Below the pieces are notes generated by a model. The model did not search any database. It saw nothing but the letters and a program-made list of their open reading frames with translations, and was not told where the DNA came from. From positions 1 through 31,981 of IMG/VR virus record IMGVR_UViG_3300032087_000486: a DNA stretch of 31,981 nucleotides, one strand, 5' to 3'. The position numbers and the translations under genes are program-made. How positions within the stretch are numbered: the stretch's first letter is position 1; the number at the start of each line of letters is the position of its first letter. The DNA comes from a virus. Positions 1-31,981 of the stretch are shown piece after piece.

Positions 1-91
1 ATATTTGGGAAAATGTTTTATTATTTAATGAAAAAGGAATTAAAAATTTCTCAATCGGTCTTAACGACTCTAATAATTATTTTAATGTTTC
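1..91. repeat. Terminal direct repeat (circular assembly overlap), left copy
   Basis: These 91 bases are identical to positions 31891-31981. The primase-helicase reading frame runs off the right end and continues here in the same frame, so the two copies represent one stretch of a circular or circularly permuted molecule. An exact overlap of this size is what an assembler leaves when it closes a circle. It is not evidence of a biological long terminal repeat. Confidence 0.95.
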
Positions 92-839
92 TTTTGGTGA
101 GTGGTCTGTTGTTACTGGCATACCCAATGCTGGTAAATCTGATGTTTTTGACCAAATTGCTGTTAATCTTTCGCTAAGTAACGGATTTAGAACTGCTTTC
201 TTTGCTCCAGAGTCTTTTCCCTATGAGGGGCATATCAAGAGAATAGCCAACAAACTAAATAAGAAAAATTGTACTAATGAAGACCTTAACAATACAAAGG
301 ACTTTATTAGAGACCATTTCTATTTTATAAAGATTGACTTGGAGAATTTAACTTTAAAGTCAATCCTAGAAAAATTTAGAGAACTCGTATTTCAAAAAGG
401 CGTAAATATTTTAGTTATAGACCCTTGGAATATGCTAGACCATTCAGCACAAAAAGACCATAGCTATATAGGCGCTATGCTTTCACAAATAACTCAGTTT
501 GTACAGCAGACTAATACGCATTTATTTCTTATAGCGCACCCTAGAAAAATGGAAGTAAACGGCGAGGCTTATAAAGTGCCAACTCCTTATGATATTTCTG
601 GCTCTAGTGATTTCTTTAACAAAGCCTATAACTGCTTAACTGTATATAGAAAGCTAGGCGAGTTAACAAAGTTTGGAACTGACGCCGTAGAGGTTCACGT
701 TCAGAAAGTAAAACGTAAAGAGAACGGACAGCAAGGCTCTTTTATGATAGCTCCAGACTTTAAGAATGGCGGCTACTATTGTGCTATAGATAAAGAAAAA
801 CAAAGACTTACTAGTATAAATGATAAACTACCTTTTTAA
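1..839 (+). CDS. Primase-helicase (T7 gp4-like), C-terminal helicase part
   Basis: This is the second part of the gene that starts at 31056 and crosses the circular joint; the whole protein is 557 aa. The part holds a RecA-like hexameric helicase domain of the DnaB/gp4 family, which unwinds DNA using NTP. Visible motifs, in full-protein numbering, are Walker A GIPNAGKS (318-325, bases 117-140), a Walker B strand ending in D419 (LVID) and a sensor-like H458 in LIAHPRK. The frame is open from base 3, so the ATG at 339 is internal and not the true start. The C-terminus ends in DKLPF, similar to the tip of bacterial SSB proteins. The methyltransferase gene follows after 2 bases. Confidence 0.93.
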   Translation, partial: IWENVLLFNEKGIKNFSIGLNDSNNYFNVSFGEWSVVTGIPNAGKSDVFDQIAVNLSLSNGFRTAFFAPESFPYEGHIKRIANKLNKKNCTNEDLNNTKDFIRDHFYFIKIDLENLTLKSILEKFRELVFQKGVNILVIDPWNMLDHSAQKDHSYIGAMLSQITQFVQQTNTHLFLIAHPRKMEVNGEAYKVPTPYDISGSSDFFNKAYNCLTVYRKLGELTKFGTDAVEVHVQKVKRKENGQQGSFMIAPDFKNGGYYCAIDKEKQRLTSINDKLPF

Positions 840-841
840 TT

Positions 842-1492
842 ATGAAAATTTTAAACTTGTACGCTTGCCTTGGGGGTAATAGATATAAATGGGATGAGGT
901 AACTAATATTGATGTTACAGCTGTAGAATATGACCCTGAAGCAGCTAAATTATATCAAGAACGATTTCCTAATGATAAAGTGATAGTAGCAGATGCACAC
1001 CAATATTTGTTAGACCATTATAAGGAATTTGATTTTATATGGAGTTCTCCTCCTTGTCCAAGTCATAGTAAAATAAATGTAAGTCAAAAAACAAGAGATA
1101 TTTGGAAGCCAAGATACCCTGATATGAAACTATATGAAGAAATAATATTTTTAGAACACTATTTTGAAGGAAAGTATGTGGTCGAAAATGTTGTACCATA
1201 TTACAAGCCATTGATTTCTGCAAAGAAAAGAGATAGGCATTTATATTGGACTAATTTCAATTTGCCAAATAATTTAAGCGATAGAGGTCGTGGTAAGAAT
1301 TTAAGTAATATGTTGATAAAAGATTTGTCAATATATCACGATTATGATTTTACTAAATATAATGGAGAACAATCAAGGTTGAAAATGGCAAGAAACCTCG
1401 TAGATTATGAGGCTGGTAAAACTATTTTAGAAACTGCATTAGGTATAATAAAAAAACAAAATACAAAACAAACTTCAATTTTTGATTTATGA
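842..1492 (+). CDS. C5-cytosine DNA methyltransferase (compact)
   Basis: A 216-aa protein that would transfer a methyl group from SAM to cytosine C5, probably to protect phage DNA from host restriction. Visible motifs are motif I (NLYACLGG, residues 5-12), motif IV with catalytic Cys72 in SSPPCPS, motif VI ENV (115-117), a motif VIII-like R130-x-R132, and a motif X-like ARNLVDYEAG near the C-terminus. It is much shorter than typical Dcm or HhaI enzymes (about 330 aa and up), with little room for a target recognition domain between motifs VIII and X. By my count 14 of 16 Asp codons are GAT, while the terminase gene prefers GAC, so it looks recently acquired. The target site cannot be read from the sequence. 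Confidence 0.9.
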   Translation: MKILNLYACLGGNRYKWDEVTNIDVTAVEYDPEAAKLYQERFPNDKVIVADAHQYLLDHYKEFDFIWSSPPCPSHSKINVSQKTRDIWKPRYPDMKLYEEIIFLEHYFEGKYVVENVVPYYKPLISAKKRDRHLYWTNFNLPNNLSDRGRGKNLSNMLIKDLSIYHDYDFTKYNGEQSRLKMARNLVDYEAGKTILETALGIIKKQNTKQTSIFDL

Positions 1493-1695
1493 CTGAACAA
1501 CACTACCAAGCCTTTAAATGGGCTACTGATAATAACATAAGAATTTACCCTAAAATAAAAGGCAAAAACTTTGTACTAATATTGGAGCGCAATGGTAAAA
1601 CAGAAACCTCTGGTAAAGAATATTCCAAAAAAGAATACCAAGACGTTATCTGGGAATTTTACCTAACTTTGTACAATAAATCTAGAAATGAGTGA
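1489..1695 (+). CDS. Small hypothetical protein (68 aa)
   Basis: Starts in an ATGA overlap with the methyltransferase stop, so it is probably translationally coupled. The 68-aa product is rich in Lys, Tyr and Glu, has no signal peptide or membrane segment, and contains no motif I recognise. The compact alpha/beta-looking pattern (a short strand GKNFVLILER, then charged helices) does not identify a family. It lies between the methyltransferase and the terminase genes. I do not recognise the gene, and the call rests on its tight overlaps with neighbours. Confidence 0.6.
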   Translation: MTEQHYQAFKWATDNNIRIYPKIKGKNFVLILERNGKTETSGKEYSKKEYQDVIWEFYLTLYNKSRNE

Positions 1696-1822
1696 AATTC
1701 AAATTTATCCTCTAATGGGTTTTTGTGTAGGCGTAGAATACCTAGACTCCTTTGAAGATGAAACAATGAAATCAATAGACTTATATATTGGTATTTTAGG
1801 CATTTCTTTTAGATGGCAATAA
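1688..1822 (+). CDS. Very small hypothetical protein (44 aa)
   Basis: ATG at 1688, inside the end of the preceding gene, with stop TAA at 1820-1822 directly next to the ATG of the terminase small subunit at 1823. The product begins MSEIQIYPLMGF and ends GISFRWQ. It is hydrophobic with a few acidic residues and has no convincing membrane segment. The perfect fit between two genes (8-base overlap before, zero gap after) supports it being real. I cannot assign a function. Confidence 0.55.
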   Translation: MSEIQIYPLMGFCVGVEYLDSFEDETMKSIDLYIGILGISFRWQ

Positions 1823-2182
1823 ATGGCATACGACACTAAAGAATTAGAAAAAAAAGCACTAGCTGCAATAGATAAGCATAGCCTAATGTTTATTGAGCAT
1901 ATCGTAGCGTTTTTACCTTGCTCTAAAAAAACTTTTTATGAGCATAAATTGCACGAAAGTAACGCTATTAAAAAAGCAGTTGAAGAAATGCGAGTTGGTA
2001 AAAAAACTAAAATGCTTTCCAACTGGATTAATTCAGAAACTCCTAGCTTACAGATTGCAGCTATGAAAATGATTAGTGAGGAACACGAGGCGCATAGACT
2101 CAATGGCACTAGGCAAGAAATCAAACACGAGGGCGGTATAAAGTCAACGCTTATTAAATGGAAACCAGCCAAACGAGAATAG
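1823..2182 (+). CDS. Probable terminase small subunit
   Basis: A 119-aa helical, basic protein directly upstream of, and overlapping by 25 bases, the large terminase gene. Small terminase subunits bind the packaging start site on phage DNA and load the large subunit. A helix-turn-helix-like segment can be read around residues 20-55 (IVAFLPCSKKTFYEHKL), where CSKKTFYEH looks like a recognition helix. The C-terminal part is charged and may contact the large subunit. No catalytic motif is expected. The assignment rests on the HTH-like segment, size and position, as these proteins diverge strongly in sequence. Confidence 0.75.
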   Translation: MAYDTKELEKKALAAIDKHSLMFIEHIVAFLPCSKKTFYEHKLHESNAIKKAVEEMRVGKKTKMLSNWINSETPSLQIAAMKMISEEHEAHRLNGTRQEIKHEGGIKSTLIKWKPAKRE

Positions 2183-3348
2183 TTGACCAAGACTGCAATA
2201 GGCAATTTTACGACCTTATAGACTCAGATGCTAGGTACTTTGTAAGTCAAGGCGGAACTCGCTCTGGTAAAACCTATGCTATTTGCCAGTATATAATTTA
2301 TCTACTTACTACTAGAGAAGACCCTATAGTTATAGACGTTATTAGGAAAACCCTACCAGCTTTAAAAGCCTCAATAATGAGAGACTTTTTTAGCATTGCT
2401 GAAATAACTAACGTCTATTATGACGGCATACATAATAAAGCAGAAAACACTTTTCAGTATGGTAAGCATTTAGTTCGTTTTTTAAGTATTGACCAGCCTC
2501 AGAAAATCAGAGGGTCTAAGCGTGATATTGCAGTTTTAAATGAGGGTAATGAGCTAGATAAAGAAGACCTAGTACAAGTAGCCTTTAGGTGTAGCGAAAA
2601 GATTATAATAGACTTCAACCCTTCAGACCCTATACATTGGATTTATGAAGATATTATACCTAGAGAGGACTGCGAGACTATAATAACAACTTATAAGGAT
2701 AACGCCTTTTTATCAGAGGACATAGTAAAAGAAATAGAGCGAATGAAGGAAAAAGACCCAGACTATTGGCGAGTCTATGGAGAGGGTCAAAGAGCGGTCT
2801 ATTCAGCTAGGCAAATATTTAGCAACTGGCAATTTATACCTTATAAGGATTTTCCAGAGTTTGATTTAGAGAGCGAAGCGGTGATAGGTTTAGACTTTGG
2901 CTTTTCATCAGACCCAGCGGCGGCTTGTTTAGTTTTTAAAAAACAAAATAATTTATACGTTCACGAAATACTGTATAAGACTGGTATGACTAACCAAGAC
3001 CTAGCTAATTTCTTTAAAGAAAATAAATACGATAATACGCTTACCTTTTATGATAGTGCTGAGCCAAAGAGTGGAGAGGAATTGCGTAGAATGGGTATCT
3101 TTGCAAAGGCGGCTATAAAAGGTCAAGGTTCTATTAACGCTGGTATTAGTTTATTAAAAGAGTTTGACGTTTATGTTTCTAAGGAGTCTAAGAATTTTGC
3201 TAAAGAATATGCTGGCTACTATTGGGAGCAACTCAAAGACGGAACTATCATAAATAAGCCTAAAGACCGCCTAAATCATTTGATGGATAGCCTTAGATAT
3301 TGCACTTATTCGCAGTATTCTAAGCGTACCGATTTTTTTGTAATATAA
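2158..3348 (+). CDS. terL: Terminase large subunit
   Basis: A 396-aa packaging motor with an N-terminal ATPase and C-terminal RNase H-like nuclease. It pumps DNA into the prohead and cuts the concatemer. Visible motifs are Walker A GGTRSGKT (residues 32-39), a Walker B-like strand DIAVLNEGNE with the catalytic-type acid near E129, and nuclease acids D246 (GLDFGF), D299 (FYDSAEP) and D377 (HLMDSLRY). The overall pattern looks like the PBSX/SPP1-type terminase group. The start at 2158 overlaps the small subunit in another frame, which is common for this pair. Asp is mostly GAC, the core codon habit of this genome. Confidence 0.96.
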   Translation: METSQTRIVDQDCNRQFYDLIDSDARYFVSQGGTRSGKTYAICQYIIYLLTTREDPIVIDVIRKTLPALKASIMRDFFSIAEITNVYYDGIHNKAENTFQYGKHLVRFLSIDQPQKIRGSKRDIAVLNEGNELDKEDLVQVAFRCSEKIIIDFNPSDPIHWIYEDIIPREDCETIITTYKDNAFLSEDIVKEIERMKEKDPDYWRVYGEGQRAVYSARQIFSNWQFIPYKDFPEFDLESEAVIGLDFGFSSDPAAACLVFKKQNNLYVHEILYKTGMTNQDLANFFKENKYDNTLTFYDSAEPKSGEELRRMGIFAKAAIKGQGSINAGISLLKEFDVYVSKESKNFAKEYAGYYWEQLKDGTIINKPKDRLNHLMDSLRYCTYSQYSKRTDFFVI

Positions 3349-3352
3349 TTAG

Positions 3353-3360
3353 TATTTTTG
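3353..3360 (+). promoter_or_regulatory. TAnnTTTG box upstream of portal gene
   Basis: TATTTTTG, followed by TAAAAATAAA, lies 23 bases before the portal ATG. It matches the Bacteroidota -7 element TAnnTTTG. There is no TTG at the usual 17-20 base distance upstream, so it is either a weak host promoter or a phage-specific signal. See the finding on repeated boxes. Confidence 0.45.
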
Positions 3361-3375
3361 TAAAAATAAATTTTA

Positions 3376-5688
3376 ATGGCGTCTATATTTGAAAGGTTCA
3401 AGAATTTAGTAACCAAAAACAGTCAACAAACAAACTTAGCTTTTAATAGAGCTATTTATAATTTTCTAGGAGAGACTCTAATTACTTCAGAGGACAATGA
3501 CGAAAGCTACATTAATAAAGGCTATAGATTTAACTCTACTGTTTATGCTATAGTTAACCTTATAACAAAAGCAGCGTCTACTGTTCCCTTTCAAGTTTAT
3601 GAGGTACAAAACTCAAACGAACTTAAAAGATATAAAGCACTAACCTCTGGAGACTTTGGCAACCTTACAAATCCAAGAGCGCAAATATCTTTAAAAAATG
3701 CGCTAGTAGAATTACAAGACACCGAGTTACACGAATTATTAGACCGCCCTAATCCAGCTCAGTCTTATTCTAGTTTTCTTTCTGAAATCATAGCCTTTGG
3801 TAAACTTACTGGAAACCGTTATATCTATGGCATAGCTCCAGAGAATGGAGTAAACGCTGGTAAATATGGCGAGCTTTATGTATTACCTAGCCAAACTATA
3901 GAAATACACTCTGGCGGTCTTATGAAACCAGTAGACCATTATACAATGGAGTACAACGGTACTTATAGAATGATGGCTGAAGACGTATGCCATATTAAAG
4001 ACTACAACCCTTTAGCAGACGGAACTGGTGCTAACCTATATGGTATGAGTCCTTTAAAAGCTGGGCTGAGGTCAATGGATGCTAATAACGAGGCGCTTAC
4101 TACTGGAGTTAGATATTTACAAAACCAAACAGCTAGAGGGGTGCTTATGAGTGAAGAGGGCGACCTCAACGAAATGCAAGCCAGACAGCTTAAAGAGAAA
4201 TTTAGAAAACAATACCAAGGCTCTAACAATGCTGGCGACGTTATTATAACTCCCAAGAAATTAAGCTGGGTAAACTTTGGACTTAATGCAGCTGACCTTT
4301 CGCTTATTGAACAATACAATACTACTATAAAAGACCTTTGTAATATTTATAACATACCAGCGGTACTTCTAAATAATGTAGAGTCGGCGACCTATAACAA
4401 TATTAAAGAGGCTCGCAAAATGCTTTATACTAATGCTGTTATTCCAGAGCTTTATAAAATTAGAGACGAACTCAATAGATGGCTAGCTCCTAAGTTTGGT
4501 GACAAACTATTTATAGACTTTGATACTTCAGTAATTCCAGAGCTACAAGAAGAAAGCGAAAAGATAGTTGAGCAAATGGCTAAGAGCTGGTGGCTTACTC
4601 CTAATGAGAAACGTATGGCTATGAGCTACGGTAAAGATGAAGAAAATTCAGAAATGGATGACTATTACGTTCCAGCTAACTTACTTCCTATAGGTAACTC
4701 TGATATGCCAGATATGACTCCAGACCCTATTAAAGAAGACTCTACTGAAAAAAGATTAGTTTCTGGAATGAACGACGTTTTTACTACTATAGCTGAGGCT
4801 AGAGCTAGAGCTAATGAAATGGGCGGCGAAGGTTACCACGAGCATATTTTTGACGGCTTTACTGTTTATATGCCTTTTGAAACTCACGAGGAATATGAAG
4901 CGGCTAAAGATAACAAGCTAGACGAATATTATGGCGAAATAGATGCTGATGCTTTTAATTACGACTTTGAGTTAGACTCTAGCTACTATGATGCCGATTC
5001 GGAATACGACGACGACGAAAATACAGAGTCTGAAGACTTAGCTATAATAACCAAAGCGCCTCAGATTTCCGAGACTATGGAGCGAGCGCTAAGAAATAAA
5101 GTAGAAGACCATAACGAGAAATATGGAGACGACCCAGCTAAACGAGCTACTTATTCTATGCTAGCTAGGTCATTTGTTAGAGGTATTGGTGCTTATAGAA
5201 CTAATCCTAGCTCAGTTAGACCTAGCGTTAATAATGAGCAGCAATGGGCTTTAGGTCGAGTCAATGGTTTATTATATGCGCTTAGAACTGGTAAATTTAG
5301 ACGTAGAGCTTATGATACAGACCTACTTCCAGAGGCGCATAACCTCAGCTCTAAAAAGACTAAAGCAGAAACTTTTGACGACTATCCACAAGGCGCTACC
5401 AATAATGCTAAACGTATGTTAGAATGGCGTGAGAAATATGGGAGAGACGTTGTAACTGCTGGAACTCCAGTCGGCTGGCGCAGAGCATCGGATTTGGCTG
5501 CAAGGCGTCCGCTCAGCCTATCTACTGTAAAGCGCATTAACAGCTTTTTAGCTAGGCATAAAGAAAACGCTAAAATAGACCCTAAGTTTAAAGATGAGCC
5601 TTGGAGAGATAAAGGCTATGTAGCTTACAATCTATGGGGCGGTGCTGCTATGGTAGCTTGGGCTAAACGTATTTCAGAAAATGCTTAA
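3376..5688 (+). CDS. Portal protein with long C-terminal extension
   Basis: A 770-aa protein. Roughly the first 430 residues look like an HK97/SPP1-type portal, the dodecameric ring through which DNA enters and leaves the capsid. The other 340 residues are unusual and have three parts. Residues ~465-510 are a small module with GYHEHIFDGFTVYMPFE, and ~512-556 are a very acidic linker. Residues ~560-660 are a module with GAYRTNPSSVRP and LLPEAHNLSS, and ~662-770 a module with NNAKRMLEWREKYG, VGWRRASDL and WGGAAMVAWAKR. I recognise the modules as types found in phage structural proteins, with no known function. Position after the terminase and before the MuF protein fits a portal. Confidence 0.9.
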   Translation: MASIFERFKNLVTKNSQQTNLAFNRAIYNFLGETLITSEDNDESYINKGYRFNSTVYAIVNLITKAASTVPFQVYEVQNSNELKRYKALTSGDFGNLTNPRAQISLKNALVELQDTELHELLDRPNPAQSYSSFLSEIIAFGKLTGNRYIYGIAPENGVNAGKYGELYVLPSQTIEIHSGGLMKPVDHYTMEYNGTYRMMAEDVCHIKDYNPLADGTGANLYGMSPLKAGLRSMDANNEALTTGVRYLQNQTARGVLMSEEGDLNEMQARQLKEKFRKQYQGSNNAGDVIITPKKLSWVNFGLNAADLSLIEQYNTTIKDLCNIYNIPAVLLNNVESATYNNIKEARKMLYTNAVIPELYKIRDELNRWLAPKFGDKLFIDFDTSVIPELQEESEKIVEQMAKSWWLTPNEKRMAMSYGKDEENSEMDDYYVPANLLPIGNSDMPDMTPDPIKEDSTEKRLVSGMNDVFTTIAEARARANEMGGEGYHEHIFDGFTVYMPFETHEEYEAAKDNKLDEYYGEIDADAFNYDFELDSSYYDADSEYDDDENTESEDLAIITKAPQISETMERALRNKVEDHNEKYGDDPAKRATYSMLARSFVRGIGAYRTNPSSVRPSVNNEQQWALGRVNGLLYALRTGKFRRRAYDTDLLPEAHNLSSKKTKAETFDDYPQGATNNAKRMLEWREKYGRDVVTAGTPVGWRRASDLAARRPLSLSTVKRINSFLARHKENAKIDPKFKDEPWRDKGYVAYNLWGGAAMVAWAKRISENA

Positions 5689-5691
5689 CCA

Positions 5692-7353
5692 ATGGCTGAT
5701 GTCAAAGATGACAAATATATTAGAGCCTATGATAAGCAGCTTAGAATAGGGGAGAGAAAAGAAATAGGCTCTGTAAGGTCTTATTACCAGCAACAATATA
5801 CTAAAGGAGTAGACCAGTTTATTAGGACTGGTAAAACTTCTGGTTTCAATGATTTATTTCTAGCGAGTGATTTAAATAGTATATACAATTCCATATATAC
5901 CAATATAGGTTTAAGGTTCGCCAACTGGTATGCAAACAATATAGACAAATACATTACAAAACAATTAGAAACAAATAAATACAAAGACACTTGGGAAACT
6001 GCATTTGCAAAAGAGGGGAACAGAGTTGCCGCAACAAGAGTTGTAACTGTAAGCGGAACTGCAAAAAAGGAGCTGGAGAAAACGCTAAAGAAACTAATGA
6101 CCGATGTAGATTTTCAGTCTGTAGGTGCAGACGAAAAAGCGAGAATACTGCGCAGAAGGTTTAATAAACTAGGTAAATACCAAGCTGAAAGGATAGTAAG
6201 GACTGAGGCTACTAACGCTGCTAACTTAGGAGTAATGCAGTCAGCTACTGACGTCTATGGAAAAAACGGCTTGCAGAAAAAATGGATTACTTCTATTGAT
6301 GGGCGAGAACGTTCAGCTCACGCAGCCGCTAATGGTCAAGTAGTAGACTTTAATGATAAATTTAAAGTAGGCGGAGAAATGCTAGACCGAGCTGGAGACC
6401 CAGCTGGCTCAGCTGCTAATGTAGTAAATTGTCGCTGCGCTATTGCGCCATTTCCTAAAGCAGAGGCTCAGACTATAACGCCTTTGACTGGTTTTGATTA
6501 TGGAATGAGCGCTGGAAGGGCTATAGGCTTAGATTCAGCTAATGCAGTTGATGATATACTAAAACCTAAACCTCAGCCAGTACGAGAGGTTGTAGAAGAA
6601 ACAAAACCAAAAGCAGTTATTCCAGATGAATTACAAGACAAAATAAATAAAGGCTGGGATGTTGGAGACTTGAGCTATTTAGATAATTTGGCTGATGAAA
6701 ACATTTCTTTTAATTTTGTTACTGGTAAAAAAGTTTCTAATTATAATAGAAATACAAACAGCGTTAATATAGTTTTAGGTAGGCGTTTTACAAAAAAAGG
6801 AAAAAACCTAAAGCACGTTTTAAGCCACGAATACGGACACGCTTTACATTATAGAAAAGGTTGGATTACTGGTAATGAGGGGAGAGGTTTTTTTGGAGCT
6901 AATATAGATGACTTTGATAAAGATATTGCTGACTTTTTTAAAGCAACAAATAAAAAAATTAGAGATTTAGAAAAAAATAATCCAAGATATATTGATGTTT
7001 TAACAAAACCAGAGGGCGGTAAAAATTATACTCAGAGATATAATAATTGGTATTATGAAAATTATGAAGGTACTATAGAAAAAGCTGTAAAAAAATATGG
7101 ATATACAAAAGAACTAGCTGAAGCTGAATTAGGTGCAATGGCTGATTTTTTTGGAGCTATAACAAAGAACAGAATAGGTTATGGTCATTCAACCTCGTAT
7201 TATACAGATAAAGGTATTGCTGGACAATTAGCCGAGATGTTTGCAAATGCACACGAAATTAGATTTGCTGATAACAAAATAATGAAGGAAATGTTTCCAG
7301 AATTATATAACGACATTATAGATTTTATCAATAAAATGATTAATAGATTATAA
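5692..7353 (+). CDS. MuF-type head morphogenesis protein fused to HEXXH metallopeptidase
   Basis: A 553-aa, two-part protein. Residues ~1-255 are a MuF/SPP1 gp7-type minor head protein, with RIVRTEATNAAN, DGRERSAHAAANG (from D203) and the terminal NCRC (246-249) typical of that family. These proteins sit inside the head near the portal and can be ejected with DNA. After a Pro-rich linker (~290-310), residues ~310-553 form a separate domain with the zinc peptidase motif HEYGH (379-383) and a likely third ligand E515 in AEMFAN. Known MuF fusions with variable C-termini have been described as phage polymorphic toxins, and this layout fits. Alternatively the peptidase may act in head maturation. 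Toxicity is inference. Confidence 0.88.
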   Translation: MADVKDDKYIRAYDKQLRIGERKEIGSVRSYYQQQYTKGVDQFIRTGKTSGFNDLFLASDLNSIYNSIYTNIGLRFANWYANNIDKYITKQLETNKYKDTWETAFAKEGNRVAATRVVTVSGTAKKELEKTLKKLMTDVDFQSVGADEKARILRRRFNKLGKYQAERIVRTEATNAANLGVMQSATDVYGKNGLQKKWITSIDGRERSAHAAANGQVVDFNDKFKVGGEMLDRAGDPAGSAANVVNCRCAIAPFPKAEAQTITPLTGFDYGMSAGRAIGLDSANAVDDILKPKPQPVREVVEETKPKAVIPDELQDKINKGWDVGDLSYLDNLADENISFNFVTGKKVSNYNRNTNSVNIVLGRRFTKKGKNLKHVLSHEYGHALHYRKGWITGNEGRGFFGANIDDFDKDIADFFKATNKKIRDLEKNNPRYIDVLTKPEGGKNYTQRYNNWYYENYEGTIEKAVKKYGYTKELAEAELGAMADFFGAITKNRIGYGHSTSYYTDKGIAGQLAEMFANAHEIRFADNKIMKEMFPELYNDIIDFINKMINRL

Positions 7354-7354
7354 T

Positions 7355-7537
7355 ATGTTACAAAAATTAATTTTAGAATATATTGAACAGTACCCTAATG
7401 AAGAAAATCCATTTACATATTTACCACAATTAGGAGAGGACTTTTTGATTGAAGTTTTAAAAAATAGAAATAGGAGAAAAATCAATTTTGATTTTATTGA
7501 TGGCGTAGATGATGACTTTAATTTAATTTATTTATAA
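7355..7537 (+). CDS. Small acidic protein, possible immunity partner of the MuF-peptidase
   Basis: A 60-aa acidic protein starting 1 base after the stop of the MuF-metallopeptidase gene, so the two are almost certainly cotranscribed and probably coupled. It is leucine-rich at the N-terminus (LQKLILEYIEQYP) and ends with an acidic patch containing DGVDDDF. There is no signal peptide or membrane segment, and I recognise no family. In polymorphic toxin systems the immunity gene directly follows the toxin and is often small and acidic. That is the basis for the suggestion, and it is inference only. It could equally be an unrelated small head gene. Confidence 0.6.
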   Translation: MLQKLILEYIEQYPNEENPFTYLPQLGEDFLIEVLKNRNRRKINFDFIDGVDDDFNLIYL

Positions 7538-7541
7538 TTAA

Positions 7542-7549
7542 TATCTTTG
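7542..7549 (+). promoter_or_regulatory. TAnnTTTG box upstream of prohead protease
   Basis: TATCTTTG is followed by CACTATG, so the box ends only 4 bases before the start codon at 7554. The same TTTGCACTATG string precedes the tape measure gene. If this is a -7 element, the transcript would be leaderless or nearly so. Confidence 0.5.
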
Positions 7550-7553
7550 CACT

Positions 7554-8243
7554 ATGAACACAATTTTATATAAACAAGCGCCTATGGGCGAACTCCTAGA
7601 CGCTGACGAAAAAGCTGGAGTTGTCAAAGGTTACGCTAGTGTTTTTGATAACAAAGACTCCGATAATGATATTATAAGAAAAGGCTCTTATAGAAAAACC
7701 ATTGCAGAAAATGGTCAAAGAGTCAAATACTTATACCAGCACGATATGGATAAGCCTCTGGGTAAAATGTCAATGCTAGAAGAAGACGACAAAGGTTTAG
7801 TATTCGAGGCTAAAATAGCTAAGACTACTTTAGGTAACGACGTTATCGAACTCATTAAAGCTGGAGTTATTACAGAAAATTCAGTAGGTATATTACCTAT
7901 TCAAAAAGAAATGGTCGACGGTGTTAGAAATATAACAGAGGTTAAACTTTATGAAGTTTCCGCTGTTACTCTAGCAGCAAACGACCAAGCGCTTATTATG
8001 GATGTAAAAGGGAATTATGACCCAGACAAAGTACTAAAGCGCTACGATAATATGGCAAAACTTATTCGTAAAGGAAATATTTCCGACGACTTAGGTTATG
8101 CTATAGAAGCGGAAATACTCAAGTTAAAGTCGCTATTTGCTAAATTATCTACTCAGCCAACAGATATTGAAGTTACTGAGCCAGTTGTAGTAAAGAATGA
8201 AGTTGGCGAGATGTATAAATATTTGTTTAATAAATTAAAATAA
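7554..8243 (+). CDS. Prohead (capsid maturation) protease, HK97 family
   Basis: A 229-aa serine protease of the HK97 prohead protease (U35) type, which trims the scaffold part of the capsid protein during head maturation. Visible features are GYASVFDN near the N-terminus, H63 in YQHDMDKPLG, Ser110 in ENSVG and an acidic residue near E134 in the YEVSAV segment. These form the expected His-Ser-acid set. The ATG at 7554 is preceded by a TAnnTTTG box. The major capsid protein follows after 6 bases, the standard order in HK97-type phages. Confidence 0.94.
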   Translation: MNTILYKQAPMGELLDADEKAGVVKGYASVFDNKDSDNDIIRKGSYRKTIAENGQRVKYLYQHDMDKPLGKMSMLEEDDKGLVFEAKIAKTTLGNDVIELIKAGVITENSVGILPIQKEMVDGVRNITEVKLYEVSAVTLAANDQALIMDVKGNYDPDKVLKRYDNMAKLIRKGNISDDLGYAIEAEILKLKSLFAKLSTQPTDIEVTEPVVVKNEVGEMYKYLFNKLK

Positions 8244-8249
8244 TTTGAA

Positions 8250-9467
8250 ATGACTGAAGAAGTTAAAAACCAGTTAGACCAAATTGGAAACATTGTAGAC
8301 GAAAAGATTGAAAAAGCGTTTCACGCTGCAAAAGACAACGCCAAAGGCGAAGTTGAAGAGTCTTTAAAGTCTGAGATTTCTAACTTGACTAACGAGTATA
8401 ATGAAAAATTCGAAGCAGCTACTAAAAGAATGGATGCTATCGAAATTGAGTCTAAAAAGACTTTATCTAATGCAACTCCTAAGAGCTTTAAAGCATCTTT
8501 AGAGGCTGCTATTAAAGAAGGCGCTATTGAAGCTATGGTTAAAGGTAATACTAATGCCGCACGCTTTGAAGTTAAGTCTTCTGATATGACAATGGCTAAC
8601 ACTTTTACTGGCGTTGTAGCTGGTGAAACTGTAGTGCCAGACGTTAAATTTGACCCTAGTAGAGCGGTGCATATTCGCTCATTGATTCCTAACGGTTCAA
8701 CTGATTCTCAAACTATCCGTTTTCCTAAAGAAAGCGCTTATACTGATAATGCTGCTGCAACTGCTCAAGGTTCTACTCTAGGACAATCAGATTTTGATAT
8801 TACGGCTACTTCTGTAAACGTAGAAAAAATTGGTACGTTTATGAGAATTACTGAAGAAATGCTAGCAGATACTCCACAGCTTTCAAGCTACTTATCAGCT
8901 AGAGTACCTTCTAAAGTATTATCTAAAGAAGATGCTGAGATTCTTAACGGTGATGGTTCAAGCCCTAACTTAGATGGTTTATTTACTGATGGTGCTGCTT
9001 TTGTAACGGCGTCTTCAGCTAATTTTTACCAGTCTATCGAGTCAGCTAATGAGTACGACGTACTTATTGCAGCTTTAGACCAGTTAGCAGCTAGCAACTA
9101 TTCAGCTGATACTATCCTTTTAAACCCAGTTGATTTCCATAAAATTGTTTTATTGAAGTCTACTGCTAACGAATACTTGAAAAATCAAGTTATTCAAGGG
9201 GTTCAGCCAGCAATTATGGGAGTGCCAATTACTTTGAATACAGCTGTAACTGCTGGTAAATTCTTAGTAGGTAATCTAGCTCAAGCTACTCAGCTTTGGA
9301 TTAGAGACGGTTTAGGAGTCGAGTTTTCAAGAGAAGACTCTACTAACTTCCGTGATGGGTTCGTAACTGTTAGAGCGCAAGAAAGAGTTGCTTTAACTAA
9401 TTATCAGCCTAATGCGATTGTACAAGGCACGTTTAGCACAGCTAAAACTGCACTTGAGACTCCCTAA
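8250..9467 (+). CDS. Major capsid protein, HK97 fold
   Basis: A 405-aa major capsid precursor. Residues ~1-105 are a charged, coiled-coil-like delta domain that would act as built-in scaffold and be removed by the neighbouring protease. The rest carries the HK97-fold pattern, for example ADTILLNPVDFHKI, a RITEEML segment and a C-terminal FRAxxR-like stretch (FVTVRAQERVAL). The gene is separated from the next by a terminator at 9499-9526, which fits very high expression as its own transcript end. Codon use follows the core genes. Confidence 0.95.
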   Translation: MTEEVKNQLDQIGNIVDEKIEKAFHAAKDNAKGEVEESLKSEISNLTNEYNEKFEAATKRMDAIEIESKKTLSNATPKSFKASLEAAIKEGAIEAMVKGNTNAARFEVKSSDMTMANTFTGVVAGETVVPDVKFDPSRAVHIRSLIPNGSTDSQTIRFPKESAYTDNAAATAQGSTLGQSDFDITATSVNVEKIGTFMRITEEMLADTPQLSSYLSARVPSKVLSKEDAEILNGDGSSPNLDGLFTDGAAFVTASSANFYQSIESANEYDVLIAALDQLAASNYSADTILLNPVDFHKIVLLKSTANEYLKNQVIQGVQPAIMGVPITLNTAVTAGKFLVGNLAQATQLWIRDGLGVEFSREDSTNFRDGFVTVRAQERVALTNYQPNAIVQGTFSTAKTALETP

Positions 9468-9498
9468 TAATTAATTTATAAGGAAGTGATTTTAAAGA

Positions 9499-9526
9499 GG
9501 GTGGCTTTTATAGGCTACCCTTTTTT
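9499..9526 (+). terminator. Intrinsic terminator after major capsid gene
   Basis: GGGTGGCT and GGCTACCC (9499-9520) pair to an 8-bp stem with two G-T wobbles and a 6-base loop, followed by six T. It lies 31 bases after the capsid stop and would limit read-through into the accessory island. Confidence 0.8.
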
Positions 9527-9570
9527 ATTCTCTAAAAACAAAAAAAATTAAAAAAAAGTTTTAAAAAAGT

Positions 9571-9600
9571 TTGGTAATTAAAAAAATAGTTTTAAATTTA
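9571..9600 (+). promoter_or_regulatory. Bacteroidota-type promoter of the accessory island
   Basis: TTG (9571-9573), 19 bases, then TAAATTTA (9593-9600), close to the flavobacterial TTG-N17-20-TAnnTTTG consensus. It lies in a very A/T-rich stretch 34 bases before the ATG at 9635 and directly after a terminator, so a new transcript should start here. The sequence from 9527 to 9634 holds nothing else I can identify. Confidence 0.55.
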
Positions 9601-9634
9601 CAAAGTAAAACAATAACAACTAAAACTTAATAAA

Positions 9635-9874
9635 ATGAGAAAATACTTAAACACACTACTAGAAGAAAAAGGAATATCACAAGAGAGAGTCTTAGAAGTA
9701 ACTGGTTCAGAATGGGGTACTAACTTTATGCCTATATCAGTTGTAGTTGATTTTTTATCTAATTTAGATACTAACACACAAAAGAAAGTAAAAGATACTT
9801 TTGTTAAAATAGACTTTCATAATGGAGATATAGTAGATTTCTTAAAATACATTGCAAAAGGTATAGCAATATAA
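9635..9874 (+). CDS. Conserved small phage protein of unknown function (79 aa)
   Basis: A 79-aa soluble protein. It has the pattern YLNTLLEEKGIS, SEWGTNFMPISVV and VKIDFHNGDIVDFLKYIAKG, which I associate with a small protein seen in many marine phage and flavobacterial genomes. Its function is unknown. It has its own promoter upstream and a perfect GC hairpin downstream, so it looks like an independently expressed accessory gene set between capsid and connector genes. There are no catalytic motifs, signal peptide or membrane segments. The ATG is the first in frame after the promoter. Confidence 0.8.
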   Translation: MRKYLNTLLEEKGISQERVLEVTGSEWGTNFMPISVVVDFLSNLDTNTQKKVKDTFVKIDFHNGDIVDFLKYIAKGIAI

Positions 9875-9893
9875 AATAAAAACAACCAAAACG

Positions 9894-9911
9894 GAGGGCG
9901 GCAACGCCCTC
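9894..9911 (+). terminator. Perfect GC hairpin, probable terminator
   Basis: GAGGGCG-GCAA-CGCCCTC is a perfect 7-bp stem with a GNRA-type tetraloop, 20 bases after the stop of the 79-aa gene. The following TTATTGTTT is only a broken T-tract, so termination may be partial and allow expression of the small membrane genes downstream. Confidence 0.65.
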
Positions 9912-9935
9912 TTATTGTTTAATTAAATTTTAATT

Positions 9936-10076
9936 ATGAGAAAATATGTTATTATCGAAATCAAATCAGAGAAAAAAAGCCTTAGAAACTTATTCCAGTT
10001 TATCTGGTGGCTTAGCAAAGAGGCTATAATATTTATAGGCTGTTTGATTTTAGCTATTCTAATGTTTACTAGCTAA
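9936..10076 (+). CDS. Small membrane protein (46 aa)
   Basis: ATG at 9936, TAA at 10074-10076. The product has a charged N-terminal half and one clear C-terminal membrane segment, AIIFIGCLILAILMF (residues 30-44). Its first codons read ATGAGAAAATA, the same as the 79-aa gene upstream. The next small gene follows after 2 bases. I do not recognise a family. Position between two hairpins, and open frames back to back, support real genes, but proteins this small are hard to prove from one sequence. Confidence 0.5.
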   Translation: MRKYVIIEIKSEKKSLRNLFQFIWWLSKEAIIFIGCLILAILMFTS

Positions 10077-10078
10077 TT

Positions 10079-10231
10079 ATGGAAAGGTGGGTAAATATAA
10101 CGCTTATGCTATTTTTTGTAGCGTGGGCTTTTAGAATGGCTTATAGATTTAATGCGCAATACGACGCAATATTTATGTTATTAATATCATTAGCAATTTA
10201 TCAATATGGGAGAAAAAAAGGACACTTTTAA
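10079..10231 (+). CDS. Small membrane protein (50 aa)
   Basis: ATG at 10079, TAA at 10229-10231, starting 2 bases after the previous gene. Two hydrophobic segments can be read (about residues 5-21, ITLMLFFVAWAF, and 29-43, AIFMLLISLAIYQY), followed by a basic tail GRKKGHF. This is a small two-pass membrane protein pattern. It overlaps the next small gene by 26 bases. Function is unknown; a membrane role in superinfection or lysis is possible but not supported further. Confidence 0.5.
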   Translation: MERWVNITLMLFFVAWAFRMAYRFNAQYDAIFMLLISLAIYQYGRKKGHF

Positions 10232-10319
10232 AAAAAGTATGCAACAAATAGACAAAAGCATAGAAAAAATAATATCTTTAAATAATTATCTAAAAGCTAT
10301 AGATAAAAAGAAAAAGTAG
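10206..10319 (+). CDS. Very small Lys-rich protein (37 aa)
   Basis: ATG at 10206 inside the end of the previous gene, TAG at 10317-10319. The product is a lysine-rich helix (KKSMQQIDKSIEKIISL) ending in KKKK. A strong terminator follows 28 bases later, consistent with this being the last gene of a short transcript starting near 9600. It is short enough that chance cannot be excluded. Confidence 0.4.
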   Translation: MGEKKDTFKKSMQQIDKSIEKIISLNNYLKAIDKKKK

Positions 10320-10347
10320 TTTGTTTTGTTTTTTTTTGTTAATAATT

Positions 10348-10375
10348 CCCTTGGCGAAAGCTGAGGGTTTTTTTT
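10348..10375 (+). terminator. Strong intrinsic terminator
   Basis: CCCTTGGC-GAAA-GCTGAGGG (10348-10367) forms an 8-bp stem with two central wobble pairs and a GAAA tetraloop, followed by eight T. This is a textbook rho-independent terminator ending the small accessory transcript. Confidence 0.88.
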
Positions 10376-10397
10376 AACTTAGAACAAACCAACCAAA

Positions 10398-10769
10398 TTG
10401 GATAATAATTTAGTAGGCTGCTTAGCAGAGTATTCATTTGCTACTGAGTGCTTAAAACGAGGTTATAATATTAGCTTTCCTTTATTGGACTCAAGCGTTT
10501 ATGATTGCGTTGTAGATACTGGAGAGCGCCTTTTAAAAGTACAAGTAAAATCTACTGGTAAAAAACCAGAGGGCAATAGTAAGTCTATTCATTGTAGAAT
10601 TTCAAACGCCAAGGCTGATTACACTCTAGACAAGGTTGATTATTTTGCAGTCTGGGTCGAGTTCTATAATGGTTTTTTTATATTTAAAAATAAGGGTGAT
10701 ATGAAAACAATAAGACTTTCTACCTATGGAAAGTATAAAGATTATTTTAATAACTTTGCATTTAGATAA
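10398..10769 (+). CDS. PD-(D/E)XK endonuclease, possible free-standing homing type
   Basis: A 123-aa protein starting at a TTG. An in-frame TAG at 10380-10382 closes the frame upstream, and no ATG occurs until near the C-terminus, so TTG 10398 is the only good start. It has the PD-(D/E)XK layout of the I-Ssp6803I-like endonuclease family: E11 in GCLAEYSF, D36 in YDCVVD, and Q49-V-K51 in KVQVKST, where Gln replaces the usual Glu. It is enclosed by terminators at 10348-10375 and 10800-10831 and has no clear promoter of its own. A 9-bp inverted repeat, AACCAAATT and its complement, sits at the two ends of the gene. A role in mobility or recombination is inferred. Confidence 0.75.
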   Translation: MDNNLVGCLAEYSFATECLKRGYNISFPLLDSSVYDCVVDTGERLLKVQVKSTGKKPEGNSKSIHCRISNAKADYTLDKVDYFAVWVEFYNGFFIFKNKGDMKTIRLSTYGKYKDYFNNFAFR

Positions 10770-10799
10770 TTTGGTTTATCTATAATAGTTTTGGTTGTA

Positions 10800-10831
10800 A
10801 GCGCTGTAATTATGTTATGGCGCTTTTTTTT
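10800..10831 (+). terminator. Intrinsic terminator after the nuclease gene
   Basis: AGCGCTGTAA and TTATGGCGCT (10800-10824) form a 10-bp stem with two wobble pairs and a 5-base loop, followed by eight T. It ends the accessory island just upstream of the connector operon. Confidence 0.88.
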
Positions 10832-10838
10832 ATCTTTG
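10831..10838 (+). promoter_or_regulatory. TAnnTTTG box upstream of head-tail connector operon
   Basis: TATCTTTG, then TATAAATATTTA, 24 bases before the ATG at 10855. It overlaps the last T of the preceding terminator, so a new transcript for the connector genes probably starts here. No TTG lies at the usual distance upstream. Confidence 0.5.
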
Positions 10839-10854
10839 TATAAATATTTATATT

Positions 10855-11064
10855 ATGAAAATCAAAATTTTAAAAGACGTTATTTCTGGTCAAGACGGCT
10901 GGAGACGTGAAGGAGAAATTCACGACTTAGACCCAAAATTAGCAAACCATTATATCAAAAGAGGTATTGGGGTTGCAGCTGAAGAAGTAAAAGAAGAAAA
11001 AGCTGTGGTCGAAACTAAAGAAGAAAAAGCTCCTAAAAAAAGAGCGTCAAAAAAAGCTAAATAA
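10855..11064 (+). CDS. Small head-tail region protein with Lys-rich tail (69 aa)
   Basis: The first ~40 residues (KIKILKDVISGQDGWRREGE, then DLDPKLANHYIKRGIG) form a small beta-rich domain seen in many phages just before the connector gene. The C-terminal 30 residues are an alternating Glu/Lys stretch ending in KKRASKKAK, probably disordered. Function is unknown in the families I know; a minor head or joining role is likely from position. The stop overlaps the start of the connector gene in a TAATG. It is probably the first gene of an operon starting at the TAnnTTTG box at 10831. Confidence 0.7.
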   Translation: MKIKILKDVISGQDGWRREGEIHDLDPKLANHYIKRGIGVAAEEVKEEKAVVETKEEKAPKKRASKKAK

Positions 11065-11624
11065 TGGCGTACTATAGAAATCTATATTTTAGTGAAGTTC
11101 CAAATGATTTTCACAGTCAAATTAAAATCAACTCTACAACTGGAAGCGAGATTGTAACTACCAGCGAGGCTAAAGACTTTATGAGAGTCGATACCTCAGC
11201 TGATGATACAATAATAGGCGAAATGATTACAGAGGCTAGAATTTGGTGCGAGAATTATATTGGTAAGGATATAGTAGCTAAAACTAGAACTTATTATACG
11301 CCATTCCAAACTGAGCGCTTTAATTTGCCATTTGCTCCAGTTAGTTCTATTACTTCAGTTACAGTAGATGGCACAGCCGCTGATTATGAAGTAAAGGGCT
11401 TAGATAACGAGATTATAGAGCTTAACGAACTTCCAGCTAAAGAAATAAAAGTTTCTTATGCTACAGCTGGTTTAGATGACAGTTTATTAAAACAAGCTAT
11501 ACTAAGATTAGTCTCTACTTTTTACGATAATAGAGCTGAGTTTGTTATAGGTCAGCGTCAAGTTAATATTATACCAATAAGCGTTAAAAATATTTTGTCA
11601 TCTTATAAAACTATGTTTATTTAA
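11064..11624 (+). CDS. Head-tail connector (adaptor) protein, HK97 gp6-like
   Basis: A 186-aa protein with the connector signature near residues 30-75: EAKDFMRVDTSADDTIIGEM followed by a helix with WCENYIGKDI. Such adaptors form a ring below the portal and carry the connection to the tail. The C-terminal half has beta strands (VSSITSVTVDG) and a helix. Both ends overlap neighbours by one base (TAATG), so translation is coupled along the operon. The family is recognised from the N-terminal helical pattern and the gene order. Confidence 0.87.
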   Translation: MAYYRNLYFSEVPNDFHSQIKINSTTGSEIVTTSEAKDFMRVDTSADDTIIGEMITEARIWCENYIGKDIVAKTRTYYTPFQTERFNLPFAPVSSITSVTVDGTAADYEVKGLDNEIIELNELPAKEIKVSYATAGLDDSLLKQAILRLVSTFYDNRAEFVIGQRQVNIIPISVKNILSSYKTMFI

Positions 11625-11950
11625 TGGATGCTGGTAAATTAGATACTAGAGTTGAGGTTAAAAGACTTACTAAAACCTCAGACGGTTTTGGTGGTACAAC
11701 CTCAACTAGCGCTGTTAGTACAACTATTTGGGCAAATAAAAAAGATACTAAAGGCGAAATAGTCCAAGAGAATGGTAAGCGCCAGCAGTATTTAGAAATT
11801 GAACTACTAGTTAGAAAAAAAACAGCTGATAATATTTTAAAGACTGATTTATTAAAAATTGCTAACGTCTCTGGAGACTATAGAATTAGCGAAATATTTG
11901 ACTCAGTTCATAAATATTATACAACCATAAAAGCAGTTAAAATTGGTTGA
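11624..11950 (+). CDS. Head closure (head-tail joining) protein
   Basis: A 108-aa, beta-rich protein with the pattern MDAGKLDTRVEVKRLTKTSD followed by GGTTSTSAVSTTIWANKKD, which is typical of the SPP1 gp16/HK97 gp7 joining family (Phage_H_T_join). These proteins plug the connector and form the interface to the tail. Position directly after the gp6-like adaptor and before a gp10-like protein supports the call. The start is in a TAATG overlap, and the next gene begins 8 bases before this one ends. Confidence 0.87.
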   Translation: MDAGKLDTRVEVKRLTKTSDGFGGTTSTSAVSTTIWANKKDTKGEIVQENGKRQQYLEIELLVRKKTADNILKTDLLKIANVSGDYRISEIFDSVHKYYTTIKAVKIG

Positions 11951-12383
11951 TGTAAAACTAAATAAGAGCGACCTTAAAAAGCTAACTAGAAAACTAGATA
12001 AGCTCAAGAAATTATCTACTCAAGAGCTATCTAATGAGATAGGGCAAACTGTTTTTGCTAGCTCTGATAGAATGAAGTCTAGCGTAATAGTAGATAAGGG
12101 AGGTCTAAAGCAAAGCATAGTAGCTGGAGCTGCAAACAATAAAGGGTATGTAAAAGCAAAAGCTAATTATGCGCCCTATATAGAGTTTGGAACTGGTCGG
12201 CTAGTAGATTTAGAGGACTTAACGGACTTAGGTCTACCAGCCTCTTATGCTATGCAGTTTAAAGGCAAAGGAATAAAAGAAGTCAATCTACCAGCTAGAC
12301 CGTTCTTTTTCAGCTCGGTAAGGATTGAACTAGCCAAGTTATTAAAGAGGCTAGATAGCACAATTAAAAAAATTAGTAAATGA
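11943..12383 (+). CDS. Tail completion/neck protein, HK97 gp10-like
   Basis: A 146-aa basic protein with the HK97 gp10 pattern: long N-terminal charged helix, then GGLKQSIVAG, a central NYAPYIEFGTG and PARPFFFSSV near the C-terminus. This family joins the neck to the tail tube. The start is a TTG. An in-frame TAA at 11928-11930 lies just upstream and no ATG fits, so TTG 11943 is the best start, overlapping the closure gene by 8 bases. It ends in an overlap with the next gene. Confidence 0.87.
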   Translation: MVDVKLNKSDLKKLTRKLDKLKKLSTQELSNEIGQTVFASSDRMKSSVIVDKGGLKQSIVAGAANNKGYVKAKANYAPYIEFGTGRLVDLEDLTDLGLPASYAMQFKGKGIKEVNLPARPFFFSSVRIELAKLLKRLDSTIKKISK

Positions 12384-12817
12384 CAGAGGCACTACATTAT
12401 ATAAGAAAGGCAATTATAGACCGCCTAACGGATGCAATTACTATAAATGGCTCTTATGTACCAGTTTATAATAGAGTGCCTTCTAGCGTCTCTGAGCCTT
12501 ATATAAAAGTAAGTTCTATTAGCAATAACGAAATAGACCAAAATGCTACAAGTTTCAATACTGAATGTATAACTCGTATTGAAGTAGTAACGGCTTTTAC
12601 TTCAGACGACGGCGGCGAACTACAAAGCAACCAGATAGTCTCAGAGGTTTTAAGACTAATTAGAACTCGAAGCTCTGGATACTATGACCTTAGCGGTGAT
12701 AACTTTAACGTTTACACTTGTACAAATGAAAACACGACTTACTTTGAAGACGACTTGCAAGACAAGACTTACTTCAGAGCTATAATTGAAATTTCTAACA
12801 GATTAGAAAAAATATAA
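12380..12817 (+). CDS. Tail terminator/completion protein (DUF3168-like)
   Basis: A 145-aa protein starting MTEALHYIRKAIIDRL, with VPVYNRVPSSVSEPYIKVSS and an alternating beta pattern followed by a helix (QIVSEVLRLIRT). This is the DUF3168/tail completion pattern; such proteins cap the tail tube and join it to the neck. It overlaps the gp10-like gene by 4 bases (ATGA). Unlike in most siphoviruses, the tail tube gene does not follow; lysis and fibre genes come between. Confidence 0.83.
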   Translation: MTEALHYIRKAIIDRLTDAITINGSYVPVYNRVPSSVSEPYIKVSSISNNEIDQNATSFNTECITRIEVVTAFTSDDGGELQSNQIVSEVLRLIRTRSSGYYDLSGDNFNVYTCTNENTTYFEDDLQDKTYFRAIIEISNRLEKI

Positions 12818-12818
12818 A

Positions 12819-12965
12819 ATGGGAGAGAATATAAGACTTTGGTTAGTGAATATGGGCGCTGTAGGCTTTAGTCTAATAAATTTAAATATGATTTTAAGTA
12901 CTTTGGTATTATTGGCGTCTTTAATATGGACTATTATTCAAATTAGCGAAAAACTTAAAAAGTAG
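12819..12965 (+). CDS. Small membrane protein (48 aa)
   Basis: ATG at 12819, one base after the previous stop, TAG at 12963-12965. The product is hydrophobic, with segments at about residues 7-22 and 24-41 (MILSTLVLLASLIWTII), and ends in a charged tail KLKK. It opens the lysis region. Size and topology would fit a small holin or antiholin, but no family motif is visible. Confidence 0.55.
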   Translation: MGENIRLWLVNMGAVGFSLINLNMILSTLVLLASLIWTIIQISEKLKK

Positions 12966-12970
12966 AAATT

Positions 12971-13375
12971 ATGCAATTACCTAAAAACGGCGTAGCAAAA
13001 GAAATAAGGCATTATGTAGGCTCTTTATTTATTTTTTTATTTGTAATAGGTATCATTATAGCGCTTATACAGTTTCCAGTATTAGATACTAATAAAGAGG
13101 TCGTAATGATGTTAATAGGTACTATAAGCGCCTCTATTGGTATTGTGGTTTCTACAATTACTGGAAGTAAACCAGATGACGTACAAGCCCTAAAACAAAA
13201 CTTAGAAAAAAAAGAAAATCAAATAGAATTACTTGTAAAAGCTAAAGACCAGCTAGAGGCTATGGTAATAGACTTACAAAAACAAATGCTAGAAAATCAA
13301 GACGCCATAATGGACAAAATAATATTAAAGGCGGCTATTGATTTTGATTCTAAAAATAACCCTTCAAAAAAATAA
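12971..13375 (+). CDS. Membrane protein with coiled coil (holin- or spanin-like)
   Basis: A 134-aa protein with two membrane segments near the N-terminus (about 16-36, LFIFLFVIGIIIALIQF, and 45-65, MLIGTISASIGIVV). A long charged coiled coil (about 70-115) with regular heptads such as LKQNLEKKENQIELL follows. It sits between other small membrane proteins upstream of the endolysin. The layout suggests a role in lysis or membrane anchoring. I do not recognise a family and cannot say whether it is a holin, an inner membrane spanin or something else. Confidence 0.65.
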   Translation: MQLPKNGVAKEIRHYVGSLFIFLFVIGIIIALIQFPVLDTNKEVVMMLIGTISASIGIVVSTITGSKPDDVQALKQNLEKKENQIELLVKAKDQLEAMVIDLQKQMLENQDAIMDKIILKAAIDFDSKNNPSKK

Positions 13376-13377
13376 TA

Positions 13378-13539
13378 ATGAAAAAATACTGGGATTTTAT
13401 AGTAGACAAAGTAAAAAATTATGTAGTAACTAACTGGCAAAAAGAAGGCTACTTTGATAAAGGTAAAATTATCTTTATAGGTTTAGTTGCTTTTTTTCTA
13501 CTTTGGAAAATGATTTATAGCGTAATACAATGGTTCTAA
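13378..13539 (+). CDS. Small one-pass membrane protein (53 aa)
   Basis: ATG at 13378, two bases after the preceding stop; TAA at 13537-13539. The product has a charged N-terminus (KKYWDFIVDKVKNYV) and one clear membrane segment at about 31-44 (IIFIGLVAFFLLWK). The endolysin start lies inside its last codons (10-base overlap), which couples the two. A lysis helper such as a holin or signal-anchor protein is plausible; function unproven. Confidence 0.6.
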   Translation: MKKYWDFIVDKVKNYVVTNWQKEGYFDKGKIIFIGLVAFFLLWKMIYSVIQWF

Positions 13540-13895
13540 AATATTTTACTTTAGATGAATTTGACTGCCCTTCAGAAAAAGGGTCTGGGTCTAATATGGA
13601 CAAAGACTTTTTACAAAAACTGGACAAGGCAAGAGATTTGGCTGGCGTCAGCTTTAAAATTAACTCTGGCTTTCGCCATAAAGCTCATAATGACTCACTA
13701 CCAAACTCAAAACCAAACTCAGCTCACATTGAGGGCAAAGCAGCCGATATACATTGTACGAACTCAAGAGAGCGATTTATTATCACAAAGGCACTTCTTG
13801 ACGCTGGAATTAACAGAGTCGGCATTGGGCGTACCTTTATACATTGCGACACCTCAGAAACTAAAGACCCAGACGTTATCTGGTTATATAGTTAG
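13530..13895 (+). CDS. Endolysin, M15-type D-Ala-D-Ala peptidase
   Basis: A 121-aa zinc peptidase of the M15_3 type, which cuts peptide cross-links in cell wall peptidoglycan. Zinc ligands can be read as H66 and D73 in SAHIEGKAAD and H105 in FIHCD; this H-x6-D and HxD layout is the family signature. The SGFRHKAHN segment (46-54) is also characteristic. It has no signal peptide, so it depends on a holin for release. It overlaps the small membrane protein upstream and is followed after 26 bases by a 3TM-type holin. A 124-codon frame at 13555-13929 overlaps it but is a shadow. Confidence 0.93.
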   Translation: MVLKYFTLDEFDCPSEKGSGSNMDKDFLQKLDKARDLAGVSFKINSGFRHKAHNDSLPNSKPNSAHIEGKAADIHCTNSRERFIITKALLDAGINRVGIGRTFIHCDTSETKDPDVIWLYS

Positions 13896-13921
13896 TGGTA
13901 CAACTGGAAACACTTTAAAAT

Positions 13922-14296
13922 ATGATTAAGTTTTTACTAGGTTTATTAAAGAGCGGCAACGGTGAAAAATCAACTGTAGGAAGTTTGGCTTGGGAAATTA
14001 GAGAGGCTATAAAAGGCAAAGAGCTAGACCCTACTGAACTTATTGAGCTGCAAACTAAAATAAATGAAGTAGAGGCTAACCATAGAAGTATTTTTGTTGC
14101 TGGCTGGAGACCTTTTATTGGGTGGGTTTGTGGCGTTGCTTTTGCGTTTCATTATATAGTAATGCCTTTGCTTTTGGCTTATACTGATATTAAACCTATA
14201 GAGTTTGATACAAACAGCCTTTTTACCGTTCTAATGGGTATGCTAGGGCTAGGTGGTTTAAGGACTTATGAGAAACTAAAAGACAAATCTAAGTAA
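13922..14296 (+). CDS. Holin-like protein, 3TM superfamily
   Basis: A 124-aa protein with an amphipathic N-terminus, then SIFVAGWRPFIGWVCG leading into a hydrophobic stretch to about residue 88, and a C-terminal segment with LMGMLGLGGLRTYEKLK. The pair AGWRPFIGW and GLGGLRTYEK is the pattern of the GTA/3TM phage holin family, whose members permeabilise the inner membrane to release endolysin. It lies directly downstream of the M15 endolysin. The next small gene starts in a TAATG overlap. Confidence 0.85.
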   Translation: MIKFLLGLLKSGNGEKSTVGSLAWEIREAIKGKELDPTELIELQTKINEVEANHRSIFVAGWRPFIGWVCGVAFAFHYIVMPLLLAYTDIKPIEFDTNSLFTVLMGMLGLGGLRTYEKLKDKSK

Positions 14297-14385
14297 TGGG
14301 TAAAGCATTAAACCGTAGAGGTAAATATAGCCATTGCACTAGAGCGCAAAAAAACGGAAGGAATAAACCAGCTAAAAAGAAATAG
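14296..14385 (+). CDS. Tiny highly basic protein (29 aa)
   Basis: ATG at 14296 overlapping the holin stop by one base, TAG at 14383-14385, and the next gene starts 2 bases later. The product MGKALNRRGKYSHC... is almost entirely Arg/Lys/Asn/Gln and ends in AKKK. It could bind nucleic acid or a virion surface, but this is guesswork. The exact fit between neighbours is the main support. Confidence 0.45.
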   Translation: MGKALNRRGKYSHCTRAQKNGRNKPAKKK

Positions 14386-14387
14386 TT

Positions 14388-14684
14388 ATGGCTACTAAAG
14401 ATTTATATTCTACTAACAACTTTCAAAGAATGTCCTTTGGCGATTTTGGAATGCGTACACTTATTAAGGGAGACGTAAACCTTACAACTGTTAGCGGTGA
14501 GTATTTCTGTATGATTGAATGTATAACCTCAGCAACTTTTAGCGGTACTAATGATACTCCAGCTGGAGACACTACGCTAACTGATTATGACCTACTAGAT
14601 GGGCAAATTATCTACGGCAACTTTACTGATATAACGCTAACTAAAGGGCATATAATTTGCTATTTGCGCCACGTTCCACAATGA
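14388..14684 (+). CDS. Small hypothetical virion-type protein (98 aa)
   Basis: A 98-aa protein with SGEYFCMIECITSATFSGT, a TTLTDYDLLDGQIIYG segment and ITLTKGHIICYLRH. It is a small all-beta pattern that I have seen in marine phages near structural genes. It has no signal peptide or membrane segment. The family has no known function that I can name; a minor tail or decoration role is inferred from its position next to the fibres. It overlaps the following small gene in an ATGA. Confidence 0.7.
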   Translation: MATKDLYSTNNFQRMSFGDFGMRTLIKGDVNLTTVSGEYFCMIECITSATFSGTNDTPAGDTTLTDYDLLDGQIIYGNFTDITLTKGHIICYLRHVPQ

Positions 14685-14815
14685 TAGGCGCTGGAAGTAC
14701 ATTAAGACCAAAGGCTGGTCGCTATAGAAAAAAAATCTTAAAAAGAAATGATAAGTTTTGGCAAACCAGAGACAAAAACTGGAACGCCGACGACAATAAC
14801 TGGAACGAAATTTAA
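14681..14815 (+). CDS. Small hypothetical protein (44 aa)
   Basis: ATG at 14681 overlapping the preceding stop (ATGA), TAA at 14813-14815. The N-terminal half is basic (RPKAGRYRKKILKRN) and the C-terminal half is rich in Trp, Asn and Asp, with two copies of the short pattern NWN (WNADDNNWNEI). It sits between a virion-type protein and the long fibre. I do not recognise it. Confidence 0.5.
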   Translation: MIGAGSTLRPKAGRYRKKILKRNDKFWQTRDKNWNADDNNWNEI

Positions 14816-14819
14816 TTTG

Positions 14820-14827
14820 TATTTTTG
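14820..14827 (+). promoter_or_regulatory. TAnnTTTG box upstream of long tail fibre
   Basis: TATTTTTG, then TATAAAATTTA, 22 bases before the ATG at 14842. The 15-base string TTTGTATAAAATTTA (14824-14838) recurs exactly before the tail tube gene at 20190-20204, which argues for a shared functional leader or promoter. Confidence 0.55.
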
Positions 14828-14841
14828 TATAAAATTTAGGT

Positions 14842-17424
14842 ATGGGTACTAGTTTAAGTGGAACTAAAATAAAAGATACTTATGATGGTCTAATAAAGAC
14901 GTCAAATAATTCAGCTGTAGGCTCTTCTAATGTAGAACTTACAGACGGTTTAGGGAATGATATTAATATTTCCATAAACAATACTGGGGACTTAACAGCT
15001 GACGGTGATATAACAGCGGCTAGTATTATAAAGTCTGGCGGTACTTCAACTCAAATACTTTTAGCTAACGGTACTATAGTAACTTTAACTGCAGAGTCTT
15101 CTGGCATAAGTTCCAATGACTCAGATTCTAACGTGCCTACAAATGCAGCGGTTAAAGATTATGTAGATACTGAAATTTCAGACCTTATAGATGGCTCGCC
15201 AACTGCTTTAGACACTCTTAACGAGTTAGCAGCCGCACTAGGAGACGACGCTAACTTTAGTACTACTATAACAACTGCTCTAGGTAATAGGCTTAGAATT
15301 GACGTTAGTAATCAAGGTTTGACTACAACAGAAAAAACAAACGCTTTAACTAATTTAGGTATAAGCTCTAGCCCTACTGAATTGAATATTTTAGATGGCG
15401 CTACATTATCAACTGCTGAACTTAATTTTGTAGATGGCGTTACTTCAGCTATTCAAACTCAATTAGATAGCAAACAAGACGAATTAACAGCTGGAACTGG
15501 TATTAGTATTTCTGGCACAACTATAGCTACTGATTTAACAAATTTAGTAGATACTGGAGCTATACAAAACGACGCTGTAACCGCTATTAAATTAAGTCAG
15601 TTTGACGACAACCTTACAGCGGCTACTGGAGGTGATATACTAGTTTCTAATGGTACTGATTTTGATAATGTAACTGTAACTGGAGACGTTAGTATTAGTA
15701 GCTCTGGAGTTACTACGATAGCAACTGGAGCAGTAGAAACTGGAATGTTAGCAGCTGACGCCGTTACTGGTGCAAAGATAGCAGACGACGCCGTAGACTC
15801 AGAACACATAGCAGCTGGGGCTATTGATACAGAGCATTTTTCAGTAGGCTCTGTAGATAATTCTACTTTAGGTGCTGATTCTGTAACTGGTGCAAAGATA
15901 GCAGACGACGCTATAGATAGCGAGCATTATGCCGCTGGTAGTATTGATGAAGAACATTTAAACGTAACTAATACGCCAACTGACGGCTATGTTTTAACTT
16001 ATGACTCTACTAGCGCTGGGTTTACTTGGGAAGAAAAATTTGACGGTGATATTACTGGAATAGTAGCTGGAGCTGGTTTAACTGGAGACGCTACTTCTGG
16101 AGACGCCTCTTTAGCAGTAGGTGCTGGAACTGGTATAACAGTTAACGCTAATGATGTACAAATTTCTGACGGCGGAGTAGGTACTACTCAACTAGCAGCG
16201 GATGCGGTCGATGGCACTAAAATAGCTGATGACTCTATAGACTCTGAGCATTATGTAGCTGGTAGTATTGACAACGAGCATTTAGCGGCAAACTCTGTAG
16301 ACTCAGATAATTATGTAGACGGTAGTATTGATACCGCTCATATAGGAGACGACCAAGTAACAGCCGCTAAAATAGAAGACAATATACAGCTAGACGGAAC
16401 TGAGTCTTTAGGAGTGCCAGCTGGTACGACAGCACAAAGACCTAGCACACCAGCCGCTGGTATGTTTAGGTATAATACGACAGACGGAAAGTTTGAAGGT
16501 TATACTACTGAATGGGGAGAAATTGGCGGCGGCGGCGGCTCGGCTACTTTAGCAGTAGACCAGCAAACATTTAACGGCGACGGTTCAACGGTTGCTTTTA
16601 CGCTAAGTACTAGTTGCGATTCAGAAAATAATTTACAAGTTTATATAGATGGGGTTTACCAGTCTAAAAGTAATTTTTCTGTAAGTGGCACTACTTTAAC
16701 TTTTTCAACTGCTCCAGCAACTGGAACAAACAATATAGAAGTTATACATATAACAAGTATGGCTGGCTCTGTAGAGGTCGATACTTTTACTGGAGACGGC
16801 TCAGATACTACTTTTGACCTATCAACTAATATAAGTGCTGAAAATAACACTCAAGTATTTTTAGACGGTGTTTATCAGTCAAAAGGTAATTATAGTATTT
16901 CTGGCACTACAATAACTTTTAGCACAGCTCCAGCTAATGGAGTGGCTATAGAAGTAGTACACTTTTTGCCCTCTGGTGATTTTACTATTGGCGCAGTAGA
17001 TAGCGGAGACGACGCTATAATAAGACTATCTGGAACTAACGGCTTTACAGACGACGTAAAGCTAGTGGCTGGTAGTAATATAACTATAACGCCTAGCGGA
17101 GATAATATTACAATAGCGTCAAACGTTAGTACTAGTTATTCAGTTTCTGTAATTTCTAGTAATACAACAGCCGTAGCGAATACTTTATATGTATTAACAG
17201 CTACGCTTACTTTAACTTTACCAGCCTCACCGAGCGCTGGTGATAGTATAAAAGTTTCAAATAGGTCTGGAGTAGCAACTGCAACTATTGCTAGAAATAG
17301 TGAAAATATAATGGGAGCTGCTGAAGATTTAACTTTAGATAAATTAAACGCTGGTTTTGAGCTAATCTACTCTGGCTCAGCTCAAGGTTGGATATTAATA
17401 GGAGTAGAAGGTACAAGCGCATAA
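14842..17424 (+). CDS. Long tail fibre-like protein
   Basis: An 860-aa fibrous virion protein. The N-terminal third carries modules common in marine phage fibres, such as NAAVKDYVDTEISDLIDG, LDTLNELAAALGDDANF and a TELNILDGATLS/AELNFVDGVT pair. The middle holds degenerate repeats of a unit like AVTGAKIADDAIDSEHYAAG. Residues 577-637 and 649-707 are two copies of a beta domain (for example DGVYQSKSNFSVSGTT and DGVYQSKGNYSISGTT). The C-terminus ends in a separate beta domain. It probably contributes to host contact. The repeats are shared with the smaller fibre at 18496, so the two may exchange segments. Confidence 0.85.
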   Translation: MGTSLSGTKIKDTYDGLIKTSNNSAVGSSNVELTDGLGNDINISINNTGDLTADGDITAASIIKSGGTSTQILLANGTIVTLTAESSGISSNDSDSNVPTNAAVKDYVDTEISDLIDGSPTALDTLNELAAALGDDANFSTTITTALGNRLRIDVSNQGLTTTEKTNALTNLGISSSPTELNILDGATLSTAELNFVDGVTSAIQTQLDSKQDELTAGTGISISGTTIATDLTNLVDTGAIQNDAVTAIKLSQFDDNLTAATGGDILVSNGTDFDNVTVTGDVSISSSGVTTIATGAVETGMLAADAVTGAKIADDAVDSEHIAAGAIDTEHFSVGSVDNSTLGADSVTGAKIADDAIDSEHYAAGSIDEEHLNVTNTPTDGYVLTYDSTSAGFTWEEKFDGDITGIVAGAGLTGDATSGDASLAVGAGTGITVNANDVQISDGGVGTTQLAADAVDGTKIADDSIDSEHYVAGSIDNEHLAANSVDSDNYVDGSIDTAHIGDDQVTAAKIEDNIQLDGTESLGVPAGTTAQRPSTPAAGMFRYNTTDGKFEGYTTEWGEIGGGGGSATLAVDQQTFNGDGSTVAFTLSTSCDSENNLQVYIDGVYQSKSNFSVSGTTLTFSTAPATGTNNIEVIHITSMAGSVEVDTFTGDGSDTTFDLSTNISAENNTQVFLDGVYQSKGNYSISGTTITFSTAPANGVAIEVVHFLPSGDFTIGAVDSGDDAIIRLSGTNGFTDDVKLVAGSNITITPSGDNITIASNVSTSYSVSVISSNTTAVANTLYVLTATLTLTLPASPSAGDSIKVSNRSGVATATIARNSENIMGAAEDLTLDKLNAGFELIYSGSAQGWILIGVEGTSA
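15766..15911 (+). repeat. Direct repeat pair inside the long fibre gene
   Basis: The 26-base string beginning ACTGGTGCAAAGATAGCAGA is present at 15766-15791 and, identically, at 15886-15911, exactly 120 bases apart. It encodes the TGAKIADDA repeat of the fibre. A diverged copy is in the fibre gene at 18496. Such repeats are hot spots for length change. Confidence 0.85.
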
Positions 17425-17435
17425 AATAAAATAAT

Positions 17436-18149
17436 ATGGCAAATTTTTCAAGTTTTTTTCCTAGTGCTGGCGGCGGTGGCTCAACTGCAGCAACAACTAA
17501 AGAAATAAATGGGGTAACGTATGAAAATGTTTACACTACTCCAGATGCTGCTTTTTATCACGCTAGCTTTATTAATTCTGGTGATATTTTTTTAGATGAA
17601 AACACAAATTTACAAAGCTATCAAATTAGTACAATGAATGATAGTAATTTATATACTTTAGATATGTCGGCACAAACTCTAGGGTCATATCATACAGTAG
17701 CAAATATCACAAGTGCAACAAATGGAGGTTTTTTTTATTGGGCAGTAAGTGCAGCTCCAGTAACGAGTTTAATTAGTGGTTATAAAATAAAAATTACTAT
17801 TGATGGTACTGCTTATGAATATATTGGAGACGGCAATGATACGACCAGCAGAAGTTATAATAGATTCATATTAGGAGCATTTTTACCTTTAGCTAAAAAT
17901 GGCACAAATTATAGAAATGCTTTAATTAGCGGGGGTATGACAACTAAAATTAACAATACTAACAAAACTTTAGATAGAACTTATATTGCTATGGCTGAAG
18001 GGGTTTATTTGCCAGATTCTTACGTTATAAAAGAGTATGGTATGAAAAAAATATATTTTGAAACTAGCTGTAAAGTTGAAATGCAAATGTCAACCTATAA
18101 CGCTAATAGTTCGCAAGGGCTAGCTGGAGCATTAATAGAAACTCTATAA
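17436..18149 (+). CDS. Hypothetical tail/fibre-region protein (237 aa)
   Basis: A 237-aa protein beginning MANFSSFFPSAGGGGSTAATTKEING, a Gly/Ser-rich head seen in short fibre or tip proteins, followed by beta-rich sequence with many Asn, Ser and Thr. There are no signal peptide, membrane segment or enzyme motifs. It lies 11 bases after the long fibre and 2 bases before a fibre-assembly-like gene, so it is probably another receptor-contact subunit. It appears to be the substrate of that chaperone by position only. Confidence 0.65.
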   Translation: MANFSSFFPSAGGGGSTAATTKEINGVTYENVYTTPDAAFYHASFINSGDIFLDENTNLQSYQISTMNDSNLYTLDMSAQTLGSYHTVANITSATNGGFFYWAVSAAPVTSLISGYKIKITIDGTAYEYIGDGNDTTSRSYNRFILGAFLPLAKNGTNYRNALISGGMTTKINNTNKTLDRTYIAMAEGVYLPDSYVIKEYGMKKIYFETSCKVEMQMSTYNANSSQGLAGALIETL

Positions 18150-18151
18150 TT

Positions 18152-18469
18152 ATGAAAACGATATTAAGTCAAACAAATTTAACTGAGTCTTCAAGAAATG
18201 ATAACCCTATAAATGGGGATATTTTAAGATATGAATATACAGACGGAACTATAATTGAAAAACAATTACATATTCCAACTGAAGAAGAATTACAAAATAA
18301 TGCTGCAAACGACGCTAGAGCTTGGCGTAATAATGAATTGCAAGCTACTGATTTTATTGTACCTCTTAGCGACTATCCAAATAGAGACGCTTGGCTAACA
18401 TACAGACAAGAATTAAGAGACTGGACAACAACATCTGATTTTCCAGAGACAAAACCAACTAAACCATAA
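18152..18469 (+). CDS. Tail fibre assembly chaperone-like protein
   Basis: A 105-aa protein whose C-terminal half, DARAWRNNELQATDFIVPLS and then PNRDAWLTYRQELRDW, matches the end of the Tfa/XkdW type of fibre assembly proteins, which help trimerise fibres or stay at the fibre tip. It follows a fibre-region gene by 2 bases, the normal layout for this pair. The N-terminal half is short and variable. A second gene of the same general type lies at 19028. Confidence 0.75.
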   Translation: MKTILSQTNLTESSRNDNPINGDILRYEYTDGTIIEKQLHIPTEEELQNNAANDARAWRNNELQATDFIVPLSDYPNRDAWLTYRQELRDWTTTSDFPETKPTKP

Positions 18470-18474
18470 TTTCG

Positions 18475-18482
18475 TAAATTTG
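18475..18482 (+). promoter_or_regulatory. TAnnTTTG box upstream of short fibre gene
   Basis: TAAATTTG, then TAAAAAATAA, 21 bases before the ATG at 18496. Same box as before the portal, fibre and tail tube genes, without a matching -33 TTG. Confidence 0.45.
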
Positions 18483-18495
18483 TAAAAAATAAGAT

Positions 18496-19026
18496 ATGGC
18501 AATAACTAAAGTAAGCTCAGACGTAATTAAAGATGGCGCTATAGATACTACTCAGCTAGCCGCTGACGCTGTAACTGGAGCTAAAATAGCTGATGATGCT
18601 ATAGACAGCGAACATTATACAGACGGCTCTATAGATACGGCTCACATAGCAGACAATAACATAACGCACGATAAACTAGAAAATAGATATACAGCTAGCG
18701 GAAGTATCACAACTTATACTGGAGCGGTTTCTGTAGACTGGTCAAGTGCTACTAATTTTGTTATGGGTTCAAGTTTGACTGGTGCTATTGAGTTTGATTT
18801 TACAAATTTTAAAACTGGTCAAGTTTTAACTATTCATAACCTAACTGGGTCTCAAACTATAACGCTAGACTCAGATGCAGCTACTAGCGAAACTTTTAAT
18901 AAGGTGGGTGGCGTTGACTATAACGGTACTGCTACTAATGTTTTAATGGTCGAATGTATAGACGACGACGCTACTGCTGTATTTAATTATTCAATATTAA
19001 CTTATACTTCAGATACTACTCCTTAA
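18496..19026 (+). CDS. Short fibre-like protein sharing repeats with the long fibre
   Basis: A 176-aa protein. Residues ~14-65 are the repeat type seen in the long fibre (AADAVTGAKIADDAIDSEHY, then DGSIDTAHIADN). The C-terminal ~110 residues form a beta domain with TGAIEFDFTNFKTGQVLTIH and GSQTITLDSD. This looks like a fibre shaft plus tip. It is followed after 1 base by a second chaperone-like gene. It may be an alternative or additional receptor-binding subunit. Duplication from the long fibre is likely, given near-identical repeat units. Confidence 0.75.
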   Translation: MAITKVSSDVIKDGAIDTTQLAADAVTGAKIADDAIDSEHYTDGSIDTAHIADNNITHDKLENRYTASGSITTYTGAVSVDWSSATNFVMGSSLTGAIEFDFTNFKTGQVLTIHNLTGSQTITLDSDAATSETFNKVGGVDYNGTATNVLMVECIDDDATAVFNYSILTYTSDTTP

Positions 19027-19027
19027 T

Positions 19028-19477
19028 ATGAAAGCAATAGATTTAAACGGTACTATAAAAACATTTACTAGCGTTCCTAAGTCTTGGAAAGGTAAAATAG
19101 GCTTGCAATATGCTAGCGACTCTGAGCTAGAGGCTTTAGGTTTTTATAATGTAAATCAGCCAGAGCTAACTGCTAGTCAAGAATATGGAGCTATTGAGTG
19201 GGACTCTGAAAATTCACAATTTACTTATCCAGTATTAAATAAGAGTTATAGCGAAACATTAGCTGAATTAAAAGAGCAAAAAATAAACACTTTAAAAGCT
19301 ATATATAAAACTAAGCTGGCTGAAACAGACTGGTATATAATTAGAAGTCAAGAAGGTACTTCAGCGCCTCAAGAGGTTTTAGATTCTAGGTCAGCATTAA
19401 GAACAGAGTGCGCTACTAAAGAGACTGAAATTAACGCTCTCAATACTAAAAGCGCTGTTGTAGACTATCAAATTTAA
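19028..19477 (+). CDS. Second tail fibre assembly-like protein
   Basis: A 149-aa protein with LAELKEQKINTLKAIYKTKL followed by AETDWYIIRSQEGTS and VLDSRSALRTECATKE. The pattern of a helix, TDWYIIR and an Arg-containing helix is typical of the C-terminal part of fibre assembly proteins. It lies 1 base after the short fibre gene. Together with the gene at 18152, it gives two fibre/chaperone pairs in a row. Its N-terminal half, starting MKAIDLNGTIKTF, resembles small virion-region proteins that echo fibre tips. Confidence 0.72.
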   Translation: MKAIDLNGTIKTFTSVPKSWKGKIGLQYASDSELEALGFYNVNQPELTASQEYGAIEWDSENSQFTYPVLNKSYSETLAELKEQKINTLKAIYKTKLAETDWYIIRSQEGTSAPQEVLDSRSALRTECATKETEINALNTKSAVVDYQI

Positions 19478-19482
19478 GCTAA

Positions 19483-20172
19483 ATGAAAAAGAGCTTAATA
19501 TATACCCCTACCGATTCTTCAACGCCTACAGACCCTTTTGGAGATGGCTCTGGGAGGTCTTATTTTTTATTTGATAGTGATTCAAATTCATACGACGGAA
19601 ACAAATCTATAAGCAGTGGCACAGCAACAAGGTCAACTTCTGTAAAAAAACACGGTACAGCATCACTAGATTTAACTTCTAATGTTTGGTATAGTGGGAA
19701 TAATATTCCAAGTGATTTTCGTATTACTTATAGTAATGCAATAACTGTAACGTTTTGGGTTTATATAAACTCACAACAAAATGGCTCGCCAATTAATTAT
19801 AATTATGATGGTAACTCTAGGCATAGCTTTAATATTACCTCAAGTGGTGTTACTCAGTTAACTAATTATAATGGTAGTTCATATAATACAGTACACGGAG
19901 CAACGTTATCAACTGGGTCTTGGCATTTTATAGCTAATAGAATACAAGGGAATGGATTTAATAATCATTCTACAATGACGCTAGACGTTGATAGTACAAA
20001 ATATACTACAACTTCTTCAAGCGGAAGTATTGGCGCTTGGATTACAAGAGGTATTGGGAGAGATGCTAATGCTGGTTACTTTAATGGTTATATGGATACT
20101 TTAAGAGGATTTAATAGAATACTTACAGATGCTGAAGTAGCTTATATAAGAAATAACGACCCAATTACATAA
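19483..20172 (+). CDS. LamG/concanavalin-like adhesin
   Basis: A 229-aa protein with a single laminin G-like (LamG_3) jelly-roll pattern over about residues 30-225. It shows HGTASLDLTSNVWYSGN, then ITVTFWVYINSQQNG, WHFIANRIQGNGFNNHS and finally GYMDTLRGFNRILTDAEVAY. The last segment, with D-x-L-R-x-F-N-R-x-L-T-x-A-E-V, is the family's hallmark. Such domains bind glycans, so it is a good candidate for receptor recognition. It sits directly after the fibre genes and before the tail tube gene. No signal peptide is present. Confidence 0.85.
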   Translation: MKKSLIYTPTDSSTPTDPFGDGSGRSYFLFDSDSNSYDGNKSISSGTATRSTSVKKHGTASLDLTSNVWYSGNNIPSDFRITYSNAITVTFWVYINSQQNGSPINYNYDGNSRHSFNITSSGVTQLTNYNGSSYNTVHGATLSTGSWHFIANRIQGNGFNNHSTMTLDVDSTKYTTTSSSGSIGAWITRGIGRDANAGYFNGYMDTLRGFNRILTDAEVAYIRNNDPIT

Positions 20173-20185
20173 GAAATAAAATAAC

Positions 20186-20193
20186 TATATTTG
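20186..20193 (+). promoter_or_regulatory. TAnnTTTG box upstream of tail tube gene
   Basis: TATATTTG, then TATAAAATTTA, 30 bases before the ATG at 20216. TTTGTATAAAATTTA is identical to the string before the long fibre gene. The highly expressed tail tube protein is a natural target for a separate late promoter. Confidence 0.55.
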
Positions 20194-20215
20194 TATAAAA
20201 TTTAATATTTAAAAA

Positions 20216-20647
20216 ATGGCTTCAAGCGTATTTAACGGAACTAACTTAGTTTTAAAATTAATTGCAGACGGTGGGACTCTAGAGGCTCTAGGACACTCAA
20301 CAAGCTGCTCAATGACAATTTCTCAAGACTTACCAGAGGCGACTACAAAAGACAGCTCTGGTTATCAAGAAGTTATTAGCGGACTTAGAAGTGCTGAGAT
20401 TTCTTTCGACGGTCTTATTGACTATACAGACACTAGCAGCAGTTTAAAAAATGTAGACGGCATTGCGTCTTTAATTACTGGTCGTAATAAAATTGACTGG
20501 AGTTTTGGGACTGCGGAAACTGGCGATACAGTTTTTACTGGTGAAGGATTTATAGCGTCTTTAGAGCAATCAGCTGAGATGGAAAGCCCAGCTACTTACT
20601 CTGGAACTATAACTGTAACTGGTGCAATTACTCAAAGCACTAACTAA
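20216..20647 (+). CDS. Major tail tube protein
   Basis: A 143-aa protein of the major tail protein type (TP901-1/phage tail tube fold). It starts MASSVFNGTNLVLKLI, has a beta-rich body with SCSMTISQDLPEATTKDSSG and GEGFIASLEQSAEMESPATY, and ends with a beta strand pair SGTITVTGAITQ. The ATTKDSSGYQEVISG segment is typical of this family. Hexamers stack to form the tail tube. The tail assembly chaperone and tape measure genes follow, as expected. Confidence 0.88.
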   Translation: MASSVFNGTNLVLKLIADGGTLEALGHSTSCSMTISQDLPEATTKDSSGYQEVISGLRSAEISFDGLIDYTDTSSSLKNVDGIASLITGRNKIDWSFGTAETGDTVFTGEGFIASLEQSAEMESPATYSGTITVTGAITQSTN

Positions 20648-20664
20648 GAGTTTAAACTAAAATT

Positions 20665-21048
20665 ATGGCAAACAAAAAAAGAGGGTATTATACCCTAGAA
20701 CTAGGTGGGCAAAAGAGAAATCTCCATTTCTCTATGAACTTCTGGGCTAATTTTACTGATATATTAAATACACCTCTGGATAAAATAGGTAATATTTTTG
20801 AAGGAGGTTTATCTATTACTGGTATTAGAGCGCTGGTTTACTCTGGTCTTTTAGCTTATGACCAAGAAGAGGGTAACGAAATAGACTACAATGAGTTTAA
20901 AGTAGGTAGCTGGCTAGAGGATTTAAAACCAGAGCAGCTTGAAGAAATGGTTAATACTATGCTTGAGTCTAGGATATTAGGTAACGACCTTAACCTAGGC
21001 ATTGAACGAAAGCCTCAAGCCGAGGGAAAGCCTCAGCCGACTCCTTAA
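20665..21048 (+). CDS. Tail assembly chaperone, short (G-like) form
   Basis: A 127-aa protein between tail tube and tape measure genes. It begins MANKKRGYYTLELGGQKRNL and has a helical middle (KPEQLEEMVNTMLESR). It is the zero-frame product of the usual G/GT pair, which coats the tape measure during tail assembly. Near its 3' end the slippery heptamer GGGAAAG (21024-21030) lets a share of ribosomes slip -1 into the frame that continues to 21383. The frame stops at TAA 21046-21048. Confidence 0.88.
   Translation: MANKKRGYYTLELGGQKRNLHFSMNFWANFTDILNTPLDKIGNIFEGGLSITGIRALVYSGLLAYDQEEGNEIDYNEFKVGSWLEDLKPEQLEEMVNTMLESRILGNDLNLGIERKPQAEGKPQPTP
21024..21030 (+). promoter_or_regulatory. Programmed -1 frameshift site (GGGAAAG)
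   Basis: G-GGA-AAG, with GGA and AAG as zero-frame codons, is the X-XXY-YYZ heptamer and is the same sequence used in the lambda G/GT gene. It lies 15 bases before the zero-frame stop. The -1 frame is open from just after TGA at 21003-21005 to 21383. A direct repeat GAAAGCCTCA flanks the site on both sides. Confidence 0.88.
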
Positions 21049-21383
21049 CTTGGAATGACTTACTCGACTACTTTATAGGTCAAGTCGGCATAAACCCAAA
21101 TGAATTTTGGAAAAATACTTGGGTCGAAAATCAACTTCTAGGCGAGTCTTATAATATCAAACAAAATTTAGAATGGGAGCGCCTTAGATATTTGGCGACT
21201 CTTATTCATAATGTTAACTGCTCCAAAAAAAGCCAGACCATAAAGCCTACTGACCTTTTTGAATTACCTCAAGACAAATACCTAAAAAAGAAAAAGTTCG
21301 AGCCTAAGTCTACGCCAGAGCAGCTCAATAAATTCCTTGAGCAGATGGATAACGTCAAGGAAACAACTGAGTTTAAAATTTAG
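21030..21383 (+). CDS. Tail assembly chaperone, frameshift extension (T-like)
   Basis: The -1 frame continues the chaperone for 117 codons, giving a 239-aa fusion. The extension begins ASADSLTWNDLLDYFIGQVG and has NPNEFWKNTWVENQLL, the typical helical T-domain with a Trp-rich turn. A Lys-rich tail ends it. This part recruits the tape measure or tube subunits in related phages. A start at TTG 21192 within it is not credible, because the homologous T-domain begins upstream in the same open frame. No ATG start is present upstream, which also points to frameshifting. Confidence 0.87.
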   Translation, partial: ASADSLTWNDLLDYFIGQVGINPNEFWKNTWVENQLLGESYNIKQNLEWERLRYLATLIHNVNCSKKSQTIKPTDLFELPQDKYLKKKKFEPKSTPEQLNKFLEQMDNVKETTEFKI

Positions 21384-21391
21384 TAAATTTG
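21384..21391 (+). promoter_or_regulatory. TAnnTTTG box upstream of tape measure gene
   Basis: TAAATTTG, then CACTATG, so the box ends 4 bases before the ATG at 21396, exactly as before the prohead protease. The box overlaps the frameshift product's stop codon region. Confidence 0.5.
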
Positions 21392-21395
21392 CACT

Positions 21396-23711
21396 ATGGC
21401 AAATATATTAGAAGTAATTTTAAAAGGCGATGCTAAACATTTAAATAGCTCCCTTAGTAGTGCAAGTGCAAAACTTAAAAATTTTGGCGATAAAACAACT
21501 GCTATAGGCAGAAATCTTTCTACTAAGCTAACCTTACCTTTAGCTTTAGCTGGAGGCGCAGCTGTAAAAATGTCATTAGATTTTGAAAAGTCAATGACTA
21601 AAATAACAACCTTAGTAGGCGTTGCGGCTGAAGAAGTTGATAAAATGTCTGAAGGTGTAAAAGCATTAGCTTCAGAGGCTGGTATAAGCGCTGGTGAGGC
21701 TGCTGACGCACTCTTTTTTATTACTTCAGCTGGTCTTAGAGGTGCTGAGGCTATGGCTGTATTAGAACAATCTTTAAAAGCATCAGCTGTAGGTCTTGGA
21801 GAAACAAAAACTATAGCGGATTTGTCAACTTCAGCTATTAACGCTTTTGGCTCAGCAAATATAACAGCAGCTCAAGCGACTGACGTTTTAGTTGCATCAG
21901 TTAGAGAAGGTAAATTAGAGGCTGACGAATTAGCTGGGGCTATGGGTCGAGTTTTACCTATTGCCTCTAATATGGGTATTAGCTTTAATGAAGTAGGTGC
22001 TGCTTTTGCTGCAATGAGTAGAACTGGTACAAATGCTACTGAGGCTGCAACTCAATTAAGAGGTATTTTATCTAGCATATTAAAGCCTACTAGTCAAGCT
22101 AAAGAAATGCTAAAAGACTTAGGTTTATCAGCTGAGGGTCTTAGAGGTTCACTAAGAGAGGATGGTTTACTTGCAACTTTAGAAATATTAAAGCAAAGGT
22201 TTGAAGGAAACGATGAGGCTGCTCAATTAGTTTTTGGTAATGTTAGAGCGCTTACTGGTATTATGGACTTACTAGGAGCGTCAGTAGATACTACTAGGCA
22301 AATATTTGAAAATATGAACGACGTTACTGGCACTACTGCTAGGTCGTTTGAAGATTTACAGCAAAGCGGAGCTTTTAAATTAGAGAAAGCTATAGCTGAA
22401 TTAAAAAATACTTTTACTGATTTAGGCGGTATAATTGCAGAAACTATTGTGCCAGTAGTTATACAAATTGCAACTAAATTAACAAGCGTTATTAAAAGGT
22501 TTAGAAATCTAGATGACAGCACAAAAAAAATAATAATAATATTTACAGCTTTAGCAGCCGCACTTCCGCCTTTATTAATTCTAATTGGAAGTATGTCAAG
22601 CGGCATAGGTGTATTAATTTCTGTTGGCGGTTCATTAGTACCTATATTAGCAAAAGTTACTTCTGGCTTTAGAGTTTTAGGAGTTGCTCTCTTAACAAAT
22701 CCTTTTGGTATTGCTGTGGCTGGTATTGTTGCTGTAACGGCGGCAGTTACTGAGTTAATGCATAGATTAGCACCAGCTGCTAGTAGATTAGAGACTTTAA
22801 AAAATATATTTTTATCATTAGGCAACCCTATTAAGTTTGCTACACTACAAGCTGAAAGTTTAGTTAAATCTCAAATGGAAGTTTCAAAGGAAACTCCAAA
22901 AACTAACAGCGCTTTAGAGGAATATGAAAAAATACTTAAAAAAGCCGCTGATGCTAATAAAAATTTAACTCAACAAACTGACGACGCTGTAACTGCTAGC
23001 AGAAAATTAGCTACAGCGGTTAGCGCAATAAGTTTAAGTACAAAAACTGGTGATTTAAATTATAGAACTGGTAAAATAGCTGAAGGTGATATAGCAAGAG
23101 GCGCTCAAGCGGTATCAGTTCCTTTAGATATACAAGTGCCAACTCCAGAAACAATAAACGAAAAATTAAAAGGCACGCTAGATAAATTAAAAACTACTAC
23201 TAAAGAGACAGCTGAACAAATAAACCTAGATTTTAGTAATATGGCTATGGGAGTTGCTGATGCTTTAGGTAGTGCTATAGTATCTGGTGAAAATGTTTTT
23301 GCTAGTATTGGAGGTGTAATATTAAACTCTATAGCAGATATTTTATTTCAAATGGGTTCAGCGGCAGTAGCTGCATCAAATCTAGCCTCGACTTTTGCAA
23401 TCCCCGGCATAGGATTAGCCGCTGGGCTTGCAGCTATTGGTTTAGGTGCTGCTATGAAAGCAGCTGCTAGTCAAATACAGAACGTACAAAAATTTGCTAA
23501 GGGTGGTATTGTTTCAGCTCCTACTCTAGGATTAATGGGCGAGTACTCTGGAGCTAAAAGCAATCCAGAAGTTATAGCGCCATTAGATAGGTTAAAAGGA
23601 ATGATTGGGCAACGTGAGTCTAACGTAAATATAACTGGAGGGTTTAAATTAGAGGGTCAAGATTTAGTAGTGGCTTTGCAAAGAGCTAATAGAAACCGTT
23701 CAAGACTATAA
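21396..23711 (+). CDS. Tail tape measure protein, TP901 type
   Basis: A 771-aa protein that sets tail length and is ejected with the DNA. The N-terminal part has the TP901 core pattern: FEKSMTKITTLVGVAAEEVD, ALFFITSAGLRGAEAMAVLE, ADELAGAMGRVLPIASNMG. Hydrophobic segments occur near residues 380-455 and 635-690, with Ala/Gly-rich helices that could insert into the host membrane. The C-terminus is GGIVSAPTLGLMGEYSGAKS with the common GLMGE motif. It sits between the chaperone and tail tip genes. Its length, about 771 aa, suggests a tail of roughly 115 nm at about 0.15 nm per residue (inferred). Confidence 0.93.
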   Translation: MANILEVILKGDAKHLNSSLSSASAKLKNFGDKTTAIGRNLSTKLTLPLALAGGAAVKMSLDFEKSMTKITTLVGVAAEEVDKMSEGVKALASEAGISAGEAADALFFITSAGLRGAEAMAVLEQSLKASAVGLGETKTIADLSTSAINAFGSANITAAQATDVLVASVREGKLEADELAGAMGRVLPIASNMGISFNEVGAAFAAMSRTGTNATEAATQLRGILSSILKPTSQAKEMLKDLGLSAEGLRGSLREDGLLATLEILKQRFEGNDEAAQLVFGNVRALTGIMDLLGASVDTTRQIFENMNDVTGTTARSFEDLQQSGAFKLEKAIAELKNTFTDLGGIIAETIVPVVIQIATKLTSVIKRFRNLDDSTKKIIIIFTALAAALPPLLILIGSMSSGIGVLISVGGSLVPILAKVTSGFRVLGVALLTNPFGIAVAGIVAVTAAVTELMHRLAPAASRLETLKNIFLSLGNPIKFATLQAESLVKSQMEVSKETPKTNSALEEYEKILKKAADANKNLTQQTDDAVTASRKLATAVSAISLSTKTGDLNYRTGKIAEGDIARGAQAVSVPLDIQVPTPETINEKLKGTLDKLKTTTKETAEQINLDFSNMAMGVADALGSAIVSGENVFASIGGVILNSIADILFQMGSAAVAASNLASTFAIPGIGLAAGLAAIGLGAAMKAAASQIQNVQKFAKGGIVSAPTLGLMGEYSGAKSNPEVIAPLDRLKGMIGQRESNVNITGGFKLEGQDLVVALQRANRNRSRL

Positions 23712-23714
23712 ATA

Positions 23715-25376
23715 ATGAGTTACGGAGTAAAATTTAAACTGGATTTCGCTGATAATTTAGGAAATCCTAGAAGACTAGAAATTTTAAAAAAAAATTACTC
23801 TGGTACTGTTAATAGTTTAGTTGGAACAGCTAGCCCAGTAGTTATTAAATGGGACTCAGACGACGACATTTATACTCCTATAATTGGCTCAACTTGTGAG
23901 CTTAATTTATTTGTTACTGACGACACAAGCTACGATAATTGGTACGATGCAGATGAAAGGGAATATAAGGTTAGAATATCTACTGGAGACGTATCTGGTG
24001 GGCATATCTGGAATTTAACAGATGACACCTATGCAGCTGCTAATTTTGACTGGGACGAGGCTGGAGAGGATTTAGGTTTAGAGCCATACTGGGAAGGCTT
24101 TTTAATCATTGACAGATACTCAGAGGCTGTAACTACAAAACCTTTTCCTATAAAACTTATAGCCTCAGATGGACTTGGTACACTTTCTGGATTTGATGCG
24201 CCTTTTTCTAATATTAATGTAGATTCAAATGGAGACCCAACCTCTACGCAATCTAACTTTGATAACCTATTTTATTATTTAAGAAAAATACTAGAAAATA
24301 CTGGGCTTGATTTTGATATTTACATAGCTAACAATATTAGAAGTTCTACTGGAGCTAATAACGAAACTTTATTCCACGATATAAGAGCTTATGAATTTGG
24401 TTTGTTAAAAGATAATTTTCAAAGGTACGACGCAAAGGAATTATTAGAACATATTTTAAAAGTTACTAACTCAAGAGTTTTTCAGTCAAATGGTCGCTGG
24501 TATATTATTAGTAATTCTAATATTATAGATAAAAGAATATTTACTTCAGCGCCAACTGTACAAGACTTAGAATTTACAGTTTATAAAAATACAACTGGTA
24601 ACGAGTTTACCCTTATTGGAGTAGACCCACAAAATTTAAGTTTGACATTTTCCACAGTTGACGACGTTAGTAATGGAACTTCTAGTATTACAAACAACAT
24701 TTTAAGTTATACACCTACAAATAACTTTACTGGTTTGGATTTCTTTACTTATAGAGCTAACAATGGGACAAACAACTCTAATACTGCAAGAGTAGATATT
24801 GAGGTTATAGAAGACTCTGAATATGTACCAGATAATCCAACAAGGTCTTTTTCATTTAGATATGTTTGGAGAGGTAATACTATACAGCAAGCCTTATCTA
24901 ATTGTAGGGGATGGACTAATAATATTATTAGAACTCATCGAGCAGAGTTAGAAAACGCTTATCCTAACTCAAATGTTGACGACTTGCATATAGGTATTAG
25001 TGTTTCTAAAACTTCTTCAGCTGACGAAAAGACTGCTAGATGGCTTGGTATTGGCTCTAAACATACTGTTTTTGACTATTATCAATATTTAAGCGGTGCT
25101 GGTGGCTCAGTTACTAGAGGTATTCCTAATGAAGCTCTGATTTCTAGTAATGCTTATGTCTATGATTTAATAGATGGCATTTACGCTGTTAGATTAGTTG
25201 CGCCAATTTTAACAGATAATTCAATAAGCGCAAACGCTCAGAGAAATACTTATAATATTTCTAGAAAATATGACGTTAGTGAATTGCCAAGCGATTTTCA
25301 ATTTAGCAGTTATTATATAGCTGTGTTTAAAGTTGTAAATTCAGAAATTGTAGAACGTTATTCATTTGCTATATAA
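23715..25376 (+). CDS. Tail tip protein with cadherin/Ig-like insertion
   Basis: A 553-aa protein directly after the tape measure gene, in the place of distal tail and baseplate hub proteins. Its first 280 residues look like a distal tail type in Bacteroidota phages (for example PYWEGFLIIDRYSEAVTTKP and VFQSNGRWYIISNSN). Residues ~295-366 form a separate Ig/cadherin-like domain with NNILSYTPTNNFTGLDFFTY, which probably protrudes. The rest is beta-rich and ends in the frame before the next tip gene, which starts 1 base later. The exact roles of the two tip proteins cannot be separated here. Confidence 0.75.
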   Translation: MSYGVKFKLDFADNLGNPRRLEILKKNYSGTVNSLVGTASPVVIKWDSDDDIYTPIIGSTCELNLFVTDDTSYDNWYDADEREYKVRISTGDVSGGHIWNLTDDTYAAANFDWDEAGEDLGLEPYWEGFLIIDRYSEAVTTKPFPIKLIASDGLGTLSGFDAPFSNINVDSNGDPTSTQSNFDNLFYYLRKILENTGLDFDIYIANNIRSSTGANNETLFHDIRAYEFGLLKDNFQRYDAKELLEHILKVTNSRVFQSNGRWYIISNSNIIDKRIFTSAPTVQDLEFTVYKNTTGNEFTLIGVDPQNLSLTFSTVDDVSNGTSSITNNILSYTPTNNFTGLDFFTYRANNGTNNSNTARVDIEVIEDSEYVPDNPTRSFSFRYVWRGNTIQQALSNCRGWTNNIIRTHRAELENAYPNSNVDDLHIGISVSKTSSADEKTARWLGIGSKHTVFDYYQYLSGAGGSVTRGIPNEALISSNAYVYDLIDGIYAVRLVAPILTDNSISANAQRNTYNISRKYDVSELPSDFQFSSYYIAVFKVVNSEIVERYSFAI

Positions 25377-25377
25377 T

Positions 25378-26634
25378 ATGGGAACAATAGCCACAGCATT
25401 AAATACTTTATTAACTACAACTGGAGAGGAATTAGTAGAATATAATGTTTATGATAAGGATGGAAATTTTGTAGATACACATTCAGAAAACGTATTGATA
25501 GAAGCTCCTAGTTTAATCAAACCTATAAACAACGATTTAACAGTAGAGTATTTAAGACCAGTAAAAAAAGTAGTAAGGGAAACTAAGCTAAAAAAACTTA
25601 ATATAGTCAATAATGACCCAATGAGTAATTACGGCGGTTATAAAATGGACTTTAGTCATCCAGCTAGTAACCCAGTAACTAGAGCGCAAGTTGAAGAAAA
25701 CTCTAAATCTTTGTCTGGTGATAAACTAATTAAAGGACTAACTACTTCTACATTTACTGGTAGTGGTGATTTAGATGCAAACGAAATAGCTGTTCAAAAT
25801 GACCAACATATAGTTAGAGTTGGGAATAAATATCAAGTAGGTTTTAGTTATTATATAGAAAATACAGTTACTAATTTAAATGATTTAGATTATTATTTTA
25901 TTGTGCAAGTTAGCGTTTCAGATTCTAGTTTAAATACTTATTTATATGATTTTGAAAATAATAAATTTGAAGACGTACAAGGCGCATCGAGAAGGCATTA
26001 TAAATTTGTAAAAAATACTAATAAAGACGTTTGGAATAATTTTAAAGTAGAACTTAATGCTATTGAAGATGTTTCAGATGAAAATATAAGTATATTTTTT
26101 AGTATTAGACAGCTAACTTATAGAACAACTAACGCAGCAAACGGTCATACAGCATACTACATAGATAACTTTTTTATAGACCAAATCTGGGACGAGTCTA
26201 CTAAATTTATTGTAGAGCGTAATTCAAGCGCCTCTACTACACTTACTGGAATACATAAAACAGAAGACTTATTATTATCAAATAGCTTAGGAGCTAGTTT
26301 GTTCGATGGCGGTTTTGATGGGCAATTTTATACTAAGAAAAATGGAGACACAACTTATTATAAACTAGACGAACTTATAACTCAAGAAATAATAAACGAC
26401 TATAGAGAGTATGTAAAAAGATTTGAAGGCACTTTTTATAATGCTAACCCACAACCTATACCAGTAGCATTACATAATAAGCTATGGCTTAATTTTAGCG
26501 CTGGTGGAGAAAGTATTAGCGGTTATATAGACTCAATGAAGTATGACGTTAAAAGTAATGAGTATTCTATAGTAATGCACTTACCAAACCAAGACGACGA
26601 CTTTGCTTCAACATTTAGCATAAAATACGAGTAA
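25378..26634 (+). CDS. Tail tip/host contact protein
   Basis: A 418-aa protein starting at ATG 25378, one base after the previous stop. A TTG at 25366 in the same frame would add 4 residues but overlaps the upstream gene, so the ATG is preferred. A central region with HIVRVGNKYQVGFSYYIENT and a jelly-roll-like rhythm suggests a carbohydrate-binding fold. The C-terminal ~90 residues (ITQEIINDYREYVKRFEGTF, ALHNKLWLNF, SMKYDVKSNEYSIVMHL) look like the end of hub proteins from Bacteroidota phages. It may be the second half of a once longer tip protein. It ends just before the late terminator. Confidence 0.72.
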   Translation: MGTIATALNTLLTTTGEELVEYNVYDKDGNFVDTHSENVLIEAPSLIKPINNDLTVEYLRPVKKVVRETKLKKLNIVNNDPMSNYGGYKMDFSHPASNPVTRAQVEENSKSLSGDKLIKGLTTSTFTGSGDLDANEIAVQNDQHIVRVGNKYQVGFSYYIENTVTNLNDLDYYFIVQVSVSDSSLNTYLYDFENNKFEDVQGASRRHYKFVKNTNKDVWNNFKVELNAIEDVSDENISIFFSIRQLTYRTTNAANGHTAYYIDNFFIDQIWDESTKFIVERNSSASTTLTGIHKTEDLLLSNSLGASLFDGGFDGQFYTKKNGDTTYYKLDELITQEIINDYREYVKRFEGTFYNANPQPIPVALHNKLWLNFSAGGESISGYIDSMKYDVKSNEYSIVMHLPNQDDDFASTFSIKYE

Positions 26635-26658
26635 AACAAGTCTTTTTTTGTTTGCTTT

Positions 26659-26695
26659 TCCCCAAAGGTTTTTTAACTGGAGGGGATTTTTTTTT
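26659..26695 (+). terminator. Late-region terminator
   Basis: TCCCC (26659-26663) and GGGGA (26682-26686) close an outer stem. Inside it GGTT and AACT pair around TTTT, with small internal loops, and nine T follow. It lies 24 bases after the last tail gene and separates the late genes from the early block. Confidence 0.8.
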
Positions 26696-26715
26696 AAATT
26701 ATTTTTTAAATTATT

Positions 26716-26745
26716 TTGTATAATTAAAACTTTTGTTTAAATTAG
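26716..26745 (+). promoter_or_regulatory. Early promoter (Bacteroidota type)
   Basis: TTG (26716-26718), 19 bases, TAAATTAG (26738-26745), the same spacing as the promoter at 9571-9600 and a close match to TTG-N17-20-TAnnTTTG. It lies 30 bases before the first early gene and directly after the late terminator, so it probably drives the early/replication operon by host RNA polymerase. Confidence 0.6.
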
Positions 26746-26775
26746 CGTCATAATTAACAACAAAAACTATTTAAA

Positions 26776-27063
26776 ATGGAAAAAATTTTTAACACTAACG
26801 AGACTGGTTTAAATCACCCTTTAGTCATAAGAGCTATAAGTAATAAGCCAAAAAATATGCCTAAAGACGCTTTGATTTTTGTCAAAAAAACTTATCAAGC
26901 ACTTTTAAGAAATAATGGTAATTGGCTTATGTTTTATATTCTCAAGGATAATAATAAACAACTTTCTATTCTATATCCTAATGGAAATATTTCTTATGGA
27001 GGCGAAACTAAATTATTACCAGCTATAAAATATGCTATAAAAAATGCCATTTATTACATTTAA
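26776..27063 (+). CDS. Early hypothetical protein (95 aa)
   Basis: A 95-aa, basic protein, the first gene after the early promoter. The sequence MEKIFNTNETGLNHPLVIRA leads to a mixed alpha/beta body with a Lys-rich surface and no recognisable motif, signal peptide or membrane segment. First early genes in phages often encode host-takeover or anti-defence functions; this is only positional reasoning. I do not recognise it. Confidence 0.65.
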   Translation: MEKIFNTNETGLNHPLVIRAISNKPKNMPKDALIFVKKTYQALLRNNGNWLMFYILKDNNKQLSILYPNGNISYGGETKLLPAIKYAIKNAIYYI

Positions 27064-27078
27064 TAAAAACCAAAAAAA

Positions 27079-27156
27079 ATGAAAACATTTACCAAAGTAT
27101 TCAGCGCCCTATTTCTAATTTATATAACCTACCATTTAGCAATAGCATTAATTTAA
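27079..27156 (+). CDS. Tiny membrane peptide (25 aa)
   Basis: ATG at 27079, TAA at 27154-27156. The product MKTFTKVFSALFLIYITYHL... is a single hydrophobic helix with a basic N-terminus. It fills the gap between two early genes. At this length, chance is a real possibility. Confidence 0.35.
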   Translation: MKTFTKVFSALFLIYITYHLAIALI

Positions 27157-27165
27157 ATTTTATAT

Positions 27166-27390
27166 ATGACAAAAAACGTTAAAGAAATTTTTAACCAAGA
27201 ACTCAAGCGCTTAAATCTAAAGCGTTATGAGGTGGCAAAAGAGTTGGGTATTACTTACCCAGCTCTAAAAGCTAAAGTAGACAATCCAGACAGATTGACT
27301 TTTAGAGAAATAAAGAAACTAGCAGAGCTAGGAATTAATTTACAACTTCAACTATATTATGACAACGGATTTATCCAAAAAGATGTTTAA
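27166..27390 (+). CDS. Helix-turn-helix DNA-binding protein (74 aa)
   Basis: A 74-aa protein with an XRE-like helix-turn-helix at about residues 18-50. The segment RYEVAKELGITYPALKAKVD has the usual A-x3-G turn with a recognition helix, followed by FREIKKLAELG. It probably binds DNA as a regulator of the early operon. It is not a full-length repressor and has no dimerisation or cleavage domain. Its end overlaps the ERF gene by 32 bases, which couples regulator and recombination genes. Confidence 0.75.
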   Translation: MTKNVKEIFNQELKRLNLKRYEVAKELGITYPALKAKVDNPDRLTFREIKKLAELGINLQLQLYYDNGFIQKDV

Positions 27391-27787
27391 CGTCTTTTGC
27401 AAATTAGAGGCATATAGAAAGGATAAGAAAAACCCTTTTTACAATAGCAGCTATGCAGACGTTAATTTAATTATTAAAATGATTAAACCTATTCTAATAT
27501 CTGAAAGGTTATATTTTACTCAGCCTATCAGTAAGAATAAAGTTTATACAATTATTCACGACGCAGATAGCGATGCTGAATATCCAGCAAAAGATGAAAG
27601 GGAAGGTATAGAAATACAATCTATAAAACCTCAAGAGCGAGGCTCTGAGATTACCTTTTACAGACGTTACGGCTTAGTTTCATTATTTGGGCTAGAAGCT
27701 GAAGACGACGACGCTAATCAAACAGTTAGCCGCAAATCTAATAACACAATTAAACCTATTAATAAACCTAATACTTTTGAATTATGA
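27359..27787 (+). CDS. ERF-family single-strand annealing protein
   Basis: A 142-aa recombinase of the ERF family (P22 Erf type), which anneals complementary ssDNA during phage recombination and repair. Visible family features are KKNPFYNSSYADVN (17-30), then a beta core with VYTIIHDADS, and GSEITFYRRYGLVSLFGLEA followed by EDDDANQ (95-120). This is shorter than many ERF proteins (about 200 aa) but contains the conserved core. It is encoded close to an SSB-like protein and a RecB-like nuclease, the usual recombination set. Confidence 0.87.
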   Translation: MTTDLSKKMFNVFCKLEAYRKDKKNPFYNSSYADVNLIIKMIKPILISERLYFTQPISKNKVYTIIHDADSDAEYPAKDEREGIEIQSIKPQERGSEITFYRRYGLVSLFGLEAEDDDANQTVSRKSNNTIKPINKPNTFEL

Positions 27788-28038
27788 GTACATACGAACA
27801 AAAACCTAACTCCTTTAGTCTATTTAAAAACGAGCAAAAGACTGAAGACAAACAACCAGATTACTCTGGTACAATGACTGACGCTAGCGGTAAGCAGTTT
27901 AGAATATCCGCTTGGGTCAATGAGGCAAAGTCAACTGGCAAAAAATACCTTGGCGGTTTGATTTCTGAAATGCCTCCAGCTCAGACTAAACCAGTTACAC
28001 CTCCCCAAGCTGATTTAGCTGATGACCTACCCTTTTAA
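27784..28038 (+). CDS. Small ssDNA-binding-like protein with SSB-type tail
   Basis: An 84-aa protein starting in an ATGA overlap with the ERF gene. The middle (DYSGTMTDASGKQFRISAWV and KKYLGGLISEM) looks like a small OB-like beta sheet of the kind found in short phage DNA-binding proteins. It then has a Pro-rich linker and ends in ADDLPF, which copies the acidic DDxPF tip by which bacterial SSB recruits partners. Its role as ssDNA-binding protein is inferred from the tail and the neighbours. A terminator follows 12 bases after its stop. Confidence 0.7.
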   Translation: MSTYEQKPNSFSLFKNEQKTEDKQPDYSGTMTDASGKQFRISAWVNEAKSTGKKYLGGLISEMPPAQTKPVTPPQADLADDLPF

Positions 28039-28050
28039 CATTTGATAACT

Positions 28051-28082
28051 GGCGGCTCTTTTAGGGTCGCCTTATTTTTTTA
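28051..28082 (+). terminator. Intrinsic terminator within the early region
   Basis: GGCGGCTC and GGGTCGCC (28051-28071) form an 8-bp stem with two wobble pairs and a 5-base loop, followed by TTATTTTTTT. It overlaps the gap between the SSB-like gene and the next gene by 3 bases before its ATG, so it could attenuate downstream replication genes. Confidence 0.78.
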
Positions 28083-28085
28083 ATT

Positions 28086-28325
28086 ATGGCAAACGAAAAT
28101 TTTATAATTGACGAAACAGAAGAAAACAGCTTAGAGTTTTTAGAGGCGTCTACTATGTTTTTAAGAGGCAAAGTACACGATTTACAAAAACAATTAAAGA
28201 AGGCTCAAGAAAATTTAGTAATAGCTGAGGCTGCTGCTAACTACAATAAGAAAAAGCTAGACAGCTGGAAAAATAAATATTATACTCTAATCAACCAAAC
28301 TAATAAAGATGCAAAAAATATTTGA
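28086..28325 (+). CDS. Coiled-coil hypothetical protein (79 aa)
   Basis: A 79-aa protein, acidic at the N-terminus (NENFIIDETEENSLEFLEAS) and then a long charged helix over about residues 25-70 (LRGKVHDLQKQLKKAQENL) with heptad-like spacing of hydrophobic residues. No enzyme or DNA-binding motif is seen. It starts right after a terminator and overlaps the RecB-like nuclease gene by 17 bases, so it could be a partner of that nuclease. I do not recognise a family. Confidence 0.65.
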   Translation: MANENFIIDETEENSLEFLEASTMFLRGKVHDLQKQLKKAQENLVIAEAAANYNKKKLDSWKNKYYTLINQTNKDAKNI

Positions 28326-29067
28326 CACTAATGCCGAGTATCATTCAAGCAACAGTATTTCAGCCTCTGGATTGAAAACTATATATAGCCAGTCTGTATA
28401 TTATTTTTTAAATCAAAAGCCTTTTGAGAGCGACGCTATGAGATTTGGTACAGCGGTTCATACGTTACTTTATGAAGGGCGAAATGAATTTAAGCGCAAT
28501 TACTATTTTATGCCTAAGCTAGATTTAAGGCTAAAGGCTAACAAGGCTATAAAAGCAGAACACCTAAAACTAGCTGGTGATAAAATTTTAATGGACTCTG
28601 AACAAGGCAGAGACCTCTTTAATATTTTAGCCAATTTTGAAGACAATAAAACAGCTATGCACTACGCTAATGGTATTGTAGAGCAGTCTCATTATTTAGA
28701 TTTTGAAGGCATACCAGTTAGAGTTAGACCAGATTGCCATTCAGATACTTGGATTTCTGATATTAAAACTTCTAGAGACATAGGAATCAAGGCTTTTAGA
28801 AGTGAAATTAACTTTAGAAATTACGACCTACAAGCCGCCTTCTATTGCGACTGCTTAGGTTATGACCCTTTTAATTTTAGATTTATAGCTATAAGAAACC
28901 AGCACCCTTTCGATGTTGCTGTATATGCTTTAAATGAAGACCAAATAGAAAGGGGGCGTTTTAAATATAAGCACGCCCTAAGACAATGGAAACATTATCT
29001 AGACGGTAATGGAGTTCTAGGAATTTATAGCGACAATACTAACAATGATGGTTCTATAATATTATGA
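28309..29067 (+). CDS. RecB-like PD-(D/E)XK exonuclease (DUF3799/RecE type)
   Basis: A 252-aa nuclease. Visible motifs are H51 in FGTAVHTLL, D142 in RVRPDCHSD, D151-I-K153 in SDIKTS, and Q175...Y179 in QAAFY. This is the RecB-family set that marks exonuclease VIII/PDDEXK_DUF3799 proteins. With the ERF annealing protein two genes upstream, it would form a two-part recombination system: one partner resects dsDNA, the other anneals the ssDNA. Its stop overlaps the start of the following DnaA/VRR-NUC gene. Confidence 0.9.
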   Translation: MQKIFDTNAEYHSSNSISASGLKTIYSQSVYYFLNQKPFESDAMRFGTAVHTLLYEGRNEFKRNYYFMPKLDLRLKANKAIKAEHLKLAGDKILMDSEQGRDLFNILANFEDNKTAMHYANGIVEQSHYLDFEGIPVRVRPDCHSDTWISDIKTSRDIGIKAFRSEINFRNYDLQAAFYCDCLGYDPFNFRFIAIRNQHPFDVAVYALNEDQIERGRFKYKHALRQWKHYLDGNGVLGIYSDNTNNDGSIIL

Positions 29068-29750
29068 TGAAGTTAAAACCCTTTCAGATTAAACGAGTTG
29101 TAGAGAGAGACTATGGAGTTAAGATTGGCGTTAAAAGTAGACTAAGGCATTTAGTCGAGGCTAGGCATATATATTGCCTAATAGCTAGAAAACATACCGA
29201 GTATTCACTAGCAAAAATAGGTAAAACTATAAACAGAGACCACGCTAGCGTCTTACATTCGGTTAGGCGAGCTAATGAATTTTTAATTTACGATAGAAAA
29301 GGTAGACCTATGAATCCAGATTTCTACGATAAATTTTATAATTTAGAAGATAAAATACTGAATTTGAGAGCAAATGGCTTTGAAAAATATTTAGGTCTAG
29401 AAGACAAATTACAAAATGCGGTTATGCAATATTTTAAAATGCAGCACCCTAACGAGTTTGTAATTCACGTTCCTAATGAGGGTAAGCGTACACCTTTTGA
29501 GCGTTTTAAATTTAAATACCTAGGCGGTAAGGCTGGCGTTCCAGATATACTATGCTTTTCGCCAAGGGGTGGTTATTGTGGTCTAGCTATAGAATTAAAA
29601 GTAGGATATAATAAACCAACTGAAAGCCAGACTGAGTGCCTAGAAAAATTAGAAGACTCAAATTGGAACGTACATTGGTGCAACTCCTTCGATAAAGCTA
29701 AAGAAATTATTGACGAATATTTTAAATACCGAATTGATTTAAATGTATAG
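29064..29750 (+). CDS. DnaA domain IV-like / VRR-NUC fusion protein
   Basis: A 228-aa protein of two domains. Residues ~10-72 closely follow the DNA-binding domain IV of DnaA: RHIYCLIARKHTEYSLAKIG and then NRDHASVLHSVRRA, with the R58-D59-H60-x-S-V signature. Residues ~110-225 form a VRR-NUC nuclease domain of the PD-(D/E)XK type: D161 in GVPDIL, E177-L-K179 in AIELKVG, and Q189. There is no DnaA ATPase domain. It suggests a nuclease guided to DnaA-box-like sites, perhaps at the phage or host origin, but this is inference. It overlaps genes on both sides within the replication block. Confidence 0.85.
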   Translation: MMKLKPFQIKRVVERDYGVKIGVKSRLRHLVEARHIYCLIARKHTEYSLAKIGKTINRDHASVLHSVRRANEFLIYDRKGRPMNPDFYDKFYNLEDKILNLRANGFEKYLGLEDKLQNAVMQYFKMQHPNEFVIHVPNEGKRTPFERFKFKYLGGKAGVPDILCFSPRGGYCGLAIELKVGYNKPTESQTECLEKLEDSNWNVHWCNSFDKAKEIIDEYFKYRIDLNV

Positions 29751-29994
29751 CAACTATAAAAAAGTTTTTTATAATGAAGTAAACCAAAAAGTCTGGCGCA
29801 CTAATACTACTGCTAACGAACAAGACGTTAACTATGAGTATATAGGTACTATGACCTCCGCTGAATATGACCTTTTAATAGAAACTTTGTTTGAACTTTA
29901 CGAAGACGACGAAATTTCCTTAGAGGCTTTTTCTAGAATATTTGGCGACATTAGAACTTTTTGCGACCATATTAAAAAGCTAATAGAAAATTAA
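29743..29994 (+). CDS. Hypothetical acidic protein (83 aa)
   Basis: An 83-aa acidic protein overlapping the DnaA/VRR-NUC gene by 8 bases and ending 7 bases before the initiator gene. It contains YEYIGTMTSAEYDLLIETLF followed by an acidic helix ELYEDDEISLEAF. There is no signal peptide, membrane segment or known motif. Its place within the tightly packed replication operon suggests a role in replication, but it is unrecognised. Confidence 0.65.
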   Translation: MYSNYKKVFYNEVNQKVWRTNTTANEQDVNYEYIGTMTSAEYDLLIETLFELYEDDEISLEAFSRIFGDIRTFCDHIKKLIEN

Positions 29995-30001
29995 TAAACT
30001 T

Positions 30002-30670
30002 ATGAAACCAAACTATTACGCTATCTTACCAGCTGAGGTAAGGTACTCAGAAAACCTATCCCCTAACTCTAAACTTCTTTTTGCTGAAATAAGTGCGCTA
30101 ACAAATAAGAGCGGTAAATGTTATGCTCAAAACTCATATTTTGCTGAGTTATATAATGTAGAAAAAGAGACTGTAAGTCGATGGATTTCACAACTAGAAA
30201 AATTTGGATTTATAAAAACCAAAGTTATAAGAAATGAAAATAAGCAAGTAGAACGTCGCTACATTTTCGTCAATACCTCCCTACAAAAAAATCAATACCC
30301 TATTGACAAAAAAGTCAAGGGTAATATATATACTAATAATAATAATATAAATAATAATAGTTCATACGCCTACAGCGAACAAGTTTTAAAGTCTTATGAC
30401 TTTATTGTTGCATTATTTCCAGATAGAAATAAACCTAAAAACGAAAACCAAAAAAAGCAATGGCTTGACGTTATTAGATTGTGCAATAGTGAAGACAAAA
30501 TAAATCCTAGACAACTTTACTATCTACTAGAGAAAGTTAGAAGTGATGAATTTTGGTCAGTTAATTTTTTGTCTTTGCTTAGTCTTAGAAAATCAGTTAA
30601 TGGCGTTAGAAAGCTAGATAGGTTTCTACAAAAGTTTGCAGACGAAAATTTTAAAGCTATAACTAAATGA
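30002..30670 (+). CDS. DnaD/replisome organiser-like replication initiation protein
   Basis: A 222-aa protein. The N-terminal ~100 residues are a winged helix (HTH_36 type) typical of phage replication initiators: YAILPAEVRYSENLSPNSKL, NSYFAELYNVEKETVSRWIS and LEKFGFIKTKVIRN. A linker rich in Asn (NNNNINNNS, about residues 110-120) is followed by a C-terminal helical domain with NQKKQWLDVIRLC and FWSVNFLSLLSLRK, which resembles a helicase-loading domain. It would bind the origin and load the primase-helicase encoded downstream. The Asn-rich linker DNA is a candidate origin (30298-30362). Confidence 0.83.
   Translation: MKPNYYAILPAEVRYSENLSPNSKLLFAEISALTNKSGKCYAQNSYFAELYNVEKETVSRWISQLEKFGFIKTKVIRNENKQVERRYIFVNTSLQKNQYPIDKKVKGNIYTNNNNINNNSSYAYSEQVLKSYDFIVALFPDRNKPKNENQKKQWLDVIRLCNSEDKINPRQLYYLLEKVRSDEFWSVNFLSLLSLRKSVNGVRKLDRFLQKFADENFKAITK
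30298..30362 (+). other. Candidate origin: hairpin plus AT-rich run inside the initiator gene
   Basis: CCC-TA-TTGAC-AAAAAA-GTCAA-GGG (30298-30321) can fold with a 2-base bulge. The following 40 bases (30322-30361) are almost pure A/T, with TAATAA-type repeats. They encode the Asn-rich linker. In lambda the origin lies inside initiator gene O in a similar linker, which makes this a reasonable, unproven candidate. Confidence 0.35.
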
Positions 30671-31059
30671 TAAAATATAATAAAAGAATAAAGCAAGTTT
30701 TAGATTTTAGAGGGATGGGTAATAGTAAAATTCACCCAACAGATATAGATGCTGTTTTAGAATTTAATAATAAGTATTTAATCCTTTTTGAAATTAAATT
30801 AAAAGGAGTTGCCAACTCTGTAGGTCAAGACTTAGTACTAAAAAGAATTGCTGATTGTTGGGAAAAAACTAACGGCAATGCTTTTATTATTTATTGTGAA
30901 CATAAAACTGACCCTAAAGAAATAGTTACAATGAAAAATACTACAGTAAAAAGGATTTACTCTGGAGGGGTCAATTATAAAAGAAATGAAAATTTAAAAG
31001 AATGTTTAGTTAAATTAGCCGACTATTATAAAATAACCAAATTAAAAACCTCTTTATGA
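30667..31059 (+). CDS. PD-(D/E)XK nuclease-like phage protein
   Basis: A 130-aa protein with the core HPTDIDAVLEFNNKYLILFE followed by IKLKG: D26/D28, E42-I-K44, and Q54 in GQDLVLKRI. This is the PD-(D/E)XK layout of a small nuclease family that occurs beside phage replication genes, where it may resolve or trim DNA. The exact reaction is unknown to me. The start overlaps the initiator stop in an ATGA, and its stop overlaps the start of the primase-helicase, so the three are coupled. Confidence 0.75.
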   Translation: MIKYNKRIKQVLDFRGMGNSKIHPTDIDAVLEFNNKYLILFEIKLKGVANSVGQDLVLKRIADCWEKTNGNAFIIYCEHKTDPKEIVTMKNTTVKRIYSGGVNYKRNENLKECLVKLADYYKITKLKTSL

Positions 31060-31981
31060 TACAAGACTTCTTAGCATTAGGAATAGAAGTAAAATCTAAT
31101 GCAAACAACCAAAAACTTATTTGTCCAAAATGCTCTCACCAGAGACGTAATAAACAAGACCGCTGCCTATCTATTAATTTACAAGAGGGCTTATATAATT
31201 GCCATCATTGCGGTTGGGGTGGCAATGTAAAATTTAAACCAAAAAAAGAATATGTAAAGCCAGTTGTAGTTAAGTCTGAATTAGGAGACCGTACCCTAAG
31301 CTGGTTTAACAAAAGAGGTATTTCAGAGGCTACTGTAGTTAATTGGAAAATAACAGAAAGCCAAGAGTACTTTCCTCAAATACAAAAAAACCGAAAAGCA
31401 ATAAACTTTAACTACTATAGAAATGGCGAACTCATAAATATAAAATATAGAGACGCTGAGAAAAACTTTAAACTTGTTTCTGGTGCTGAATTAATATTTT
31501 ATGGACTAGACAATATCAAAGATAGTAGCAAAGTTTACATAGTAGAAGGCGAAATGGATGCTTTAAGTCTATATGAGGCTGGTATTTATTCAGTTGTTTC
31601 AGTACCTAATGGAGCGTCTAAAGGTAACCAGCGCTTAGATTATTTAGACAACTGCTATAAGTACTTTGAAGACAAAAAAGAAATTATTTTGTGTACTGAT
31701 AATGACGACGCTGGACTAAGTTTAAGAAATGAATTAGCAAGACGTCTTGGAAAGTACCGCTGTAAGTATGTCGAATTTAGCGAATACAAAGACGCTAACG
31801 AGGTTTTAATTAAAAAAGGTGCTGAGACCTTACGGAGTATTTTAAAAGCCGTTAAAACGTTTCCTTTGGATGGAGTCATAAATATTAATGATATTTGGGA
31901 AAATGTTTTATTATTTAATGAAAAAGGAATTAAAAATTTCTCAATCGGTCTTAACGACTCTAATAATTATTTTAATGTTTC
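31056..31981 (+). CDS. Primase-helicase (T7 gp4-like), N-terminal primase part
   Basis: First part of a 557-aa replicative primase-helicase that continues at base 1. It would make RNA primers and unwind DNA at the fork. The N-terminus carries a zinc-binding module with C23-x2-C26 and C49-x2-C52. A Toprim catalytic fold follows, with E164 in EGEMDAL and the acidic group D215-N-D217-D218. These features and their order match the T7 gp4 family. The ATG overlaps the stop of the upstream PD-(D/E)XK gene (ATGA at 31056). It closes the early replication block that begins near 26776. Confidence 0.93.
   Translation, partial: MIQDFLALGIEVKSNANNQKLICPKCSHQRRNKQDRCLSINLQEGLYNCHHCGWGGNVKFKPKKEYVKPVVVKSELGDRTLSWFNKRGISEATVVNWKITESQEYFPQIQKNRKAINFNYYRNGELINIKYRDAEKNFKLVSGAELIFYGLDNIKDSSKVYIVEGEMDALSLYEAGIYSVVSVPNGASKGNQRLDYLDNCYKYFEDKKEIILCTDNDDAGLSLRNELARRLGKYRCKYVEFSEYKDANEVLIKKGAETLRSILKAVKTFPLDGVININDIWENVLLFNEKGIKNFSIGLNDSNNYFNV
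31891..31981. repeat. Terminal direct repeat (circular assembly overlap), right copy
   Basis: Exact copy of positions 1-91. Removing one copy gives a circle of 31,890 bp. The repeat lies inside the coding sequence of the primase-helicase, between its Toprim and RecA-like helicase domains. Confidence 0.95.

What the first reader, a model, noticed from the sequence alone, without database searches (positions are those of the whole stretch)
5692..7537. MuF head protein fused to a metallopeptidase, followed at once by a small acidic ORF: candidate phage-delivered toxin/immunity pair
The first half of the 553-aa protein is an ordinary MuF-type minor head protein. The second half, after a Pro-rich linker, is a separate domain with HEYGH (379-383) and E515 in AEMFAN, a complete gluzincin-type zinc set. 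One base later comes an acidic 60-aa ORF with no known family. MuF proteins with variable C-terminal effector domains are described as phage polymorphic toxins, and the cognate immunity gene is normally directly downstream. If right, the virion carries a protease that may be ejected into the host or a rival. Toxicity and immunity are inference.
Basis: partly seen in the sequence, partly recalled or inferred. Interest (0 to 1): 0.78.

Follow-up and report, generated by a model that had tools for sequence, protein, structure and literature searches.

The report
Swappable phage protease with antidote gene
A sea phage carries, welded to a minor protein of its head, a zinc protease that comes as a swappable cassette with its own tiny partner gene, probably an antidote; bacteria sometimes carry a relative of that partner gene alone, which suggests an effector-and-immunity contest between phages and cells.

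Summary
The window is a complete ~31.9-kb phage genome (91-bp terminal repeat) without a detectable integrase. Residues ~305-553 of the MuF head protein form a separate zinc-peptidase-like tail. HExxH, D485, GxGH, E515 and N528 are conserved in 48 relatives, and the predicted fold is confident. Among 111 related head genes, 54 have no tail. All 42 with this tail carry a homologue of the 60-aa ORF directly behind it. A second tail class carries its own Cys-motif small ORF (14 of 15). Genomes 95-100% identical on both sides differ exactly from the MuF linker to the end of the small ORF, also in two cultured lytic Flavobacterium phages. Small ORFs also occur alone: in phages without the matching tail, and on Flavobacteriales/Bacteroidia chromosomes, 399 of which lack the tail. 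An effector with a cognate immunity protein explains this best; toxicity, injection and neutralisation are inferred, not shown. Filed as a new variant of the known MuF polymorphic toxins: apparently virulent Bacteroidota phages, zinc-peptidase tails only, orphan partners in phages and hosts. The complex could not be modelled and the zinc geometry could not be measured.

The parts
3376..5688 (+). portal protein (770 aa), gene just upstream of MuF
   Evidence: PF04860 E 2.5e-57, residues 54-415
5692..7353 (+). MuF minor head protein with C-terminal peptidase-like tail (553 aa)
5692..6588 (+). conserved MuF core (residues 1-299); PF04233 at residues 121-251 = 6052-6444
   Evidence: 12-sequence alignment A5
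6559..6606 (+). Pro/Lys/Glu-rich linker; left edge of the exchanged segment
   Evidence: sequence; identity steps at ~6590-6600
6604..7350 (+). type A zinc-peptidase-like tail, residues 305-553
6826..6840 (+). HEYGH, residues 379-383 (HExxH invariant in 48 tails)
7144..7146 (+). D485, invariant
7177..7188 (+). GYGH, residues 496-499 (GxGH motif, invariant G, G, H)
7234..7236 (+). E515, invariant, candidate third zinc ligand
   Evidence: in model helix 202-226
7355..7537 (+). 60-aa acidic partner gene (A3 family), candidate immunity protein; predicted three helices plus a beta hairpin
7542..7549 (+). TATCTTTG, fits the Bacteroidota promoter element TAnnTTTG (from memory); right edge of the exchanged segment
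   Evidence: sequence; the same string lies at this place in L004 and L006; promoter activity not tested
7554..8243 (+). S78 prohead protease, first gene after the cassette
   Evidence: PF04586 E 8.8e-29
8250..9467 (+). major capsid protein
   Evidence: PF05065 E 3.9e-38

Best explanation
The segment from the MuF linker to the end of the 60-aa ORF is an effector-immunity cassette. SHOWN: the tail is a separate domain with an invariant zinc-peptidase motif; tail and small gene are inherited and exchanged as one unit; small genes also persist without the tail, in phages and on bacterial chromosomes. INFERRED: the MuF core places the tail in the head near the portal, so that a few copies go into the new cell with the DNA. 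There the peptidase, free of its partner, cleaves a cell protein, to the harm of the cell or of a competing phage, or to disarm a defence. During assembly the co-translated 60-aa protein binds and blocks the tail, so that the infected cell is not poisoned before lysis, and it may also blunt peptidases brought by superinfecting phages. Orphan copies would be immunity genes kept against non-self cassettes.
For: Linkage: 111 distinct MuF loci, A tail x A3 ORF 42/0/2/67, B tail x A4 ORF 14/1/0/96; in the 79 loci collected without a tail as bait 11/11 A and 14/15 B tails have their own partner and 52/53 tailless genes have none. Unit exchange: window vs L001, tail 86% and small ORF 65% amino-acid identity although the MuF core is 48%; cultured lytic phages lotta8-1 and pippi8-1 ~100% DNA identity on both sides but different tail and small ORF, likewise L039/L046 and L061/L065; six MuF-core clusters each hold two or three states. 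Co-inheritance within type A: partial Mantel small ORF~tail given core and protease r=0.38, p=0.0005; small ORF~core given tail and protease r=0.07, p=0.18. Peptidase: invariant motif, model pLDDT 87.4, pTM 0.88, structural neighbours nearly all zinc peptidases. Immunity rather than chaperone: orphan A3 ORF in L055 (no tail) and L056 (type B tail with its own A4 ORF), dN/dS 0.08 between them, clean indel of tail+A4 beside the kept orphan; stand-alone A3 homologues on chromosomes G025, G476, G351 (E 2.1e-14, 2.1e-14, 2.6e-7) and A4 homologues in G016/L229 and G346, while 0 of the same 399 Flavobacteriales genomes has the tail at E<=1e-6. Precedent: Bxa, a MuF toxin of Bacteroides, is neutralised by two adjacent small immunity proteins (PMC11699363).
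Against: No activity, toxicity, packaging, injection or binding was shown. No complex model could be made. Orphans are few: one phage lineage of two contigs, three solid A3 and two A4 host copies, and host copies could have another role. L089 has a zincin tail and no recognised partner. All tails seen here are zinc peptidases, unlike classic polymorphic toxins that exchange nucleases, ADP-ribosyltransferases and others, so the proteolysis may serve something narrower than toxicity.
Confidence: 0.66

Rival explanations
1. The small protein is a dedicated chaperone or loading adaptor for its tail (keeps it folded or brings it into the procapsid), not an inhibitor. It would also travel with the tail.
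For: Obligate adjacency, frequent overlap of the two genes and co-exchange fit a chaperone equally well.
Against: Orphan copies under purifying selection without the cognate tail (L055, L056) and stand-alone copies on bacterial chromosomes without any tail leave a chaperone nothing to serve.
Confidence: 0.15
2. The tail is an injected take-over or counter-defence protease that is not a toxin in the strict sense; the small ORF keeps it off during assembly. Same delivery and inhibition as in the best explanation (the two overlap), different purpose.
For: All tail types seen here are proteases; polyvalent phage proteins with zincins are proposed to act on the host early in infection (PMC5512222); the tails lie in phages without a detectable integrase and in phages described as lytic.
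Against: About half of the relatives lack any tail, so the function is dispensable; host-borne partner copies suggest that blocking the tail benefits cells.
Confidence: 0.3
3. The tail is a head-maturation or self-processing protease and the small ORF a substrate or propeptide.
For: Position in the head gene cluster, next to the prohead protease.
Against: Phages with 80-90% identical MuF cores lack it altogether, and an S78 prohead protease follows in each locus sampled by that protease. Structural roles do not predict exchange of unrelated tail classes between otherwise near-identical phages.
Confidence: 0.06

Closest known systems
MuF polymorphic toxins (PMC3482391, PMC5576092)
   Same: N-terminal MuF domain, variable C-terminal effector domain, small ORF directly downstream; 20% of the 191 listed carry a metallopeptidase domain.
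   Different: Described as exclusive to temperate phages, mainly of Firmicutes. Here the phages have no detectable integrase and relatives are cultured lytic Flavobacterium phages; only zinc-peptidase tails were seen; orphan partners in phages and host chromosomes.
Bxa of Bacteroides prophage PhiBxa with its two immunity proteins (PMC11699363)
   Same: MuF head protein of a Bacteroidota phage with a C-terminal effector neutralised by adjacent small proteins (shown there experimentally).
   Different: Effector is an ADP-ribosyltransferase; prophage; no relation of the small proteins was looked for or known.
Tails of Enterococcus phage VEsP-1 MuF (PHROG 4728) and Listeria phage B054 gp4
   Same: Diverged zincin tail (window tail alone vs phrog_4728 E 1.4e-9) and a 76- or 56-aa ORF next door.
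   Different: About 25-31% identical over the aligned part; no recognisable sequence relation of the small ORFs to the window's.
M34-type zinc peptidases (lethal-factor-like and PPEP enzymes)
   Same: HExxH and a distant overall fold (Z 6.8-8.2, the first 23 rows); tail types B, C and D keep the Y-x6-E spacing, which is the M34 pattern as recalled from memory.
   Different: Type A tails have an invariant D...GxGH...E instead; no significant sequence match (E 0.27), and Z near the level the tool calls uncertain.
T6SS immunity arrays left by effector displacement (PMC5361080, title and abstract only)
   Same: An old immunity gene stays behind when a new effector-immunity pair replaces the old one, as in L056.
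   Different: Secretion-system effectors of bacteria, not phage head proteins.

Membership tests
MuF polymorphic toxin | N-terminal MuF domain in the head/packaging gene cluster | tested here: met
   PF04233 E 1.5e-11; portal upstream, prohead protease and capsid downstream
MuF polymorphic toxin | C-terminal domain varies while the MuF core is kept | tested here: met
   none / A / B / other tails on cores 80-100% identical
MuF polymorphic toxin | small ORF directly downstream, exchanged with the tail | tested here: met
MuF polymorphic toxin | tail homologous to C-terminal domains of other MuF proteins | tested here: met
   phrog_4728 E 1.4e-9 with the tail alone
MuF polymorphic toxin | tail is toxic | not testable with these tools
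   needs expression
MuF polymorphic toxin | small ORF neutralises the tail | not testable with these tools
   indirect only: orphan copies in phages and hosts
MuF polymorphic toxin | reported association, not part of the definition: temperate phage | tested here: not met
   no PF00589 or PF00239 in the window and 14 related records of 30-34 kb (control rings in 14/14 and 10/14); an unknown integration route is not excluded
zincin metallopeptidase | HExxH with a downstream acidic candidate zinc ligand, conserved in the family | tested here: met
   invariant H, E, H and E515 in 48 tails
zincin metallopeptidase | ligands assemble in the fold | tested here: inconclusive
   confident model with HExxH and E515 on two helices; coordinates not available for measurement
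M34 (lethal factor / PPEP) | Tyr seven residues before the zinc-binding Glu (pattern recalled from memory) | tested here: not met
   not a conserved feature of type A (29 of 48 have the pattern anywhere downstream; no Tyr seven before E515 in the window); present in 9 of 9 type B/C and in lotta8-1 and pippi8-1. The window tail is therefore not filed as M34
M34 (lethal factor / PPEP) | overall fold | tested here: inconclusive
   VIA Z 6.8-8.2 for the top 23 rows, next row 5.7; Foldseek itself none at E<=0.001

The most novel reading that the evidence does not exclude
Phage head-borne peptidases have driven a two-sided immunity economy: phages exchange peptidase-inhibitor cassettes to attack cells or rival phages, and both phages and Flavobacteriales bacteria keep stand-alone inhibitor genes (A3 and A4 families) as a resistance layer against peptidases injected by phages, that is, an unrecognised kind of anti-phage or anti-superinfection defence.
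Probability: 0.3. Interest if true: 0.9.

Novelty: new variant of a known kind. Interest (0 to 1): 0.72.

Why it matters
MuF toxins were described as confined to temperate phages and have been explained by lysogeny. Here the same architecture, with clear cassette exchange, sits in phages that look strictly virulent, so lysogeny cannot be the general reason for it. Two cultured lytic phages on one host (lotta8-1 and pippi8-1) differ at this locus in a tail and partner exchanged as a unit, which makes the long-open question, what a MuF effector does to the cell, directly testable. The partner genes alone on bacterial chromosomes suggest a simple, so far unrecognised way for cells to disarm injected phage proteins.

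Tried and rejected
A conserved head-maturation role for the tail: rejected, 54 of 111 relatives lack it. A DNA-binding role for the 60-aa protein (weak Myb hit, E 0.096): rejected as chance. Sequence search of A1 in 84,980 genomes: none. Type A tails in named phages by tblastn: only sub-threshold hits to VEsP-1 and B054, later supported by PHROG 4728. ORF60 in named phages: only chance hits. Fold search with the 60-aa model: nothing (best E 2.4); that is no evidence of a new fold. PADLOC and NCBIfam: no match for tail or small ORF. A6 hits in G025 and G346 are weak (E 7.2e-5 and 2.1e-5); the G025 one is a 228-aa chromosomal protein with AAHECGHAV and was judged unrelated, the G346 one was not followed.

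Full report
What is in the window. G000 is a virus record of 31,981 bases whose first and last 91 bases are identical, so the genome is complete and about 31.9 kb long. The order is terminase, portal, MuF protein, 60-aa ORF, S78 prohead protease, major capsid protein. Pfam sees the MuF domain at residues 121-251 and nothing above cut-off in the tail or in the 60-aa protein.

The tail is an added, exchangeable module. The first relative of the tail found in IMG/VR (L001) has a tail 86% identical to the window's, while the MuF core is only 48% identical and the prohead protease 72%; the small ORF is 65% identical. GC content falls from about 0.45 to 0.27 at the linker and recovers after the small ORF. 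Conversely, the phages nearest to the window in the MuF core (81-87%) have a diverged type A tail (L004, L006), a different tail (L008) or none (L009, L010).

Linkage of tail and small ORF. MuF genes were collected with the MuF core, the prohead protease and the tail as baits, de-duplicated by sequence and classified with profiles of the two tail classes (A: window type; B: THEFGH/THEFAH/THETAH type) and of the two small-ORF classes (A3: window type; A4: Cys-motif type). Of 111 loci with enough sequence downstream, 42 of 42 A tails have an A3 ORF directly behind, 14 of 15 B tails have an A4 ORF, and 53 of 54 tailless genes have neither. The exception among B-like tails is L089, whose tail scores best with the lethal-factor family and carries an acidic C-terminal extension instead of a separate ORF. 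In the 79 loci collected without the tail as bait the pattern is the same. The Fisher values (1e-28, 7e-17) overstate independence because the phages are related, but six clusters of similar MuF cores each hold two or three different states, with the matching small ORF except for the orphans and L089. Among 75 pairs with at least 60% identical cores and tails under 50% identical, every change between tail classes A and B came with a change of small-ORF class.

Breakpoints. DNA identity profiles show what is exchanged. Lotta8-1 and pippi8-1, two cultured phages of Flavobacterium sp. LMO8, are almost 100% identical through the portal and the MuF core, drop to background from the linker to the end of the small ORF, and return to 100%. 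Their tails have HEFGH and HEIGH and their small proteins are a 66-aa Cys-motif protein and an unrelated acidic 70-aa protein. The paper that describes them treats them under lytic phages (PMC7077304). Their portal, capsid and head-protease genes are of other families than those of the window, as annotated, so the type B pair moves between unrelated head modules. L039/L046 and L061/L065 show the same A-to-B exchange with 95-100% identical flanks.

Co-inheritance within type A. For 36 complete loci, distances of the small ORF follow those of the tail after correction for core and protease (partial Mantel r=0.38, p=0.0005) and not those of the core after correction for tail and protease (r=0.07, p=0.18); a weaker link to the neighbouring protease (r=0.19, p=0.006) is expected from adjacency.

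Orphans. L055 has a tailless MuF followed by an A3 ORF. L056 has a B tail with its A4 ORF and then the same A3 ORF; the two genomes differ by a clean insertion or deletion of tail B plus A4. The two orphan ORFs differ with pN 0.035 and pS 0.333, so they have been kept although no A tail is present. In bacteria, a scan found an A4 homologue (58% identity) on a chromosomal contig of a Flavobacteriales MAG between rdgB-like and pepT-like genes. Profile searches of 399 Flavobacteriales and 395 Bacteroidia genomes found A3 homologues in G025 and G476 (both E 2.1e-14) and G351 (2.6e-7), a degraded copy in G069, and a second A4 homologue in G346, none with a MuF gene recognised beside it; the three intact A3 copies align over the full length of the window protein. 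Neighbours are chromosomal genes such as an HTH-M78 regulator (G025), argK-like (G476), and KilA-N, DUF6508 and pyrB/pyrR-like genes (G351) (names without a Pfam hit are from reading the sequences). The tail profile gave no match at E<=1e-6 in the same 399 genomes, although that search lacks a positive control among them.

Structure and chemistry. Across 48 tails, including three with other MuF backbones (L144, L146, L151, each with a small acidic ORF behind), H379, E380, H383, D485, G496, G498, H499, E515 and N528 never vary. The model of the tail is confident (pLDDT 87.4, pTM 0.88) with HExxH in helix 74-90 and E515 in helix 202-226 of the modelled piece. Foldseek against the PDB gives no significant match, but the second look ranks lethal-factor-like and PPEP zinc peptidases in the first 23 places (Z 6.8-8.2, then 5.7), and viral head proteins match in the viral library. 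The 60-aa protein is predicted with high confidence as three helices and a hairpin (pLDDT 91.5), with no relative found by fold.

Lifestyle. No tyrosine integrase or serine recombinase was found in the window or in 14 related records of 30-34 kb, and the tail profile was not found in 399 Flavobacteriales genomes. Jamet et al. found MuF toxins only in temperate phages; these phages, and the cultured lytic relatives of the cassette, go against that as a general rule.

Interpretation. The set of facts (separate enzyme domain on a head protein, obligate class-specific small neighbour, exchange of both as a unit, retained orphans, partner genes in hosts) is that of an effector with its immunity protein. 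A chaperone explains the linkage but not the orphans; a maturation protease explains neither the exchange nor the many tailless relatives. What the peptidase cleaves, whether it is injected and whether the small protein inhibits it are open. That all tails met here are zinc peptidases suggests a common strategy (proteolysis of one kind of target or of several) rather than the mixed arsenal of classic polymorphic toxins; take-over or counter-defence therefore remains a serious alternative to toxicity.

Limits. Most relatives are metagenome contigs with unknown hosts; a Flavobacteriia-like host is inferred from lotta8-1/pippi8-1 and the chromosomal partners. The profiles were trained on part of the loci they classify. 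Host orphans are few.

Noticed in passing
window 1-91 and 31891-31981: Perfect 91-bp direct terminal repeat: the record is a complete, circularly closing genome.
   Followed up: yes
L229 4001-4210 (Flavobacteriales MAG, CAIJTF010000111.1): Stand-alone Cys-motif small ORF (A4 family) between rdgB-like and pepT-like chromosomal genes; a second one opens G346 contig C25, before a gene with a Hint domain.
   Followed up: partly
L238 3613-3810, L245 3858-4070, L239 4853-5092: Stand-alone homologues of the 60-aa ORF on bacterial chromosomes, next to small genes of unknown function, an HTH-M78 regulator, HNH-like and KilA-N genes.
   Followed up: partly
L089 1686-2669: Lethal-factor-like zincin tail (PF07737 E 3.4e-6) without a separate small ORF but with an acidic C-terminal extension: possibly a partner fused to the tail.
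   Followed up: no
L113 263-1018 and 1022-1702: MuF core and type A tail are separated by a stop codon, the A3 ORF follows: a free-standing tail gene or a sequencing error.
   Followed up: no
window 4620-5688: The portal protein has a C-terminal extension of ~350 aa beyond the Pfam portal domain (ends at residue 415), kept in L001 and L055; function unknown.
   Followed up: no
window 842-1492: Probable cytosine-specific DNA methyltransferase (SSPPCPSHS motif) beside the replication genes.
   Followed up: no
window 15733-18647: 107-nt repeats (65-71% identical) in the putative tail-fibre genes, shared by the ORFs 14842-17424 and 18496-19026: possible recombination points for fibre exchange.
   Followed up: no
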